Source: Roseburia sp. 831b (lineage in GTDB: Bacteria; Bacillota; Clostridia; Lachnospirales; Lachnospiraceae). Taken from it: a stretch of DNA of 64,000 bases. The notes beneath the pieces were generated by a model. It was not told the DNA's origin. It ran no database searches and worked only from the letters and a program-made list of their open reading frames with translations. Location: assembly GCF_001940165.2 (NCBI RefSeq), contig NZ_CP135162.1:2934001-2998000 (forward strand), written 5' to 3'. Position numbers and translations under genes: made by a program. Below are positions 1 to 64,000 of this stretch, one piece after another. Each line of letters opens with the position of its first letter. Within the stretch, counting starts at the first letter, position 1.

Positions 1-2
1 AT

Positions 3-77
3 GACACATTGCAGCCACAGCTAAAATCCGTCTGGGCAGTATATGCCAATGGCTCTGCAGAGAAAGCGGAGGTGTAG
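3..77 (+). CDS. possible C-terminal tail of an upstream gene
   Basis: Frame 3 is open from the window edge to a TAG at 75-77 and would give a 24-residue tail ending ...YANGSAEKAEV. The codons look ordinary, so this may be the end of a gene that starts outside the window. It is too short to assign a family, and chance is a real alternative. Confidence 0.25.
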   Translation, partial: DTLQPQLKSVWAVYANGSAEKAEV

Positions 78-204
78 GCAGGCTGATATAAGTATTTTAA
101 GGAAGCTTTAAGTGTTTTCTGGCATTTTTGCAGAATCCCCTCCAAGGAAATCTGAGCATTAGGTGTTTCCTAGAGATTTTTACAAATTCTACTCCAATCA
201 TGGT

Positions 205-425
205 CTATCGATGGAGTAGAAATTTCTCAAAACTCCCCAAAACACCTAAATCCGTTAAGTCAATGGAGTAGAAATTTCAAAAAGCCGCTCAAAACATCTA
301 AAGTTGCTAGGACAATGGAGTAGAAAATCAACAAAATCGCCAAAAACACCTAAATCCATTAAGTCAATGGAGTAGATATAAAAAAAAACTCCAAAAACCA
401 CCTAAAGCCACCAGACCAATAATAA
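205..425. repeat. 52-bp tandem repeat array, copy A
   Basis: The block ATGGAGTAGAAATTTC recurs with start points near 211, 263, 315 and 367, an exact 52-bp spacing. Each unit also carries AAAACACCTAAA followed by an AAGTCA block. The whole unit is conserved, unlike a CRISPR repeat with unique spacers. The same 52-bp unit forms a second array at 21790-22110. There is no coding potential, and bases 78-508 hold nothing else I can name. Confidence 0.8.
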
Positions 426-433
426 TCATCCAT

Positions 434-534
434 CCAAACACCTAAGACGTCACACGATGAATATCTCCGGACGTGGCAGACGAGGATGCATTCTATTTCT
501 CCAAACACCTAAGGCGTCACACGGTGAATATCTC
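434..534. repeat. 34-bp duplication of the aspS 3' end
   Basis: Bases 434-467 and 501-534 match at 32 of 34 positions. The second copy contains the aspS stop codon and last codons; the first lies just beyond the gene. The shared CACCTAAGnCGTCA core resembles the CACCTAAAGACGTCA block of the 52-bp arrays, so the array and the gene end may share an origin. Confidence 0.7.
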
Positions 535-1831
535 TAGGGAAGAGCGTTGCTTCGCGGACATTCTCAAATCCAAGGAGCCGGCTTGTGAAACGTTCAAGTC
601 CAAGACCAAGACCGCCATGCGGTGGCATGCCGTATTTGTGCATCATAAGATAGCTCTCGAAAAGTTCCACATTCATGCCGCGTTTTTCTAGTTTGGCAAC
701 CTGTTCCTTATAGTTATGAATACGCTGTCCGCCGGTGGTGACTTCAAGACCGCGGAATAAAAGGTCAAAACTGCAGGTTTCCTCCGGGTTTGTTGGGTCA
801 TCCATTGCATAAAAAGGTCTTTTCTTGCTTGGATAATGCGTCACAAAGACAAAGTCAGAACCCGTTTTTTCAAAAATGAGCTTGGAAAGCAACTTTTCTT
901 CCTCTGGTTCAAAGTCGTCGAAGTCCTTGATTTCGCGGTGATAGGTGGCAGCAATCAATTCTTTTGCCTCCTTGAATTTTAAGGAAGGAATCGGCTCGCA
1001 TGCCGGCATCTGTACGCGCAGCAAAGACAGTTCTTTTTCATAGTGCGTAGAAAGATATCGTAGTGCGGCATGAATCATGGATGTCTCCATCTGCATAATT
1101 TCTTCAAAATTCTGAATATATCCCATCTCAAAATCAACACTTGTATACTCGTTCAAATGCCTGGAAGTGTCATGTTTTTCAGCGCGGAACACAGGTGCAA
1201 TCTCAAAGACACGTTCGTAAACGCCAACCATCATTTGCTTGTAAAATTGTGGACTTTGGGCAAGGTAGGCATCTTTTCCAAAATATTGGATTGGAAAAAT
1301 ATTTGCACCGCCTTCCGCACCGGTTGCAACGATTTTTGGTGTATGAATCTCTGTAAAATTCTGTTCATAAAGAAATTCCCGAAAACCGCGGCAGATTCCC
1401 TCCTGAATTTTGAAAATTGCACGCTCTTTTTCGTTCCGAAGTGTAATCGGGCGAAAATCTAACTTGTTTTCCAAGGAAGTGTCCACAAGTTTATTGTGGA
1501 TGACAATTGGAAGTTCGGCGGCTGGTGTGGATAAAATCTCAACGGAGCGAAGCCGCAATTCGAATCCGGTTTTGGAGCGTTCTTCTTTTACAACATCAGC
1601 GGTAAAAATGACGCATGATTCTTCGGAGAGTTCCGACAAGGCAAAATCGGAAAATTCTCCATATACACACTGGATAATCTCGCGTTTGGTGCGAAGTAAA
1701 ACAAAGGCAAAACCGCTCATTTTGCGGATTTTATAAATGCTGCCGTGAATGCGGATTTGTTTTTCTAAAAATTCCCCCTGCATAAGTTGTTCGGCAGAGA
1801 CTTCAGGGATAAGAGTTTGTGTTGTTTTCAT
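509..1831 (-). CDS. aspS: archaeal-type aspartyl-tRNA synthetase, probably non-discriminating
   Basis: This is a 440-residue class IIb aminoacyl-tRNA synthetase. An N-terminal OB-fold anticodon-binding domain (about residues 20-110) is followed by the catalytic core. Motif 2 is visible as FRAEKHDTSRHLNEYTSVDFE, and motif 3 as GGLGLGLERF near the C-terminus. The length and the lack of the bacterial GAD insertion match the archaeal AspRS/AsnRS class rather than the roughly 590-residue bacterial AspS. AspRS of this class in Clostridia is generally thought to charge both tRNA-Asp and tRNA-Asn, the latter feeding GatCAB; that specificity is inferred here. The start follows an AAAGGAA ribosome site. 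An unusually long leader with a leader peptide and terminator precedes it, so regulation by aminoacylation is likely. Confidence 0.9.
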   Translation of the reverse strand: MKTTQTLIPEVSAEQLMQGEFLEKQIRIHGSIYKIRKMSGFAFVLLRTKREIIQCVYGEFSDFALSELSEESCVIFTADVVKEERSKTGFELRLRSVEILSTPAAELPIVIHNKLVDTSLENKLDFRPITLRNEKERAIFKIQEGICRGFREFLYEQNFTEIHTPKIVATGAEGGANIFPIQYFGKDAYLAQSPQFYKQMMVGVYERVFEIAPVFRAEKHDTSRHLNEYTSVDFEMGYIQNFEEIMQMETSMIHAALRYLSTHYEKELSLLRVQMPACEPIPSLKFKEAKELIAATYHREIKDFDDFEPEEEKLLSKLIFEKTGSDFVFVTHYPSKKRPFYAMDDPTNPEETCSFDLLFRGLEVTTGGQRIHNYKEQVAKLEKRGMNVELFESYLMMHKYGMPPHGGLGLGLERFTSRLLGFENVREATLFPRDIHRVTP

Positions 1832-1860
1832 AATTGTAGATTCCTTTCTATTTTAAAATT

Positions 1861-1908
1861 TTAAAACTGGAATCTGCAATCCATAAGGGCATCGTCTTTA
1901 TGCCACAT
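1861..1908 (-). CDS. short ORF between the aspS terminator and aspS start
   Basis: A 15-codon ORF (MWHKDDALMDCRFQF) starts at 1908 behind a good ribosome site (GAAGGTGATATC then ATG) and ends 29 bases before the aspS ATG. It contains three Asp codons, two of them adjacent. It lies downstream of the leader terminator, so it would be translated only on read-through transcripts. It could be a translational-coupling uORF or a coincidence. Confidence 0.4.
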   Translation of the reverse strand: MWHKDDALMDCRFQF

Positions 1909-1969
1909 GATATCACCTTCTTTCAAAAATTCGTGCGTCAAAAGTTACGCACAAATCCGATTTTGTAAT

Positions 1970-2016
1970 AAAAAAAGCGGGCCACACCGGTTTCCTAAAA
2001 TACCAATGTGGTCCGC
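1970..2016 (-). terminator. intrinsic terminator inside the aspS leader
   Basis: On the minus strand a 15-position stem (14 pairs, one mismatch) spans 2016-1977, running from GCGG...TTGGT to ACCGG...CCGC. It is followed by a run of T at 1976-1970. It sits between the leader peptide and aspS, so transcription must read through it to express the synthetase. Confidence 0.85.
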
Positions 2017-2053
2017 AAAAAGAGCGGTAACAGCTTCGATGAAAAAACTGTAT

Positions 2054-2126
2054 CCTGATATGGTTCCACATAGGCACGACACGAAGAGCGCTCGCACCTA
2101 TGAATGTTTCATAAGCACAAGCGCTA
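2054..2126 (-). promoter_or_regulatory. aspS attenuator: mutually exclusive hairpins
   Basis: Directly after the leader-peptide Asp codons, minus-strand bases 2125-2108 pair with 2104-2087 in an 18-bp stem (G-U pairs included) that begins at the leader stop codon. An alternative 11-bp stem joins 2102-2092 with 2079-2069, and a third pairs 2074-2066 with 2063-2054. Stems one and two cannot coexist. This is the architecture of a ribosome-controlled attenuator. Which stem frees the terminator is inferred; bases 2071-2066 could also pair with the 5' arm of the terminator. Confidence 0.7.
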
Positions 2127-2174
2127 CTGATCGTCGTCCCTATTTTCTGTGAAAACAAAAAGGTTAAACATCAT
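2124..2174 (-). CDS. aspS leader peptide (Asp/Asn sensing)
   Basis: A 16-residue ORF, MMFNLFVFTENRDDDQ, starts with two ATG codons (2174-2169) after a GCAGGTAG ribosome site and ends in TAG at 2126-2124. Three consecutive Asp codons (GAC GAC GAT) lie just before the stop, with two Asn codons upstream. A promoter lies about 40 bases before it, and a hairpin, a terminator and an AspRS gene follow. A ribosome stalled for charged tRNA-Asp (or tRNA-Asn) would sit over the first hairpin strand. The sensed amino acids match those handled by a non-discriminating AspRS. Confidence 0.75.
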   Translation of the reverse strand: MMFNLFVFTENRDDDQ

Positions 2175-2211
2175 CGCTACCTGCTTTCTTAAAAATTAAA
2201 TATTTTTGTCA

Positions 2212-2240
2212 ATAATAGCACTCATGTATTTACAAGTCAA
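2212..2240 (-). promoter_or_regulatory. sigma-A promoter of the aspS leader
   Basis: On the minus strand there is TTGACT, a 17-base spacer and TATTAT. Transcription would start near 2205, giving a leader of about 370 nt before the aspS ATG. Confidence 0.7.
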
Positions 2241-2377
2241 GAAAAAGATGTCATAATAGTAGAACCCAGAAAGCAAGGTATAAAGTACTATTTTTTAAAA
2301 AGCCAGATGTTGTTTTGCAGCGATGATGGAGAAAAAGATGCCATGATTTCACGGGAAAATACCGCAGAAAGGTTGGG

Positions 2378-2596
2378 ATGCAGATGGATTTAGCAGGATT
2401 AGATGTTGCATTAGGTACAGTCAGCCAATATGACTCGACATCAGCTGTCAGTTCCACAAGCCTCGCCTACACGGTAGGGGTGGAAATGCTTGATAAAAGT
2501 ATGGAATTGAACCAGACATTGTCGGATGGAATGGTGAAAATGATGGAGAATTCCGTTACACCATATCTTGGCGGCAATATTGACACCTATGTATAA
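2378..2596 (+). CDS. YjfB-like putative motility protein
   Basis: A 72-residue protein (MQMDLAGLDVALGTVSQYDS...) with the N-terminal MD(L/I)AxL...A..S pattern and a mid-protein VGVEMLDKSMELN helix resembles the YjfB family of short putative motility peptides, which belong to the SigD regulon in Bacillus. AAAGG precedes the start by about 6 bases; MDLAGL at 2384 is an alternative start. It stands alone with its own terminator, 36 kb from the flagellar cluster. Function is unknown, and no convincing sigma-28 promoter is seen upstream. Confidence 0.6.
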   Translation: MQMDLAGLDVALGTVSQYDSTSAVSSTSLAYTVGVEMLDKSMELNQTLSDGMVKMMENSVTPYLGGNIDTYV

Positions 2597-2612
2597 ACAG
2601 AAATTAAGAAAA

Positions 2613-2642
2613 GCAGGTGGACGTTCGTTCGCCTGCTTTTTT
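2613..2642 (+). terminator. terminator after the yjfB-like gene
   Basis: GCAGGTG pairs with CGCCTGC (7 bp) and is followed by a run of T at 2637-2642. Confidence 0.75.
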
Positions 2643-2710
2643 GTGGAATTACCGGGTTTTAACTTGTGAATCCACTGAGATTTTAACAACAAAGGAAAGA
2701 GGAATTTACG

Positions 2711-3409
2711 ATGATAAAGACAATCTTATGGGATGTGGATGCAACCCTTTTGAATTTTGAACTTGCAGAAAAAGCCGCAATGGAGAGGTGCTTTTCCATG
2801 TTTGAAATGGGGGAGTGTACGCAGGAAATGCTTTCACGTTATTCAAAAATTAACCGTTCCTACTGGCAGCGGTTAGAGAGAGGCGAATTGACCAAGCCGG
2901 AAGTTTTGGTGGGAAGATTCGAAGAATTTTTTGGAAAAGAAGGTATTCCGGTGGAGAAGGCAGCGGCGTTTAATGAGGAGTATCAGGTGCGTTTGGGCGA
3001 CACCGTATTTTTCCATGACAATGCCTATGAGCTGATAAAAGAGCTTCAGGGAAAAGTGAAACAGGCGATTGTGACAAATGGAACGGTTGTGGCGCAGGAG
3101 CGGAAGCTGGAAAAGTCAGGGCTGAATAAACTCATTACAGATATTTTTATTTCAGACCAGATTGGGGCAGAAAAACCAAGCCCAAAGTTTTTCGAAAAAG
3201 TCTGGGAAGAACTTGGACCATATAAAAAAGAGGAGGTTATGATTGTGGGAGATTCCCTGACCAGCGATATGCAGGGAGGAAACAATGCAGGAATCCGATG
3301 CTGCTGGTATAATCCGAAAGGCTTGAAAAATGAGTCATCTGTACATGTCGATTATGAGATTACAAACCTCTGGCAGGTGAAAGATATCCTGAGTAATGAG
3401 AATTTGTAA
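2711..3409 (+). CDS. HAD-family hydrolase, YjjG type (5'-nucleotidase-like)
   Basis: This is a 232-residue cytosolic HAD phosphatase. Motif I is WDVDATL (Asp8 nucleophile, Asp10), motif II is VTNGT near residue 121, the Lys of motif III is in GAEKPSP, and motif IV is GDSLTSDMQGG. A helical C1 cap lies between motifs I and II. The sequence resembles YjjG-type non-canonical pyrimidine nucleotidases, which dephosphorylate abnormal nucleoside monophosphates. The usual DxDGT is DVDAT here, which the family tolerates. The ribosome site is AAAGAGG. It appears monocistronic. Confidence 0.8.
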   Translation: MIKTILWDVDATLLNFELAEKAAMERCFSMFEMGECTQEMLSRYSKINRSYWQRLERGELTKPEVLVGRFEEFFGKEGIPVEKAAAFNEEYQVRLGDTVFFHDNAYELIKELQGKVKQAIVTNGTVVAQERKLEKSGLNKLITDIFISDQIGAEKPSPKFFEKVWEELGPYKKEEVMIVGDSLTSDMQGGNNAGIRCCWYNPKGLKNESSVHVDYEITNLWQVKDILSNENL

Positions 3410-3697
3410 AAAATGAGTATGTAGAAAATGCACTATAATCTACGAAAATTTAAGAGAAAACACGCAAAATAGACCGAAAATTTACGAAAATAGAAAGCAG
3501 AAAGTGTGTTTGCTATGTTATAATGTGTATAAATATAATGCATAAGGGGCCTGTTTTTATGATTTTATACAAAAAACATAATTTTGTGCTATGGAATTGA
3601 AAGTTGGAAAAATGAGACAGAGGAAATGAAAAATTCACTGTATAAAAGTTCTATAAAAATAATGCGCAAACGAGGAAAGAGAGGAGAGCGATCACAT

Positions 3698-5035
3698 ATG
3701 ACAATGAAAAAACTAGGGGCGATTTTGATGAGTGTGGCAATGGCAGTGACCTGCTTTTCAGGCTGTGGAACTGCAAAAAAGGAACAGGCAACCATATATT
3801 ATTTGAATTTTAAACCGGAGGCGGCAGATACGTGGGAAAAAATAGCAGAGGAATACGAAGCGGAAACAGGTGTTAAAGTCAAAATTCTGACGTCTGCAAG
3901 TGGAAATTATGAGCAGACCTTAAAGTCAGAGATTGCGAAGCGCGATATGCCGACATTATTCCAGATTAATGGACCGGTAGGCTACTCTACGTGGAAAAAT
4001 TATTGCATGGATTTAAGCGATACGGATTTGTATTCCTGGCTGTTAGATAAGGACATGGCAGTAACAGATGGGGACGGTGTATATGGGATTCCGTATGTAG
4101 TAGAAGGTTACGGAATTATTTATAATAATGCGATTATGAGTAAATATTTTTCCAGTGCATCCAAGACAACACCGTATCAGTCTATGGATGAAGTGAACAA
4201 TTTTGAAAAATTCAAAGAAGTTGTTGACGATATGACCGCAATGAAAGACCAGCTTGGAATTGATGGTGTATTTGCATCTACATCTTTTTCAGCAGGTGAG
4301 GACTGGAGATGGCAGACTCATCTTGCAAACATACCGGTTTATTACGAATTCAAGGATAAAGGAATTTCAGATTCTGACACCTTAGATTTTACATATGCAC
4401 AAAATTTCCAGAACATTTTTGATTTGTATATCAACAATTCTGTGACGGACCGCACACAGCTGGCGGACAAGACGGTGGATGATTCCATGCAGGAATTTGC
4501 ACATGGAAAATGCGCCATGGTTCAGAATGGTAACTGGGCTTGGAGCCAGATTTCATCGGTAGAAGGAAACGTTGTGGGTGAGGATGATGTGAAATTTTTC
4601 CCAATCTACACAGGTGTGACAGGGGAAGAAAATCAGGGACTTTGTATCGGTACTGAGAATTATATCTGTGTGAACAAATTAGCGTCCAAGGAACAACAGC
4701 AGGCATCCATTGATTTTATGGAATGGGTATATAGTTCAGACAAAGGAAAAAGTTATGTAACAAATGAGCTTGGATTTATTTCTCCATTCAATACATTTTC
4801 GGATGACGAAAGTCCAAGTGACCCGCTGGCAAAAGAGGTATTGGAATACATGAATGACAGCAGTAAATACTCTGTAAGCTGGAATTTTACAGCGTTCCCA
4901 AACCAGAAGTTTAAAGATGATTTTGGTTCAGAACTGTTGGAATATTGTAAAGGTGAGGTTGATTTTGCAACTGTTACAAGTACGGTAAAACAATTATGGG
5001 CAGAACAGAAGGAAGCACAAAAGGAAGGACAGTAG
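3698..5035 (+). CDS. extracellular solute-binding lipoprotein, sugar-type
   Basis: The protein has 445 residues. The start at 3698 ([17 protein letters not shown]) gives a signal peptide ending in the lipobox CFSGC, so it should be a lipid-anchored protein on the outer face of the membrane. The body has the family 1 bilobal solute-binding fold ([18 protein letters not shown]...; later [17 protein letters not shown], typical of carbohydrate-binding proteins). No permease or ATPase lies next to it. Instead a chemoreceptor gene begins 10 bases downstream, so it may present its ligand to that receptor. The ligand cannot be told from sequence. An upstream TATAAT near 3525 may be its promoter. Confidence 0.85.
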
Positions 5036-5045
5036 GAGGGTAATT

Positions 5046-6746
5046 ATGGCAAAAGAAAAACAGAAAGCAACAAAACGTGGTGCAAGCATTCGCCAGAAAA
5101 TTACTGCTATGCTGGCGGCGACCGTAGTTGCAGTTATTGCAATTATTCTTGTAGTTTCATCCGTTGTAAACAAAAAGAATATTACAGAGTTATGCGAGAG
5201 TTATTTATATGACACCTGTATTTCTGCATCCGATACTTTATATGAAAGTTTTTATGGAGATTCCGAGCGAAACGATTTAGGCGTACGTCTCCAGTATATT
5301 TTGAACAATGTCGGAATCGACACGATGGATTCGAGCATCTGTTACCTGGTTGATACAGATGGAAATTACCTGTATCACCAGAATGAAGACCTGATTGGAA
5401 CACAGATTCAGGACAACCCGGTTGTACAGTCCGTAATAGACCGCTACCAGAGCGAAGGAATGATTACAACAGCAGACGTAAGAAAAAGTGTTGTCGATGG
5501 AAAACCGGTGTACATCGCATTCATGTGTACCGTAAATGACTGGATTGTTGTGGTTCAGGCAGATGAATCCGACGTGATGGCACCAATTACAACCATTAAC
5601 ACGGTATCCATTATTTTAGGTGTTGTACTGTTGATTTTAAGTCTGGCAATTGGATATGCGCTTACTTACCATATTACAAAACCAATTTCTGTTTTGACAA
5701 AAGTTATCAATGACATTTCAGAACTCAAGATTAACAATACGCATAAGATTCCAAAGACGAAGGATGAAATTGGTGTAATGGCCAATGCAGTAGAACATAT
5801 GCGGGAACAGCTTTCCAATATTGTAGCCGAATTAAATGGTATTTCCGATGTCCTTGTAGATGACTCGAATAATCTTTACAATATTTCCAATAAAGTAAAT
5901 GATGCATCATCGGATAACTCAGCAACAAGTGAGGAGCTGGCTGCAAGTATGGAAGAGACTTCATCTTCCGCAGAAAGTGTAAATCAAAACATCCAGAACA
6001 TGAATGACCGTGTTTCCATTGTGGCAGAAGAAGTGCAAAAAGGTGCATCTCTTACCACAGATGTTATGGAAAAGACGAATGAAATTCAGGAAAACACGAA
6101 ACGTGCCAGCGATGCAACTACGGATGTGTTTGCGTCTATTCAGGCAGCGTCAGAGGAGGCAATTATCCGTGCGAGAGAAGTAGATAAGATTAATTCACTT
6201 GCAGGTGCAATTCAGGATATCGCCGAACAGACCAATCTTCTTTCCTTAAATGCATCCATCGAGGCGGCAAGAGCAGGAGAGGCGGGACGTGGATTTGCGG
6301 TTGTTGCAGATGAAATCTCAAAACTTGCCAACCAGTCCACCAACACAAGCGCCGACATTTTAGTCATTGCCGGACAGGTAAATGAATCCGTAGAAGTCTT
6401 AACACAGAATCTTGAGAAGGCGCTTGAATTCATGAAAGTTAATGTCATGGGAGATTACGAAGAATTCATGAAGTCCTCCGAAGAATATACCGAGGCAACA
6501 AGAAGCATTGAAGCGTTTATGGATCGTGCAAACGAACAGATTATGGAGATTCGTTCCGGAATCAATGCGATGGCAGAGTCCATTGGCAGCATCAGCAATA
6601 ACATCAACGAATGTTCCGTTGGAGTCAATGATATTGCAGAGAAGACCACAGATGTCGTAACACTCACCGTAGACACCTTCGAGAGAACCACAAACTGTAA
6701 GAACTCTGCTGAAAAATTACAGGAAATCACATCTAGATTCCAGTAA
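5046..6746 (+). CDS. methyl-accepting chemotaxis protein
   Basis: The 566-residue chemoreceptor has a short cytosolic N-terminus, TM1 at about 22-43, an extracellular dCache-like sensor (about 44-180, with [18 protein letters not shown]), TM2 at about 185-205, a HAMP segment beginning [10 protein letters not shown], and a long cytoplasmic coiled coil. The CheA/CheW-contacting hairpin tip reads [31 protein letters not shown]. The gene follows the solute-binding lipoprotein by 10 bases and is presumably co-transcribed with it. The ribosome site is AGGAGGGTAATT. The product signals to the flagellar motor encoded elsewhere. Confidence 0.95.
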
Positions 6747-6921
6747 GTGTAAGTCGTTCTGGGTTCCGGACGCAGAATTGGGATTCAGGAAAGTGCGGGA
6801 TGTGCGGGTTTGGAATCTAGGAATTTGTATTTACAAGATGGGAATGAACTAAGAATTTAGGAACTTGTATTTACGAGATGGGAAGGAACTAAGATAAGAA
6901 TCTAGGAACTTGTATTCAAAA

Positions 6922-7200
6922 AGCAGGAATGGAATAAGAATCCAGAAAATTACTACGACAAGATAGAAACGGAGTAGGATGCTTGGAATGCATTGTTAGA
7001 AAGCAGGGAATAGCTGATAGTGCAGAACCTTGTAATTACAAAGGTCGGAATGGAATAAGAATCCAGAAAATTACTGCTACAAGATAGGAACAAAGTAGGA
7101 TGCTTGGAAAGCATTGCTAGAAAGCAGGGATTAGCTAATAGTGCAGAACCTTGTAATTACAAAGGTCGGAATGAAATAAAAATTCAGGAGCCTGTATTCA
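6922..7200. repeat. 121-bp tandem repeat
   Basis: The block GGAATGGAATAAGAATCCAG starts near 6926 and again near 7047, and GGTCGGAATG recurs at 7043 and 7164, an exact 121-bp period. Units one and two are almost identical, while the third is partial and diverged. Confidence 0.8.
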
Positions 7201-7306
7201 CGAGGTAGGAATAGAGTAGAATCCAGAAAAATACTATCAGAAAGTAGGAATGGACTTAGAATCAAAGAAAAATGCTTTAAAAATTTTTTAGAATAAGTTA
7301 TATACA

Positions 7307-7338
7307 CAAGGGCTTGAGAAGTTTTTCTCAAGCCCTTG
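7307..7338. repeat. perfect 14-bp stem-loop
   Basis: CAAGGGCTTGAGAA (7307-7320) is followed by a 4-base loop and its exact reverse complement (7325-7338). No T-run follows, so a terminator role is uncertain. Confidence 0.6.
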
Positions 7339-7591
7339 TTGTATGTTAGGGAAGTGGATGTTTTCCAATAGTGTATACATGTCAATAGAGTAAACAAATC
7401 AATAGGATATGCATGTCAACAGAGCATGTGCGTCAATAGAACCTGTATTCCAATAAAATATGTACGTCAATAGAATATGCATGTCAATAGAACATAGATT
7501 TCTTAGCACAGAACTCAAATTTATAAGTCCTATGGGAAAGTAATTTCGTACAAAATTATTACATTGCTTATAGTATCCAGGCAGAATGAAT

Positions 7592-7755
7592 CTGTTTGGG
7601 CGTAGTCAATGGAAAAATCTTTCCTACGCCCAAAACAGTTAGAAAACACAAACGTTATGTAAACTAAATGGGCGCCAGAAGCAATAGAACGCTTCCTACG
7701 CCCCGTGTTGCTGGTGTAATGGGGGCGTAGGAGCATGAAGGATAGGGAAAACAGC
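7592..7755. repeat. CTACGCCC inverted-repeat cluster
   Basis: CTGTTTGGGCGTAG (7592-7605) faces CTACGCCCAAAACAG (7624-7638). A second pair, GCTTCCTACGCCCC and GGGGGCGTAGGAGC, lies about 60 bases further on. These are nested inverted repeats around a shared GGGCGTAG core. Confidence 0.6.
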
Positions 7756-8172
7756 CAATTGGCATCATTTTTAAGAGAAAATTAGTGAAAAATGGGCGTC
7801 AGAAAGAAATGGTAGTGGGATTTGCCCAACGAGCCTGAAAACCCAGCAAGCAAGGAAACTTAGAAGCACCAGTGAGCCAAAAATTCCAACAGGCCAGAGA
7901 ACTTAGCCCCCAGTGAGCCAAAATCATCAGCGAGCCTGAGAACTTAGAAATATCAGCAAGCAAAAACAGTATGCCAGTCCCTAGCACACCAACAGACCAG
8001 CAATCCAAAATCTTTAAGTAAGCCAGAAAGATCAGCAAACTAAAACCACCAAAATCCCAATCCCCTCGGCAAATCCCAAGTCCCGGTCAAGCCAGGAATC
8101 CCAGTAAGCCCGAAAAATAAAACGATGCTGATAGACTAAACTTATAAATCCTAAAAAGTTTCATTTCAAAAC

Positions 8173-8204
8173 AAAAACAGACTTAAGGATTTCCCTCAAG
8201 CCTG
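8173..8204 (-). terminator. terminator after rubrerythrin
   Basis: The minus-strand stem CAGGCTTGAGG/CCTTAAGTCTG (11 pairs with G-U) spans 8204-8178 and is followed by TTTTT. Confidence 0.75.
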
Positions 8205-8272
8205 TTTCCAAAAACATATTTATTCCAAGTCTGTTCACATTAAGATTTCTCTAAAGTATTGCGAAGTGCTTT

Positions 8273-8860
8273 TTAACCAAAGTATCTGTCAAGTAATCCC
8301 TTCAAAGCTTTTCCATGTCTAGCTTCATCACGAGCCATCTCATGAACGGTATCATGGATTGCATCAAGGTTGTTTTTCTTAGCACATTTTGCAAGTTCTA
8401 CCTTACCAGAAGTAGCACCGAACTCGCAGTCAACTCTCCATTTCAAGTTGTCTTTGGTTGTAGCTTTCATATTAGGCTCTAAGTCCTCGCCTAACATTTC
8501 TGCAAATTTAGCAGCGTGCTCTGCTTCTTCGTAAGCAGCTTTTTCCCAGTAAAGACCTACTTCTGGGTATCCTTCACGGTGAGCGATACGAGCCATGCAA
8601 AGGTACATACCAACCTCAGAACATTCACCTTCAAAGTTTGCTTTTAACTGATCGAAGATGTATTTCTTGTCCTCTTCGCTGATTTCAGGATTGTTTTTTA
8701 CTGTTTTTGCATAAACGCCATATTCATGTTCTGCAGCAAGTGCAAGTTCACCTTCTACTTTTTTGAACTGGTCAGCTCCAACGTGACATACTGGACATTC
8801 TTCTGGAGGATTGTCTCCCTCATAAACATAACCACATACACTACATACATACTTTGCCAT
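8273..8860 (-). CDS. rubrerythrin, rubredoxin domain at the N-terminus (reverse type)
   Basis: The 195-residue protein starts at 8860 ([11 protein letters not shown]) behind AAAAGGAGATT. An N-terminal rubredoxin-like domain has Cys6, Cys9, Cys22 and Cys25. A ferritin-like four-helix diiron domain follows ([34 protein letters not shown]). This domain order is that of reverse rubrerythrins, which reduce hydrogen peroxide in anaerobes. The longer open frame upstream runs into the insertion sequence and is not real. perR lies upstream on the same strand, with an insertion element between 8893 and 10644 that separates the gene from its likely promoter. Confidence 0.9.
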
Positions 8861-8953
8861 AATTTTAATCTCCTTTTCTTTTATGATGATTGTAGGCGCT
8901 TGCGAAACGCCAAAAGCCGCATAAATACGGCTTTTTTTGTTGTTAAAATAAAA

Positions 8954-9022
8954 TATCTCCTCAAGGTTTATGGTAAAATAGAGTTGTGAGAAACTATCAA
9001 CCAATCCACCTAAAGGAGATAT
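8954..9022 (+). promoter_or_regulatory. inverted repeat that can mask the transposase ribosome site
   Basis: ATATCTCCT (8954-8962) is the reverse complement of AGGAGATAT (9014-9022), the transposase ribosome site. A -10-like TAAAAT at 8975-8980 lies between them. Transcripts reading in from outside would fold and hide the site, whereas the element's own transcript would lack the left arm. This is a known strategy of insertion sequences; here it is inferred. A hairpin with seven T at 8917-8938 also blocks incoming plus-strand transcription. Confidence 0.55.
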
Positions 9023-9028
9023 ACCTAC

Positions 9029-10486
9029 ATGATAACACATAAACAGCTCTCTTTGGCAGAAGTTTTTGAAGATTGCCAAAATAAATTCGACAACGACAAA
9101 TACCAGTTCCTTTCTCTTCTTGATGAAGCCATTAACCTTGATGAAATTGTTCCTGTTTCTTTTGTTACTCATTTTCATGCTTCAACCGGAAGACCTCGTA
9201 AGCACCAGCTTTATCCAATGCTTAAAGCTTTTCTGATTCAGCGTATATTCTCAATCCCGACTGATATGCTCCTAATCGTTTTCTTGAAATACTCTCAGGA
9301 ATTACGTGATTTCTGTGGCTTTGATGTTGTTCCTGATGCCTCAAAATTTACCCGTTTTAAACAGGATTTCCTGATGGACTTACAATCTATGTTCGTTCAC
9401 ATGGTTGATATGACCGAACCGATATGCCAAAAACTTGATCCTCATCTGGCGGCTATGACCATCTTCGATACCTCTGGCATTGAAGCCTGGGTGACTGAAA
9501 ATAATCCAAAATACGCAAACCGTATTATCAAGCAGTTAAAGGCTTTCAAGAAATCCCATAACCTTGATGATTCCTATGATCCTTATAAGGCTGCTTATGG
9601 TTCCATGCCTACGCATGCTGCTTCCAATCAGGCAATCCAGCAGATGTACATTAATGGACATTTCTGTTACGCCTATAAGTTTGGCATTGTAACCAACGGA
9701 CTTGGTATTGTCCGTGATATCACTTTCTATAACAAAGAGTTCCTAAAGGCTCATCCGGATATCGTTGTGGAAAAGAAATCTGACTCTCCTGATGAGGATA
9801 AATCTCTTGCCGATTCAAAAGCCCTGCTTCCTGTCCTGGTTGATTTCTTTCAGAAGCATCCGCTTATCGCCCCTAAGACTTTTCTTGGTGATGCTGCTTT
9901 TGACACGATTGAAATCTACAAATCTCTTTTCGGTGAAATTGGATTTGAAAAAGCATTTATTCCTCTCCGCGTTAAACTTTCTATGGAAGATAACGGTTAT
10001 ACCATCAACGAAAATGGTGTTCCCTGTTGTCCTCATGATCCTTCGCTTCCTATGAAAAGAGAAGGTAGTAAATCACACTTAAAAAGCAAAATTCCCACGA
10101 TGAAATTTGTCTGCCCGAAAATGAAATGGGAATACAATAAAGCAGATAAAACAAAACGCCGTGTATGCCATTGTGATAATCCCTGCACAACATCTTCCTG
10201 TGGAAGAATGATTTACGTTTATCCCGAAAAGAATCTTCGTGCCTATCCCGGAGTGGAACGGGGGTCAGACGAATGGGAAGAAACATATAAAATCCGTGTA
10301 AACGTTGAAAAATCTATTAACCACTTTAAAGACAGCTTTTGCGTAGCTAATCGTAAAACCCAGAACGAAAAAACGCTTCATGCCGATTTACTTTTGGCTG
10401 GCATAGCTCAACTTGTTACAGTAATCGTTGCTGATAAAATTCATCAACATCAATACATCCGAAGTCTTAAGCCTTTGATTGCTTAA
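9029..10486 (+). CDS. DDE transposase of the insertion sequence
   Basis: A 485-residue transposase has an N-terminal helical region ending in the IS1182/IS5-like pattern [21 protein letters not shown] and [13 protein letters not shown]. First catalytic Asp candidate: [12 protein letters not shown] near residue 150; second: [13 protein letters not shown] near 290; Glu candidate: [14 protein letters not shown] near 430. A Cys-rich stretch ([14 protein letters not shown]) lies in the insertion domain. It appears intact, so the element may be active. Confidence 0.9.
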
Positions 10487-10661
10487 AATTGAGATTTTAT
10501 AAATTTTTCTGCTTCATACTAACTATGAAGCCTTTTTGTCATGCCCTAAATGAATGACTGCCACCTTCCATTCCAAGAATCCTGCATTGCAGGATTCTAT
10601 CCTTGTTTTCAATCAAGATTGCGAACTTGTTTCGCAATTACCTATATGATGATTGATTGAG

Positions 10662-10713
10662 TTTTAATATTAATAACTATTACTAATTTTAGACAAAAAA
10701 ATAATTTTGTCAA
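10662..10713 (-). promoter_or_regulatory. displaced rubrerythrin promoter with PerR-like box
   Basis: On the minus strand, TTGACA (10713-10708), a 16-base spacer and TAAAAT (10691-10686) lie just past the perR stop, followed by the imperfect palindrome TTAGTAATAGTTATTAA, which resembles a Per box. TTGTCT/TAATAT is an overlapping alternative that would place the palindrome between the boxes. Removing the insertion would put this about 70 bases ahead of rubrerythrin. With the insertion it now faces the inside of the element. Confidence 0.5.
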
Positions 10714-10738
10714 TTATTTTTCTTTTCCTTTTTTGGAA

Positions 10739-11128
10739 TTATGATTCCCGTTTTCGCATACATTCTGGACACTTTCCATAGAAGTAGGTAATATGTCCAT
10801 CGATTTCACCATCAAAATCCTGTCCTGCCAAAACATTGATATGTTCTAAGCCCTCTAATTTAAGGTCAAGCACCGCGCCACATTCCTTGCAAAAGAAGTG
10901 ATAGTGCGGTTTCGGGTTCCCGTCGAAACGGTCCGGACCGACACCACTTGCAATCTTTTGAATCTCACCGATTTTGGAGAGAAGGTTCAAATTGCGGTAG
11001 ACAGTACCAAGGCTGATGTTCGGAAAATCCTCCTTAATATTAAGGTAAACTGTCTCTACGGTAGGATGATCATAACGAGTTGTCAGGAAATTTAAGATAG
11101 CATCCCTTTGTTTACTTCGTTTTAACAT
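10739..11128 (-). CDS. perR: Fur-family peroxide regulator PerR
   Basis: The 129-residue protein has an N-terminal winged helix (about 1-75, recognition region ISLGTVYRNLNLL) and a C-terminal dimerisation domain. Structural zinc ligands appear as Cys80, Cys83, Cys120 and Cys123. The regulatory metal region RFDGNPKPHYHFFC keeps the Asp and His pattern of PerR rather than Fur. It represses peroxide-defence genes when loaded with iron, and metal-catalysed oxidation inactivates it. Its partner gene rubrerythrin lies downstream beyond the insertion sequence. A PerR-like box in its own promoter suggests autoregulation. Confidence 0.85.
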   Translation of the reverse strand: MLKRSKQRDAILNFLTTRYDHPTVETVYLNIKEDFPNISLGTVYRNLNLLSKIGEIQKIASGVGPDRFDGNPKPHYHFFCKECGAVLDLKLEGLEHINVLAGQDFDGEIDGHITYFYGKCPECMRKRES

Positions 11129-11145
11129 CGTTCCTCTCTTTCAAT

Positions 11146-11200
11146 CAATAATGATAATTGTTACTGAAATTATAATATCATCTTGAAAAAGATATGTCAA
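11146..11200 (-). promoter_or_regulatory. perR promoter and PerR-like operator
   Basis: The minus strand has TTGACA (11200-11195), 17 bases, then TATTAT (11177-11172). Just downstream is CAATAATGATAATTG (11146-11160), a 7-1-7 near-palindrome close to the Per box consensus, 18 bases before the start codon. Confidence 0.65.
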
Positions 11201-11339
11201 TACTTTTTGAGAAGAAAATAGGAATAATTACTAAAATATTTTCAAACAAGAAAAAGTATTAGTCGAAAAGCCTGGTGAGCATATTAATAACTGGAGAAAA
11301 AAGCATGATATAATTCAGGTTATTTTATTAAAAAAATAC

Positions 11340-11490
11340 TACTGATGACTTTCGGACTGCATTACGTGAAAAATGAGTCCGGCATATTTCGTATTGTGTC
11401 ATCCTACCAAAAAAGCCCGGCATATTTCGTATTGCGTCATCCTCCAAAAAGCCTGATATATTCCGTATTGCGCCATCTCAAATCCCCCAG
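11340..11490. repeat. 35-38-bp tandem repeats upstream of 11599
   Basis: GGCATATTTCGTATTG-type units start near 11381, 11419 and 11454, each followed by a TCATCC block. The last unit is diverged. The rest of the 11201-11598 gap shows no gene. Confidence 0.7.
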
Positions 11491-11598
11491 ATGTCTTTCA
11501 AGTTGTATCTTAAAAAAAGAATGTTCCTAGTAAACAGGAATACGAAAAAATTTTCCTCATATAGATAGTAATAAGGAAAATTAGAATGAGAGTCTTAA

Positions 11599-12963
11599 AT
11601 GTCAGGGTTCAAACGGTTTGTTTCGTACATTTATTTATATGAAAATGAGGAGAAGGCAGGAAACGTCGGGTTTGCTAAGATAGAACTTCGAGGGGAGGAG
11701 TGTCGGATTGAAGTCCATCTTCGGGGTACATACACCAATAACGTTTCCTGCAAGATATATTTATTTACCGAAAAAGGGGATTTTATACAGGGAGTTTTCA
11801 TTGGAGCGTGCCGGATTCAGAATGGAAAAGGCGATTTTATAGGAAAAATCAAGGCACGCGGTGTAAATGGAACATCATTAGATTTTGGTCAGACGGATGG
11901 ACTTTATCTTGCCTGCGAGGATGAACGGATTTTTGCGACGAGATGGACGGATGGCGTCAATCAGCCGATTTCTGCGAGAAGATTCCGAGAGTGGAAAGCG
12001 ACGGATGAAAAAGAGAGAGCAGGGGAATCTGCGCGGCCACAGGACATGAAAAAAGTGGCAGAAACCACCGCAGCGAATGAAGAACAGGAAATTGTAGAAA
12101 CCACTCCAGCAATGAAAGAACAGAAAATTGTGGAACCACCCCAGACAACTGCAGAAAGCAGAAATGCAAAAATGTTCCAATCAATAAAAGAAAAGAAAAT
12201 TGCGGAACCACCCCAGACAACTGCAGAAAACAGAAATGCACAAATCATCCAAACAAATGAAGAAAAGACAGCAATGGAACCCGCACCATCATTGGCAAAA
12301 AAGGCAGCAATGAAATCAGCGCAGGTACAACCAGCTGAATTCCCACAACAACCTGCACAATCGCAGCCAGCCGAATCCCCACAACAACCTGCACAATCGC
12401 AGCCAGCCGAATCCCCACAACAACCTGCACAATCGCAGCCAGCTGAATTCCCACAACAACCTGCACAATCGCAGCCAACTGAATCTCAACAACAATCTGC
12501 ACAATCACAACCAGCCGAACATTCACGCACATCTACTCAGCCACAGGACTTATCAGAGGAATCCATCCACGCGACCGAGGTCCCGATGCACAATATTTTT
12601 CCGCAATTTATCTGGGAGGAGCAGTGGGAGAAATTAACGAAAAATCATCCGATAGTGAAACTTTTTTCCGATGATACGATTTCCTGTGTGCGAATTGAAT
12701 TAAAGGATTTAAGGGAGCTGCCAAAACGATACTGGTACCTTGGCAACAACAGCTTTTTGCTGCATGGATTTTTCAATTACCGCTATCTGTTGCTGGGATG
12801 TTTTGAGAGGGAAAAAAGATGGTTCCTCGGGGTCCCGGGGATTTACCAAAATCAGGAGCGCGTGATGGCGGCGATTTTTGGTTTCCCGGAATTCCTGACG
12901 GAAGGAGAGGCGATGGAGCCGGTCAATCATTTTGGGTATTGGTATCGTCTGCTGGACGAATAA
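11599..12963 (+). CDS. conserved two-domain protein with a Pro/Gln repeat linker, function unknown
   Basis: The 454-residue protein has no signal peptide. The N-terminal domain (about 1-135) is beta-rich (FKRFVSYIYLYENEEKAGNVGFAKIE) and ends in RRFREW. A charged, low-complexity linker follows, including five to six copies of a 12-residue unit (PAESPQQPAQSQ, 36 bp per unit) at about residues 243-312. The C-terminal domain (about 330-454) is aromatic-rich (NNSFLLHGFFNYRYLLLGCFEREKRWFLGVPG). I do not recognise a function; similar proteins seem widespread in Lachnospiraceae. It overlaps the end of the convergent acetyltransferase gene by 41 bases. Confidence 0.8.
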   Translation: MSGFKRFVSYIYLYENEEKAGNVGFAKIELRGEECRIEVHLRGTYTNNVSCKIYLFTEKGDFIQGVFIGACRIQNGKGDFIGKIKARGVNGTSLDFGQTDGLYLACEDERIFATRWTDGVNQPISARRFREWKATDEKERAGESARPQDMKKVAETTAANEEQEIVETTPAMKEQKIVEPPQTTAESRNAKMFQSIKEKKIAEPPQTTAENRNAQIIQTNEEKTAMEPAPSLAKKAAMKSAQVQPAEFPQQPAQSQPAESPQQPAQSQPAESPQQPAQSQPAEFPQQPAQSQPTESQQQSAQSQPAEHSRTSTQPQDLSEESIHATEVPMHNIFPQFIWEEQWEKLTKNHPIVKLFSDDTISCVRIELKDLRELPKRYWYLGNNSFLLHGFFNYRYLLLGCFEREKRWFLGVPGIYQNQERVMAAIFGFPEFLTEGEAMEPVNHFGYWYRLLDE

Positions 12964-13495
12964 GCCCATAACGCATGTGGTCGACCCACTCCCCATGTAA
13001 AAAAATGGAATCACACTCAATGCCCTCATATCGGAAGGACAACGATTCCAAAAGATGAATGGAAGGTGTGTTATCGAGTGCAACTCTCGCATTAATCCGG
13101 TGCAGACCAAGATCGGTAAACATAATGGAGATGCCTTTTTCTAACGCTTCGCGGGCATAACCATGATGCTGGTAGGCACTGGAAAATTTATATCCGACCT
13201 CAGTGCAGGCGTAGACGTTTCGCAGAATATTGTGGAAACAAACAGTACCTATAATTGTAGTTGGATCTTCTTTTAAAAAGACATAAAATCTTACGGTAGA
13301 TTGGCTTAACGCAAGTTTATATTCACATTTTAACAAGGCTTCCTGATGGCGGATGGTATAAAAAGAATCCGGCCGGTCAGGCTCATATTTTTCAAAAAGT
13401 TCTCGGTCACGCAGTTGGAAATCGAGGACTTTTTTTGCTTCGTTCGTATTTAAAATTCTTAAAACCAGGCGTTCGGTTTCGTAGCAAAAATCCAT
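12923..13495 (-). CDS. GNAT acetyltransferase, RimJ/RimL type
   Basis: The 190-residue protein starts with the ETERLVLRIL motif typical of RimJ/RimL-like N-acetyltransferases. The acetyl-CoA region reads VGYKFSSAYQHHGYAREALEKGI, and a downstream NARVALDNTPSIHLLESLSFRYEG supplies the C-terminal motif. Such enzymes acetylate protein N-termini, amino acids or drugs; the substrate is unknown. The gene is divergent from tadA and its 3' end overlaps the gene at 11599-12963. Confidence 0.85.
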   Translation of the reverse strand: MDFCYETERLVLRILNTNEAKKVLDFQLRDRELFEKYEPDRPDSFYTIRHQEALLKCEYKLALSQSTVRFYVFLKEDPTTIIGTVCFHNILRNVYACTEVGYKFSSAYQHHGYAREALEKGISIMFTDLGLHRINARVALDNTPSIHLLESLSFRYEGIECDSIFLHGEWVDHMRYGLIRPADDTNTQND

Positions 13496-13558
13496 TGCTT
13501 GTTCCCCTTTGACATTATATGTTATAACTATAGTATAGCATTTTTAAGGAGAGTGTAA

Positions 13559-14044
13559 ATGACACAGGATGAAAAATATATGAAAGCCGCCATCAAAGAG
13601 GCAAAAAAGGCGTATGCCCTTGCGGAGGTGCCAATTGGATGTGTGATTGTGCAAAATGATAAGATTATCGCGCGTGGATATAATAAAAGAAATACGCAGG
13701 GGAACACCCTGGCGCATGCGGAGCTGAATGCAATCAAAAAGGCCAGCAAAAAGACCGGAGACTGGCGCCTGGAGGACTGCACTATGTACGTTACGTTAGA
13801 GCCGTGTCAGATGTGCGCCGGAGCCATTGTACAGTCGCGCATGAAAAAAGTGGTGATTGCCTGTATGAACCCGAAGGCGGGATGCGCGGGTTCTGTTTTA
13901 AACCTTCTCCAGATGGAGCAGTTCAATCACCAGGTAGAAATCGAACGGGGAGTTTTAGAAGAAGAATGCTCGACGATGCTTTCTTCTTTTTTTCGGGATT
14001 TAAGAGAGAAAAAGAAAAAAGAGAAGAAAAAACGGGAAGAATAG
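13559..14044 (+). CDS. tadA: tRNA-specific adenosine deaminase
   Basis: The 161-residue zinc deaminase converts adenosine-34 of tRNA-Arg(ACG) to inosine. The zinc site is visible as HAE (His53, Glu55) and PCQMC (Cys83, Cys86). The C-terminus is unusually rich in Lys and Arg (EKKKKEKKKREE). The start follows AAGGAGAG, and an upstream TTGACA with TAGTAT (16-base spacing) is a likely promoter. The MATE gene follows 82 bases later. Confidence 0.95.
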   Translation: MTQDEKYMKAAIKEAKKAYALAEVPIGCVIVQNDKIIARGYNKRNTQGNTLAHAELNAIKKASKKTGDWRLEDCTMYVTLEPCQMCAGAIVQSRMKKVVIACMNPKAGCAGSVLNLLQMEQFNHQVEIERGVLEEECSTMLSSFFRDLREKKKKEKKKREE

Positions 14045-14126
14045 CTATCGTGTATGCTGTATACAAAACAGATTTTGGTACAGGATATTTTTGCATCAGA
14101 GATAAGATAGGAGAACAGATAGAAAA

Positions 14127-15509
14127 ATGAAACAAGAACAACAAAATATATTAGGGACAGTGCCGGTAAAAGATTTGCTGGTAAAATTTGCGGTGCCAAG
14201 TATTATCGCAATGCTAGTCAGTGCATTGTACAACATTGTCGACCAGCTTTTTATTGGACAAAGTGTCGGTACGCTAGGAAATGCCGCAACCAACGTGGCG
14301 TTCCCGCTCAGCACGTCCTGCGTGGCAATTTCACTTTTGCTTGGAATTGGTGGAGCTTCCGCTTTTAACCTTGCAATGGGGGAAGGAGACAAGGAGAAAG
14401 CGCCGCACTATATTGGAAATGCGATTACCTGCCTGCTGGTTTTGAGTATGCTTTTGATGCTGGTCAGCGAGATATTCCTTACCCCGATGTTAAAACTCTT
14501 CGGAGCAACTACAAATGTACTTAAATATGCAAAAACCTATGTATCCATCACGGCGATTGGATTTCCGTTTCTGATTCTTGCGACAGGGGGCGGACATTTG
14601 GTTCGTGCAGACGGCAGTCCAAGATTTATGATGGTTTCAAACCTGGTGGGTGCCATCATCAATACCGTTTTAGACGCGGTGTTTATTTTTGGCTTTAACA
14701 TGGGGATGAGAGGAGCCGCACTTGCAACCATCATCGGACAGATTTGTTCCGGGATTTTGGTGATTGCGTATCTGACGCACTATAAAACCGTGAAACTGAC
14801 GATGATTCACCTGATTCCAAAATGGGAATACATTGGAAAAGTAATTGCACTCGGAGCATCACCTTTTTTCAATCAGATTGCAATGATGATTGTGCAGGTA
14901 TTAATGAACCAGTCATTGACATACTACGGCGCACAGTCCGTTTACGGGGAAGATATTCCGCTCGCATGTGCTGGAATCATCAATAAAGTTTCCATGGTCT
15001 TTTTCTCGATTATCATCGGAATTTCCCAGGGAATGCAGCCGATTGCAAGCTTCAACTACGGGGCAAAAAACTGGGAGCGTGTCCGCAATGTATACAAGCT
15101 TGCGATGCGCAGTGGATTTGTGATTTCCATTTTTGCATTCGTGCTGTTTCAGACGATGCCAAGACAGATTATTTCGCTGTTTGGAAAAGGCGATTCCGAA
15201 ATGTATTATCAGTTTGCCATTTTGTATTTCCGGATTTTTCTGTTTTTTACGTTTGTCAACTGCGTGCAGCCGATTGTGGCAAACTTTTTTACCGCAATTG
15301 GAAAACCTAAGAAAGGTATTTTCTTATCTCTGACGAGACAGATTATCTTTTTCCTGCCCTGCTTATTGATTTTACCACAGTTTCTGGGAATTGATGGCAT
15401 CATGTACACAGGTCCGGTTGCAGACTGCGTCGCAGCTGTCATCGGCATTGTGATGGGGGTTCAGGAGATGCGCAGACTAAAAGGCTATATGGCAAAAGAA
15501 GAATCATAA
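14127..15509 (+). CDS. MATE-family multidrug/Na+ antiporter
   Basis: The 460-residue protein has about 12 hydrophobic segments in two homologous halves. It begins with KDLLVKFAVPSIIAMLVSALYNIVDQLFIG, and the second half contains SQGMQPIASFNYGA, both typical of MATE transporters. It would export cationic drugs or metabolites across the cytoplasmic membrane. The substrate is not predictable. Confidence 0.92.
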   Translation: MKQEQQNILGTVPVKDLLVKFAVPSIIAMLVSALYNIVDQLFIGQSVGTLGNAATNVAFPLSTSCVAISLLLGIGGASAFNLAMGEGDKEKAPHYIGNAITCLLVLSMLLMLVSEIFLTPMLKLFGATTNVLKYAKTYVSITAIGFPFLILATGGGHLVRADGSPRFMMVSNLVGAIINTVLDAVFIFGFNMGMRGAALATIIGQICSGILVIAYLTHYKTVKLTMIHLIPKWEYIGKVIALGASPFFNQIAMMIVQVLMNQSLTYYGAQSVYGEDIPLACAGIINKVSMVFFSIIIGISQGMQPIASFNYGAKNWERVRNVYKLAMRSGFVISIFAFVLFQTMPRQIISLFGKGDSEMYYQFAILYFRIFLFFTFVNCVQPIVANFFTAIGKPKKGIFLSLTRQIIFFLPCLLILPQFLGIDGIMYTGPVADCVAAVIGIVMGVQEMRRLKGYMAKEES

Positions 15510-15532
15510 AACAAAGTTTTTAGAAAAAAAGA

Positions 15533-15560
15533 TTGACAATATATGGAAGTTGCGTATAAT
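15533..15560 (+). promoter_or_regulatory. promoter ahead of a short leader ORF
   Basis: TTGACA, a 16-base spacer, then TATAAT at 15555-15560. It would transcribe the 35-codon ORF at 15587 and, past a terminator, the ABC transporter gene. Confidence 0.65.
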
Positions 15561-15586
15561 TGTAAAAAAAGTAAGAGGTAGAAACG

Positions 15587-15694
15587 ATGAAAACATTACA
15601 GTCAGTGAAAAACTTTATGTTCGTGAAAAAACCGGTGAGACAGATCATGGTCCCACAGGTCTTTTTTGCTAGCATAAAACATCCGCTGACGTGA
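15587..15694 (+). CDS. 35-residue leader ORF before the ABC transporter
   Basis: It starts ATGAAAACATTACAG behind an AGAGGT ribosome-site-like sequence, 27 bases after the promoter, and ends TGA at 15692-15694. It encodes a basic, hydrophobic peptide (MKTLQSVKNFMFVKKPVRQ...). A terminator hairpin follows 35 bases later. The layout suggests a leader peptide controlling read-through into the transporter gene, as known for antibiotic-inducible ABC genes. No homology was recognised. Confidence 0.5.
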   Translation: MKTLQSVKNFMFVKKPVRQIMVPQVFFASIKHPLT

Positions 15695-15728
15695 TATAGT
15701 ATAACTACAAATGTAATTATATGTGAGA

Positions 15729-15765
15729 GGCCGATGTTTTGAAGATTCAGAGCATCGGTCTTTTT
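15729..15765 (+). terminator. terminator between leader ORF and ABC transporter
   Basis: GGCCGATG pairs with CATCGGTC across a 16-base loop and is followed by TTTTT. It lies 35 bases before the transporter start, so it is probably an attenuator rather than the end of the MATE gene. Confidence 0.65.
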
Positions 15766-15800
15766 GTATATTCACGGCTCTACCAAGAAGGAGGAAAGTG

Positions 15801-17414
15801 ATGATAAGAAAATTACTACAAGGCATACCGAAAAAACTATTAATCTGCAACGCAATCTTCACCATTATCTGGGGTTTGATGAACTCCTATATGACGGTGG
15901 CGCTCGCGAAGGTGACTGCTGTCAGCGTCGAGCGAAAAACGTTTGTGGGCGCAGCACTTTTCTTTGTCGGATATATTTTAGTGTGGGAAGCGGCGGAGTT
16001 TGTCTGCGATATGTGCGATGGCACGCAGGACGCTTACGTGCGCAACGAGAGTTACCGCTATTATTACAAAAAGATTTACGAGACGAAGCCGTCTGTTTTG
16101 CAAAAAGAAAATACCGGTTATGTTGCCGGCATTTTGACACAGCTGATTGAGCGGAAGGCAAAAATGATGCAGAGTACTTTGTTAGCGTCCATCAGCATCA
16201 TTTATATCGGCTATCTGATTGTCTATATTGGAAAATATTCTCCATGGTTTTCCTTGATTGTACTTGGACTTACCATCGTGGGCGTTCTGATTCGTCTTGC
16301 GTGTTCGAAAACGATTGCGCCAAGTCTAAAGGCGATGACAACGGCGAGAGGAGAGCTGAATAAGATTTTTATGGACGGGATTCACAATATTTCGACCGTG
16401 CAAAGGTACCGCGGCATTGATTTTCTAATGAAAAAGACAGACGGCTATTGCAAAGAAAACCTTCGGGCGACAAAGAAATTTTTCTTTGGAAATGAGGTTG
16501 GTTTTACCGCATATAAGAGCGTCAATTATCTGCTTTGCCCAATCTGCATGTTTGTGGCGCTTGCACTTTATACGAAAAATCCAAATTTCCCAATTGTGGA
16601 ATTTATGGCATACCTTGCAATTGTAACGGTACAGCTGGTACACAATGTAAAAAATATCGCAAGCTTTATCAATGATTTTAACATTTATGCGACCTCACAG
16701 CGCGAGATGGATAAGATGGTTGCGGAGTGGTCAGACAGCTATACCAGCACTTCCATCGGAAGTGCGTTTGAGACTATCAGCTTAAAAGATGTTTCCTATC
16801 AGTACACCACCGCCGAGGGTGCGACGACCATCCAGATTCCTCATTTTTCCATGAAAAAAGGGGAGCGTGTCTGCATCACTGGGGAGAGCGGTCAGGGCAA
16901 GACCACGATGTTGAAACTGCTTTCCGGTATGATTGAGACAGAAAACAAACTGTTTGTAGATGGAAAAGAGACGAAGAAAAATATCGACGCAGTATTTATT
17001 GCGCAGGATACGGAGATGTTAGACATGACGCTTCGCGAGAATCTGACTTTTGGAAAAGAAGGCATTTCAGACGAGGAACTTATCTCCATGATAGAAGAAG
17101 TCGGCATGGGCGACTGGCTGGAAAAACAAAAGGACGGGCTGGACACCATGTTAGGAGAGCGCGGCGTATTTGTTTCCACCGGACAGCGGCAGCGTCTCAA
17201 CTTACTGCGGGGGCTTCTGATGGAAAAAGAGATTTACTTACTCGATGAGCCTACCAGTAATGTAGACGATGAGACCGAAGAAAAGATGATTTCTCTCATC
17301 AACCGGAAGTTGAAAGGAAAAACAATTGTAGTTGTAACACACAAACAAAAAATCTGTGAGATTTGTGACACACAGTACTTTTTCACAGACAATCAGATTG
17401 TTTGTGCCGGTTAA
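15801..17414 (+). CDS. ABC transporter, fused membrane and ATPase domains
   Basis: The start at 15801 follows AAGGAGGAAAGTG; the longer open frame has no ribosome site. The 537-residue protein has an exporter-type transmembrane domain of about six helices (1-320) followed by a nucleotide-binding domain. Walker A is GESGQGKTT, the signature is a degenerate VSTGQRQRL instead of LSGGQ, and Walker B is IYLLDEPTSNVDD. It should act as a homodimer or pair with another half-transporter. The substrate is unknown; drug, lipid or peptide export are options. The upstream leader ORF and terminator suggest inducible expression. Confidence 0.88.
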   Translation: MIRKLLQGIPKKLLICNAIFTIIWGLMNSYMTVALAKVTAVSVERKTFVGAALFFVGYILVWEAAEFVCDMCDGTQDAYVRNESYRYYYKKIYETKPSVLQKENTGYVAGILTQLIERKAKMMQSTLLASISIIYIGYLIVYIGKYSPWFSLIVLGLTIVGVLIRLACSKTIAPSLKAMTTARGELNKIFMDGIHNISTVQRYRGIDFLMKKTDGYCKENLRATKKFFFGNEVGFTAYKSVNYLLCPICMFVALALYTKNPNFPIVEFMAYLAIVTVQLVHNVKNIASFINDFNIYATSQREMDKMVAEWSDSYTSTSIGSAFETISLKDVSYQYTTAEGATTIQIPHFSMKKGERVCITGESGQGKTTMLKLLSGMIETENKLFVDGKETKKNIDAVFIAQDTEMLDMTLRENLTFGKEGISDEELISMIEEVGMGDWLEKQKDGLDTMLGERGVFVSTGQRQRLNLLRGLLMEKEIYLLDEPTSNVDDETEEKMISLINRKLKGKTIVVVTHKQKICEICDTQYFFTDNQIVCAG

Positions 17415-17477
17415 CAATAAGGAAGTTAAAATGTCTGTTTTTGCCAATACAATCCAAGAGTTTGTGCGGTCTAACTA

Positions 17478-17507
17478 TTGACAATTGGCGGTGTTATAGG
17501 CTATACT
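17478..17507 (+). promoter_or_regulatory. SRP RNA promoter
   Basis: TTGACA (17478-17483), 18 bases, then TATACT (17502-17507), placing the start of transcription near 17514. Confidence 0.7.
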
Positions 17508-17513
17508 TAAATC

Positions 17514-17780
17514 TCCGAGCAGCCGGGGTGGTAGCGGTACCTTGAACCAACAATCCGCTATAGTTGGGGTGATGTCGAACAGAGGGTCTTCAATTTTGGA
17601 GCTGCCCTTCATAAGTGGCGCTGACGTTTGGGTCTTGCGCAACAGGAATTTACGAACCAGGTCAGGTCAGGAATGAAGCAGCCTTAAGTAAAACCTCCTG
17701 TGTGCCGCGAGGGTGCCTGGGCCGAGTTAACTGTGGAGGTAACGTCTGGGATTTCGATTCGAAGTAAGACGCTCGGTTTT
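17514..17780 (+). ncRNA. ffs: signal recognition particle RNA, large bacterial type
   Basis: The conserved domain IV sequence is present as GGTCAGGAATGAAGCAGCC near 17663-17681, the Ffh-binding tetraloop hairpin region. CCGAGC at 17515 pairs with GCTCGG at 17771, closing a molecule of about 265 nt, the size of Gram-positive SRP RNA with an Alu-like domain. A T-rich tail follows. It directs nascent membrane and secreted proteins to the translocon. Confidence 0.88.
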
Positions 17781-17801
17781 AAATTTTACAATGACAATTG
17801 C

Positions 17802-17846
17802 AAAAGGACTGCCGCATCTGGAAACGACGGGTGCCACAGCCCTTTT
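17802..17846 (+). terminator. terminator between SRP RNA and mgtE
   Basis: AAAAGG...CTG pairs with CAG...CCTTTT with an internal loop, followed by a T-run at 17843-17848. Confidence 0.5.
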
Positions 17847-17885
17847 TTGCTGGATAAGATTTGTGTGGAAGAAGGAGGTAACGAT

Positions 17886-19301
17886 ATGACAGAAAATGAA
17901 ATGAACAAAGTAGAACAAGTCATTCCGGAGAAACCGGATTACGAGAAAGAGCTGATTTCCATCGTCCGAAGTCAGGACTCTGACGATGTCATACGAGACC
18001 GCCTTGCGGACTACCACGAAAACGATATCGCAGATATTTTGGATGATTTGACTGTTACAGAAAGAAAAAAGCTGTATCGTATTTTAGGTGTTGACGCAGT
18101 TTCAGAGGTATTTACCTATCTGGATGATGTTGGAACCTATATCGAAGAGTTAGATGCGGAAAAGGCTGCAGATATCATTGAGTCGATGGATGCGGATGAT
18201 GCGGTCGATATTTTGGACGAACTGGAAGAGGATAAAAGTGAGGAAATCTTCCATCTGATGAACGATGAAGCACAGCATGATATCGATTTGATTCATTCTT
18301 ACAGTGAAGATGAAATCGGTAGCAAAATGACGACAAACTTCATTGTGATTGACCGTGGTGCCACAGTGCGCCAGGCAATGAAAGAGCTTGTCAGCCAGGC
18401 AGCCGAAAACGACAATATCATGACACTTTATGTGGTAAATGATGACCGTACTTTTTACGGTGCAATTGATTTAAAAGATTTGATTTCGGCAAGAGAATAT
18501 GCGAATCTGGAGGATTTGATTGCAACATTTTACCCTTATGTTTATGCAGAAGAATCCATCAGCGAATGTATCGAAGAATTAAAAGATTACTCCGAGGACT
18601 CCATCCCGGTTCTGGATAATGGAAAAAGAATCATCGGTGTCATCACAGCCCAGGATATCGTTGAGGTTGTCGATGAGGAAATGGGAGAGGATTACGCAAA
18701 ATTAGCAGGTTTGACGGCAGAGGAAGATTTAAAGGAACCTTTGCTAGAGAGTATGAAAAAAAGAATTCCCTGGCTTATCATTTTATTAGGTCTAGGACTC
18801 GTGGTATCAACAGTTGTTGGAATGTTTGAAAAAGTAGTGGCAGAACTGACCATTGTCATCTGTTTCCAGTCCCTGATTTTAGATATGGCAGGAAATGTCG
18901 GAACACAGTCACTTGCGGTTACCATCCGTGTTTTGATGGATGAAAACCTTTCCGGAAAACAGAAGTTGTATCTGGTTGGAAAAGAAATGCGTATCGGTCT
19001 TGCAAATGGTTTGCTATTAGGACTGCTATCTTTTGTCTTTATCGGGTTATATGTGATGATTGCAAAACACGGAACACCGGGATTTTCTTTTGCGGTGTCC
19101 GGCTGTATCGGAATTGCGCTTGTGACAGCGATGGTGATTTCCAGTTTTACCGGAACAATTATTCCAATGTTTTTCCATAAGATAAAAGTTGACCCGGCAG
19201 TGGCATCCGGTCCGTTGATTACGACCATCAATGACCTGGTTGCAGTTGTGACTTACTACGGACTGACTTGGATTCTGTTGATTCAAATGCTCGGTTTTTA
19301 G
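17886..19301 (+). CDS. mgtE: magnesium transporter MgtE
   Basis: The 471-residue Mg2+ channel starts at 17886 behind GAAGGAGGTAACG. It has a cytosolic acidic superhelical N domain (about 20-130, with EELDAEKAADIIESMDADDAVDIL), two CBS domains (about 135-255) and a C-terminal membrane domain of five helices (about 280-470). A conserved pore region reads DMAGNVGTQSLAVTIR. Cytosolic Mg2+ binding to the N and CBS domains closes the channel. The long open frame upstream belongs to the SRP RNA and is not coding. Confidence 0.95.
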   Translation: MTENEMNKVEQVIPEKPDYEKELISIVRSQDSDDVIRDRLADYHENDIADILDDLTVTERKKLYRILGVDAVSEVFTYLDDVGTYIEELDAEKAADIIESMDADDAVDILDELEEDKSEEIFHLMNDEAQHDIDLIHSYSEDEIGSKMTTNFIVIDRGATVRQAMKELVSQAAENDNIMTLYVVNDDRTFYGAIDLKDLISAREYANLEDLIATFYPYVYAEESISECIEELKDYSEDSIPVLDNGKRIIGVITAQDIVEVVDEEMGEDYAKLAGLTAEEDLKEPLLESMKKRIPWLIILLGLGLVVSTVVGMFEKVVAELTIVICFQSLILDMAGNVGTQSLAVTIRVLMDENLSGKQKLYLVGKEMRIGLANGLLLGLLSFVFIGLYVMIAKHGTPGFSFAVSGCIGIALVTAMVISSFTGTIIPMFFHKIKVDPAVASGPLITTINDLVAVVTYYGLTWILLIQMLGF

Positions 19302-19459
19302 GAAAAATGCCGAACGCAGACGAAAACCGGCGAAGATGAAACTGCTATTTGGGGAAACAATATATTATAATAGAAGAGACAGGATAAGTGAATGACCATT
19401 TTGGCTCGAAAAGCTGGAAGATAGAACGACAGAATTGGCTAGAAACGGGAGGATAAAAA

Positions 19460-19960
19460 ATGTGGGATAAAATTCGAAAATTTTTATATGAAGTGTGTGA
19501 CATCATGGAACTTTTGATGGCAGTTGCAGTTGTGGCAGGTCTTGTCATTGCAGTGGTATCGCTGGTGCCGGATTTACAGCATTATTGGGCAAACCGCACG
19601 CATGAAGGGGAGTTCCTGATTTATCTGGACGCCGTATTCAATATCGTAATCGGAATTGAGTTTATGAAGATGTTATGTAAACCAAACTCCGCAAACATCA
19701 TCGAAGCGCTGATTTTTTTGATTGCACGACACATGATTATTGGAACCACAACAGCGGGAGAAGATTTGCTGTCTATTATCAGTATCGCAATCCTGTTCTT
19801 ATTCCGCAGATTCATGTTAATGACAAAGCCAAACAAAAATCAGAAGCTGCCAAATCTTTTTCATGTAATCAAGGCAATGCAGAGTCCGGAAGTGCGGGAT
19901 ATGATAATCGAGGCAGAGGAAAAAGATTTAAGACACACGGAACACAAGAAAGAAGACTAA
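19460..19960 (+). CDS. PsiE-like membrane protein
   Basis: The 166-residue protein has about four transmembrane segments (residues 17-36, 55-70, 80-95 and 103-118) and a charged C-terminal tail rich in Glu, Lys and His. The pattern (LYLDAVFNIVIGIEFMKML then IIEALIFLIARHMII) resembles the phosphate-starvation-inducible PsiE family. The function of that family is not known. It follows mgtE by 158 bases and starts behind GGGAGGAT. Confidence 0.7.
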   Translation: MWDKIRKFLYEVCDIMELLMAVAVVAGLVIAVVSLVPDLQHYWANRTHEGEFLIYLDAVFNIVIGIEFMKMLCKPNSANIIEALIFLIARHMIIGTTTAGEDLLSIISIAILFLFRRFMLMTKPNKNQKLPNLFHVIKAMQSPEVRDMIIEAEEKDLRHTEHKKED

Positions 19961-19995
19961 GGCATGCAGAACACAGGGAAGAAGATGCTGAGAAA

Positions 19996-20100
19996 ACATT
20001 AGAAAATCTTAGACTTTTCTTATGTTTGCTCATCGGAACAAAATTGCCTTGTCATTGTGCAATTTGCCAGTAAGAAAACTGTAAGCAACCTTTTGACACC
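19996..20100. repeat. partial copy of the dispersed palindromic element
   Basis: From ACATTAGAAAATCTTAG through GCACAATGACAAGG (reverse strand) to GGTGTCAAAAGG, this matches the arms of the elements at 25289 and 27490. The central double-hairpin core is missing, so the two arms abut. The 19961-20460 gap holds no gene; its remainder is A/T-rich and unremarkable. Confidence 0.65.
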
Positions 20101-20460
20101 AAAGTCTGAGAAATAAATCACACAGAATACAATGAAAAATACAAGAAAAGCAGGCTGATTGTAAGGGGAGAATGATACACAGAATGCGAAGGAAAGTAAA
20201 GAATGGGGAAAAACAAAAGAGAGATTTTTTCTGAAATAGAACACAGATTGAGAGAAAATCTCAAATAGAATTGAAAAATTCCTGTTAATTTTTTCACAAA
20301 GTTTTATTTTAGCAGAAATGTGCCTAAATGTCAAATAAAAGTGCATTTTATCAGATACAAGCATTGAAATATTTAGTTTCTGCTATATAATGAAGGTAAA
20401 TCGTGCGTTTTGCACAGTAATCTTAAACACATTATAAAATAGAAAAGTGAGGAAAATAAA

Positions 20461-21444
20461 ATGTTCGGATTTGGTCAGTTAATCGAGATCCTAAAAAAAG
20501 ATCCTAAGAAAATCGTCTTTACAGAAGGAAACGATCCTCGTATCTTAGAGGCAGCTTCCAGACTTTTAGCAAGCAGCTTCCTTCACCCAATCCTTGTTGG
20601 TAATCCAGACGAAATCAACAAAGTTGCAGAGGAAAGTGGATTTAATATTCGTGGAGCAGAGATCATCGACCCAAACAATTATGATAGATTTGACGAGATG
20701 GTAGATTTATTCTGCGAACTTCGTAAAAGCAAAGGTGTTACACCAGAGCAGGCAAGAGGAATTCTTTCCCAGGCAAACTACTTTGGAACAATGTTAGTAA
20801 AAATGGGTGTAGCTGATTCCCTTCTTGGTGGAGCTACATATTCCACAGCAGATACAGTTCGTCCTGCATTACAGTTAATCAAGACAAAACCAGGCAACAG
20901 CATCGTATCTTCTTGCTTTATCTTAGTTCGTCCATCTGCTACAGGTGAGAACGAAGTATTGGCAATGGGTGACTGTGCAATCAACATTCATCCAACAGAA
21001 GATGAATTAGTTGAAATCGCTGGAGAATCTGCAGAGTGTGCAAGAATTTTCGGTGTAGATCCTAAGGTTGCATTCTTAAGCTACTCAACACTTGGTTCCG
21101 GAAAAGGTGAAGATGTTGACAAAATGCGTAATGCAGCTCACAAAGCAAAAGAAAAATATCCAAACCTTCCAATCGAAGGCGAGATTCAGTTCGATGCAGC
21201 AGTATCTCCACGTGTTGCTCGTACAAAATGCCCTGAATCAGAAGTTGCAGGACATGCAAATACATTTATCTTCCCAGATATCAACGCTGGTAACATTGGC
21301 TACAAGATTGCACAGCGTCTTGGTAACTTCGAAGCTTACGGACCAATCTTACTTGGTTTAAATGCTCCAATCAATGACTTATCCCGTGGATGTAACGCGT
21401 CAGAAGTATACTCCATGGCAATCATTACTGCAGCATTAGCATAA
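20461..21444 (+). CDS. pta: phosphate acetyltransferase
   Basis: The 327-residue single-domain enzyme interconverts acetyl-CoA plus phosphate and acetyl phosphate plus CoA in acetate metabolism. Family features include KIVFTEGNDPRILEAASRL at the N-terminus, the central GGATYSTADTVRPALQLI, and the C-terminal YGPILLGLNAPINDLSRGC. Length matches the short Pta class of Firmicutes. A strong ribosome site (GTGAGGAAAATAAA) and optimal codon use suggest high expression. Acetate kinase is often adjacent, but there is none here; a terminator and a gene-free region follow. Confidence 0.93.
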   Translation: MFGFGQLIEILKKDPKKIVFTEGNDPRILEAASRLLASSFLHPILVGNPDEINKVAEESGFNIRGAEIIDPNNYDRFDEMVDLFCELRKSKGVTPEQARGILSQANYFGTMLVKMGVADSLLGGATYSTADTVRPALQLIKTKPGNSIVSSCFILVRPSATGENEVLAMGDCAINIHPTEDELVEIAGESAECARIFGVDPKVAFLSYSTLGSGKGEDVDKMRNAAHKAKEKYPNLPIEGEIQFDAAVSPRVARTKCPESEVAGHANTFIFPDINAGNIGYKIAQRLGNFEAYGPILLGLNAPINDLSRGCNASEVYSMAIITAALA

Positions 21445-21479
21445 TAATCGCTAGAAATCATATAAAAATATACCCAATG

Positions 21480-21522
21480 AAAAGCGGTATCCGAAGGAAA
21501 CTTTGGATGCCGCTTTTCTTGT
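21480..21522 (+). terminator. pta terminator
   Basis: AAAAGCGGTATCC pairs with GGATGCCGCTTTT across a 12-base loop. Confidence 0.8.
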
Positions 21523-21550
21523 CGGAGAAGATGTTAGGGATGTAGAGGTT

Positions 21551-21680
21551 CTTGTTATATAGGACGGCAGGAAGATAGCTTTTGTTGTTATATAGGACAG
21601 AAAAAGTATAGCTTTCGTTGTTATACAGTGCAGCAGGAAGATAACTTTTCTTGGCATATAAGGTACTGGGAAAAAACTTT
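21551..21680. repeat. GTTGTTATATAGGA-type short tandem repeats
   Basis: Three to four diverged units of about 31-36 bp share GTTATATAGGA and AGATAGCTTTTGTT blocks. The 21523-22750 region contains no gene. Confidence 0.5.
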
Positions 21681-21789
21681 TCCTATACTACAAGATTCGT
21701 AGAGATTGCTTTTTGGCATAGAATTTTGTTGTTCTACTGTTCCACGGATATTTGCATTCGTGGTGCGTTTACAATGTCTGGAGAACTTG

Positions 21790-22110
21790 AATTGGAGTGA
21801 GAATCTAGAAAAGTGCATGAAAACACCCAAAGACGTTAAGGCAATGGAGTAGAGATTTTCAAAAATCGTAGAAAACACCTAAAGACGTCAAGTCAATGGA
21901 GTGGAAAACTTCAGAAATCAGGAAAAACACCTAAAGCTAGGAAAGCAATGGAGTGGAGATTTCCCAAAATCGCAGAAAACACCTAAAGACGTCAAGTCAA
22001 TGGAGTGGAAAATTTCAGAAATCAGGAAAAACACCTAAAGCCATTTAAGCAATGGAGTAGAAATTTCCCAAAATCGCAGAAAACACCTAAAGTCATAAAT
22101 ATAAACTACT
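21790..22110. repeat. 52-bp tandem repeat array, copy B
   Basis: ATGGAGT(A/G)G blocks start at about 21844, 21896, 21948, 22000 and 22052, again exactly 52 bp apart. The spacer text (AAAATCGCAGAAAACACCTAAAG then a GTCAAGTCA block) matches the array at 205-425. Alternate units are more alike than neighbours, hinting at a 104-bp higher-order unit. Confidence 0.85.
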
Positions 22111-22199
22111 ATCTATATAGTGGACACGTAGTTAAAAAAATCCCCTCTTTTTAAAGGTGATACCTAGATAAAGGACGTACATTCTACGCTATAATATTA

Positions 22200-22450
22200 A
22201 ATTCACATGAATTTTAAGCCGACGAAAATCCTGAGAATACCAAGTCAACTGAATTCCCCAGAATTCTAAGCCAGCTCAACTCAAAAAATACCAGATCAAC
22301 TGAATTCATAAGGATTCTAAGCCAACTCGTCTCCCAAGAATTCTAGCCAATTCAATTCATGAGAATTCCAAGCTAACTTACCTTCCAAGAATACAAAGCC
22401 AACTCACCTCCCAAGAATTCCAGTCCGCCCGAATCCCATCCGGGGATTCC
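22200..22450. repeat. degenerate AGAATTC/CCAACTCA repeats
   Basis: The motif (A)AGAATTCnAAGCCAACTCA recurs about every 25-35 bases, eight or so times, with drift. It has no coding potential. The stretch from 22450 to the hsp20 promoter is A/T-rich and empty. Confidence 0.5.
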
Positions 22451-22750
22451 AAACCCCTGCCCTTTTGCGTTGGAATATCACTATGCAGAAGCAGACCGCG
22501 AAAGAGAACCGCCAAGCCTCCTTTTCATCTGGGAATATTGCTAAATGAAATAAGTGACGTAAAAACAAGTCATCGAGCTTATAATCTATAAAGAAAACGG
22601 TCACTTGAAAGTGCAATAATAAAAATACACTTGTAGTTATACACAAAATAATGTGGATAATGTTGGTAAGTGCGGGATAATTAACTTAATAAATGGAAAT
22701 ATTCTGAAAATATAATGGAAAAATAAATTAAATCTAAATAAATTATAAAA

Positions 22751-22793
22751 TTAGCACTCACCTATTGACAGTGCTAATAAAAAGGTCTATAAC
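22751..22793 (+). promoter_or_regulatory. CIRCE operator overlapping the hsp20 promoter
   Basis: TTAGCACTC (22751-22759), nine bases, then CAGTGCTAA (22769-22777) matches the HrcA operator TTAGCACTC-N9-GAGTGCTAA with one mismatch. TTGACA (22765-22770), 17 bases and TATAAC (22788-22793) form the promoter, so HrcA binding would cover the -35 box. Confidence 0.88.
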
Positions 22794-22858
22794 GTAGTTA
22801 CAAGGTAAGAACAAGAAAGCTTATCGCAAAGAATAAGAATAGAAAGAGGGAAACGATT

Positions 22859-23317
22859 ATGTTAAGACCAAGTATTTTTAGTAATAATTTTGTAGATAAT
22901 ATGTTTGATGACTTTTTCGATGATTCTTTCATGCCGACGATGTCGGCTATGCCAAGCCAGTATGCCCGCACAACAGGCGCTATGAGCACAGATGTACGGG
23001 AGACAGATAATGCTTACTATATAGATATGGAACTTCCTGGATTTGCAAAAGAGGATGTTCAGGCAGAACTGAAAGATGGTTATCTGACCATCAATGCTGC
23101 ACACAATGAGAATAAAGAAGAAAAGAACAAAGAAGGAAAGTTCATACGAAGAGAACGTTACACCGGAAGTTATCAGAGAAGCTTCTACGTTGGCGAGCAG
23201 ATGACGCAGGAAGATATCAAAGCTAAATTCAACAATGGTATTTTGACGGTTGAAGTTCCAAAGAAAGAAGCAAAGCCGGAAGTAGAACAGAAGAAATACA
23301 TTACGATTGAAGGCTAA
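22859..23317 (+). CDS. small heat-shock protein, Hsp20/alpha-crystallin family
   Basis: This 152-residue ATP-independent holdase has a variable N-terminal arm (residues 1-45, MFDDFFDDSFMP), an alpha-crystallin domain at about 46-140 (TDVRETDNAYYIDMELPGFAKEDV ... YTGSYQRSFYVGE) and a short tail without a clear IxI motif. The start follows GGGAAACGATT. Its CIRCE-controlled promoter places it in the HrcA heat-shock regulon. Confidence 0.93.
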   Translation: MLRPSIFSNNFVDNMFDDFFDDSFMPTMSAMPSQYARTTGAMSTDVRETDNAYYIDMELPGFAKEDVQAELKDGYLTINAAHNENKEEKNKEGKFIRRERYTGSYQRSFYVGEQMTQEDIKAKFNNGILTVEVPKKEAKPEVEQKKYITIEG

Positions 23318-23425
23318 ATAATTTTGGAAGGTTATCTGAAGCAGAAAAGGTTAACTGAAAATCAAGAATTGTGAAAAGATATGGAAACTGTCCAGTTGCA
23401 ATCGTTTCAATACAAATAGATGAAA

Positions 23426-23472
23426 AAGGTGCTATACCAAGTGAGGAAACTCTAAGGTATAGCATCTTTTTG
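23426..23472 (+). terminator. hsp20 terminator
   Basis: AGGTGCTATACC pairs with GGTATAGCATCT and is followed by TTTTT. Confidence 0.8.
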
Positions 23473-23588
23473 CTTTTGCAGAAAGTGCTGCTTTTACATA
23501 GAGGAAAGCTTTCTATAAGGATGCGACGGGAACACATTTTAAAAGGGCAGTATACATAATTAGGTATTTATTGCTCCGACCAGTTAAG

Positions 23589-25232
23589 TTATTCTGCTTG
23601 TATGTTGTCTGACAAGTTTTCGTAATCATCCATTTGTTTGCTGACCCAGTTCATGGTATCTTGATAAATCTGTCCAAACGAGGTGCCAAGAATTTTTTCA
23701 AAATCGCCATTGGTGGTTGAGAGCGCGGCAAGTTTGTCAAATCCATAGGTGTCCGTGATATATTTTGCCATTGAGGCGGATTCGGAGTAACCGATATCTG
23801 ATATGGCAGGAACATTCAAATTGCCGGTCGCAGGATCAAAACGTTGGGAATAACGTTCAAGAGCCTGGCGATAGGTACCAAGAGTGCCAGAATAACAATC
23901 GTTTTTATCATCCCAGTAGCCTCTCTCTCGAATAAGATTTTTTCCGATATAGGAAACATAGGCAATACTGCTTTCGCGGTTCTCTAACTCAATATTGGCC
24001 ATAACGGTTGGAAACCATTCTACCAGGTATGGGTGTTGTATCGTAGGCACAATTTTATCAGGACCATATGTCAGATGATGACAATATTCGTGTAAGAGAC
24101 AATAGGGCACTTCATACCAGCCTAATACAACCTTTATGGTTTCCTCATCAGGAAAATAACAAGAACGGGAAGTATTGACGTCATGCTCTTTTTCAAATTG
24201 TGTTAAAATGTAAACCTTATTTAAGTTTTCCGGGAGGTATCCACCGAGATAATCTCTTGCATCTTGAAAGTCTAGAACACGTAGGGGTTCGATAATATTA
24301 TAATTTTTTACCATATTAAGGTAACCGATTGCAGCAACATCTGCATCTTCCCATAGCCAGATGGCATCGTCGGATTCGATTCGGTAGGTACAGGAATCTT
24401 TTGCGTGGTCGGTATGATTATAGCCAAAATTAATTTTTCCAAGTTCGGAGTAAGCCGAATCGCAACCGATGCTTTTCAGCCACTTATTTTTTTCATTCAC
24501 AAGGGATTCATGATCGTAAGATTGCTCTAACGAGTGACATAACTTTTCGTAGGCATCAAAGGAATAGGAATCCACATACCAAAGAGAAAAAGCTTTCACC
24601 GATTCTTTTTCAATGGCAGAATCCTCCTGTGAAAAATAAGTTGTTTCCAACATTGGAAGTGTAAAATCTAAAAGGTACAGGTGCTCCTTGTCGCTGTAAA
24701 AGGATTGAAGTTCGTTGGTGTGTGTATCGGAATTGTCATAGGAAAGGATGCCATTATCGATACAATATGCGAAAAACAGGCCATACTGCTCCGCGCAGGA
24801 AGTATTGCCTGGATGCGTTTTCTTTACGAGACACCATAAATCATCGAAAGTGAGCGTTTTCCCATCCGTGATGCATAAAGGAGTGTGAAAAGAGGCATTA
24901 TTATCGGATTGAAACCCAAGGTAAACGGTCAGGTCTTGGGTAGGAGAATCGAAAAAAGAATCTGTGTAGGAAATAAAATCGGAGATTTTTCCGATAAGTT
25001 CCTTGGCACTTTCTTCGTCAAAGTTCTCTGAATTAAAATCATATTCGATTCCCTGGTAGGTTGTGTAGGTGCTAAAACCATGCCATTTCCCTGGAAAAAT
25101 TTCCTTTTCCTTCCATTCCACTGTATCAATGTCAAAGTTTTTTATATGTGGGCAATGAGCCCGTCCTATAAAAAGGACAAGAAATAAGAGAAAAACGAAT
25201 ATGAATGAAGCTTGTAATTTTTTGTGTCGCAT
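23589..25232 (-). CDS. secreted or membrane-anchored HExxH protein of unknown function
   Basis: The 547-residue protein has an N-terminal signal or anchor (HKKLQASFIFVFLLFLVLFIGRAHC), so it should be outside the membrane. A gluzincin-like zinc site, HEYCHH, lies at about residue 390, with a downstream Glu-rich helix (VEWFPTVMANIE) that could supply the third ligand. The C-terminal region (SMAKYITDTYGFDKLAALS) resembles the end of basic peptidase-MA-type domains. It is probably a metalloprotease, but the family is not certain. It lies alone between hsp20 and a repeat element, transcribed leftwards. Confidence 0.75.
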   Translation of the reverse strand: MRHKKLQASFIFVFLLFLVLFIGRAHCPHIKNFDIDTVEWKEKEIFPGKWHGFSTYTTYQGIEYDFNSENFDEESAKELIGKISDFISYTDSFFDSPTQDLTVYLGFQSDNNASFHTPLCITDGKTLTFDDLWCLVKKTHPGNTSCAEQYGLFFAYCIDNGILSYDNSDTHTNELQSFYSDKEHLYLLDFTLPMLETTYFSQEDSAIEKESVKAFSLWYVDSYSFDAYEKLCHSLEQSYDHESLVNEKNKWLKSIGCDSAYSELGKINFGYNHTDHAKDSCTYRIESDDAIWLWEDADVAAIGYLNMVKNYNIIEPLRVLDFQDARDYLGGYLPENLNKVYILTQFEKEHDVNTSRSCYFPDEETIKVVLGWYEVPYCLLHEYCHHLTYGPDKIVPTIQHPYLVEWFPTVMANIELENRESSIAYVSYIGKNLIRERGYWDDKNDCYSGTLGTYRQALERYSQRFDPATGNLNVPAISDIGYSESASMAKYITDTYGFDKLAALSTTNGDFEKILGTSFGQIYQDTMNWVSKQMDDYENLSDNIQAE

Positions 25233-25288
25233 ATATGTACTTTATTCATAATGATGATATTGGGCTATTTTTTCAAAAATAGGATTCA

Positions 25289-25590
25289 GGTGTCAAAAGG
25301 CAGCTTACAGGTTTCTTGTTGGTAAATTGCACAATGCCAAGTCTATTTTGTTCCGATGAGTGAACATAAGAAAAATCTAAGTATGCCTGATACAGATTAT
25401 TTCAGAGTGACGTGCCCGGAATTCAACGAGCCATCCTTGGCTCGTGAAGCCTTGTTCTGCCGTCCGTGGCAGAACATCACTGGGTATTTTGGGGCATACT
25501 AAGATTTTCTAATGTTCCCTCAAAGTCACAAAAAAGTCTTGCCTTTGAGCAATTTCCCAGCGACTAACTTGTGAGCAGCCTTTTGCCCCC
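25289..25590. repeat. dispersed palindromic element, copy 1
   Basis: The roughly 300-bp imperfect palindrome has outer arms GGTGTCAAAAGGCAGC and GCAGCCTTTTGCC. Its core (25407-25482) contains two adjacent hairpins: ACGAGCCA/TGGCTCGT and GTTCTGCC/GGCAGAAC. The core is the reverse complement of 27701-27776 with 3 differences in 76 bases. It has no ORF and resembles a MITE or REP-type intergenic repeat. Confidence 0.8.
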
Positions 25591-25714
25591 GAATCTAGCA
25601 TAAGTAAAATTGTAATACAAAAGCGAGACTGTGGGAATAACATAAATGGAAACATGTAAATTTCTATTCGTAAAATCTTTCCCCAACAGTCTACAAAAAC
25701 CGGGAAACCCATGT

Positions 25715-25720
25715 TATAAT
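25715..25720 (+). promoter_or_regulatory. -10 box ahead of yitT
   Basis: TATAAT, preceded by a TG dinucleotide one base away, lies 15 bases before the first in-frame ATG. This favours the second ATG at 25759 as the start. No good -35 box is seen. Confidence 0.4.
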
Positions 25721-25758
25721 AATTTTGACATAAAATGAGAAAGGCATGGTTATTTCAC

Positions 25759-26619
25759 ATGACAAAACACGAAAAAGTACAGGTTGTTTATGAGTACTTT
25801 ATTTTAACGATAGCAACCCTGATTCAGGTTGCCGGAATCTATGTATTTAAGTTCCCGAATAATTACTCCTTCGGTGGAGTTACCGGTATGTCCATCGTGC
25901 TCGCAAAAGGACTGCCGCTGACACCCGGTACAATTACATTTGTAATTAATATGGTACTTTTGATATTGGGCTTTCTGTTCCTTGGAAAATCGTTTGGAAT
26001 CAAGACGGTATATGTCAGTGTCCTAATGTCTGTTGCGCTGTGGGCGGCAGAAATCATTTTCCCAATGAAAGCGCCACTGACAACACAGCCGGTGCTGGAA
26101 CTGATTTATGCGATTGTTCTGCCTGCATTCGGCTCGGCAATTCTGTTTAACGTAGGAGCATCCAGCGGTGGTACGGATATTATTGCGATGATTTTGAAAA
26201 AGTATACGCATCTGAATATTGCGAGTGCACTTTTTTGCGTCGATTTATTTATCGTCATTGCATCCTGTTTTGTGTTTGATGCGCAGACAGGTCTTTTTTC
26301 CATGTGCGGTCTTCTTGCAAAATCACTCGTCGTGGATAACGTGATTGAGAGCATAAATTTATGTAAATATTTTACGATTGTGTGTGACAATCCGCAGCCA
26401 ATCTGCGATTTTATCATGAAGGATTTGAACCGGAGCGCGACGATTTATCATGCGGAAGGGGCTTACCAGCATAATCAGAAAACCGTTATTTTAACTGTTT
26501 TAAAAAGAAGGCAGGCGGTGGAATTGCGTAACTTCATCAAGAGAAATCAGCCGACTGCATTTATCGCAATTACCAACAGCAGTGAGATTATTGGAAAAGG
26601 ATTTCGCGGTTTCAACTAA
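25759..26619 (+). CDS. YitT-family membrane protein
   Basis: The protein has about 286 residues from this start; an ATG at 25735 would add eight. Five to six transmembrane helices (about 10-190) carry the conserved NYSFGGVTGMSIVLA and NVGASSGGTDIIAMIL motifs of the DUF161 repeat. A C-terminal soluble DUF2179-like domain follows (about 210-286, ATIYHAEGAYQHNQKTVILTV). YitT proteins are widespread in Firmicutes, and their transported substrate, if any, is unknown. The gene sits between two inverted copies of a palindromic repeat. Confidence 0.88.
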   Translation: MTKHEKVQVVYEYFILTIATLIQVAGIYVFKFPNNYSFGGVTGMSIVLAKGLPLTPGTITFVINMVLLILGFLFLGKSFGIKTVYVSVLMSVALWAAEIIFPMKAPLTTQPVLELIYAIVLPAFGSAILFNVGASSGGTDIIAMILKKYTHLNIASALFCVDLFIVIASCFVFDAQTGLFSMCGLLAKSLVVDNVIESINLCKYFTIVCDNPQPICDFIMKDLNRSATIYHAEGAYQHNQKTVILTVLKRRQAVELRNFIKRNQPTAFIAITNSSEIIGKGFRGFN

Positions 26620-26715
26620 AACTTTCATAAAAACTTTAGAATGTATTAATGGGGAATTTACTTCTGTTTGTTATAATAACAGTATCAAAAATGATTTGCT
26701 AAGGAGAAGATAAAT

Positions 26716-27465
26716 ATGGGAAATCAGAACGCAATGAAACAGAACGGGACGATGCCATTGAATCCCGTGATTATACAACAGCAGGTAATAGAAGTAAATG
26801 AAGTTATGCCGGTGACCATTACGGTAAATGATAATATGGAAGAAATTGCAGATATGACAGAGCAATTCTCCCAGACAATCGACCCGATTTTAAGGATGTA
26901 CAATGCAGCAATGAGCGCAACGACTGCAAGACTTGAGATTATTAAAGATGAATTCAAGTACCGAAAAGCACGTTGTCCCATTCATCATATCGACACACGT
27001 TTGAAGTCTGCAAAAAGTATTCTTGGAAAACTGGAAAAAAAGGACTTAAACCTCACGTTAAGTGCAGCTTGTAATAACATTTATGATATTGCGGGAATCC
27101 GCGTTGTGTGTCCTTATATGAAGGATGTTTATTTGATTCGTGACCGAATTCTGGCACAGGATGACATCCATATCATGGAGATTAAAGACTACATAGAGAA
27201 TCCAAAACCAAACGGTTACCGCAGTCTTCACATGGTAATCCGTGTTCCGGTTTATTTTATGAATAAGAAACAGATGGTGCCGGTGGAATTACAGATTCGG
27301 ACACTTGCCATGGATTTGTGGGCAAGTTTAGAACATGATATCCAGTATAAAAGCATCAAGAGCAAAGTTTGTACGGAAGATTTTTCAGACGAACTCAGAG
27401 AATGCGCGAAGCTGATTTATCAGGCAGAAGAAAAAATGGAGATGATGAACTCGATGTTAGAGTAG
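26716..27465 (+). CDS. small alarmone synthetase, RelQ-like (p)ppGpp synthetase
   Basis: The 249-residue protein has only the RelA/SpoT synthetase domain, without HD hydrolase or TGS. Motifs include FKYRKARCPIHHIDTRLKS (ATP site), YDIAGIRVVC (with the metal-binding Asp), ENPKPNGYRSLHMVI (GDP/GTP site) and ELQIRTLAMDLWASLEHDI (catalytic Glu). It should transfer pyrophosphate from ATP to GDP or GTP. The first about 40 residues are an extra, low-similarity tail. The start follows AAGGAGAAGATAAAT. It appears monocistronic, 96 bases after yitT. Confidence 0.9.
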   Translation: MGNQNAMKQNGTMPLNPVIIQQQVIEVNEVMPVTITVNDNMEEIADMTEQFSQTIDPILRMYNAAMSATTARLEIIKDEFKYRKARCPIHHIDTRLKSAKSILGKLEKKDLNLTLSAACNNIYDIAGIRVVCPYMKDVYLIRDRILAQDDIHIMEIKDYIENPKPNGYRSLHMVIRVPVYFMNKKQMVPVELQIRTLAMDLWASLEHDIQYKSIKSKVCTEDFSDELRECAKLIYQAEEKMEMMNSMLE

Positions 27466-27489
27466 ACCAACATCTTTCATTATATATAG

Positions 27490-27890
27490 GTTTGGATGTC
27501 AAAAAACTGTGAGCTGCCTTTTCGCATCCGAAGCTATCACACAGAAAGCATATTTCATGAAAAACATGGAGTATGCTTTTTCTTTCGGTTCGGTTGTGAA
27601 AAGAGGACTTGCAAATTAGTAGATAACAAATTGCACAAAGCCCGGTCGATTTTGTGATTTTGGGAGAATATTAGAAAATCTTTGTATGGCTATTCCTTCT
27701 CAGTGATGTTCTGCCACGGACGGCAGAACAAGGCTTCACGAGCCATGGATGGCTCGTTGAACGCCGGGCACGTCACTCTGAAATATACTTTGTTAGGCAT
27801 ACATAGACTTTTCTTATATTCGTACATCAAAACAAAATCGACCGGGCTTTGTACAATTTGTCATATAGTAACTATGAGCCCTCTTTTCCC
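27490..27890. repeat. dispersed palindromic element, copy 2 (inverted)
   Basis: The core 27701-27776 is the reverse complement of the core of copy 1 at 25407-25482. Flanking arms also match: the AATTGCACAA...TCGATTTTGT and TATTAGAAAATCTTTG blocks and their reverse copies. A short insertion near 27530-27640 lengthens the left arm. It fills most of the gap 27466-28048; no gene was found in this gap. Confidence 0.75.
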
Positions 27891-28048
27891 AACCGAACCG
27901 AAAGGTAACGACCACATTGTATTCTGTATACAAGAATCAGCTTTTTTGCACATTTTTACAAAGTCTGTTAAAATGACAAAAAACAGGTGTGCCGGAATGT
28001 AAAACCAACCGCAGGTTTGCAGGAAAGCGCAAGAAGAAGGAGAGAAGA

Positions 28049-28312
28049 ATGTCAGAGGAATTTAAAGAATATGCAACATTTACCGTAAAGAGCAAAGAGG
28101 GAGAAGATGTCGAGCTCGCAGTGGTCGACGAATTTGAGTTTGAACACAAGAATTATGTGGTGGGAGCCCGCATCGAAGGCGATGAGATTTCGCAGGAAGG
28201 GCTGTATATCTACAAAGTAAAGGTGAGCGAAGATGACTTTTCCGTAGAAAAAATCAACAACCAGGTTGAGTATGAAAAAGTAGCAAAGGCTTACATGGAG
28301 ATGGAGGATTAG
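28049..28312 (+). CDS. DUF1292 family protein
   Basis: The 87-residue acidic cytosolic protein contains the family core VKSKEGEDVELAVVDEFEFEHKNYVV. The start at 28049 follows GAAGGAGAGA. Members of this family often lie near yrrK/yqgF-type genes, and their function is unknown. Five bases separate it from yccF, suggesting one transcript. Confidence 0.85.
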   Translation: MSEEFKEYATFTVKSKEGEDVELAVVDEFEFEHKNYVVGARIEGDEISQEGLYIYKVKVSEDDFSVEKINNQVEYEKVAKAYMEMED

Positions 28313-28317
28313 AGAAG

Positions 28318-28677
28318 ATGAGTTTAGTTGGGAATTTGTTATGGTTTATTTTTGGCGGGTTTTTTAGCGGGCTGTCGTGGGTTCTGGCAGGATGCCTATG
28401 GTGCATCACAATTGTAGGAATTCCGATTGGGTTACAGTGTTTTAAGTTTGCAGGGCTTGCATTTTGGCCATTTGGAAAAGAGATAGAGTATGGCGGAGGT
28501 GCCATGAGCCTTGTCGCAAATATTTTCTGGCTTATCCTGTCTGGAATTCCAATGGCAATCGCAGATGTTGTGACAGGATGTTTATGGTGCATCACAATCG
28601 TAGGAATTCCGTTTGGAAAACAGTTTTTCAAACTGGCAAAACTTTCATTGATGCCGTTCGGGGCACGTGTCGTTTAA
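28318..28677 (+). CDS. YccF-domain membrane protein
   Basis: The 119-residue protein consists of two YccF repeats, each with a GCLWCITIVGIP(I/F)G signature (residues about 25-38 and 86-99), and two to four membrane segments. Function is unknown. The gene starts 5 bases after the DUF1292 gene. Confidence 0.88.
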   Translation: MSLVGNLLWFIFGGFFSGLSWVLAGCLWCITIVGIPIGLQCFKFAGLAFWPFGKEIEYGGGAMSLVANIFWLILSGIPMAIADVVTGCLWCITIVGIPFGKQFFKLAKLSLMPFGARVV

Positions 28678-28695
28678 ATTACAAGGGAGGTTCAC

Positions 28696-29127
28696 GTGGG
28701 AAAGAATCCGTTAACACCAGAAGAAAATAAAAAAGCTGATATTCTATGCATAATATCTGTGGTTTGTGCATTAGCACCAACGTCGTCGTTTATGAAGCTT
28801 TTTTCCTTTTTCAATGGAAAATTGGCAAAAATAGAGGTCGACAACTGGCTGTTTGAACTGTTCCAGGAAATGGTTACAAGTGTAGTTGGAATGATGGTGA
28901 TTGGCTGCTTCATTGTAGCACTGGTACTGATGATTTATGTCAGAGTCAAATATCCGCAGAATGTGTTTGGAAAAGTTTTGATGTGGGTATACATTGTGCT
29001 GTTTATCATAGCAATCATAGGCATTGTGGTTTTGTTGGTGGCATGTAATATTGTATGTGGAACTATGTGCAACTCGTCCGCTTGTGCCGCAATATTGCCT
29101 TGGCAGGGTGTGCTATGGAGATTGTAG
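28696..29127 (+). CDS. small membrane protein of unknown function
   Basis: The 143-residue product starts with GTG behind AAGGGAGG. It has three predicted transmembrane segments (about 16-35, 65-85 and 97-122) and a Cys-containing tail (CNIVCGTMCNSSAC). I do not recognise the family. It overlaps the start of the following Lgt-like gene by 13 bases, implying translational coupling. Confidence 0.65.
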   Translation: MGKNPLTPEENKKADILCIISVVCALAPTSSFMKLFSFFNGKLAKIEVDNWLFELFQEMVTSVVGMMVIGCFIVALVLMIYVRVKYPQNVFGKVLMWVYIVLFIIAIIGIVVLLVACNIVCGTMCNSSACAAILPWQGVLWRL

Positions 29128-29837
29128 TCTGGCATTGGCGCATCTCACCGTACGCAATCTGCTTTTTCCTCAGTTTTGTGGCAGGATTTTCGTATGTGGC
29201 GCGGGAACTTTTGAAAAGAGGCATTGAAAAAAGATATATTGCGTATTCGATGATGTTAAATATCGCACTGATTTTATACGGTGGCTGGGCGTTTACACTT
29301 GTCGTTCAATATCTTCAGAATGGAAAAGTAGAAAAAGTTGGATTTTCAAGTCTTGGCGGCGCCGTTGGCATGCTGCTTGGTGTCTGGATTTTTACAAAAA
29401 TCGATGCCAGACAAAAAGATGCATTTGTCCAGACCTACACGATAAGCCTCGGTCTCATGTACGGCGTGTCGAAACTAGGCTGCTTTTTTGCCGGGTGCTG
29501 CCGAGGAAAAAGTTATGACGGTCTCGGATGTGTGCGCTATCTGGATGGCGGAAACAAGTCGGAGTGGATGATACCGGTGCAATTGATAGAAACAATTATA
29601 TTTGTAGTTTTGTTTCTTTTCCTCAATCGACTGGCAAAAAAAGGCATGCAAAATATCAGCGCCTGGTGTGTCGTAATCTACGCTTTTTTCAAGTTTCTTC
29701 TGGATTTTTTGCGCGATAATCCGCCAGGGCAGCTTTTTTCCATAAATCAATGGGTGTGTCTGTTACTTTTTATGATTGCAGGAGGAAAAATAAGTTATGA
29801 TAAACGAAAAAATGATTCAAAAAATGGTAGAGTTTGA
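29115..29837 (+). CDS. prolipoprotein diacylglyceryl transferase-like protein
   Basis: From the start at 29115 the protein has 240 residues and about seven membrane segments. The signature region reads KLGCFFAGCCRGKSYDG and is followed by IPVQLIETIIFVVLF and FLLDFLRDN, the order seen in Lgt. The Cys-rich GCFFAGCC variant is common in Lgt-like paralogues, so it may be a second, specialised Lgt rather than the housekeeping enzyme. It overlaps the upstream gene by 13 bases and the HD gene by 41. Confidence 0.75.
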   Translation: MEIVVWHWRISPYAICFFLSFVAGFSYVARELLKRGIEKRYIAYSMMLNIALILYGGWAFTLVVQYLQNGKVEKVGFSSLGGAVGMLLGVWIFTKIDARQKDAFVQTYTISLGLMYGVSKLGCFFAGCCRGKSYDGLGCVRYLDGGNKSEWMIPVQLIETIIFVVLFLFLNRLAKKGMQNISAWCVVIYAFFKFLLDFLRDNPPGQLFSINQWVCLLLFMIAGGKISYDKRKNDSKNGRV

Positions 29838-30288
29838 TGGCGGGGACCCGAAGAGAATCCAGCATTTTTTGAAGGTGTATCAATTTGCACATGTGATTGG
29901 AGTGGAAGAGGGGATTTCAGAGGAACTGCAAAAAATACTTGACCTTGCGGCGATTCTTCACGATATTGGAATCAGACCGAGTGAAGAAAAGTACGGACGC
30001 TCCGACGGAAAACTGCAGGAGCAGGAAGGTCCGGCCTACGCAATGCAGCTGTTAAAAGAATTTTCGGAGGTTACGGAAGAAGAGCGTGACCGGATTTGTT
30101 ATCTGATTGGTCATCATCATACCTACCAAAATGTAGAGGGGATGGATTACCAGATTTTGCTGGAGGCAGATTTCCTTGTGAATGCGTACGAGGATGAGCT
30201 GCCAAAGGAAGCAATTTTAACATTCAAACATAAGGTATTTCGTACCGAAACAGGAAAGAAGCTTCTGGATACGATGTTTGGGCTTTAG
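29797..30288 (+). CDS. HD-domain phosphohydrolase
   Basis: The 163-residue soluble protein has HD-superfamily metal ligands: His at FAHVIGV, the HD pair in AAILHDIGIRPSE, then IGHHHTYQN and a C-terminal Asp in LLEADFLVNAYE. The substrate is unknown; nucleotides are typical. The start follows AGGAGGAAAAATAAGTT inside the end of the Lgt-like gene. Confidence 0.85.
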   Translation: MINEKMIQKMVEFDGGDPKRIQHFLKVYQFAHVIGVEEGISEELQKILDLAAILHDIGIRPSEEKYGRSDGKLQEQEGPAYAMQLLKEFSEVTEEERDRICYLIGHHHTYQNVEGMDYQILLEADFLVNAYEDELPKEAILTFKHKVFRTETGKKLLDTMFGL

Positions 30289-30323
30289 GAATGTTCTACA
30301 CTTTTGAAAGATAGAAGTTAGAA

Positions 30324-30352
30324 TTGACAGCAGCAGGTATGGATAGTAAAAT
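30324..30352 (+). promoter_or_regulatory. promoter of tcdA
   Basis: TTGACA, 17 bases, then TAAAAT. A leader of about 115 nt follows, with small hairpins (CCTAC/GTAGG and GAGGAA/TTCCTC). Confidence 0.55.
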
Positions 30353-30473
30353 ATAGAAAACCTACCCGATTAGTAGGATAACAAGGCAGATGCGAAAGTA
30401 CTCTGCTTCTTTATTTGTGCGAGTAACGAGGAAAAATAAGTTCCTCATAGTTAAAATTAGAATCGAGGTTTTT

Positions 30474-31796
30474 ATGTTAAATCAATTTTCAAGAACGCAA
30501 TTGCTGATTGGAGAACAGGCAATTGAAAAGTTAAAGGCATCCAGAGTAGCAGTTTTTGGAATCGGCGGAGTCGGCGGTTATGTCTGCGAAGCCCTGGTGC
30601 GAAGCGGAGTCGGGGAATTTGACCTGATTGATGATGATAAAGTCTGCCTGACAAACTTAAACAGACAGATTATTGCGACGCGAAAAACCGTTGGAAAATA
30701 TAAAGCAGATGTGATGAAAGAGCGTATGCTGGAAATCAATCCAGATGTAAAAGTGCATGTTCATAAATGTTTTTTCCTGCCGGAAAATGCAGACGAATTC
30801 CCGTTTGAGGAGTACGATTATGTGGTGGATGCAGTAGATACTGTTACGGCAAAGCTTGAGATTATCATGCGTGCAAAAGGACTTGGTGTTCCGGTCATCA
30901 GTGCGATGGGAGCTGGAAATAAGTTGGATCCGGGCAGATTCCAGGTGACTGATATTTATAAGACAAAAGTTTGTCCGCTCGCACGCGTGATGCGAAGAGA
31001 ATTAAAGAAAAGAAACGTCAAAAGTTTGAAGGTCGTTTATTCGGATGAACAGCCAATCCGTCCAATTGATGATATGTCAATCAGTTGTCGTACGAACTGT
31101 ATCTGCCCACCAGGGGCAAAACACAAATGCACAGACCGACGCGATATTCCGGGAAGTACCGCATTTGTTCCGGCGGTGGCAGGTCTTATGATCGCAGGTG
31201 AGATTGTGAAAGATTTATCAAACAGCACGGGCAGTTCCTCAAATGCAGCTGGGAAAAAAGGAAAAAACGGTTATCATGACTTGAAATGTAATCTGGTTGA
31301 CATGGTGGTCGAGGAGCAGGCAAAGCTTGGCTACAATAAAGAAGCAATCCGGCTCTATTATCCGTTAAGTTCACTCAACCATATTTTAAATACGTCGCTT
31401 GATACAGAAGAAATGCTTTCTTATTTAATAGCCTTCCCGGCTTATGTAGAAAAAATTTGCGGCGAAGTAAAAGTTTCCAAGGAAGAAGAGCGTTTCTGCT
31501 TTTACCTTGGAGAAGATTTTTCGGAGCATGTGCATACTCACAAAGCCGGTAACCGGTTCTTAGCCGAACTGGTAGAACTGGTTGGAAAACATGGCACCAC
31601 CTTACAGCAGATAGAAGAATTTTTCCATGCACAGGAAAAATCATGTGTGGTTGAACCGGCAGAACACGGGGAGTTTGATATCTTGATTCGCTTCACGGAA
31701 GGAAACGACAACAACTATTATTGCTTCAAAGACGAGGGAGGCCATATCATTTACCACAGATTTTTGCCGAAAGATTACGAGGATTTTGATTTTTAA
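30474..31796 (+). CDS. tcdA: tRNA threonylcarbamoyladenosine dehydratase with a C-terminal extension
   Basis: The 440-residue protein starts at 30474 (MLNQFSRTQLLIGEQAI). Residues 1-250 are a ThiF/E1-like domain: nucleotide site VFGIGGVGGYV, then NLNRQIIATRKTVGK, and SISCRTNCICPPGAK with clustered Cys. TcdA cyclises t6A-37 of tRNA in an ATP-dependent step. After about residue 260 a second domain of about 180 residues is fused (IRLYYPLSSLNHIL ... EEFFHAQEK), which resembles a stand-alone Lachnospiraceae protein family (possibly DUF3877) of unknown role. Normal TcdA ends near 250-270 residues. Confidence 0.85.
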   Translation: MLNQFSRTQLLIGEQAIEKLKASRVAVFGIGGVGGYVCEALVRSGVGEFDLIDDDKVCLTNLNRQIIATRKTVGKYKADVMKERMLEINPDVKVHVHKCFFLPENADEFPFEEYDYVVDAVDTVTAKLEIIMRAKGLGVPVISAMGAGNKLDPGRFQVTDIYKTKVCPLARVMRRELKKRNVKSLKVVYSDEQPIRPIDDMSISCRTNCICPPGAKHKCTDRRDIPGSTAFVPAVAGLMIAGEIVKDLSNSTGSSSNAAGKKGKNGYHDLKCNLVDMVVEEQAKLGYNKEAIRLYYPLSSLNHILNTSLDTEEMLSYLIAFPAYVEKICGEVKVSKEEERFCFYLGEDFSEHVHTHKAGNRFLAELVELVGKHGTTLQQIEEFFHAQEKSCVVEPAEHGEFDILIRFTEGNDNNYYCFKDEGGHIIYHRFLPKDYEDFDF

Positions 31797-31833
31797 AATC
31801 TTTCTGACAAAACAAAAAATAGTGTGCAAGCAA

Positions 31834-31862
31834 TTGATTTTTTTTTAATAATCGCATATACT
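31834..31862 (+). promoter_or_regulatory. promoter of the DUF3800-associated RNA
   Basis: TTGATT, a 17-base spacer, then TATACT. The predicted start near 31869 lies about 110 bases ahead of the DUF3800 gene. Confidence 0.6.
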
Positions 31863-31868
31863 ATTTGT

Positions 31869-31965
31869 ACAGATGTAGATTTGTTGTGCGTATGCACATC
31901 ATATATATGGGCTGGTCGAAAGACCCGGGTCCACCAAACGGCGGGTAAGACACCCGCCATTTTTA
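31869..31965 (+). ncRNA. short structured RNA upstream of DUF3800
   Basis: The transcript of about 95 nt would fold as TGTGC/GCACA (near 31884-31900), then a GGGC-GGTC stem capped by GAAA and closed by GACC and GTCC (31910-31932), then the GGCGGGT/ACCCGCC terminator (31940-31958) with a T-run. GACCC and GGGTC in the middle could also form a pseudoknot. Comparative work has described several RNA motifs next to DUF3800 genes; whether this is one of them needs a covariance search. The strong folding, own promoter and own terminator are seen directly. Confidence 0.65.
31940..31964 (+). terminator. terminator of the DUF3800-associated RNA
   Basis: GGCGGGT, a 5-base loop, ACCCGCC, then ATTTTT. The DUF3800 start codon lies 17 bases further on, so most transcripts would stop before the gene. 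Confidence 0.8.
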
Positions 31966-31980
31966 TTATACGAGGGATGA

Positions 31981-32655
31981 ATGAAAGAGTTAAGTATTTT
32001 TGTAGATGAATCCGGCGATTTTGGGGAATATGATTATCATGCACCATTTTATATTATATCTATAGTATTACATGATCAATCTGTTGATATCAGTGATGAT
32101 ATGAAAAAATTTGAGAATGAACTCAGCAATATTGGATGGCCAAAACACAGTGTTCATGCCGGGCCGGTAATAAGATCGGAAGAAGAATACCGAGGATATG
32201 ACTTAAAAGAACGACAAAAAATTATTATGAAAATGATGAGCTTTGTACGTCGTTTGGATATAAACTTTAAGTCAATATACATAGAAAAGAAACATATAGA
32301 GGATTCCATAGAAGCAACAGGAAAGCTTAGCAAGCAATTAGCAGTATTCATTCGAGATAATTATGCTTTCTTTTGCGATTATGATACGGTTAAGATATAT
32401 TATGATAATGGACAAGTGGAGGTAACAAGGATTTTATCATCCGTTTTTAATGCGTTGCTAGAGAATGTTGAATTCTGTAAGGTGATTCCGGCCGATTATA
32501 GGTTGTTTCAGGTTGCAGATTTGATATGTACACTTAAGCTAACGGAACTAAAGATGGAGAATCATTTGTTATCAAAGTCAGAAATATATTTTTTCAATGA
32601 CGAGAGAACGCTCAAAAAGAATTACCTGAAGCCATTATCAAAGAAAGAATTGTAG
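31981..32655 (+). CDS. DUF3800 protein, predicted RNase H-like fold
   Basis: The 224-residue protein opens with the family hallmark FVDESGDFG (Asp9, Glu10), followed by a hydrophobic strand. It also has HAGP (His59), a second acidic site in YYDNGQ (Asp142) and FQVADLICT (Gln177, Asp180). The spacing of acidic residues is consistent with an RNase H-like metal-dependent nuclease fold; activity is inferred. No signal peptide. The gene is more A/T-rich than its neighbours and stands between tcdA and the cystine operon, suggesting acquisition. A structured RNA precedes it. Confidence 0.85.
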   Translation: MKELSIFVDESGDFGEYDYHAPFYIISIVLHDQSVDISDDMKKFENELSNIGWPKHSVHAGPVIRSEEEYRGYDLKERQKIIMKMMSFVRRLDINFKSIYIEKKHIEDSIEATGKLSKQLAVFIRDNYAFFCDYDTVKIYYDNGQVEVTRILSSVFNALLENVEFCKVIPADYRLFQVADLICTLKLTELKMENHLLSKSEIYFFNDERTLKKNYLKPLSKKEL

Positions 32656-32748
32656 ATGCTAAACTTCACATTTTACGTTGAGATAATAGTCTGGAAACCT
32701 GGATTTTTGCAATAAACATAGTTTCGTAAAAGGTGAATGCAGAATCAC

Positions 32749-32930
32749 AAAAGCCGCTTGGACACTGGTTTTATACAACCTGTGAGTCCAAGTGGCTTTT
32801 TTTATGTAATAGGAAATTTCGTTCCTATTACATAAAAAAGCTCCACAAGGATCGCACTGCGGCGGAGTTGAACAATGTCGCAAATGCGACCCGCCGCAGG
32901 CGGAGAATCCTGCAAGCAGGATTATTTTTT
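32749..32930. repeat. cluster of four consecutive hairpins
   Basis: In order: a long terminator-like stem AAAAGCC...GGCTTTTTTT (32749-32804); a perfect 12-bp stem ATGTAATAGGAA/TTCCTATTACAT (32804-32833); CTGCGGCGG/CCGCCGCAG enclosing GTCGC/GCGAC (32857-32899); and AATCCTGC/GCAGGATT with a T-run (32906-32930). The first probably terminates the DUF3800 gene. The rest look like an intergenic repeat module. No gene is present in 32656-33015. Confidence 0.65.
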
Positions 32931-32955
32931 AGAAATAAAAAACATACAAAACCTA

Positions 32956-32984
32956 TTGACATAGTAGGAATAAAAGAGTATGAT
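32956..32984 (+). promoter_or_regulatory. promoter of the Cys-leader operon
   Basis: TTGACA, 17 bases, then TATGAT, 32 bases before the leader-peptide ATG. Confidence 0.7.
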
Positions 32985-33015
32985 AACAAACATCAAAGGA
33001 AAGGAGCAGGACAAG

Positions 33016-33126
33016 ATGAGAAGAGATAACGTAGGAAATGGATGTTGTATGTGTATGTGTCGAATGCTATTCTCCCAGGCAGCGGATGTGCCGGGCGTCT
33101 ATGACAATCTTGTCATGCGCCCGTAA
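33016..33126 (+). CDS. cysteine-rich leader peptide
   Basis: The 36-codon ORF sits behind AAAGGAGCAGGACAAG and starts MRRDNVGNG followed by CCMCMCR, so four of six consecutive codons are TGT (33043-33060). It ends TAA at 33124. The DNA after the Cys codons supplies one strand of an antiterminator. The peptide itself is probably not functional; translation speed through the Cys codons is the signal. The ABC transporter downstream fits cystine or cysteine uptake. Confidence 0.8.
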   Translation: MRRDNVGNGCCMCMCRMLFSQAADVPGVYDNLVMRP

Positions 33127-33177
33127 AGCAGACGTAAGTTTGAACCATTTGCCTGGGAGTCTCCCAGGCTTTTCTTT
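33072..33177 (+). promoter_or_regulatory. Cys-responsive transcription attenuator
   Basis: CTCCCAGGCA (33072-33081) inside the leader ORF is exactly complementary to TGCCTGGGAG (33150-33159). The latter is also the 5' arm of a terminator with its partner at 33161-33169, followed by TTTTCTTTT. A hairpin (GGGCG/CGCCC with ATGACA/TGTCAT, 33093-33122) fills the space between. A ribosome stalled on the Cys codons leaves 33072-33081 free to form the antiterminator; full translation to 33126 covers it and lets the terminator form. Confidence 0.8.
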
Positions 33178-33196
33178 TGCGCAGGCACAGTGGCAA

Positions 33197-33233
33197 CGAT
33201 GAGAAAGCGTCAAAGCGTATGCCTCATCGTTTT
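33197..33233 (+). terminator. hairpin before the SGNH hydrolase gene
   Basis: AACGATGAG pairs with CTCATCGTT around an inner GCGTCAAAGCG loop. The tail TTATAAAAA is poor in T, so termination would be weak; it may instead be an mRNA processing or stability structure. Confidence 0.4.
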
Positions 33234-33263
33234 ATAAAAATCGAATAGAAAAAGGATGAATAA

Positions 33264-33890
33264 ATGAAGACAATCGTATGTTTTGGCGATTCCAACACGT
33301 TTGGTTATCGCCCGGAGGATGGAGGCAGATATCCACCAGAAGTCCGGTGGACGGGAATCTTAAGAGAGAATTTAAAGGAAAAAGGATATGAAGTCATAGA
33401 AGAAGGACTTGTCGGTCGGACAACCGTTTTTGAGGACAGCGTAAGGCCGGGCAGAAAAGGAATTGATTTTCTGATTCCGCTGATTGAGACACACGCACCG
33501 GTCGACACCGTAATTTTAATGCTTGGCACGAACGACTGTAAGTCACTTTACAAAGCGTCACCGCAGGTCATTGGAAAAGGGATGGAGCGGCTCATTTGCC
33601 AGATTCAGAATTTCAGCAGCGAAATCAAAATCCTGTTGATGTCTCCCATTCATTTAGGGGAAGAGGTTTATAAAGAAGAATTTGATCCGGAATTTGACCA
33701 GGAATCTGTAAAAACTTCAAAGAAATTAAAAGAAGTCTATGAAAAATTAGCAAGACAATACGGATGCGATTTCTTGGCGGCATCCGACATCGCAAAGCCG
33801 TCCGAGGAAGATCAGGAACACATGGCGGCAGAAGGACATCAAGCACTTGCCCAGGCAGTTACAAAAAAATTTGAAAAAAAGAGTGCATAA
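33264..33890 (+). CDS. SGNH/GDSL-family hydrolase (arylesterase-like)
   Basis: The 208-residue cytosolic protein has block I FGDSNTFGYRPEDGGRYP (catalytic Ser), a Gly in block II (EGLVGRTT), block III MLGTNDCK, and the C-terminal His in EGHQALAQA. It resembles single-domain arylesterases that deacylate small esters. No signal peptide. It is the first full gene after the Cys attenuator and probably belongs to the transporter operon; a role in removing acyl groups from a sulfur compound is speculation. Confidence 0.85.
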   Translation: MKTIVCFGDSNTFGYRPEDGGRYPPEVRWTGILRENLKEKGYEVIEEGLVGRTTVFEDSVRPGRKGIDFLIPLIETHAPVDTVILMLGTNDCKSLYKASPQVIGKGMERLICQIQNFSSEIKILLMSPIHLGEEVYKEEFDPEFDQESVKTSKKLKEVYEKLARQYGCDFLAASDIAKPSEEDQEHMAAEGHQALAQAVTKKFEKKSA

Positions 33891-33986
33891 GCGTTACCAA
33901 AACGCACAAAAAACATACATTAAGATATGAGGAGTAAATGTGAAAAAATTCACAAGCAATAATCCAAAGGAAGGAAAGGTACTTAT

Positions 33987-34865
33987 ATGAAAAAGAATTT
34001 ATGGAAAAAACTGGTAAGCACAGTCACAATTGCAGCATTGACAGGAGCATTATTAGCAGGCTGCGGTTCTGCAAAGTCAGAAACATCTTCAAACGGCGGT
34101 TCTAAGGATGCAGGATATCGTACCCTTGATGAAATCAAAGAAAGTGGAGAAATCAACATCGGCGTCTTTTCCGATAAGAGCCCATTTGGTTATGTGGATG
34201 AAAACGGTGATTACGCCGGATATGATGTTTATTTTGCAGAGCGTCTTGGAAAAGACCTCGGCGTGAAAATCAACTATGTTTCCACAGAGGCAGCAAACAG
34301 AATCGAATATCTCCAGACTGGAAAAGTAGATATCATTCTTGCAAACTTTACAGTAACAGAGGAAAGAGCGCAGGAAGTTGATTTTGCACTTCCATACATG
34401 AATGTTGCACTAGGTGTTGTCTCTCCAGATAATGCAGTGGTAACAAGCTTAGATGATATCGGCGCAGATGACCAGGTGATTGTCATTTCCGGAACAACAG
34501 CAGAAACTTATCTGACCAAGAATTACCCGGACATCAAATTACAGAAATACGATGCCTACGCAGAAGCAAAGACAGCGTTTGAAAATGGAAACGGTGTTGC
34601 ATGGGCAAACGATAATACCGAAGTAATCGCTTTTGCAAATGAAAATCCAGGATATACCGTTGGAATCCCATCCTTAGGGGATGCAGATACGATTGCACCA
34701 GCAGTCACAAAAGGGAATGACACCTTATTAAATTGGATTAATGATGAAATTGAAAGCCTTGGAAATGAAAACTTTTTCCATGCAGACTATGAGGCAACCT
34801 TGCTTGACACATACGGACAGGAGTATGAGAATACACTTGTAGTTGAGGGCGGAAAGACGGAGTAA
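33987..34865 (+). CDS. polar amino-acid (probably cystine) solute-binding lipoprotein
   Basis: The 292-residue protein has a signal peptide with lipobox LLAGCG (Cys at about residue 26). The mature part is a family 3 solute-binding protein: GEINIGVFSDKSPFGYVDENGDYAGYDVYFAERL, then ANFTVTEERAQEVDFALPY, then GTTAETYLTKNYP. It feeds the two permeases and the ATPase that follow. The Cys-rich leader upstream is the main reason to propose cystine or cysteine as ligand; the sequence itself does not prove it. Confidence 0.88.
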   Translation: MKKNLWKKLVSTVTIAALTGALLAGCGSAKSETSSNGGSKDAGYRTLDEIKESGEINIGVFSDKSPFGYVDENGDYAGYDVYFAERLGKDLGVKINYVSTEAANRIEYLQTGKVDIILANFTVTEERAQEVDFALPYMNVALGVVSPDNAVVTSLDDIGADDQVIVISGTTAETYLTKNYPDIKLQKYDAYAEAKTAFENGNGVAWANDNTEVIAFANENPGYTVGIPSLGDADTIAPAVTKGNDTLLNWINDEIESLGNENFFHADYEATLLDTYGQEYENTLVVEGGKTE

Positions 34866-34872
34866 TAGAACT

Positions 34873-35532
34873 ATGGATGTAAATGTAATTGCAGAATATC
34901 TTCCATTATTTAAAAATGCACTTATCTTAACACTGAAAATTGGATGGCAGGGCATAGCAGTCGCGTTTGTAATCGGACTGGTGGGCGCTGCTGTCCTCCA
35001 TTTTAAAGTGCCGGTTTTAAAAACCATTATCACAGTATACATTGAATTATTGCGGAATACACCACTTCTGGTGCAGCTTTTCTTTTTGTATTTTGCACTT
35101 CCGAAGATTGGAATCCAGATTTCAGCCGAAATGTGCGGTTTACTTGGACTTGGCCTTTTGGGCGGCGCTTACATGATTGAAACATTCCGAAGTGGATTGG
35201 AATCAATTGACAAAATCCAGACAGAGAGTGCGTTAAGCCTTGGAATGACCAAAGGTCAGGTGTTTGTACACGTGATTTTGCCACAGGCTTTTTCCATCAG
35301 TATACCAGGACTTTTGGCAAATGTCATTTTCCTGTTGAAGGAGACGTCTGTCTTTTCCACCATCAGTCTGATGGATTTAATGTTTACCGCAAAAGATTTG
35401 ATTGGTATGTATGCAAAAACGGTTGAAAGCCTGTTTTTACTGGTTGTTTTTTACCTGCTCATGCTGCTTCCGGTCTCCATCCTAGGAACCATCATCGAAA
35501 GGAGGGTACGCTATGCACAGTTTGGGGATTGA
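34873..35532 (+). CDS. amino-acid ABC transporter permease 1
   Basis: From MDVNVIAEYL the protein has 219 residues and about five membrane helices. The family HisM-type motif IELLRNTPLLVQLFFLYF is near residue 53, and the EAA loop (ESALSLGMTKGQVFVHVILPQA) contacts the ATPase. The start lies 7 bases after the binding-protein stop with a weak ribosome site, implying coupling. It overlaps permease 2 by 20 bases. Confidence 0.9.
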   Translation: MDVNVIAEYLPLFKNALILTLKIGWQGIAVAFVIGLVGAAVLHFKVPVLKTIITVYIELLRNTPLLVQLFFLYFALPKIGIQISAEMCGLLGLGLLGGAYMIETFRSGLESIDKIQTESALSLGMTKGQVFVHVILPQAFSISIPGLLANVIFLLKETSVFSTISLMDLMFTAKDLIGMYAKTVESLFLLVVFYLLMLLPVSILGTIIERRVRYAQFGD

Positions 35533-36187
35533 TGTCCTGTTCAAAGGCACAAACTTTTTACGCATTTTGCAAGGATTATGGGTTTCCATTGAAATCAGTC
35601 TGATTTCCGTCATCATCAGTATTGTGCTAGGGCTTATCGTTGGGGTTCTTATGACGTCCGAGAAAAAGATTTTGCGGGCAGTGCTTCGGGTTTATCTTGA
35701 AATTGTAAGAATTATGCCACAGATGGTATTGTTGTTTTTGGTTTATTTTGGAACAACACGTGTGTTTGGCTGGGATTTGTCGGCAGAATTTTCGGCAATT
35801 TTCGTATTCTGTTTCTGGGGAACCGCAGAGATGGGCGACCTTGTCCGTGGCTCTTTAAAAAGTATTCCAAAGATTCAGTACGAGTCTGCAATGGCACTCG
35901 GAATGAACAAGACACAGGTTTATACGTTAGTCATTTTGCCGCAGACGATTCGCAGACTGATACCGCTTTCCATTAATCTGATTACCCGAATGATTAAGAC
36001 GACATCTCTGGTATTGATGATTGGAATCGTGGAAGTGTTAAAAGTTGCACAGCAGATTATTGAAGCCAACCGGAACACATCGCCGAATGCAGCGTTTGGT
36101 GTGTTTGCAGTTGTATTTTTCCTTTATTTTATTGTCTGTTGGCCAATCAGCCGGCTTGCAGCTTATTTAGAAAAAAGGTGGGCATAA
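35513..36187 (+). CDS. amino-acid ABC transporter permease 2
   Basis: The 224-residue second permease of the pair has five predicted helices, the motif LEIVRIMPQMVLLFLVYFG and the EAA loop ESAMALGMNKTQVYTLVILPQTI. The start sits behind AAGGAGGGTACGCT inside the end of permease 1. With that protein it forms the membrane channel. Confidence 0.9.
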   Translation: MHSLGIDVLFKGTNFLRILQGLWVSIEISLISVIISIVLGLIVGVLMTSEKKILRAVLRVYLEIVRIMPQMVLLFLVYFGTTRVFGWDLSAEFSAIFVFCFWGTAEMGDLVRGSLKSIPKIQYESAMALGMNKTQVYTLVILPQTIRRLIPLSINLITRMIKTTSLVLMIGIVEVLKVAQQIIEANRNTSPNAAFGVFAVVFFLYFIVCWPISRLAAYLEKRWA

Positions 36188-36189
36188 GA

Positions 36190-36933
36190 ATGGAAGAATT
36201 AGTAAAAGTAAATCATTTACATAAAGAATATGAAAATCATGTCGTGCTAAAAGACATCAGCTTTTCCGTGAAAAAAGGGGAGGTAGTTGTCATTATCGGA
36301 CCGTCCGGGTGCGGAAAAAGTACGCTTTTGCGCTGCCTGAACGGATTAGAAAAGATTCAGGGCGGTGTTGTCACAGTCGATAACCTTCCGGTGGAGCCGG
36401 ACAGCAAGGAAATCACCAAAATTCGTCAGAAAATTGGAATGGTGTTCCAGTCCTACGACCTTTTCCCACATAAGACGGTGTTGGAAAATATAACGCTTGC
36501 GCCAAGAAAAGTACAAAAAAGGGACAAGGAAGAAGTGACAAAGGAAGCGATTGCCCTGCTCGATAAGGTTGGTCTTGCGGACAAAAAAGATTACTATCCA
36601 AGACAGCTTTCCGGTGGACAAAAGCAAAGGGTTGCGATTGTAAGAGCACTCTGCATGCACCCGGAAGTACTGCTTTTTGATGAAGTTACGGCGGCACTCG
36701 ATCCGGAGATGGTACATGAAGTGCTTGAGACCATGCTAGAACTTGCCAAAAGTGGCTCTACCATGTTGATTGTCACGCATGAGATGGCATTTGCAAAAGC
36801 GGTCGCAGACCGGATTCTTTTCCTGGATGGAGGAGAGATTGTCAAACAGACCGACGACGTCGCAGGATTTTTTGCAAATCCGCAGACCGAAAGAGCAAAA
36901 CGCTTCTTAAAAACGTTTGCCTATGAGGAGTAG
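36190..36933 (+). CDS. amino-acid ABC transporter ATP-binding protein
   Basis: The 247-residue protein starts at 36190 (MEELVKVNHLHKEYENHVV). Walker A is GPSGCGKST, the Q-loop is VFQSYDLFPH, the signature LSGGQKQRVAI and Walker B VLLFDEVTAALD (Glu present; the usual P is V), with the switch His in VTHEM. It belongs to the GlnQ/TcyC class of polar amino-acid importers. It starts two bases after the permease stop and is the last gene of the operon. Confidence 0.92.
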   Translation: MEELVKVNHLHKEYENHVVLKDISFSVKKGEVVVIIGPSGCGKSTLLRCLNGLEKIQGGVVTVDNLPVEPDSKEITKIRQKIGMVFQSYDLFPHKTVLENITLAPRKVQKRDKEEVTKEAIALLDKVGLADKKDYYPRQLSGGQKQRVAIVRALCMHPEVLLFDEVTAALDPEMVHEVLETMLELAKSGSTMLIVTHEMAFAKAVADRILFLDGGEIVKQTDDVAGFFANPQTERAKRFLKTFAYEE

Positions 36934-36951
36934 AAATGTCCTTTCATAGTC

Positions 36952-36980
36952 TTGAACTTGCCTTAATTTAAGTGTATAAT
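36952..36980 (+). promoter_or_regulatory. pgi promoter
   Basis: TTGAAC, 17 bases, then TATAAT. Confidence 0.7.
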
Positions 36981-37031
36981 CACAGAAGTTGAATATTTAA
37001 ATTAGGTATATTTCATATGAGGAGGAAAATC

Positions 37032-38612
37032 ATGACAAACTGGAAGAATCTGGATACACTTGCTTCTTTCGACGCGCTTTCAAAAGTAGCACGTGTGAAC
37101 CTTGTAGAGGCAATGACAGGAGATAACGGTGCAGACCGTGTAAAAAAATATAGCGTACCAATGGCAGAAGGCCTTGTATACAATTACGCAGCAAAACAGG
37201 TTGATGATAACGTATTAGCAGCTCTTTCTAAATTAGCAGAGGAAGCTCAGCTTACAGAGAAATTCGAAGCTTTATACAATGGTGAAGTTGTAAATACAGG
37301 CGAGAACCGTCTTGTACTTCATCACATGACACGTGGCCAGTTAGGCAATGCAGTAGAGGCAGACGGCGTTGACAAACGCAGCTTCTATGTAGAACAGCAG
37401 AACAGAATCGCAGATTTTGCAAATAAAGTACATGCCGGTGAAATCACAAACGCAGCCGGTGAGAAATTTACAACAGTCGTTCAGATTGGTATCGGTGGTA
37501 GTGACCTTGGTCCTCGTGCTATGTACTTGGCACTTGAGAACTGGGCAAAGAAGAACAACTTATTTAAAATGGAAGCAAAATTCATCAGCAACGTAGATCC
37601 TGATGATGCAGCAGCCGTTTTAAATTCTATCGATGTTGCACATTCTATCTTTGTACTTGTTTCCAAATCCGGTACAACATTAGAGACATTGACAAACGAA
37701 TCTTTCGTAAAAGATGCATTAAAGAACGCAGGTTTGGATGCATCCAAACATATGATTGCAGTTACAAGTGAGACATCTCCACTTGCAAAGAGCGATGACT
37801 ACTTAGCAGCATTCTTCATGGATGATTACATCGGAGGACGTTTCTCCTCTACATCCGCAGTTGGTGGTGCTGTATTATCTTTGGCATTCGGTCCGGAAGT
37901 GTTTGCACAGTTCTTAGAGGGTGCAGCAGCAGAGGACAAACTTGCGATGAACAAAGACATCACAAAGAACCCGGAAATGTTGGACGCTTTAATCGGTGTT
38001 TACGAACGTAACGTTTTAGGATATCCAAGTACAGCAGTACTTCCATATTCTCAGGCATTAAATCGTTTCCCGGCACATCTTCAGCAGTTAGATATGGAAT
38101 CCAATGGTAAATCTGTAAACCGTTTCGGTGAGCCAGTGAACTACCCGACAGGTCCGGTTATCTTCGGTGAGCCAGGAACAAACGGACAGCATTCTTTCTA
38201 TCAGCTGCTTCACCAGGGAACTGACATTGTACCGCTTCAGTTCGTTGGATTTAAGAACAGCCAGATGAACACAGATGTTGTGATTCAGGGAAGCACAAGC
38301 CAGCAGAAACTCTGCGCAAACGTTGCAGCCCAGATTGTAGCATTTGCTTGTGGTAAAGCAGATGACAACCGCAACAAGAACTTCGAAGGCGGACGTCCAT
38401 CCAGCATCATCATCGGTGAAGAAGTAAATCCTAAGACACTGGGTGCATTGTTGGCTCACTTTGAGAACAAGATTATGTTTCAGGGATTCTTATGGAATGT
38501 CAACAGCTTTGACCAGGAAGGCGTACAGCTTGGTAAAGTCCTTGCAAAACGCGTTCTTGCACATGAGACAGACGGAGCATTGAAAGTATTTAGCGATTTA
38601 TTAAATATCTAA
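37032..38612 (+). CDS. pgi: glucose-6-phosphate isomerase
   Basis: The 526-residue enzyme interconverts glucose 6-phosphate and fructose 6-phosphate in glycolysis. The phosphate-binding loops are IGIGGSDLGPRAM and VSKSGTTLETLTN. The region GGRFSSTSAVGG and the C-terminal FDQEGVQLGK supply further active-site residues. Length is close to the usual 550 of the long class. The start at 37032 follows AGGAGGAAAATC. Codon use is that of a highly expressed gene. It is monocistronic, with its own promoter and terminator. Confidence 0.95.
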   Translation: MTNWKNLDTLASFDALSKVARVNLVEAMTGDNGADRVKKYSVPMAEGLVYNYAAKQVDDNVLAALSKLAEEAQLTEKFEALYNGEVVNTGENRLVLHHMTRGQLGNAVEADGVDKRSFYVEQQNRIADFANKVHAGEITNAAGEKFTTVVQIGIGGSDLGPRAMYLALENWAKKNNLFKMEAKFISNVDPDDAAAVLNSIDVAHSIFVLVSKSGTTLETLTNESFVKDALKNAGLDASKHMIAVTSETSPLAKSDDYLAAFFMDDYIGGRFSSTSAVGGAVLSLAFGPEVFAQFLEGAAAEDKLAMNKDITKNPEMLDALIGVYERNVLGYPSTAVLPYSQALNRFPAHLQQLDMESNGKSVNRFGEPVNYPTGPVIFGEPGTNGQHSFYQLLHQGTDIVPLQFVGFKNSQMNTDVVIQGSTSQQKLCANVAAQIVAFACGKADDNRNKNFEGGRPSSIIIGEEVNPKTLGALLAHFENKIMFQGFLWNVNSFDQEGVQLGKVLAKRVLAHETDGALKVFSDLLNI

Positions 38613-38623
38613 TATCATTTATG

Positions 38624-38682
38624 AAAAACGGAGCAATCAAGACACTGGAGTTTCCCAGGTGTCGTGATTGCTCCGTTTTTTT
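38624..38682 (+). terminator. strong pgi terminator
   Basis: CGGAGCAATCA pairs with TGATTGCTCCG, with an inner GACAC/GTGTC extension, followed by seven T. Confidence 0.9.
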
Positions 38683-38693
38683 CGCAAATCCGC

Positions 38694-38720
38694 TAATGAA
38701 AATAAAAATCCATCCGATAA
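38694..38720 (+). promoter_or_regulatory. sigma-28 (SigD) type promoter of the flgM operon
   Basis: TAAT, about 15-16 bases, then TCCGATAA. It is the weakest match of the three flagellar-cluster promoters to TAAA-N15-GCCGATAT, but sits 74 bases before flgM. Confidence 0.55.
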
Positions 38721-38793
38721 ATACTGTGTAACGTTTAAAAAGCTTTTTTTAAGCAGAAATTTCAAGGAAGAAATTTAGAAAGGAGAGACCGTT

Positions 38794-39075
38794 ATGCGTA
38801 TTGAAACTTATAATCAGGTCGCCCAGATTTATAAGACATCACAGACAGCTGTTGCGAAGAATACGAGCAGTATCAGCAAGGGTCGCGATGAAGTGCAGAT
38901 TTCACAGACCGGACGTGATTATCAGATTGCTAAGCAGGCGGTAGCAGAAGCTTCAGATATCAGGGAAGATAAGGTTGCACAGCTTAAAGCAAAAGTAGAT
39001 TCTGGTAATTATGAAGTGAACTCTGGAGATTTCGCGAGCAAATTATTAGAAAAATACCAGACATTATTTATGTAA
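38794..39075 (+). CDS. flgM: anti-sigma-28 factor FlgM
   Basis: The 93-residue protein has the FlgM layout: a disordered N-terminal half (MRIETYNQVAQIYKT) and a C-terminal sigma-binding segment (EDKVAQLKAKVDSGNYEVNSGDFASKLLEKY). It holds SigD inactive until the hook is finished and FlgM is exported or degraded. It heads the late flagellar cluster and starts behind GAAAGGAGAGACCGTT. Confidence 0.9.
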   Translation: MRIETYNQVAQIYKTSQTAVAKNTSSISKGRDEVQISQTGRDYQIAKQAVAEASDIREDKVAQLKAKVDSGNYEVNSGDFASKLLEKYQTLFM

Positions 39076-39089
39076 AGTGAGGAAAAATC

Positions 39090-39602
39090 GTGGCTAGTTT
39101 AATGGAAGATCTTTTGGATGTATTGGAGAAGGAAGAACAACAGTATAAAGAACTTAGCGAGCTTGGAGAGACCAAGAAAGAAGTGATTGTTGCTGCAAAG
39201 ATTCCAGAACTTCAGGAGATTACAGCAAAGGAACAGGATGCGGCGAGTGTACTTGCCAATCTGGCAAAGAAGAGGAATCAGGTACTTACCGATATGGCAA
39301 CTGTTCTGGGAAAAGATCCGAAAGAGATGACCGTCCAGAAGATGGTAGGCTATTTAGAGAATCAGCCAAAAGAGCAGGAACGCCTTGCAGATATGCGGGA
39401 ACGCTTGCTTGAGGCAGGAACGAAAATGGCATTGATAAACAAGCAGAACGAAGAACTCTTAAAACAGGCGATGGAAATGGTGGAATTTGATCTTACTTTG
39501 TTAAAGAGCATGCGACAGGCACCTGAAACAGCAAATTACAATAAGAACGCTTATACAACAGGAGAACTGTTGGGAGGCGGAAGCTTCGATGCAAAACAAT
39601 AA
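39090..39602 (+). CDS. flgN: FlgN-like export chaperone for hook-filament junction proteins
   Basis: The 170-residue, mostly helical acidic protein (LMEDLLDVLEKEEQQYKELSELGETKKEVIV) has FlgN-family length and position between flgM and flgK. It starts with GTG behind GTGAGGAAAAATC. FlgN binds FlgK and FlgL in the cytosol and delivers them to the flagellar export gate. Confidence 0.85.
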   Translation: MASLMEDLLDVLEKEEQQYKELSELGETKKEVIVAAKIPELQEITAKEQDAASVLANLAKKRNQVLTDMATVLGKDPKEMTVQKMVGYLENQPKEQERLADMRERLLEAGTKMALINKQNEELLKQAMEMVEFDLTLLKSMRQAPETANYNKNAYTTGELLGGGSFDAKQ

Positions 39603-39624
39603 CAAGTAAGGAGGAGACGATACC

Positions 39625-41382
39625 ATGGCAAATAGTTTTGGCAGCCTGTACATTGGAAAATCAGGATTACAAAGCAGTTTAAACGCGTTAAATACAACAT
39701 CAAACAACCTTGCAAATATCGATACCGAAGGTTATGTGCGCCAGCAGACACGTTTTGCGGATGCTGGATATACGACATTTAATTCCACAGCGGCCATCAG
39801 TAAGCAGCAGGCGGGATTAGGTGTAACCATCAGTGATGTTATTCATGCAAGAGATGTTTTCTTAGATAAATCTTATCGTGCCGAGTCAGGACGACAGGCA
39901 TTCTATGCAGCCTCGTATGATGCGTGCAATGAAGTATATACCTATTATCAGGAATTACAGGGACAGGCATTCCAGGAAGGCTTGAATGACTTATGGGTAG
40001 CATTCCAGGAATTTGCAAAAGATCCGGCGGAAAGTACAAACCAGAATCTGGTGGTACAGAAGGCGGGACTATTCCTTTCACGTACACAGGCAGTATATAC
40101 GGGACTTCAGAATTACCAGTTGAACATCAATACACAGATTTCAGATGATATTGATGAGATTAACGAACTGGGAAAAACCATTTATCAATTGAATTTAGAG
40201 ATTCAAAAGACAGAGGCTGGCGGTATTGAGACTGCCATGACATTGCGCGATGAGCGTGATAAGGCATTGGATCAGCTCTCTGCACTTGCGAATATTTCCT
40301 ATAAAGAAACCGGAGACGGATTCGTAAAAGTAAGCCTGGAGGGTCAGGAATTTATTGACGAGTCCAAATGTTATGAAATCGGGAAAAAAGTAGACAAGCT
40401 TACCGGATTTATCACACCATACTGGCCGCAGCTTTCCGATACAGAACATGATAAATATGTAGAAGTTTATGATTACTCCGTAGAAATCGCCTCCGAAAAG
40501 AACACAAATATCGGAGAGGTGAAGGCGCTTCTTCTGGCAAGAGGAGAGCGAATCGCAGATTACAGAGATATCGAGGGCGTTGATTACGATACTTACAATC
40601 AGTCCACCAGAACATCTGTGGCAACTGGAAATTCTGTTATGTTAACCGCACAGGCAGAACTTGACAAATTATTCCATGCAATCGCAACCGGCGTAAATGA
40701 TTTGCTTTGCCCAAATAAGACATTGGATGCAGATGTCACATTTACAACCAAGGCAGGAGATACCGTAACACTTGCAGCGGGAACCAAGATTTTGGACGCA
40801 GAGAACTGCGATACCGGTGCAGATGGAACACTTCCACCACAGGAACTTTTCTGTAGAGTAGGAACCGAACGCTACACCAAGTACGAAGCGGACGATGGAA
40901 CTGTGTATTATGTATACAATGAGGAAGATTTGACAGATAAATCCAAGATGTACACAATTGACGCAACGAATACCAACGAAGCGTTACAGGAACTTTCTTC
41001 AAGACTTCCGCATTTGAAGCAGGATGCCACAGATACAGAGAAGGCAAGTATTGATTATGATTTGGGAGAAAAATTAGCTTCTATCTGGGAGAACAGCAAG
41101 ATTACGCTGAATCCAAACGACACCGGAAGCTATTCCTTTGCAAAATATTATGCTGCGATGATTGGAGAGATGGCAACATTAGGCTCGGTTTATGATACGA
41201 CAGCAACCAGCCTTTCTGGAACCGTCACATCCGTTGACAATCAGAGACAGCAGGTTATGGGAACTTCTTCCGATGAAGAATTGACCAATATGATTAAATA
41301 TCAGAATGCATACAATGCAAACAGCCGATTTATTAATGTTATCAATGAAATGATTGAGATTTTACTGACACAGTTAGGATAG
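39625..41382 (+). CDS. flgK: flagellar hook-associated protein 1 (FlgK), first copy
   Basis: The 585-residue protein has the rod/hook N-terminal helix motif (IGKSGLQSSLNALNTTSNNLANIDTEGYVRQ), a family-typical heptad region and the C-terminal LTNMIKYQNAYNANSRFINVINEMIEILL. The middle domain is surface-exposed and variable. FlgK forms the first ring of the hook-filament junction. A second FlgK-type gene follows 10 bases later. Confidence 0.9.
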   Translation: MANSFGSLYIGKSGLQSSLNALNTTSNNLANIDTEGYVRQQTRFADAGYTTFNSTAAISKQQAGLGVTISDVIHARDVFLDKSYRAESGRQAFYAASYDACNEVYTYYQELQGQAFQEGLNDLWVAFQEFAKDPAESTNQNLVVQKAGLFLSRTQAVYTGLQNYQLNINTQISDDIDEINELGKTIYQLNLEIQKTEAGGIETAMTLRDERDKALDQLSALANISYKETGDGFVKVSLEGQEFIDESKCYEIGKKVDKLTGFITPYWPQLSDTEHDKYVEVYDYSVEIASEKNTNIGEVKALLLARGERIADYRDIEGVDYDTYNQSTRTSVATGNSVMLTAQAELDKLFHAIATGVNDLLCPNKTLDADVTFTTKAGDTVTLAAGTKILDAENCDTGADGTLPPQELFCRVGTERYTKYEADDGTVYYVYNEEDLTDKSKMYTIDATNTNEALQELSSRLPHLKQDATDTEKASIDYDLGEKLASIWENSKITLNPNDTGSYSFAKYYAAMIGEMATLGSVYDTTATSLSGTVTSVDNQRQQVMGTSSDEELTNMIKYQNAYNANSRFINVINEMIEILLTQLG

Positions 41383-41392
41383 GGAGAGTCAT

Positions 41393-43270
41393 ATGTCATC
41401 TACATTTTTTGGATTAACCATTGCATCCTCAGGCTTAAGTGCCTACCAGGCTGCATTAAATACAACTGCAAACAATATTTCGAATGTGCAGACAACTGGT
41501 TATACCAGACAGGTTGCAAATCGTACCGCATCGGATGCCATCCGTGTGTATGCAAAATACGGAGCAGCAGGAACCGGTGTGACGACAACCTCCATCACGC
41601 AGATTCGAAATTCTTATTACGATTCCAAATACTGGTTCAACCAGTCTTCGCTCGGGCTTTATGAGACGAAGTTGGGTTATATGAAGCAGATTGAAAACTA
41701 TTTTATTGATGATGATACGGAAGAGGGATTTACATCCATTTTCAATAAAATGTTTAACGCACTGGATACTTTGAAAAACAATGCAAGTGATTCCAGTACA
41801 AGAGAACAGTTTATTTCAAAAGCGCAAAATTTATGCATCTACTTCAACAGTGTTGCAACCGGATTGACCAAGATTCAGGATGACTGTAATCAGGAGATTA
41901 AATCAACGGTTGATAATATTAACTCGATTGCAGAGAAGATTGCACTTTTGAATAAACAGATTAATGTTCTTGAGGTTCAGGGCGGATACGCAAATGAGCT
42001 TCGTGATCAGCGTGCACTTTTGGTAGACGAGCTTTCCGCAATTGTTCCGGTTACCGTGAATGAAACACCGGTTGTCAACTCCAATGACCCGGATATGCAG
42101 ACCGGTGCAAGCTACTACACCGTGAAAATCAACGGCGAGACATTGGTTGACACTTACGATTATGAGACACTTACCTGTGTGGCACAGAAGAATAAAATTA
42201 ATCAGTCCGACAGCGATGGACTATACAATATTTACTGGACTTCCACCGGAAATAAATTCAACATATCCGGAAAAGGAATGTCTGGCTCCTTAAGAGGTTT
42301 GCTGGATATCCGGGATGGAAATAACGGCGAGAACTTCACCGGAAAAGTTTCTGCAACAACAACCTCCGCAGCAAACGGAACCAAGATTACGATTGATAAT
42401 CCATCCATTACGAATATCAATGCCATTTCCATGGCAGAGAGCGGTGTGATTACCATTAACAGCAAAGATTACAACTACTCTGGTTTTACGTTTGAGACAG
42501 ATGCAGATGGAAATATTACATCTTATACATTTACATTAGAGGATACACTGTCAGAAACTGAGACATCCAAAATGTTTGGAAAAGAGGCATCTATTGGAAC
42601 CTCTCTTGATACCATGGGAATTCCTTACTATATGTCACAGATGAATGAGTTTCTTCGCTCTTTCTGCTCGATGTTTAATGATATTCTGTCCGGAAAAGAA
42701 GATGGTGATACGACCGGCAGTGGTGCACAGGATTTGAACGGAATGAATACCAACTACTATTCTTTCTTTACCTGTGACGGTTTAGATGGAAAAGAGGTTG
42801 ATTACAAGTTATCCGATAAATACAAAGATAGCACAATCACAAGTGGAATGGACAGTTATTATAAACTAACTGCAGGCAATATCAAGATTTCTGATGTATG
42901 TACCAAGGACCCGACGAAACTTGCTACAACAGAGAACATCGCCAATGGAGCAGATGCATATGACTTGACGGAAAAACTTGCCTTATTAAAGAGTGATACC
43001 ATCGTATTCCGTAGTGGAAAAGCAGATGCATTCCTGTCCTGTATCTATTCCGATATTTCGGTAGATGCACAGGAAAGCCAGATTTTTTACAATAATTTCA
43101 GCAACATTGCGAGCGCAATCGAAACCCAGCGTACATCCGTTTCGGGTGTGGATCAGGATGAAGAGGCACTTGACCTTGTAAAATTCCAGAACGCTTATAA
43201 TCTTTCTTCAAAGATGGTTTCGGTTCTGACAGAAGTTTACGATAAACTGATTCAGGAAACAGGAGTATAA
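41393..43270 (+). CDS. flgK: flagellar hook-associated protein FlgK, second copy
   Basis: The 625-residue protein has the same FlgK terminal motifs (IASSGLSAYQAALNTTANNISNVQTTGYTRQ and ALDLVKFQNAYNLSSKMVSVLTEVYDKLI), while its central part differs from the first copy. Both copies look intact, so the cell may build a mixed or two-layer junction, or use them in different conditions. It starts behind GGGAGAGTCAT and is followed by flgL. Confidence 0.88.
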   Translation: MSSTFFGLTIASSGLSAYQAALNTTANNISNVQTTGYTRQVANRTASDAIRVYAKYGAAGTGVTTTSITQIRNSYYDSKYWFNQSSLGLYETKLGYMKQIENYFIDDDTEEGFTSIFNKMFNALDTLKNNASDSSTREQFISKAQNLCIYFNSVATGLTKIQDDCNQEIKSTVDNINSIAEKIALLNKQINVLEVQGGYANELRDQRALLVDELSAIVPVTVNETPVVNSNDPDMQTGASYYTVKINGETLVDTYDYETLTCVAQKNKINQSDSDGLYNIYWTSTGNKFNISGKGMSGSLRGLLDIRDGNNGENFTGKVSATTTSAANGTKITIDNPSITNINAISMAESGVITINSKDYNYSGFTFETDADGNITSYTFTLEDTLSETETSKMFGKEASIGTSLDTMGIPYYMSQMNEFLRSFCSMFNDILSGKEDGDTTGSGAQDLNGMNTNYYSFFTCDGLDGKEVDYKLSDKYKDSTITSGMDSYYKLTAGNIKISDVCTKDPTKLATTENIANGADAYDLTEKLALLKSDTIVFRSGKADAFLSCIYSDISVDAQESQIFYNNFSNIASAIETQRTSVSGVDQDEEALDLVKFQNAYNLSSKMVSVLTEVYDKLIQETGV

Positions 43271-43295
43271 CAAAGAGAGATAGGAGGAAAGTCAG

Positions 43296-44864
43296 ATGCG
43301 TGTAACGAACAATATGATGTTGAGTAAGACAACCGGCAACATCAATTCTAATAAAGAGAGCGTAAGCTATTTAAATAACCAGATGTCTTCCCAAAAGAAG
43401 ATTGACCGTCCTTCCGAGGACCCGGTTATTGCAATTCGTGCGCTTCGTCTTCGCAGCAGCTTAAGCGAAATCAATCAGTATTATGACAACAATATTCCGG
43501 ATGCAGAGTCTTGGTTGAATACAACAGAGACTGCAATCAAAAATATGAAAAATATTTTGACGGATATTCGTACACAGTGTGTTAATGGGGCAAACGATTC
43601 CCTGACCGCAGACGATCGAAATACCATTTTAAAACAGCTTCAGGCATTGCGGGAACAGGTCTACTCTGAGGGTAATGCAGATTATGCAGGAAGAACTGTT
43701 TTTACCGGATATCGTACCAACAGTAATCTTACATTTATGACGGATGAGGATGAAACGACCTATACCATCGATCAGACGATTGATTATCGTTCCATTCAGG
43801 AGAACCGCTATTATACTGGTCAGGTAACCGTTCCAACTTCAGCAGCAGGAATCGGAACCGGAGCAACCACCAACCCGACTGAGGCAGTGTTTGACCGTAT
43901 CCGTCTTCCGTATTCCGATATTACAGGCGGAATCAAAGGAAAAGATAATGCCGGAAATGAGAAGCTTTACAGTACAAACGGTGATACATTCAAGATGAGC
44001 TATACCGCAAACGGAGCGACCACCCCGACAGACTTTGCAGTTACGCTATACGATACAATGGATGACTGGGCACAGGGAGCCGGCGGAACACATACAGTAG
44101 ATGCTAATAAAGCTGTATTTATCAAAGAAACCGGAGAATTAATCCTTGGTAAGAATCTTTCTTCAAAAATGAAAGATGATTACGCAACCATTGATATGAC
44201 CTATCAGAAAACCGGATTTGACAAAGGAGAACTTCGTCCGGAATATTACTTTAACTGTACATACCGGAAGAACCCGACAGCAACCGATACCGTTGAGTAT
44301 AAGAAGTATGATGACAATGGAAAAGAGATTGCACAGGATATTAACTATATTGTAGCGGCAGGTCAGACCTTGACCGTTAACATGAACGGTTCGGATGTTT
44401 TTGACGCATCTATCGGAAGAGATGTGGATGAACTTGTCAATGCAGTTCAGGCAGCGATTGATGCAAACAATAAGGTTTCCACCATCGAAGATATGATGAA
44501 AGAAGAACAGTATGCAGGTTTCAAGGATGAATTACAGTCCTGGTTAGACGCAGCCAAGAAAGAAGCTGACTATGCAGACGATAATATGCAGAAACTTTAC
44601 AACACCTATATCGGCAATTTTGATGGCTATTTAAAACAGGTAAATCTTGCATACACCACAATCGGTAGTAAAGGAACCAGATTAGACCTTACTAAAAACC
44701 GTGTGGAAAATCAGCAGACCACGATTGAAGAGTTGAAGTCTTCAAACGAGGATAAGGAACTTTCCGATGTAATCATCGATTACACAGCAGCTTATAATGC
44801 GTACGATGCTTCCTTGCAGGCAGCAAGTTACCTAAATAAAACAAGTTTATTGAATTATCTTTAA
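43296..44864 (+). CDS. flgL: flagellar hook-associated protein 3 (FlgL)
   Basis: The 522-residue flagellin-like junction protein has the N-terminal MRVTNNMMLSKTTGNIN and RPSEDPVIAIRALRLRSSL, and the C-terminal SNEDKELSDVIIDYTAAYNAYDASLQAASYL, both typical of FlgL. At 522 residues it is longer than the usual 300, with an extra domain at about 140-400. It forms the second ring of the junction. The ribosome site is GAGGAAAGTCAG. Confidence 0.9.
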   Translation: MRVTNNMMLSKTTGNINSNKESVSYLNNQMSSQKKIDRPSEDPVIAIRALRLRSSLSEINQYYDNNIPDAESWLNTTETAIKNMKNILTDIRTQCVNGANDSLTADDRNTILKQLQALREQVYSEGNADYAGRTVFTGYRTNSNLTFMTDEDETTYTIDQTIDYRSIQENRYYTGQVTVPTSAAGIGTGATTNPTEAVFDRIRLPYSDITGGIKGKDNAGNEKLYSTNGDTFKMSYTANGATTPTDFAVTLYDTMDDWAQGAGGTHTVDANKAVFIKETGELILGKNLSSKMKDDYATIDMTYQKTGFDKGELRPEYYFNCTYRKNPTATDTVEYKKYDDNGKEIAQDINYIVAAGQTLTVNMNGSDVFDASIGRDVDELVNAVQAAIDANNKVSTIEDMMKEEQYAGFKDELQSWLDAAKKEADYADDNMQKLYNTYIGNFDGYLKQVNLAYTTIGSKGTRLDLTKNRVENQQTTIEELKSSNEDKELSDVIIDYTAAYNAYDASLQAASYLNKTSLLNYL

Positions 44865-44888
44865 ACTACAATTATAATTGATTCTAAT

Positions 44889-44921
44889 GAGCACTTTTTC
44901 TTGAAAAAAGTGCTCTCTTAT
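44889..44921 (+). terminator. possible terminator after flgL
   Basis: GAGCACTTTTT pairs with AAAAAGTGCTC; the tail TCTTATTC is only moderately T-rich, so read-through to fliW is likely. Confidence 0.5.
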
Positions 44922-44957
44922 TCCTGAGTGGTTCAGGTAGAAGGATGGAGGAAGACA

Positions 44958-45404
44958 ATGAAAGCGAATACTAGATTTTTTGGGGAGATTGAGATTGAGG
45001 ATGACAAAATCATCACCATTGAAAAAGGGATGATTGGTTTTCCGGAGTTGAAAAAATTTGCTTTGATTTTTAATGAAGAAAAAGGAAAAGAAGCAAAAAT
45101 CATGTGGCTTCAGTCCATGGAAGAGGAGGCATTGGCATTTCCGGTGATGCGTCCGGAGCTTGTGAAAGAAGATTACAATCCGACTGTCAATGACGAACTT
45201 TTTCAGACGCTTGGCGAGATGACACCGGAAGATACTTATGTACTGGTTACGGTAACGGTTCCAAAGGATGTCAAGGAAGCAAGTGCAAACTTAAAGGCAC
45301 CGATTGTTATCAACACAGCAACCATGAAGGGATGTCAGATTATTGTAGAGGATGACTATCCGGTAAAATATAAATTGAATCAGAACAAGAAGGCAGGTGA
45401 ATAG
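44958..45404 (+). CDS. fliW: flagellar assembly factor FliW
   Basis: The 148-residue protein starts at 44958 (MKANTRFFGEIEIEDDKIITIEKGMIGFPEL) behind GGATGGAGGAAGAC. FliW binds flagellin or CsrA; when flagellin is exported, freed FliW traps CsrA and relieves repression of flagellin translation. The csrA gene begins two bases after its stop, as in other Firmicutes. Confidence 0.92.
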   Translation: MKANTRFFGEIEIEDDKIITIEKGMIGFPELKKFALIFNEEKGKEAKIMWLQSMEEEALAFPVMRPELVKEDYNPTVNDELFQTLGEMTPEDTYVLVTVTVPKDVKEASANLKAPIVINTATMKGCQIIVEDDYPVKYKLNQNKKAGE

Positions 45405-45406
45405 GC

Positions 45407-45625
45407 GTGTTGGCATTAACAAGAAAAAAAGGCGAATCACTCGTCATCAACAACAACATCGAGATTACGGTATTGGAGATTCGCGGAGACCAGATTAAGA
45501 TTGGAATATCAGCACCAAAGGAAGTGCCTATTTATCGAAAAGAGGTCTATGTACAGATTCAAAAGGAGAATGAGGAAGCCATGAAGAACCTCGCAGACCC
45601 GGAAACCTTAAAGAATCTGTTTTAA
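45407..45625 (+). CDS. csrA: carbon storage/translation regulator CsrA
   Basis: The 72-residue RNA-binding protein begins GTG-TTG (MLALTRKKGESLVINNNIEITVLEI) and contains the conserved core GDQIKIGISAPKEVPIYRKEVY. The dimer binds GGA in hairpin loops near ribosome sites. The fliC leader at 49597-49630 has such a site. It follows fliW directly. Confidence 0.95.
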   Translation: MLALTRKKGESLVINNNIEITVLEIRGDQIKIGISAPKEVPIYRKEVYVQIQKENEEAMKNLADPETLKNLF

Positions 45626-45630
45626 TAAGG

Positions 45631-45657
45631 TTAAGAAACGGTAAATAATTCCGATAT
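45631..45657 (+). promoter_or_regulatory. sigma-28 type promoter of flaG-fliD-fliS
   Basis: TTAA, 15 bases, then TCCGATAT; the -10 is perfect and the -35 has one mismatch to TAAA. It lies directly after csrA. Confidence 0.7.
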
Positions 45658-45703
45658 AACTCATAGAAAGATGCAATTGTGATGTCACACGGAGGTGATA
45701 GAA

Positions 45704-46132
45704 GTGGAAATGGAAGCAGTGAAGAACGGTACTGCAAAGGTGTCCTATCAGGGAAGTACGGCACCGACAACAAAAACCAAAAAGGTAGAGGATACAGGAA
45801 CTGGAAGCAATATAGGAGATGCAGTATATTCCGGGCAGGGAGCCTATAACACAAAAGGTCAGACAAAGGCTACCCAGACGGATGATGAAGTGGATGGAAA
45901 AGTGAAAGCACTTCGGGGAGCGCAGCTTGATAATGCACTCAGTGAAATGAATGAAAAAATGTCCAATTCAGAAGCCATTTTTGGAATTCATGAGAAAACA
46001 AATCGTGTCATGATTAAAATCATAGACAAGACAACAAAGGAAGTAATCAAGGAATATCCACCAGAAGAAACACTTGACATGATTGCAAAAGTCTGGGAGA
46101 TAGCAGGAATTATGGTTGACGAGAAACGCTGA
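45704..46132 (+). CDS. flaG: flagellar protein FlaG
   Basis: The protein has about 142 residues from the GTG at 45704, which sits 8 bases after GGAGG. An unstructured N-terminal 70 residues is followed by the FlaG domain (LDNALSEMNEKM ... FGIHEKTNRVMIKIIDKTTKEVIKEYPPEETLDMIAKVWE). FlaG affects filament length in other species. It heads the fliD-fliS operon. Confidence 0.9.
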   Translation: MEMEAVKNGTAKVSYQGSTAPTTKTKKVEDTGTGSNIGDAVYSGQGAYNTKGQTKATQTDDEVDGKVKALRGAQLDNALSEMNEKMSNSEAIFGIHEKTNRVMIKIIDKTTKEVIKEYPPEETLDMIAKVWEIAGIMVDEKR

Positions 46133-46165
46133 TGCGTTTTTCGTAGAAAGGAAAGGTTTTATAAT

Positions 46166-48565
46166 ATGCCAATTCGAATTACAGGTCTAAATTCAGGGCT
46201 GGATACGGAATCTATTATTTCAGCATTAGTATCCGCATATAGTTATAAGACAAATAAATATAAAAAAGCACAGACAAAATTAGCATGGAAGCAGGATGCA
46301 TGGAAGACGTTGAACTCCAAGATTTACAGCTTCTATAACAATGTTGGTAACATGAAGTTAAGTTCTGCTTACAACATGAAGACAGCTACTATTTCAGATA
46401 CGACAAAAGCATCTGTAACAGCATCCAGCAAAGCGGTTAACGGATCTTACAGTATTCAGGTAACCCAGCTTGCAAAGACCGGATACTTAACAGGTGGTCA
46501 GCTAAGCAGCGGTGTAACATATTCTACAAAGATGAGCGAACTTGGATTTTCTGGCAAAGGTAAGATTACAGTAGGAACCGGAAGCTCTTCCAAAGATATT
46601 ACAGTATCAGCAGATACGACAGTATCCGAGTTTGTTACCAACCTAAAAGAGGCCGGTGTGAATGCAAGTTACGATGAAAATAACAGAAGATTCTACATCA
46701 GTGCAAAAGAATCCGGGGCTGCTAATGACTTTACATTAACAGGAGCAGATGCAAAAGGAACGGAATTAATAAATGATTTGAAGTTATCCGTTGTGACATC
46801 TTCCGATACCAAAGCTTACAAAGATTTGAACAATGAATATTATGGACAAGATTTTGCATCAATCCGTGACGCTAAGAAAACAGCAACAAATACAGTTACA
46901 AATCTTACGGCAAAGAATCAGAACTACAACAGTGCACTTTCCTATGCAAAGGCATTAAATTCTGTGAACCAGGTTGCATCACTTGCAACAGATGCAGCTA
47001 AGAAGGATGATTATAACCAGATGGTTGCGCTGGCGCAGAAGGCGAGTCTTACCAATGTATGGGTTGATAATGACGGTGCTCTGTACAACTATGATGAGAG
47101 TACTAAGAAATACACCAATGTCAAGGAGTATACAGGTGGCTCTTATAATGAAGCAACCGGTGAATATACCGATGCAGACGGTAATGTGATTACAGGTGGT
47201 GTCTATAATGATAATGGAACTTATACCGTAACCAAAGAGGCGTTAGACACCGAAAATCTTATGACTGCTGATGCAAAGTTACAGGAACTTGCAATCGAGT
47301 TTGGCATGAGCAAGACAGAGACTGTCAAGGGAAAGGATGGCTCAGAGACCACCAAGACAGTCGCCGATAGCGACGCCCTAAATACATTCAAAAAAAATCT
47401 GTCTACGGTAAGTTCGCTTGGTTCACAGAGTGGAAATAATACGGAGTTAGGAAACCTCATTAAAGAGATTGATGATACAAATGCTGCTGGTGGAACTACG
47501 GATGTAGCTACAAAGATTTCAGAGTATGAGAGCACAGTATCCACAAATGAGGCAGAGATTGCAAGTGCAAATCAGACGTTGAGCGAATACAGCAAGATTA
47601 CGGCAACGATGACGGATAATGATCTTGCAGCATTGCAGCAGAAGGTGGATTATGCACATCAGGTTGCAACCGGAAGTGTCACAATTGCCTCTAGTGCAGG
47701 TGCAACACGAATTGAAGGACAGGATGCAACCATCTATGTCAACGGAGCAGAATATACAGGATCTACGAACAACTTTTCCATCAATGGTCTGACCATCAAC
47801 GCGACAGGTGTGACAGGTTCTTCCTATGATGCAACAGAACAGTCTGCTGTCAATGTGACGGTCAATACAGATACACAGGGAATTTACGATAAGATTAAGG
47901 ACATGCTGACACAGTACAACAGCCTGATCAATGAGATTACATCCTTGTACAATGCGGATTCTGCAAAAGGTTATGAGCCATTGACAGATGATGAAAAAGA
48001 TGCCATGAGTGATACTGAGGTAGAAAAATGGGAAGAAAAGATTAAAGCGTCCTTGCTTCGCCGTGATGACACCTTAGAGAGCGTTATGAATGGTATGACG
48101 GCAGCAATGTCAAAGAGTTATACCATCAATGGAAAATCTTACAATTTATCATCGTTTGGTATCAGCACATTAGGATTTTTGAATGCAGCTGAGAATGAAC
48201 AGTATGCTTACCACATCGATGGAGATGAAGATGATACTGCAACATCTGGTAAGGCAGATAAGCTGATGGCAGCAATTACACAAGATCCGGATTCCGTTGT
48301 ATCTTTTATGCAGCAGTTGGCAGACGGATTGTACAAAAATATTGATGCCAGAATGAAATCTTCTACTATCAGTAGTGTATATAAGGTGTATAATGATAAA
48401 GAGATGGCTTCAGAATACAGCGATTACACCACATTGATTTCCAAATGGGAAGATAAATTGCAGGAAAAAGAGGATTATTACTACAAAAAGTTCTCCTCAA
48501 TGGAGACGGCTTTATCAAAATTAAACAGCCAGACATCATCCTTATCCAATATATTAGGAAGCTAA
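46166..48565 (+). CDS. fliD: flagellar filament cap FliD
   Basis: The 799-residue filament cap protein begins MPIRITGLNSGLDTESII with the KLAWKQDAWKTLNSKIYSFYNNVGNMKLSSAYNM block of HAP2. It ends with TLISKWEDKLQEKEDYYYKKFSSMETALSKLNSQTSSL. The length is well above the common 450-600, due to a central coiled and Tyr/Gly-rich insertion (about 230-480). It assists flagellin folding at the tip. Confidence 0.92.
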   Translation: MPIRITGLNSGLDTESIISALVSAYSYKTNKYKKAQTKLAWKQDAWKTLNSKIYSFYNNVGNMKLSSAYNMKTATISDTTKASVTASSKAVNGSYSIQVTQLAKTGYLTGGQLSSGVTYSTKMSELGFSGKGKITVGTGSSSKDITVSADTTVSEFVTNLKEAGVNASYDENNRRFYISAKESGAANDFTLTGADAKGTELINDLKLSVVTSSDTKAYKDLNNEYYGQDFASIRDAKKTATNTVTNLTAKNQNYNSALSYAKALNSVNQVASLATDAAKKDDYNQMVALAQKASLTNVWVDNDGALYNYDESTKKYTNVKEYTGGSYNEATGEYTDADGNVITGGVYNDNGTYTVTKEALDTENLMTADAKLQELAIEFGMSKTETVKGKDGSETTKTVADSDALNTFKKNLSTVSSLGSQSGNNTELGNLIKEIDDTNAAGGTTDVATKISEYESTVSTNEAEIASANQTLSEYSKITATMTDNDLAALQQKVDYAHQVATGSVTIASSAGATRIEGQDATIYVNGAEYTGSTNNFSINGLTINATGVTGSSYDATEQSAVNVTVNTDTQGIYDKIKDMLTQYNSLINEITSLYNADSAKGYEPLTDDEKDAMSDTEVEKWEEKIKASLLRRDDTLESVMNGMTAAMSKSYTINGKSYNLSSFGISTLGFLNAAENEQYAYHIDGDEDDTATSGKADKLMAAITQDPDSVVSFMQQLADGLYKNIDARMKSSTISSVYKVYNDKEMASEYSDYTTLISKWEDKLQEKEDYYYKKFSSMETALSKLNSQTSSLSNILGS

Positions 48566-48593
48566 GAATATCGATAACACGGAGGTTAAGAAC

Positions 48594-48965
48594 ATGTTAG
48601 CAAATCGGGGATATGCTGCATACGCAAACAACAAGATTCAGACTGCTTCACCGGGAGAATTGACGTTAATGCTTTATGATGGCGCAATCAAATTCTGCAA
48701 TATTGCAATTGCAGCGGTGGAAGAAAAAGATTTTAACAAGGCACATGATAACATTATGAAGGTGGAACGGATTATTGAAGAGTTTCAGGGGACTTTGAAC
48801 TTTAAATATCCGGTTGCAAAAGACTTTGATAATGTGTACAAATATCTGCTTCAACGTTTGATTGAGGCAAACATGAAAAAGGACAAAGACATCTTAGAGG
48901 AAGTGTTAAAACATTTGCGTACCATGCGTGATACCTGGAAGGAAGTCATGAAGCGTCCGAACTAG
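48594..48965 (+). CDS. fliS: flagellin export chaperone FliS
   Basis: The 123-residue helical protein has the FliS signature NKIQTASPGELTLMLYDGAIKFCNIA. It binds the C-terminus of flagellin in the cytosol and prevents early polymerisation. The start follows ACGGAGGTTAAGAAC. Confidence 0.93.
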   Translation: MLANRGYAAYANNKIQTASPGELTLMLYDGAIKFCNIAIAAVEEKDFNKAHDNIMKVERIIEEFQGTLNFKYPVAKDFDNVYKYLLQRLIEANMKKDKDILEEVLKHLRTMRDTWKEVMKRPN

Positions 48966-48976
48966 AGGAGACCTGA

Positions 48977-49456
48977 ATGAGCAAGAATCCCTATATAGCA
49001 ATATTAATACAAAGTTTAAGAAAAAAAGAACAGGTGCTAGAATCCATCAGTATTATCAACCAGCGTCAGAAGACAGAGTTAGAAGACCCGTCGCTTGACC
49101 CGGATGATTTTGATAAGACAGTGGAAGAAAAGGCAAAACTGATTGCGGAACTGGAAAAATTAGACGATGGTTTCGATGAGGTATTCCAAAAGGTTCGTGA
49201 TGATTTGACGAACCACAAAGAGGAATACCGTGATGAAATCAAGACCATGCAGGATCTGATACGTTCTCTGACTGCGAAAAGTGCAACGGTTCAGGGGCAG
49301 GAAGCAAGAAATAAAGTTTTGATGGAACAGAAGTTTACAGCGATAAAAGGTCAGGTTCGAAAAGTCCGCAGCAGTCAGAAAGTGGTCAACCAATATTACC
49401 AGAATATGATGAAAGCTAACCTGGTAGACCCACAATTTACCGATAGCAAAAAGTAA
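48977..49456 (+). CDS. FliT/FlgN-like flagellar chaperone
   Basis: The 159-residue helical coiled-coil protein (SLRKKEQVLESISIINQRQKTELEDPSLDPDDFDKTVEEKAKLIAEL) sits in the fliT position after fliS. Sequence similarity to FliT is low, so the assignment rests mainly on context. It may guard FliD or regulate export. Confidence 0.65.
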   Translation: MSKNPYIAILIQSLRKKEQVLESISIINQRQKTELEDPSLDPDDFDKTVEEKAKLIAELEKLDDGFDEVFQKVRDDLTNHKEEYRDEIKTMQDLIRSLTAKSATVQGQEARNKVLMEQKFTAIKGQVRKVRSSQKVVNQYYQNMMKANLVDPQFTDSKK

Positions 49457-49479
49457 AATAAAAAATTTTACTTTTTCTA

Positions 49480-49506
49480 TAAAGTATTGGACGAAGTGTC
49501 CGATAT
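49480..49506 (+). promoter_or_regulatory. sigma-28 (SigD) promoter of flagellin
   Basis: TAAA, exactly 15 bases, then TCCGATAT, a near-perfect match to the SigD consensus. The leader is about 125 nt long. Confidence 0.9.
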
Positions 49507-49596
49507 ATATATCAAGTAAACGAAGTGTTACTTGGCGGCTGAAGTTAGAATGAAGCGTACGGTCAGGATAATGGAAGCCACAACACAACAATAATT

Positions 49597-49630
49597 GCAG
49601 CAAGGAAGCTGCACCGAATTCAAGGAGGAA
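49597..49630 (+). promoter_or_regulatory. CsrA-type binding sites in the fliC leader
   Basis: GCAGC-AAGGAA-GCTGC (49597-49612) is a 5-bp hairpin presenting GGA in its loop, followed 10 bases later by a second GGA motif that is the ribosome site (AAGGAGGAAAT, 49622-49632). This double-site layout matches the hag leader of Bacillus, where CsrA blocks initiation. Confidence 0.75.
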
Positions 49631-49638
49631 ATTAAATT

Positions 49639-50451
49639 ATGGTAGTACAGCACAATCTTACAGCGATGAACGCTAATCGTCAGTTAGGAATCACAACAGG
49701 ACAGCAGGCAAAATCTTCAGAGAAATTATCTTCTGGTTACAGAATCAACCGTGCAGGTGATGATGCAGCTGGTTTATCAATTTCTGAAAAAATGAGAAGC
49801 CAGATCCGTGGATTAAACAAAGCTTCTGACAACGCTCAGAACGGTGTATCTTTAATCCAGGTTGCTGAAGGTGCATTAAATGAAACACATTCTATCTTAC
49901 AGCGTATGAACGAATTAGCTACACAGGCAGCTAACGATACAAACACATCTGTAGATAGAGATGCAGTTAAAGCAGAAATTGATCAGTTAACATCTGAAAT
50001 CAACAGAATCCAGTCTACAACACAGTTCAACTCTATGAACTTATTAGACGGATCCTTCACAGGAAAGAACCTTCAGGTTGGTGCTCTTTCTGGACAGAAG
50101 ATTGAAATCTCCTGTGGCAAGATGAGCGCTTCTAAATTAGGCGTTAGCGGATTGAGAGTATCTAGCTTCTCAACAGCTGGAGCAGCTATGAAAGCTATTC
50201 AGTCAGCTATCACAAAGGTTTCTACACAGAGATCTACACTTGGTGCTTTACAGAACAGATTAGAGCATACAATCGCTAACTTGGATAACATTTCCGAGAA
50301 TACACAGTCTGCTGAATCACAGTTACGTGATACAGATATGGCTGAAGAAATGGTTACATACAGCAAGAACAACATCCTTGCTCAGGCAGGACAGTCTATG
50401 CTTGCTCAGGCTAACCAGTCTACTCAGGGTGTATTATCCTTACTTCAGTAA
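49639..50451 (+). CDS. fliC: flagellin
   Basis: The 270-residue short flagellin has D0/D1 domains at both ends (MVVQHNLTAMNANRQLG, GYRINRAGDDAAGLSISEKMRSQIRGL; C-terminal SENTQSAESQLRDTDMAEEMVTYSKNNIL) and almost no D2/D3. Surface Ser and Thr residues in the middle are possible glycosylation sites, consistent with the glycosylation island downstream. Codon bias is extreme, matching massive expression. Control is by sigma-28 and probably CsrA. Confidence 0.96.
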   Translation: MVVQHNLTAMNANRQLGITTGQQAKSSEKLSSGYRINRAGDDAAGLSISEKMRSQIRGLNKASDNAQNGVSLIQVAEGALNETHSILQRMNELATQAANDTNTSVDRDAVKAEIDQLTSEINRIQSTTQFNSMNLLDGSFTGKNLQVGALSGQKIEISCGKMSASKLGVSGLRVSSFSTAGAAMKAIQSAITKVSTQRSTLGALQNRLEHTIANLDNISENTQSAESQLRDTDMAEEMVTYSKNNILAQAGQSMLAQANQSTQGVLSLLQ

Positions 50452-50468
50452 TTACTACTGTAGCAATT

Positions 50469-50519
50469 CAAAAGGAACTGCGTTTTGGGGTTTATCCCCA
50501 AAATGCAGTTCCTTTTTTT
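50469..50519 (+). terminator. fliC terminator
   Basis: GGAACTGCGTTTTGGGG pairs with CCCCAAAATGCAGTTCC (one G-U), with a loop of about 5 bases and seven T. Confidence 0.92.
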
Positions 50520-50554
50520 AGTGACAAGTAATTCAAATATAAGAGTATCGTATC

Positions 50555-51508
50555 TTAAAAATTTTCAAATTTCAAAACCAATTCTAAATCTTCTTTCGAA
50601 AATTTTTCTAAGACATAAGGATTTTCAACAATCGGAAGTTTCACCAGTTTTTTTCGAAGCGTGCAAAGTGTCTCCAAAAAGCTGTCCTTCTGTGTATCGG
50701 TAAGACCGCTATCCGACTGTAATGCATTGACCAGTCCATATTGATACAGTTGTAGCATAGAATATTCTATGGCAAGCTGTACTTTTTCATAGTGCGGATA
50801 GTCGTGTGTTACATCAAAGACTGCCTGCATGGCAGCGGTGATGGCATGATGATATTTTGCTGGGTTGGCAAGCTTTGAGGCAGAGTCCACAGTCGCAGAA
50901 TACTGATAAAGAGGTGTCTTTACGGTTCCAAGACGTTTGCAGCGAAGAAAAAGCTGCATCATCACTTCCATATCTTCTAATATCGTATGTTCACGAAAGT
51001 GAATTCCATCAAAAAGTTCCCGTCGGAAGATGCGGCTCCAAAGGTACCCGCCACCGGAGATAAGCAAACTACGTTTGTCATCGGATAAATCTCCGACACA
51101 ACTGTCGGGTGTCATCAAAAGCAGGGAATCTGTAGCCTGATGGTAATAGGCACAGTCTACCATGTCATAGTTTCCTTCTTTTGCATGTGTATAAAGGGTT
51201 TCAAACATCGTAGGATCAGCTAGGTCGTCACTATCAACAAAACCAATGTATTCCCCGGAGGCATAAGATAGACCAACATTTCTGGCACCACCTGGCCCAA
51301 GATTTTCTTCTAAATTTATGAAAATGATTTTTTCTGGAAATTGCTGCTCACAGGCGGCAAGGATTGTGTCACTTCCGTCTGTTGAGGCGTCATTTACCAG
51401 AATCAGTTCCAGATCGGATAAGGTCTGGTGTACCAGATTTCCAAGACAAGGTGCCAATGTTTTGGCGGCGTTGTAAACTGGTACAATTACGGATACTTTT
51501 GCTCCCAT
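50555..51508 (-). CDS. family 2 glycosyltransferase
   Basis: The protein has about 317 residues from ATG 51508, which follows TGGAGCG; an in-frame ATG lies at 51520. The GT-A fold begins VSVIVPVYNAAKTLAPCL, and has NDASTDGSDT and the metal-binding DSDD (VDSDDLADP). The C-terminal helical part is variable. It probably transfers a sugar to flagellin or a surface glycan. It lies downstream of two CgeB-like transferases on the same strand. Confidence 0.9.
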   Translation of the reverse strand: MGAKVSVIVPVYNAAKTLAPCLGNLVHQTLSDLELILVNDASTDGSDTILAACEQQFPEKIIFINLEENLGPGGARNVGLSYASGEYIGFVDSDDLADPTMFETLYTHAKEGNYDMVDCAYYHQATDSLLLMTPDSCVGDLSDDKRSLLISGGGYLWSRIFRRELFDGIHFREHTILEDMEVMMQLFLRCKRLGTVKTPLYQYSATVDSASKLANPAKYHHAITAAMQAVFDVTHDYPHYEKVQLAIEYSMLQLYQYGLVNALQSDSGLTDTQKDSFLETLCTLRKKLVKLPIVENPYVLEKFSKEDLELVLKFENF

Positions 51509-51573
51509 ATTACGCTCCATTCTTGTATCAAAACAATATAAAATATGACGAAACTCTTTTGGAAAAAGATGTT

Positions 51574-52743
51574 TTACGTTTCAGGAAAGACAACAGCAAA
51601 GATTTCGCGGAAGTGCTGCTCAAAGCTGTGGAATTTCCTTATTTTTTCCTGCCCGTTTTTGGCAATGCGGGCACGTTCTTCTTCATGACTCAGGTAATAA
51701 CGGACTTTTTCTTTTAAATCAGCAAGGTCAGTGTAATAGACAAAATCTTCATCTGGCACAAAGAAATCGAGAAAATCAGCCTGATAATTGGTCATCAAAA
51801 AGCCGCCATTACTCATGATGTCGATGGCGCGAAGCGGCATACCGGACTTGATGCTCCGCAAGGTGATATTCAGATTAATCTTGCTATAATAAAAAACATA
51901 AGGCATCTGAAGATTATAGTCGACGGTTCCCATATTGGTGACGCCTGGCAGGGAAAAATCCGGATTCCTTGTGAAAAGTTTCACAGGAAATTCTTCTCCA
52001 AGCGCCTTTATGGTACGAATGCGGTCAAGTTCCGTGATTTTTCTTCCAAGAAAATAACTGCCATAGATATATTCATCCGTCTGAATACCGGTGTTTCCGG
52101 CTTCATAGAGAAGTGAGTTCTTCATGTCGTCTAAAATGCGTTTTGGAAGAACCTCCTCAATAAAATAATAGCCGTAAACACGAAGCTGTGCTTCCATAAT
52201 AGCCTCTAAGTAGCCTCTCGTATAGTCGGTAATATCAGTCAGCCGGTCAAAGAAGTTGTGGTCCTCGTTGTAAAGAGAGCCGACAAACGAGATGTCAGAG
52301 GCATAAAAGTCCCTATCATGTGGTAACTGAAGCAGCTCTGTAATCTTGTCGGCATTTCCTGGAAGCGGCATGTAATAAACAGTTCGAATGCCAAGGTTAT
52401 AAAGCTCAAGATACTGCGTTTTGTCAAAAAGAAATACATAGTTGCACGGATAGACAATTGTATAGGAATACAAGGCAACAAGCGGTGCATCATAGACAAT
52501 GCTAATGTATTTTATCTGGTTCCGTTTACATCCCTCAGAGACAAGCGGATAAAAGTTAAAGGAAAAAAGAAAGTCTGCAGGATGATTTTGCAGATAGGTG
52601 TCAAAGGCTGCATCAAATTCTGCAGATTTTCTCATATTATAATCTTCATGAAAAAAGAAACTGACCTCGTGGCCTAATGCTTTTAGTGCATTGACGCAAT
52701 CCTCACGTCCGAAGCATGGCCAGTCTAAAAATATAACGTTCAT
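51574..52743 (-). CDS. CgeB-like glycosyltransferase (DUF3880 type), copy 1
   Basis: The protein has about 389 residues from MNVIFLDWPCFG. The N-terminal half is DUF3880-like (FSFNFYPLVSEGCKRNQIKYISIVYDAPL). The C-terminal GT1-like half has INLNITLRSIKSGMPLRAIDIMSNGGFLMTNYQADFLDFFVPDEDF. It is a close paralogue of the gene just upstream and is translated 4 bases after it. Such enzymes decorate flagellin or spore surfaces; the sugar is unknown. Confidence 0.85.
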   Translation of the reverse strand: MNVIFLDWPCFGREDCVNALKALGHEVSFFFHEDYNMRKSAEFDAAFDTYLQNHPADFLFSFNFYPLVSEGCKRNQIKYISIVYDAPLVALYSYTIVYPCNYVFLFDKTQYLELYNLGIRTVYYMPLPGNADKITELLQLPHDRDFYASDISFVGSLYNEDHNFFDRLTDITDYTRGYLEAIMEAQLRVYGYYFIEEVLPKRILDDMKNSLLYEAGNTGIQTDEYIYGSYFLGRKITELDRIRTIKALGEEFPVKLFTRNPDFSLPGVTNMGTVDYNLQMPYVFYYSKINLNITLRSIKSGMPLRAIDIMSNGGFLMTNYQADFLDFFVPDEDFVYYTDLADLKEKVRYYLSHEEERARIAKNGQEKIRKFHSFEQHFREIFAVVFPET

Positions 52744-52747
52744 TCTA

Positions 52748-53929
52748 TTAAGCCTTTCTATTTGCAAACACGATTTCTAACATTTCCAGGATACGGTGCA
52801 GGTAAGTGTGATGCGCTTTTACTTTTTCAAAACCGTTGTGCGCAATCTCTTTTGCACGGGAAGAGTGTTCCAAATAATAACTACATTTGTAAATCAAATC
52901 CTCCTCGCTCTCATAGAGTTCGATATCTTCACCCGGAATAAAATACTCTGGAATCTCGGCCTGGTAATTGGAAATCAAAAATCCTTCGCATCCAAGCACA
53001 TCCCAGATACGAAGCGGAATTCCAGAACGAATCGAGTGCGTTGTCATATTCAGATTGATGGTGCTGCCATGAAAGACAAGTGGCATTTCGGTTCTCGTTT
53101 TAACGGTTCCTTTGTTTTTCAGGTGCGTTAGCTTTGAAGTGTCACTGTTTGTATAAATGGTAACAGGTAAGCGTTCGGACAGTGCATGAAGAAGCCGTGT
53201 CCGCTCCATCGAAGACACCTTGCTTGCCATATAGAATTTGGAAATAATGTCTCTGTCTGTCAGAGTCGAAGCATCTTTCAGAGAAAAATAATCCGGCATG
53301 CACGCTTTGAATCCTTCTATTAAGGAAGGCGTCAAAAGTTCTGGAATCAAATCATATCCATAGATTTTTACCTGCGCATTCAAAATGCCATCCAGATACC
53401 CGGCTAAAGACTCCGAAGGATGTTTTAACTTGTCGTAAGGACATTTTTCGGTGTAAAGTGACCCAACAAAGGAGATATCATTGACATACGTAGTTGGATT
53501 TGTTATGTTCCCTATAACGGATTGCCAATAGGAGACATCTGTTGCCAGTGGAAGATAGAAAATATGTCCGGGGTTTAACGGTGCGATATCCGCGTATTGC
53601 ATACGGTCAAAGAGAAAAATATAGTTGTATGGATTTTGAATGGTATCGCTATATAATTCCATGACAGGTGCGTCAACGGTCCAGCCGACATATGGAATAT
53701 GAAAAATATTACAAGTATCGGATATGCTTGGATAGTAATTGATGGTAAACACGAAATCATAGGATTTCTTTAATAATTCATTGCTAACCAGAGTCACACA
53801 TTCGCTTGGAAGAAGCTGTTTGTTTGTGATTTCCTCGGTGATTTTTGTTACCTGAAAGCCTGCCTCTGAAAATGCAGCCTCAATAAAAGGTTCGCAGATG
53901 CTTCCGTAACAGTAAAAGAGAATATTCAT
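52748..53929 (-). CDS. CgeB-like glycosyltransferase (DUF3880 type), copy 2
   Basis: The 393-residue protein (MNILFYCYGSICEPFIEAAF...) shares its whole architecture with the neighbouring copy: FTINYYPSISDTCNIFHIPYVGWTVDAPV, then LNMTTHSIRSGIPLRIWDVLGCEGFLISNYQAEIPEYFIPGEDIELY. Tandem duplication is likely. It heads a three-gene minus-strand operon of glycosyltransferases. Confidence 0.85.
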   Translation of the reverse strand: MNILFYCYGSICEPFIEAAFSEAGFQVTKITEEITNKQLLPSECVTLVSNELLKKSYDFVFTINYYPSISDTCNIFHIPYVGWTVDAPVMELYSDTIQNPYNYIFLFDRMQYADIAPLNPGHIFYLPLATDVSYWQSVIGNITNPTTYVNDISFVGSLYTEKCPYDKLKHPSESLAGYLDGILNAQVKIYGYDLIPELLTPSLIEGFKACMPDYFSLKDASTLTDRDIISKFYMASKVSSMERTRLLHALSERLPVTIYTNSDTSKLTHLKNKGTVKTRTEMPLVFHGSTINLNMTTHSIRSGIPLRIWDVLGCEGFLISNYQAEIPEYFIPGEDIELYESEEDLIYKCSYYLEHSSRAKEIAHNGFEKVKAHHTYLHRILEMLEIVFANRKA

Positions 53930-53976
53930 ATCGTAAGACCTTCCATTCGTTCTTTACATTCATTTCATCTGATTAT

Positions 53977-54006
53977 ATTATAGAGAAAAGAAGTGTTTTT
54001 TGGCAA
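53977..54006 (-). promoter_or_regulatory. promoter of the minus-strand glycosyltransferase operon
   Basis: On the minus strand: TTGCCA, 18 bases, then TATAAT, 48 bases before the start codon at 53929. Confidence 0.55.
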
Positions 54007-54059
54007 TCTTTTCGGCGAGAAAAGAAGAAATTTTGATAAAAAAGAATAGGCGGGAGTTT

Positions 54060-55679
54060 ATGACGGGTGTAGTTTGTTATGGAGAAAATCAGGAGGAGAG
54101 AACACTTTCCTTTCTGGAAATATTGTTAGATGAATTTGTGCTGACAAGAGAAATTTACGTGCGTAGGGATGCAATTACAAATGTAGGCGGATGGAATGAG
54201 AAACTGGAGGGAAACCGGAATTTAGAACTGGTGCTTCGGGTTGCAAAACAGTATGAGGTTGTGGTGAGCAAGGAACGTCCGGAGGGTGATTGGATTCTTT
54301 TGAAGGAGCAGGAAGAAAGCCAGGAACAAAAGTGGCGGGGAGATTGCTACCTGACAGGCAGATATAAAGAAGACCTGATAGCAGCAGGATGTCTGGAAAA
54401 TGCGATTCGGGGGCTTTTGTGGGTGGAAGAACATCAGGAAGATTTTTCTGGAACAAGGCAGGAGCATCACGCTTTTTTGGAAGACATGCTTTCAGGAGGT
54501 GCGCAATATTACGAAAAATATGATGCAACACAACCGATTTTGGTGTATTGCGGGGATGAGGAATGTAACGCCATTTTAGATGTTTTTGCAAGAAATTTTG
54601 GAAAAGCACTGGAGCAAAAAGGAAAAAAGGTCTTGTATTTTGATTTGTCCAGGCATGATTTTACAGAGATTAACCAGTATCTGGGAAAACGTTTCCAGGC
54701 AATTGTAGGATTTCAGACTTATCTTTTTTCTGCAAAATTGCAAAGCGGGGAAAATGCGCATGATAAAATGATTGGACCAAAGTTTAACTTTTTGTTTGAT
54801 CATCCAATCTGGTTTCAAAATCAGCTTATCTGTGTGCCAAAGGACTATTGTATTCTGACCGTAGACCGAAACTATGCTTCTTTTTTGGAAAAATATAATC
54901 AGATACACGCAGCATTCCTTCCGCCAGCCGGGGTGGAACGCTATGAACATGGAGAACAGCCGCAATATGATATTGTGTTCCTGGGAAGCCATAAAAGTGG
55001 TGTGAGTCTGAAACTAAGGGAATTTTTAAAACTAGACAAGGAGACACGAATCTTGTGGAATCATTATCTCACCAATATGAAACGAAATCTAGAGAAGACC
55101 CCGGAAGAGGTGTTTTTTGTGACGCTGGATGAGCTAGGATATACACTGCCAATAGAGGAGACGATGAGCCAGTTCCATAAGGCAAGGGTGTTGATTACCA
55201 CAATTGCAGGTCATTACCGGAGAAAAGTGATAGAAGAACTATTAAAGGGCGGATTGCAGGTGCATATTTTTGGTTCGGGCTGGGAGGATACCGGATTGCA
55301 AAAATATGACAATCTGATTTTACATGATTCCATCCCTGGGGAGGAGAGCCTTGCAGTATTTGCGAACGCTAAAATTGCCCTCAATATCATGACCTGGCAT
55401 AAGGATGCCTATACCGAGCGCATTGCCAATGCCATGTTGCAAAAAGCGGTTGTACTCACCGATGAGACACGTTACCTGAGAGAAAATTTTGTGGATGGAA
55501 AAGACATTTTATTATTCCGTTTAGACGAAATCAGGCAGCTGCCACACCGTGTGAAAGAGCTGTTATCCCAGCCGGAAAAAATAAGTCAGATAGCAGAAAT
55601 GGGATATGAAAAAACGAAAAAAGAGCATACCTGGGAGAAGCGTGCAGAGCAATTTTTACAGATTTTGAAAGAATCGTAA
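54060..55679 (+). CDS. glycosyltransferase: truncated GT2 piece fused to a CgeB-like domain
   Basis: The protein has about 539 residues from ATG 54060; a TTG at 54000 would add 20. Residues 1-75 look like only the C-terminal half of a GT2 domain (ILLDEFVLTREIYVRRDAITNVGGWNEKLEGNRNLELVLRVAK), lacking the nucleotide-binding half. The rest is a CgeB-like transferase (FQTYLFSAKLQ ... FNFLFDHPIWF ... IFGSGWEDTGLQ ... KIALNIMTWHKDAYTERIANAMLQKAVVLTD). The upstream sequence does not continue the frame, so the N-terminal loss is real in this strain. Confidence 0.8.
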   Translation: MTGVVCYGENQEERTLSFLEILLDEFVLTREIYVRRDAITNVGGWNEKLEGNRNLELVLRVAKQYEVVVSKERPEGDWILLKEQEESQEQKWRGDCYLTGRYKEDLIAAGCLENAIRGLLWVEEHQEDFSGTRQEHHAFLEDMLSGGAQYYEKYDATQPILVYCGDEECNAILDVFARNFGKALEQKGKKVLYFDLSRHDFTEINQYLGKRFQAIVGFQTYLFSAKLQSGENAHDKMIGPKFNFLFDHPIWFQNQLICVPKDYCILTVDRNYASFLEKYNQIHAAFLPPAGVERYEHGEQPQYDIVFLGSHKSGVSLKLREFLKLDKETRILWNHYLTNMKRNLEKTPEEVFFVTLDELGYTLPIEETMSQFHKARVLITTIAGHYRRKVIEELLKGGLQVHIFGSGWEDTGLQKYDNLILHDSIPGEESLAVFANAKIALNIMTWHKDAYTERIANAMLQKAVVLTDETRYLRENFVDGKDILLFRLDEIRQLPHRVKELLSQPEKISQIAEMGYEKTKKEHTWEKRAEQFLQILKES

Positions 55680-55716
55680 AAACTGTATCGAATTACAAGA
55701 ATAAATGGATTATCTA

Positions 55717-55743
55717 TAAAGTTTTATCTAGGAAATCCGATAT
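55717..55743 (+). promoter_or_regulatory. sigma-28 (SigD) promoter before the 119-residue gene
   Basis: TAAA, exactly 15 bases, then TCCGATAT, as good as the flagellin promoter. It sits 65 bases before the start codon at 55808. Confidence 0.88.
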
Positions 55744-55807
55744 AATATATAGAGATTTTGAATACGACAGTGAAAGGGCTGGCTATGATGGCCAGGGGAC
55801 AATTATC

Positions 55808-56167
55808 ATGGAAGATAACAGAGAAGAACAGAAAGAAGCACTTCAGGTATTGGTCGAATTCAACGTTCGTCTAGTGAAGAACATGAAGATTGTTGTGAAG
55901 GAATTATCAGGAAAACGATTGGATGACACCGATAATTTCTTAAAGAGCATCATCGATGCGATGAACTGGGAAATTCAGGTAGTAAATGGAACGTTAGACC
56001 TTTTGAATGAGGGCAAGGTACGTCTTGACAAGGACGCTTTCAATGCGCAGGTAGAAAAAGCAGGAGGTGCCATTGCGTCTGGCGACGATGCTAAGATGGC
56101 AGAGGCATTTACAGAATTATTACCATATTTTGAGAGACTTGGAGAGGCAGCTGGAGAAGTAATATAA
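55808..56167 (+). CDS. small helical protein of the sigma-28 regulon, function unknown
   Basis: The 119-residue acidic, almost fully helical protein (MEDNREEQKEALQVLVEFNVRLVKNMKIVVKELSGKRLDD...) has no signal peptide or membrane segment. The family is not recognised. A textbook SigD promoter precedes it, a terminator follows, and it lies between glycosyltransferases and an MptE-like protein. Roles as a chaperone or adaptor for flagellin glycosylation or export are plausible but unproven. Confidence 0.75.
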   Translation: MEDNREEQKEALQVLVEFNVRLVKNMKIVVKELSGKRLDDTDNFLKSIIDAMNWEIQVVNGTLDLLNEGKVRLDKDAFNAQVEKAGGAIASGDDAKMAEAFTELLPYFERLGEAAGEVI

Positions 56168-56171
56168 TAAA

Positions 56172-56215
56172 GAAAAGCTGACAATTATGGTGGATACATA
56201 AGGTCAGCTTTTTTG
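56172..56215 (+). terminator. terminator after the 119-residue gene
   Basis: AAAAGCTGAC pairs with GTCAGCTTTT and continues into T-rich sequence. Confidence 0.8.
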
Positions 56216-56264
56216 TTTCACTAAAAATTGACAGATAATGTAAAAATAGGGAGCTGATAAAAAT

Positions 56265-57512
56265 ATGCAGATTGAAAAATATGTGATATGGGGAGCTGGT
56301 ATTCGGGGCAGCCGTTTGCAGAGAAGTCTTGGAGATGAGCGGGTTGTTGCCTATATAGACCGTAATCCCGAAAAGTGGGGAACAAGCTATTTGGGAAAGA
56401 CAGTCATTGGCCTTGAAGAATATAAGAGGGACTATGCATCGTATAAGATTGTGGTTTCCTGTAAACAGGAAGATGAAGTGAAAGTTACATTGAAAGAAAA
56501 CCACATTCAGGAATTCTTTCTTTTCTCAGAGTGCCCGAGTGAATTTCAGCAGCCAGCATACGGAGACCGATTAGAAAAATTTGTAAAAGCGTATTTAAAA
56601 AAAGAGCAGGAATATGTTGTGTATGGAGATACGTTGTATGCAAATGTCTTAAAAGAGTGGATTGGGGAATTGCAGAACCAGAATCCACAGCATGCCAAAA
56701 ATCAGGAAGAATTAAAGCAGCTTTCGTTGGATGGCAAGGAACTTTTACTTGCCAAGCGGGTGGATAATAAAAAAGAATTGGACAGATTGGGCTGCAAGGT
56801 GACAGATTTGTTTGACTGTTCAGACCGCATCAAGGAGTACCACAATCCTGAGATTGAAGCATTACATAATACGCACAAAGGTGAAAGGTGTTTTATTGTG
56901 GCAACCGGTCCAAGTCTTAGATTTGAGGATTTGGAGACGTTAAGAAAGAACAAAGAGATTTGCTTTAGCATGAATTCCATTTATGAAGCATTTGGCGAAA
57001 CGAGATGGCGACCGGACTATTTTCTTGTGGATGATTATTCTATGCTTCGAGATGAGAGCATAGACTGGGATGCAATTGATGTACCAAATAAATTGATGGG
57101 TGATACAAGTGAAGAGTTTTGGAATAAGAAAAAACACGACAAATATTTAAAATACCATCAGATTTATGAAATGTGCCAGGACAGACTGCCTCATTTTACA
57201 GATGATTTTTCTACAAGAACATATTTGGGTTGTACGGTTACCTATACATGCATACAGCTTGCGGCATATATGGGATTTTCTAAGATATATCTTTTGGGCG
57301 TAGATTTTTCTTATGCAAATGAAAGAAATGCAACTTACGGGCATTTTTACAAAGAGGAGAAAAAAGAGGCAGTTGGCTATACCAAAGAGGTTTTGAATGC
57401 ATATAAGGCGACCAGAAAATACGCGGATGAGCATGGCATACAAGTGATAAATGCAACACGCGGCGGAAAATTAGAAGTCTTTGAACGTGTAGATTTTGAT
57501 TCATTATTTTAA
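56265..57512 (+). CDS. MptE-like/DUF115 protein (Maf-like flagellin glycosyltransferase candidate)
   Basis: The 415-residue protein has an N-terminal Rossmann-like part (KYVIWGAGIRGSRLQRSLGDERVVAYIDRNPEKWG) and a C-terminal DUF115/MptE domain: KGERCFIVATGPSLRFEDLETLRKN, then PDYFLVDDYSM, then GFSKIYLLGVDFSY. DUF115 is the core of motility accessory factors that attach pseudaminic or legionaminic acid to flagellin. The adjacent nonulosonic-acid genes agree with this role. It ends just upstream of the IS110 element. Confidence 0.8.
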   Translation: MQIEKYVIWGAGIRGSRLQRSLGDERVVAYIDRNPEKWGTSYLGKTVIGLEEYKRDYASYKIVVSCKQEDEVKVTLKENHIQEFFLFSECPSEFQQPAYGDRLEKFVKAYLKKEQEYVVYGDTLYANVLKEWIGELQNQNPQHAKNQEELKQLSLDGKELLLAKRVDNKKELDRLGCKVTDLFDCSDRIKEYHNPEIEALHNTHKGERCFIVATGPSLRFEDLETLRKNKEICFSMNSIYEAFGETRWRPDYFLVDDYSMLRDESIDWDAIDVPNKLMGDTSEEFWNKKKHDKYLKYHQIYEMCQDRLPHFTDDFSTRTYLGCTVTYTCIQLAAYMGFSKIYLLGVDFSYANERNATYGHFYKEEKKEAVGYTKEVLNAYKATRKYADEHGIQVINATRGGKLEVFERVDFDSLF

Positions 57513-57627
57513 AAAGAGGATGAAAGTTTGAAACAAACAAGTAGAGGACAGCCTAAAAATAAAGAGCATAGCAAATAAACCGCCTAAGCAGTCGGTTTTA
57601 AAAATTGAATATATACACAACACCTAA

Positions 57628-58887
57628 TCAGGTAACAGGAACAACATCATCTTTGATAATGTAGCCTCGCTGCTTCATTAAATTAAGTGCCTGTGAAGTA
57701 GTCAATACTTTGGATTTATTCACAGGTCGCGATTCAAGAAAACCTTCAGGCGTATATGGTTTTAGATCTGTGAGTATGTGCCAGATAGCGGTCAGGATCA
57801 TACGACAGATGGCAATGATAGCTTTCTTGTGACCACGACGTGCTTTTATACGTCGATAACGGTTTGTAAATTCTGGGTGTTTCTTGGATTTGATTAAAGC
57901 ATTTGCAACTTGCACCAAAACTGGTTTAAAATAAGAACCAGCACGGGAAATCCTAGTGGATTTGATTTTATGATTGCTTTGATCATTACGGGGACAACAT
58001 CCAGCCCATGATATGAGGTTTTTAGCTGTGGGGAAGACAGACATATCACCTCCGATTTCAGAAAGCACCTGAATAGCAGTCATTGGGGTCTTATCGAATC
58101 CAGGTACGGTTCGTATAAGATTGAGAATGCTTTCATACTTATCACTGAGACGAAAGATTTCCCGTTCTATTTCTACTTTGTGCATTTCTAATTCATCAAT
58201 GTGATTTAAACATTGTCTGAGCTTTACAGCTTGTTGTTTGGATATGGCACCATCAACAGCAGCTTGTATTTCTTCGGTAGGAGTCTTACATCTGCTATCC
58301 ACAAAAGGTGACACATCAAATGTTTCCCCAGGGTGTTGTAAAATCTGTTCCGTAATGGAACGGGAGGATTTACCAAATATATCAGAAAAGACATCATCCA
58401 GTTTTAAGTTAGAAACAGTAAGACAGTTATGAGCACGATTCTTCTCACCGGTGATCATACAAGTGAGTTTGAAACGGTATCTTACTAAATCTCTTAATTC
58501 ACGGATGTCAGCCGGTGGAATAAAGGAAGGTTTTACCATTCCACACATATATAGGTCACAAATCCATTTAGCATCCTTGCGGTCAGTCTTGTTGCCTTTT
58601 TGCGGTTTGGTATATTTGGGGTGGGAAAGAGTAACCCAGATGTTATTCTTCTCCAGAACATTAAAAACAGGGATCCAGTACTTACCGGTAGATTCCATGC
58701 AGACATCCGTACAGTTGTATTTGGAAAGCCAGTCACACAGCTCCTGCAGACCTTTGGTAAAGGAAGAAAAGCGGGCTTCTTTATACTCGGTACGTTTCAG
58801 GGAATCAGTTATGCCGATACAGGCATAGATCCAGGTTTTGTGGACGTCAAGACCACAACAGTTATTTTTGAGAATTTTAAACGACAA
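57628..58887 (-). CDS. IS110-family DEDD transposase/recombinase
   Basis: The 419-residue protein has an N-terminal RuvC-like DEDD domain: GLDVHKTWIYAC (first Asp), VCMESTGKYW (Glu) and KTDRKDAKWI (two Asp). A coiled-coil linker follows, then the Transposase_20 domain with VPGFDKTPMTAIQVLSEIG and RISRAGSYFKPVLVQ, which carries the catalytic Ser. It appears complete. Start at 58887 follows AGGAGGTACTTTT. Confidence 0.95.
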   Translation of the reverse strand: MSFKILKNNCCGLDVHKTWIYACIGITDSLKRTEYKEARFSSFTKGLQELCDWLSKYNCTDVCMESTGKYWIPVFNVLEKNNIWVTLSHPKYTKPQKGNKTDRKDAKWICDLYMCGMVKPSFIPPADIRELRDLVRYRFKLTCMITGEKNRAHNCLTVSNLKLDDVFSDIFGKSSRSITEQILQHPGETFDVSPFVDSRCKTPTEEIQAAVDGAISKQQAVKLRQCLNHIDELEMHKVEIEREIFRLSDKYESILNLIRTVPGFDKTPMTAIQVLSEIGGDMSVFPTAKNLISWAGCCPRNDQSNHKIKSTRISRAGSYFKPVLVQVANALIKSKKHPEFTNRYRRIKARRGHKKAIIAICRMILTAIWHILTDLKPYTPEGFLESRPVNKSKVLTTSQALNLMKQRGYIIKDDVVPVT

Positions 58888-58933
58888 TAAAAGTACCTCC
58901 TGATGATTTAGCGTTATAAAACTGACAGTGACT

Positions 58934-59021
58934 GGTCATCCGGCAAAATCGAGTCGACTTTGGAAGAGATAAGTTTACGGGCTACGTTATGCGCCAATCA
59001 TTGATGCCTTAACGGATGACC
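58934..59021 (-). ncRNA. candidate IS110 bridge-RNA region
   Basis: Upstream of the transposase start, GGTCATCCG (58934-58942) and CGGATGACC (59013-59021) form a perfect 9-bp stem closing an 88-nt region with large internal loops. IS110 elements are known to make a bridge RNA from this flank, with loops that pair with target and donor DNA. The true RNA probably extends further; boundaries and loops are inferred. Confidence 0.5.
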
Positions 59022-59201
59022 GACAACAAATAATTATACGAGGTCGCCGCTATACAGCCCCGCCACTCACCTCCACGTGTTCTGTAGTGTGTCAGTCTTA
59101 TAGGTAAATAATATCAGAAGGAATATAAATTAGAAAAGCGGAAGTTAGCCAAAGTGTTTCATGACGCATTGGTGCCTTTCGCAGAAAGGCGGATTATAAT
59201 T

Positions 59202-60395
59202 ATGGAAAAGATACAAAGAATTGGTTCATTAGAAGAAAAATACGTAAAAGAAGTACTTGAGGGAGGATTTTCATCAAAAAGTACTTACCAGATGGTAACA
59301 CGATTGGAAAAGGAATTCGCAGAAAAGTTTCATGCAAAACATGCAGTTGCAATGGTAAATGGAACCGCGACGCTTCATATAGCATTGGAGGCAGCTGGTG
59401 TTGGTGTCGGAGATGAGGTAATCTGCCCGCCACTTACAATGAGCAGCACATCTATGGCGGTTTTGATGGCAAATGCAGTTCCGGTTTTTGCGGATGTAGA
59501 CCCGGATACTTTCCTGATTACAGCGGAAAATATCCGAAAAGTGATTACACCAAAGACAAAAGCGATTATGACAGTTGCGTTATATGGCCTTGCACCTCAG
59601 ATGAAAGAAATCATGGAGGTAGCAAAGGAATACAATCTGGTTGTAATTGAGGACAATGCAGAGTGTTACGGCGCATGGCAGGACGGACAGCTTGTTGGAA
59701 CATTTGGCGACATGGCATCTTACAGTTTCCAGAGTTCAAAACATTTAACTGCCGGTGAGGGTGGCATGGTAATTACAAACAATGATGAGTATGCAGATAA
59801 GCTGAGAAGATATTCAGGGCTTGGATATGCCGGAATTAGTGGAAAGAAAGGCAGAATCACGAAGGATGACATTCAGAGTCCAGAGTATGAAAGACATGTC
59901 ATTTTAGGCTGGAATTATAGAATGGCAGATTTGTGTGCAGCTGTCGCACTCGGACAGTTAGAAAGAATGGACGAGCTTGTCAATGTACGCTGTGAAGCAG
60001 CAAAATGTTTTGATGAGGCGGTAGCGGGTTGCGAATGGTTAAAGGCACAAAAGGTGCTCCCAGGCAACGTTCATTCATACTGGACATACGTTGTCCGCCT
60101 GGATACGAATAAGGTAGGCTGGCATGAGTTTCGGGATAAATTTAGAGAGCTTGGCGGTGATGGCGTCTATGCAGCATGGAAGTTAGCGTATCAGGAGCCG
60201 TTATTTAAAGAGAAAGCATTCCTTGGCAGAGAAAACTTAGGAATCTATGATGATTATGATTACAAGAAGGTTTCATGCCCGAATGCAGAATATTTGCAAG
60301 AGAGAGTATTGCAGTTCAAGACGAACTATTTTGATATTGAGGATGCAAAAAAACAGTCTGAAATTTTAAAGAAGACAATCGCGTTTTTTGCATAA
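59202..60395 (+). CDS. DegT/DnrJ/EryC1/StrS-family sugar aminotransferase
   Basis: The protein has 397 residues from 59202 (MEKIQRIGSLEEKYVKEVLEGGF), preceded by AAAGGCGG. It is a PLP enzyme: AVAMVNGTATLHIALEAAGVGVGDEVICPPLTMSST at the N-terminus, IEDNAECYGAW (Asp contacting PLP) and SYSFQSSKHLTAGEGGM with the PLP-binding Lys. It would aminate a keto-sugar nucleotide, plausibly the PseB-type product made by a neighbour, as PseC does; other amino-sugars are possible. Confidence 0.88.
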   Translation: MEKIQRIGSLEEKYVKEVLEGGFSSKSTYQMVTRLEKEFAEKFHAKHAVAMVNGTATLHIALEAAGVGVGDEVICPPLTMSSTSMAVLMANAVPVFADVDPDTFLITAENIRKVITPKTKAIMTVALYGLAPQMKEIMEVAKEYNLVVIEDNAECYGAWQDGQLVGTFGDMASYSFQSSKHLTAGEGGMVITNNDEYADKLRRYSGLGYAGISGKKGRITKDDIQSPEYERHVILGWNYRMADLCAAVALGQLERMDELVNVRCEAAKCFDEAVAGCEWLKAQKVLPGNVHSYWTYVVRLDTNKVGWHEFRDKFRELGGDGVYAAWKLAYQEPLFKEKAFLGRENLGIYDDYDYKKVSCPNAEYLQERVLQFKTNYFDIEDAKKQSEILKKTIAFFA

Positions 60396-60413
60396 TGTAT
60401 GGGAGGAAGAAAC

Positions 60414-61190
60414 ATGAAGTTTTTAGCAATTATTCAGGCAAGATGCGGGTCCTCAAGACTCCCGTCAAAGGTTCTGAAAGATTTATGTGGAGAAACCGCA
60501 TTAGAGCGTGTGATCCATCGTGTTCAGAAAAGCAAATATGTGGATGAAGTTATGGTAGCCACAACAATAAACAAAGAAGATATTCCGATTGTAAATCTGG
60601 TATCTGGAATGGGCATCCGCGTGTTTGCAGGTAATGCATTGGATGTTTTGGACCGTTATTATCAGGCTGCAAAGTTAATTCAGCCCGAATATGTCATTCG
60701 TATTACAGCAGACTGTCCGGTTTTTGATGCAAAGTTGTTGGATGATGCGATTGAAAAATTAAAACCGGAAACAGAGTATATGGCAGCACTTTCCGAGACC
60801 CTTGCAGATGGTTTGGATTTGGAGATTGTACGGTTTGAAGTATTGAAAAAGGCATGGAAAGAAGCACAGCTTGCATCCGAAAGAGAACATGTTACCATGT
60901 ATATTAAAAATCACAAAGATATGTTCAAAATTCAGGATTATGAAAGTCCAATTGGCAATTTACATGAGGAACGTTGGACGATTGATGAGCCGGAAGATTA
61001 TGAATTTATCAAGAATATTTACAAACACTTTGAGCAGGAAGGCAAGAAAGAGTTTGATTCAAAAGATATTCTGGGATATTTGAACACAAATCCACAGGTA
61101 CGGGAGATTAACCGCGGATTTATTCGAAATGAAGGATTACAGATTTCACTTCGAAACGATAAAATTGTAAAAAGACCAACGGAGGAATAG
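60414..61190 (+). CDS. SpsF-like cytidylyl/nucleotidyltransferase
   Basis: The protein has 258 residues from 60414 behind GGGAGGAAGAAAC. The N-terminal nucleotide motif is AIIQARCGSSRLPSKVL, with RITADCPVFDAKLLDDAI and ERWTIDEPEDYEFI further on. This matches the SpsF family of the Bacillus spore-coat polysaccharide and CMP-sugar synthetases. It probably activates a sugar acid with CTP in this cluster. Three bases separate it from the next gene. Confidence 0.85.
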   Translation: MKFLAIIQARCGSSRLPSKVLKDLCGETALERVIHRVQKSKYVDEVMVATTINKEDIPIVNLVSGMGIRVFAGNALDVLDRYYQAAKLIQPEYVIRITADCPVFDAKLLDDAIEKLKPETEYMAALSETLADGLDLEIVRFEVLKKAWKEAQLASEREHVTMYIKNHKDMFKIQDYESPIGNLHEERWTIDEPEDYEFIKNIYKHFEQEGKKEFDSKDILGYLNTNPQVREINRGFIRNEGLQISLRNDKIVKRPTEE

Positions 61191-61192
61191 GT

Positions 61193-62194
61193 ATGTATCA
61201 GGAATTATTAGAGGGAAAAACAATCTTAGTAACGGGAGGAACAGGATCTTTTGGTAAGTGTTTCACAAAATATGTGTTAGACAATTATAACCCAAAGAAA
61301 ATCATCATTTATTCCAGAGATGAATTTAAACAGTTTAACATGGCAAATGACTTTAAACAGTATGCGGACAAGCTTCGTTTTTTCATTGGGGATGTAAGAG
61401 ACCTTGAAAGATTGAAACGTGCCTTTAAAGGGGTAGATTATGTAGTTCATGCAGCAGCATTAAAGCAGGTGCCAAGCTGTGAGTACAATCCAAATGAAGC
61501 GATTAAGACAAATATCCACGGTGCGATGAACGTAATTGAAGCAGCATTGGATACTGAGGTAAAAAAAGTAGTTGCACTTTCGACGGACAAGGCAGTAAAT
61601 CCGGTTAACCTTTATGGTGGAACCAAGCTGGTATCCGATAAGCTGTTTATTGCAGCCAATTCTTATGTTGGAGAAGGAGATTTATGCTTTTCTGTTGTAA
61701 GATACGGAAATGTTGCAGGAAGCAGAGGTTCTGTCATTCCATTTTTTGACCGCCTGTTAAAAGAAGGCAAAACAGAACTTCCAATTACCGATTATCGTAT
61801 GACACGTTTCTGGATTAGTCTTCCAGAAGGTGTTCAGTTAGTGTTAAAAGCTTTAAAAGAAGCCAAAGGTGGAGAAACTTTTATCAGTAAGATTCCATCC
61901 TTTAAGATTACCGACCTTGCACAGGCAATGATGCCAGGATGTAAAATGCCAGAAGTGGGAATCCGTGAGGGCGAGAAGCTTCATGAGGTAATGGTTACCA
62001 CAGAAGATGCGGCAACAACTTATGAATATGATAAGCATTACATTGTGTATCCACAGATGGTATTTAACGATAGAATGCGTCCACAGCCAACAGGAAAGAA
62101 AGTAACGGAAGGATTTGTTTACAGTTCCGGTACCAATGATGTCTGGCTTTCTGTTGATGAAATCAAAGAAAGATTAAAAGAAGTTGGATTCTAA
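61193..62194 (+). CDS. pseB: UDP-GlcNAc 4,6-dehydratase (inverting), PseB type
   Basis: The 333-residue extended SDR has NAD site VTGGTGSFG, VVHAAALKQVPSCEYNPNEAIKTN (PseB/FlaA1 signature) and the catalytic STDKAVNPVNLYGGTKLVSDKL, with the YxxxK motif altered as expected in the inverting class (Met/Tyr position reads YGGTK). It starts the pseudaminic acid pathway from UDP-GlcNAc, used to glycosylate flagellin. RNAs for the cluster appear continuous from the aminotransferase onwards. Confidence 0.85.
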   Translation: MYQELLEGKTILVTGGTGSFGKCFTKYVLDNYNPKKIIIYSRDEFKQFNMANDFKQYADKLRFFIGDVRDLERLKRAFKGVDYVVHAAALKQVPSCEYNPNEAIKTNIHGAMNVIEAALDTEVKKVVALSTDKAVNPVNLYGGTKLVSDKLFIAANSYVGEGDLCFSVVRYGNVAGSRGSVIPFFDRLLKEGKTELPITDYRMTRFWISLPEGVQLVLKALKEAKGGETFISKIPSFKITDLAQAMMPGCKMPEVGIREGEKLHEVMVTTEDAATTYEYDKHYIVYPQMVFNDRMRPQPTGKKVTEGFVYSSGTNDVWLSVDEIKERLKEVGF

Positions 62195-62206
62195 TAAGGA
62201 AAGTAA

Positions 62207-63133
62207 ATGAAGAAGATATATATAACTGGTTTGGCAGGTATGCTGGGAAGTAATCTCGCATACCTGTTAAAAAATGAGTATGAGATTTACGGATGTGACC
62301 GAAATGCCCTGGATCATATGGAAGGGGTTTGTGGAACTGTTTTTGATATTGCAAAGGAAGGGCTGTTAGAGCAGGAACTTTTGCGTATCAGACCGGACGT
62401 TATCATTAATACCGCAGCACTTGTCAATGTTGATGGGTGCGAACAGGATTTATTGATGGCGGAAAACATGAATGCTAAACTTCCGGAAAGAATCAGAAAA
62501 GTCTGTGAACATATTGGGGCACATCTGATACAGATTTCTACCGATGCTGTGTATCAGGACACAGAAGGGGTACTTCATAAAGAAGAGGACGCAATTGGAC
62601 CAAAAAATGAGTATGCAAAGACAAAATATGAGGGAGAACTTTGTGTGCAGGATTATCCAATGACAACTGTAATTAGAACTAATATTTATGGATTTAACAT
62701 GAGAGATAAGTGCAGTTTTGGAGAGTGGATTTTAAAGGCACTTCAGAGTGGAACAGAGCTTAATATGGTTGAAGATGTTAAATTTTCCCCTATTTTGGTA
62801 AACGATCTCTCGGCGGTTATTCGCAAAATAATCGAACAACAGGTATATGGATTATATAACGTCTGTGCAACAGGTGGGATATCCAAATATGAATTTGGAA
62901 TTTATATGAGAGAGGTATTTGATTACCCGGAGGCGGTAATTCATAAGATTACGAGTGAACAGCTACATCTTAAGGCACCAAGAAGCAAAAACATGGCGAT
63001 GGATAATCAAAAAATTTGTGAAAAGCTACAGATGAAGATTCGTACACCGCGAGAAAGCATAGAGGAATTTAAACGATTGTATGAGGAAGGATATGCAAGA
63101 AAAATAAAAGCATTTGGAGGATATCAATCATGA
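62207..63133 (+). CDS. RmlD-like NAD(P)-dependent sugar reductase
   Basis: The 308-residue SDR has the nucleotide site ITGLAGMLGSNLAYLL, then NTAALVNVDGCEQ, then QISTDAVYQ and YAKTKYEGE (YxxxK). It resembles dTDP-4-dehydrorhamnose reductases. The role in the cluster is probably reduction of a 4-keto sugar nucleotide. Its stop codon overlaps the next start (ATGA). Confidence 0.85.
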   Translation: MKKIYITGLAGMLGSNLAYLLKNEYEIYGCDRNALDHMEGVCGTVFDIAKEGLLEQELLRIRPDVIINTAALVNVDGCEQDLLMAENMNAKLPERIRKVCEHIGAHLIQISTDAVYQDTEGVLHKEEDAIGPKNEYAKTKYEGELCVQDYPMTTVIRTNIYGFNMRDKCSFGEWILKALQSGTELNMVEDVKFSPILVNDLSAVIRKIIEQQVYGLYNVCATGGISKYEFGIYMREVFDYPEAVIHKITSEQLHLKAPRSKNMAMDNQKICEKLQMKIRTPRESIEEFKRLYEEGYARKIKAFGGYQS

Positions 63134-64000
63134 AAATTGGAAATAGAATTATTTCAAAAGATGGGAAACCATACTTTATTGCAGACATAGCAGCAAACCA
63201 TGACGGAGATTTAAACCGTGCATATAAGCTGATTGAATTAGCAAAGGAAAGTGGTGCGGATGCTGCAAAATTTCAGAATTTTCATGCTGGTCAGATTGTG
63301 AGCAGAAATGGTTTTGATACCATGAAAAAGATGACACATCAGGCGTCCTGGTCAAAATCTGTCTATGATGTTTACGATGATGCAACACTTCCGTTAGATT
63401 GGACTGAAAAATTAAAGGAAAAATGTGATGAAGTCGGAATTGAATATATGACAAGCCCATATGATGTGGAATCTGTCGACAGGGTAGATCCTTATGTTAA
63501 TGCATACAAGATTGGTTCCGGTGATATTCAATGGACAGAAATGCTTGAGTATATCGCATCAAAGGGAAAACCGGTGATAATTGCATCAGGAGCATCATCT
63601 TTAGAGGATGTGAAACGCGCATACCAGAGTATTCGGAAATATACCAATGAAATTGTTCTTATGCAGTGCAACACAAACTACACAGCAAGTATTGAAAACT
63701 ATAAATATATTAACTTAAGGGTTTTAAATACATATAAAGAGTTGTTCCCGGATTGTGTATTAGGTTTGTCGGATCATACGTATGGACATGCTACCGTACT
63801 GGGGGCATGCGCACTTGGAGCAAGAGTATTTGAAAAGCACTTTACCGACGACAATGACAGAATTGGACCGGATCATAAATTCTCTATGACACCAAAGACA
63901 TGGAAAGAAATGGTAGAACAGACAATGTTACTGTACGAAGCATTGGGTGACGGAGAGAAAAAAATTGAAGAGAATGAGAAGGATTCCAGTGTCGTACAAA
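63130..64000 (+). CDS. NeuB/PseI/SpsE-family sialic-acid-type synthase, cut by the window end
   Basis: The frame is open from ATG 63130 to the last base (290 codons), so the C-terminal antifreeze-like (SAF) domain is outside. The TIM-barrel part shows FIADIAANHDGDLNRAYKLI, AAKFQNFHAGQIVS, AYKIGSGDIQW, MQCNTNYTA and FEKHFTDDNDRIGPDHKFSM. It condenses a 6-deoxy-hexosamine with phosphoenolpyruvate to a nonulosonic acid. The PseB neighbour suggests pseudaminic acid, but the NeuB, LegI and SpsE classes cannot be excluded. Confidence 0.9.
   Translation, partial: MKIGNRIISKDGKPYFIADIAANHDGDLNRAYKLIELAKESGADAAKFQNFHAGQIVSRNGFDTMKKMTHQASWSKSVYDVYDDATLPLDWTEKLKEKCDEVGIEYMTSPYDVESVDRVDPYVNAYKIGSGDIQWTEMLEYIASKGKPVIIASGASSLEDVKRAYQSIRKYTNEIVLMQCNTNYTASIENYKYINLRVLNTYKELFPDCVLGLSDHTYGHATVLGACALGARVFEKHFTDDNDRIGPDHKFSMTPKTWKEMVEQTMLLYEALGDGEKKIEENEKDSSVVQ

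Follow-up and report, generated by a model that had tools for sequence, protein, structure and literature searches.

The segment at 31834–32655 of the window (the whole 64,000-nt stretch of the Roseburia sp. 831b genome that was analysed) is a two-part RNA–protein cassette and a member of the catalogued DUF3800-XI/PF12686 pairing. We give about even odds (roughly 0.5) to the reading that in this pair the RNA restrains the nuclease, in the manner of a type III toxin–antitoxin or abortive-infection module, though the pair stands outside that family. A sequence-only reading of the window had described a promoter, a folded RNA of ~95 nt, a terminator and a DUF3800 gene, and each of these parts was recovered in place:

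31834–31862 (+): promoter-like site TTGATT-17-TATACT (9/12 matches)
31869–31898 (+): two small 5' leader hairpins (31869–31884 and 31885–31898; per-sequence fold)
31908–31955 (+): DUF3800-XI RNA core by the Rfam definition (RF02975, 68.5 bits)
31908–31933 (+): hairpin 1, with a near-invariant lower stem and one G-U pair (alignment and pair count)
31940–31965 (+): hairpin 2 and U-rich tail, an intrinsic terminator before the gene (terminator scan)
31972–31976 (+): Shine-Dalgarno-like GAGGG (read in the sequence)
31981–32655 (+): DUF3800 gene, 224 aa, predicted RNase H-fold nuclease (PF12686, structure model)

The RNA element, the protein and their setting

The match of the core to RF02975 lies well over the curated cut-off of 37.8 bits (E = 4.7e-13 for the window) and supplies the class that had been left unnamed when the locus was linked to published DUF3800 RNA motifs. 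It is the single DUF3800-XI RNA over the cut-off in this genome. An RNA model, R1, scores it at 84.1 bits, the window's RNA being included in R1's own alignment. The RNA at 31869–31965 is strongly folded, as had been claimed (z = −3.44; 0 of 200 shuffles fold equally well), and the two leader hairpins are its variable part, missing from some relatives. The terminator hairpin proper spans 31940–31958 and is followed by ATTTTTATTA. Taken alone the promoter-like site is weak, with 14 such sites per 3 kb vs 8.0 in shuffles; 68 of the 92 linked relatives, however, have a promoter with at least 9/12 matches no more than 90 nt ahead of the motif, vs 22% of shuffles. The cow-rumen-3 motif (RF03083), which has a 3' hairpin in common with the window's RNA, was considered and rejected: a search of 295 genomes returned only the DUF3800-XI locus of G250, below the cut-off.

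PF12686 (DUF3800) is the only Pfam family found in the protein (41.4 bits vs a gathering threshold of 21). The active site of RNase HII consists of an adjacent Asp-Glu followed by two Asp, and the DUF3800 protein has the same layout. The nuclease pattern proposed for it earlier (Asp9/Glu10, Asp142 and Asp180) is borne out: D9, D142 and D180 do not vary among 52 relatives, in which conservation of E10 reaches at least 90%. The structure model (pLDDT 94.1) resembles RNase HII/H2, which suggests a class-2 RNase H-like fold. RNase HII and RNase H2 are its top fold matches; on the other side, agreement is partial (TM about 0.4) and no sequence similarity to either enzyme was detected. Solved structures gave no match when searched with the single sequence and only a katanin chain (E = 0.2) with a profile, and neither NCBIfam nor PHROGs contains a family for the protein. 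An RNase H fold with a catalytic rearrangement is stated for DUF3800 in excerpts of PMC10910872.

The cassette had been described as an A/T-rich island, and its GC content is indeed 34.3% vs 40.6% for the window, with only 0.5% of equal-sized stretches being lower. Ordinary chromosomal genes make up the scanned neighbourhood (ThiF/DUF3877, HD proteins, a GDSL hydrolase and an ABC transporter solute-binding protein). The ThiF-family (tcdA-like) protein at 30390–31796 is fused to a DUF3877 domain, and six same-genus stretches match only its ThiF part. In the four stretches around a tcdA-like gene that were inspected for an empty site, no relative with the same gene order was found. Several other elements were observed nearby. 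The region 32956–33169 carries a strong promoter (11/12), a 36-codon leader ORF rich in Cys codons (33016–33126; CCMCMC) and mutually exclusive arms CTCCCAGGC / GCCTGGGAG / CTCCCAGGC ahead of a U-tract, and looks like a cysteine-codon transcription attenuator before the GDSL hydrolase and an amino-acid ABC transporter. The ~136-bp segment at 32796–32931 is an intergenic repeat with four more copies in the genome at 96–99% identity. Two TwoAYGGAY RNAs (RF01731) lie in diverging orientation at 25355–25524 (−) and 27659–27828 (+), scoring 119.6 and 123.6 bits, respectively.

Covariation and linkage of the RNA and the protein

Covariation across homologous loci, whose absence the sequence-only reading had named as a refutation, is present and strong. 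In an alignment of 104 of the 111 listed relatives (three near-duplicates and four odd or weak sequences were left out), 95.7% of the cells of the two-hairpin structure pair, changes on both sides occur in 14 of 17 pairs, hairpin 2 shows them in 7 of 7 pairs, and none of 500 shuffles attains a single one of five measures. When the partner strand is slid out of register, pairing falls to 35–57%. A separate count on 93 rows, from which the 11 of 104 rows with an insertion in column 17 were left out, gave pairing of 96 and 99.5% for hairpins 1 and 2, respectively. The lower stem of hairpin 1 (GGGCU/GGUCC) is near-invariant, one U-G pair being kept in 104 of 104 rows, which suggests a protein-binding site, as such conservation is what one would show. 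In five loci (L168, L171, L189, L193 and L199), where the match of R1 is limited to positions 1–54, hairpin 2 is retained and a further hairpin precedes the U-tract, so that hairpin 2 may do more than terminate.

In 392 genomes of the order, RF02975 was found at 42 places (E ≤ 1e-3), 34 of them over the cut-off. A protein search of the same order gave 18 near-full-length places, among them a gene truncated at the edge of its contig (G250) and another interrupted by an in-frame TGA (G380); all 18 proteins sit directly 3' of a DUF3800-XI RNA. Seen from the RNA, the 42 places comprise these 18, 6 with remnants carrying deletions or frameshifts (L127, L128, L129, L130, L038 and L021) and 18 without a protein match at the threshold used. 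Among the latter, L109 retains a stub with a stop, L037 seems by eye to retain the last codons, and L040 and L041 are weak; we take the RNA match at L033, which falls within a coding gene, to be fortuitous. Protein fragments alone were found in another eight genomes, with the RNA in six (G142, G310, G160, G391, G231 and G083) and no RNA nearby in G363 and G210.

The linkage extends beyond the order sample. In named genomes, represented by the best 80 of 510 relatives (54–87% identity), R1 finds the RNA in 80 of 80 loci (partially in L200, at a contig edge); most of these RNAs sit in R1's alignment and so match by construction, and a loose pattern that predates R1 found the RNA in 79 of 80. The gene contains an in-frame or insertion stop in 4 of 94 loci examined (L160, L174, L208 and L209; L158, flagged as well, merely ran past the examined stretch and was not counted). 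Among 18 loci on viral contigs, 14 encode near-full-length proteins, all 14 with the RNA by R1 (L231 marginally, at 17.8 bits); in the other four, the RNA was found in L232 and L235 and not in L233 and L234. Of 34 control stretches (30 DUF3800 loci from the phylum and 4 others), R1 matched only L298, itself a DUF3800-XI locus, and thus 0 of 29 DUF3800 loci outside the XI class. RNA and protein distances correlate (Spearman 0.72, 47 pairs, 0 of 999 permutations), as expected for a unit inherited together, and the distance from hairpin 2 to the start codon, with a median of 19 nt in 76 loci, leaves little room for a second promoter. R1 also matched 35 of 291 class genomes at E ≤ 1e-3, 8 of them with at least 48 bits and G833 with 33 bits; the remaining matches (<28 bits) are taken as ordinary terminators. 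Matches were found in 1 of 50,697 phage records and 1 of 72,556 plasmid records. Second DUF3800-XI-like RNAs were seen on the opposite strand near the first at L171 (5694–5754, −), L210 (915–976, −) and, by eye, L042.

In addition to these data, Rfam was run on 30 of the DUF3800 loci that a search had located in 299 genomes of the phylum, and it identified RNAs of class I (1 locus), VII (2), VIII (4) and XI (1) and none in 22 loci. All seven RNAs of the other classes are found where the gene ends, on its 3' side, with gaps of −22 to +14 nt and six of them on the opposite strand, so that a leader role does not generalise; across the family, this position would favour a partner acting in trans. 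The N-terminal motif could be placed in 20 of the 30 loci, and L298, the XI locus, was the only one with a terminator ahead of the gene. Over a scanned stretch of 3.6 kb, Rfam matched nothing next to the one further DUF3800 gene of the Roseburia genome (L297). The DUF3800 RNA classes, reportedly published in 2017, are said to be numbered to XI. Excerpts of the DUF3800 literature contain no stated function for these classes or for an RNA–protein pair.

These distributions bear on a purely cis-acting role, one of the options first proposed, in which the hairpins form an attenuator that lets the protein or a signal control read-through into DUF3800 and the RNA has no separate job. A terminator immediately ahead of the gene and in its orientation, and the linkage in all near-full-length cases seen, speak for such a leader. 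We nevertheless regard it as unlikely, as 18 of the 42 RNA places lack a DUF3800 match downstream, 8 of 15 stand-alone RNAs examined keep a promoter of at least 9/12 (vs 19% of shuffles), three other classes have the RNA 3' of the gene, and the five loci with a further hairpin before the U-tract retain hairpin 2. The RNA places also speak against a reversal of roles, with a harmful RNA that DUF3800 degrades or sequesters: the protein is broken or absent at 24 of 42, and a harmful RNA should not survive alone. That reversal appears highly improbable, even though a Legionella screen scored a DUF3800 gene (known at family level) as essential in an accessory region beside antitoxin genes (excerpts of PMC7811196).

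The RNA was also inspected for room for a guide, and two forms were seen. In form 1, the motif is immediately preceded by a 5' hairpin whose sequence varies, and the −10 box is some 30–45 nt upstream (a 5' hairpin with a stem of at least 6 occurs in 51 of 92 linked loci vs 8% of shuffles). In form 2, the −10 box starts about 8–21 nt before the motif, so close that transcripts have to start at the motif or next to it; the terminator defines the 3' end, and form 2 is left without a guide-capable stretch. The sole variable unpaired stretch of the RNA is a linker of a few bases. An RNA-guided nuclease, another of the original options, would, like IscB/TnpB, carry a variable guide stretch in its RNA and is therefore disfavoured. 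The wider idea of an RNA-dependent effector, in which the RNA would activate or direct the nuclease as its scaffold or cofactor, draws on the adjacency of all near-full-length proteins seen to the RNA and on the occurrence of DUF3800 proteins beside Cas12a2 and VI-F effectors (excerpts of PMC10910872 and PMC12669027). It seems doubtful to us, given that guide-like variable single-stranded sequence is lacking, that the RNA can start at the motif, and that RNAs persist without a working protein, which would be needless for a cofactor.

Mobility, hosts and neighbourhood

Near-identical units occur in unrelated flanks, with sharp edges near the promoter (left) and at the stop codon (right). L159 and L161 share 98.1% identity over −53..747 and L197 and L209 share 96.2%, all with unrelated flanks, and the similarity between the window and L138 spans 31841 to 32655. 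The next downstream ORF lies on the two strands in 30 and 31 of 61 cases, so the unit seems not to belong to an operon. These pairs, together with several internally deleted copies that retain both ends, might be attributed to a selfish cassette whose RNA and RNase H-fold protein serve its own movement, the stand-alone RNAs being non-autonomous copies. There is very little probability in this explanation, since by eye no common terminal sequence was seen beyond the promoter and stop codon, the Roseburia genome has a single copy over the cut-off, and movement in Pseudobutyrivibrio is accounted for by other means, i.e. repeated metA 3' ends and a serine recombinase in one island.

Pseudobutyrivibrio carries the unit or its RNA behind metA. 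The final ~60 bp of metA occur again within the island, which points to repeated site-specific insertion. The idea of an integron array was rejected, as the repeat is the 3' end of metA. R1 found 10 RNAs in 16 Pseudobutyrivibrio stretches, only 1 of them followed by a DUF3800 match; the 7 of the 16 stretches that were scanned with Rfam also hold skipping-rope and pemK RNAs. One stand-alone RNA and the block that follows it are, by eye, common to five species. At L273 (15400–15960), this block holds a 50-nt unit repeated 2.1 times, a hairpin and a PBECR4 nuclease gene, directly 3' of the stand-alone DUF3800-XI RNA, in a type III toxin–antitoxin-like layout; this repeat has no Rfam match and the PBECR4 protein no NCBIfam match.

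Record titles place the cassette in Lachnospiraceae and Erysipelotrichaceae, in Treponema and other Spirochaetales, in Fibrobacter and in Acidaminococcaceae, among other hosts; many of these records are MAGs, so single assignments may be wrong. In L314, a Collinsella aerofaciens plasmid record, a distant broken DUF3800 copy is separated by two small ORFs from brxL, a BREX gene, and a hairpin before it weakly matches R1 (19.9 bits). Enrichment in defence islands was considered and is not used as support: among 113 neighbour ORFs, compared with no control, DUF1016/YhcG, AbiEii, SoFic and integrase genes are scattered.

A proposed RNA-restrained nuclease and its relation to known systems

Among the options of the sequence-only reading, an RNA-restrained nuclease acting as a toxin–antitoxin or in defence appears to fit best. 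In such a module, transcription from one promoter would yield a short RNA (about 95 nt here), mostly stopping at the terminator, and read-through, for which the architecture is observed, would yield the DUF3800 mRNA, so that the RNA should exceed the protein. The protein would be a metal-dependent nuclease of class-2 RNase H type, as its predicted fold and conserved residues suggest. The near-invariant hairpin would bind the protein and keep it inactive, and loss of a short-lived RNA, e.g. upon transcription shut-off by a phage, would free the nuclease. The unit spreads as a compact cassette, presumably with some benefit.

In favour of this proposal we count the strong covariation, the 5' RNA at 18/18, 80/80 and 14/14 loci vs 0/29 non-XI loci, the little room for a second promoter, the retention of the RNA where the protein is broken or absent (6 + 18 of 42 places), the co-divergence, the predicted class-2 RNase H-like fold, the 3' RNAs of other classes, and an architecture shared with AbiF-RCd22 and ToxIN. 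Against it we count the essential Legionella gene (excerpts of PMC7811196), which is unexpected for a plain toxin, the two of eight fragment-only genomes without the RNA, the lack of tandem repeats, the lack of any PADLOC model matching the protein, and the scattered defence genes. In addition, the RNA is ~1/12 of the gene length, so the one-way loss may be partly neutral and is only suggestive. Somewhat more tentatively, DUF3800-XI and the other DUF3800 classes may form a large group of RNA-restrained nuclease modules, so far unrecognised as such, that share a class-2 RNase H fold, with the RNA 5' in XI and 3' in at least three others and with RNA and protein co-diversified. We know of no RNA-restrained toxin with this fold. 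If the RNA restrains the protein, this would account at once for an orphan RNA set and a common protein domain, and such toxins would gain a new nuclease fold. The pair was already catalogued, and the combined evidence makes its function directly testable: it is compact and cloneable and gives clear predictions (one promoter, RNA and nuclease), with defined active-site residues and natural broken-protein copies as controls.

Compared with the catalogued combination of RF02975 RNA and PF12686 protein, the window shows a full match of both RNA core and domain, and no difference was found. The DUF3800 proteins of V-A2 and VI-F CRISPR loci share the domain name, with a stated RNase H fold, but are TPR-fused or CRISPR accessories (excerpts of PMC10910872 and PMC12669027), whereas no cas gene is present among the four neighbours scanned in the window. 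The order of type III toxin–antitoxins such as ToxIN (RNA first, terminator between, nuclease gene second; excerpts of PMC5772629) is found here behind a promoter; these systems differ in having a tandem-repeat antitoxin and a ToxN-type endoribonuclease, whereas 31780–32700 is free of tandem repeats and the protein is DUF3800, not of the ToxN/AbiQ kind. The nearest tested precedent, by analogy, is AbiF-RCd22 of Clostridioides difficile, whose motif (abiF, RF03085) is credited to the same 2017 RNA survey (excerpts of PMC12373285, as for all that follows on this system). Its protein is of the Abi_2/AbiD/F (Cas13-like) type rather than DUF3800, its RNA has two motif copies and its function has been tested. 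The two have a common plan, i.e. a SigA-type promoter, an RNA of about 100–130 nt in AbiF-RCd22, a terminator and a protein gene reached by read-through, and in AbiF-RCd22 the RNA neutralises the toxin by direct binding, both in cis and in trans.
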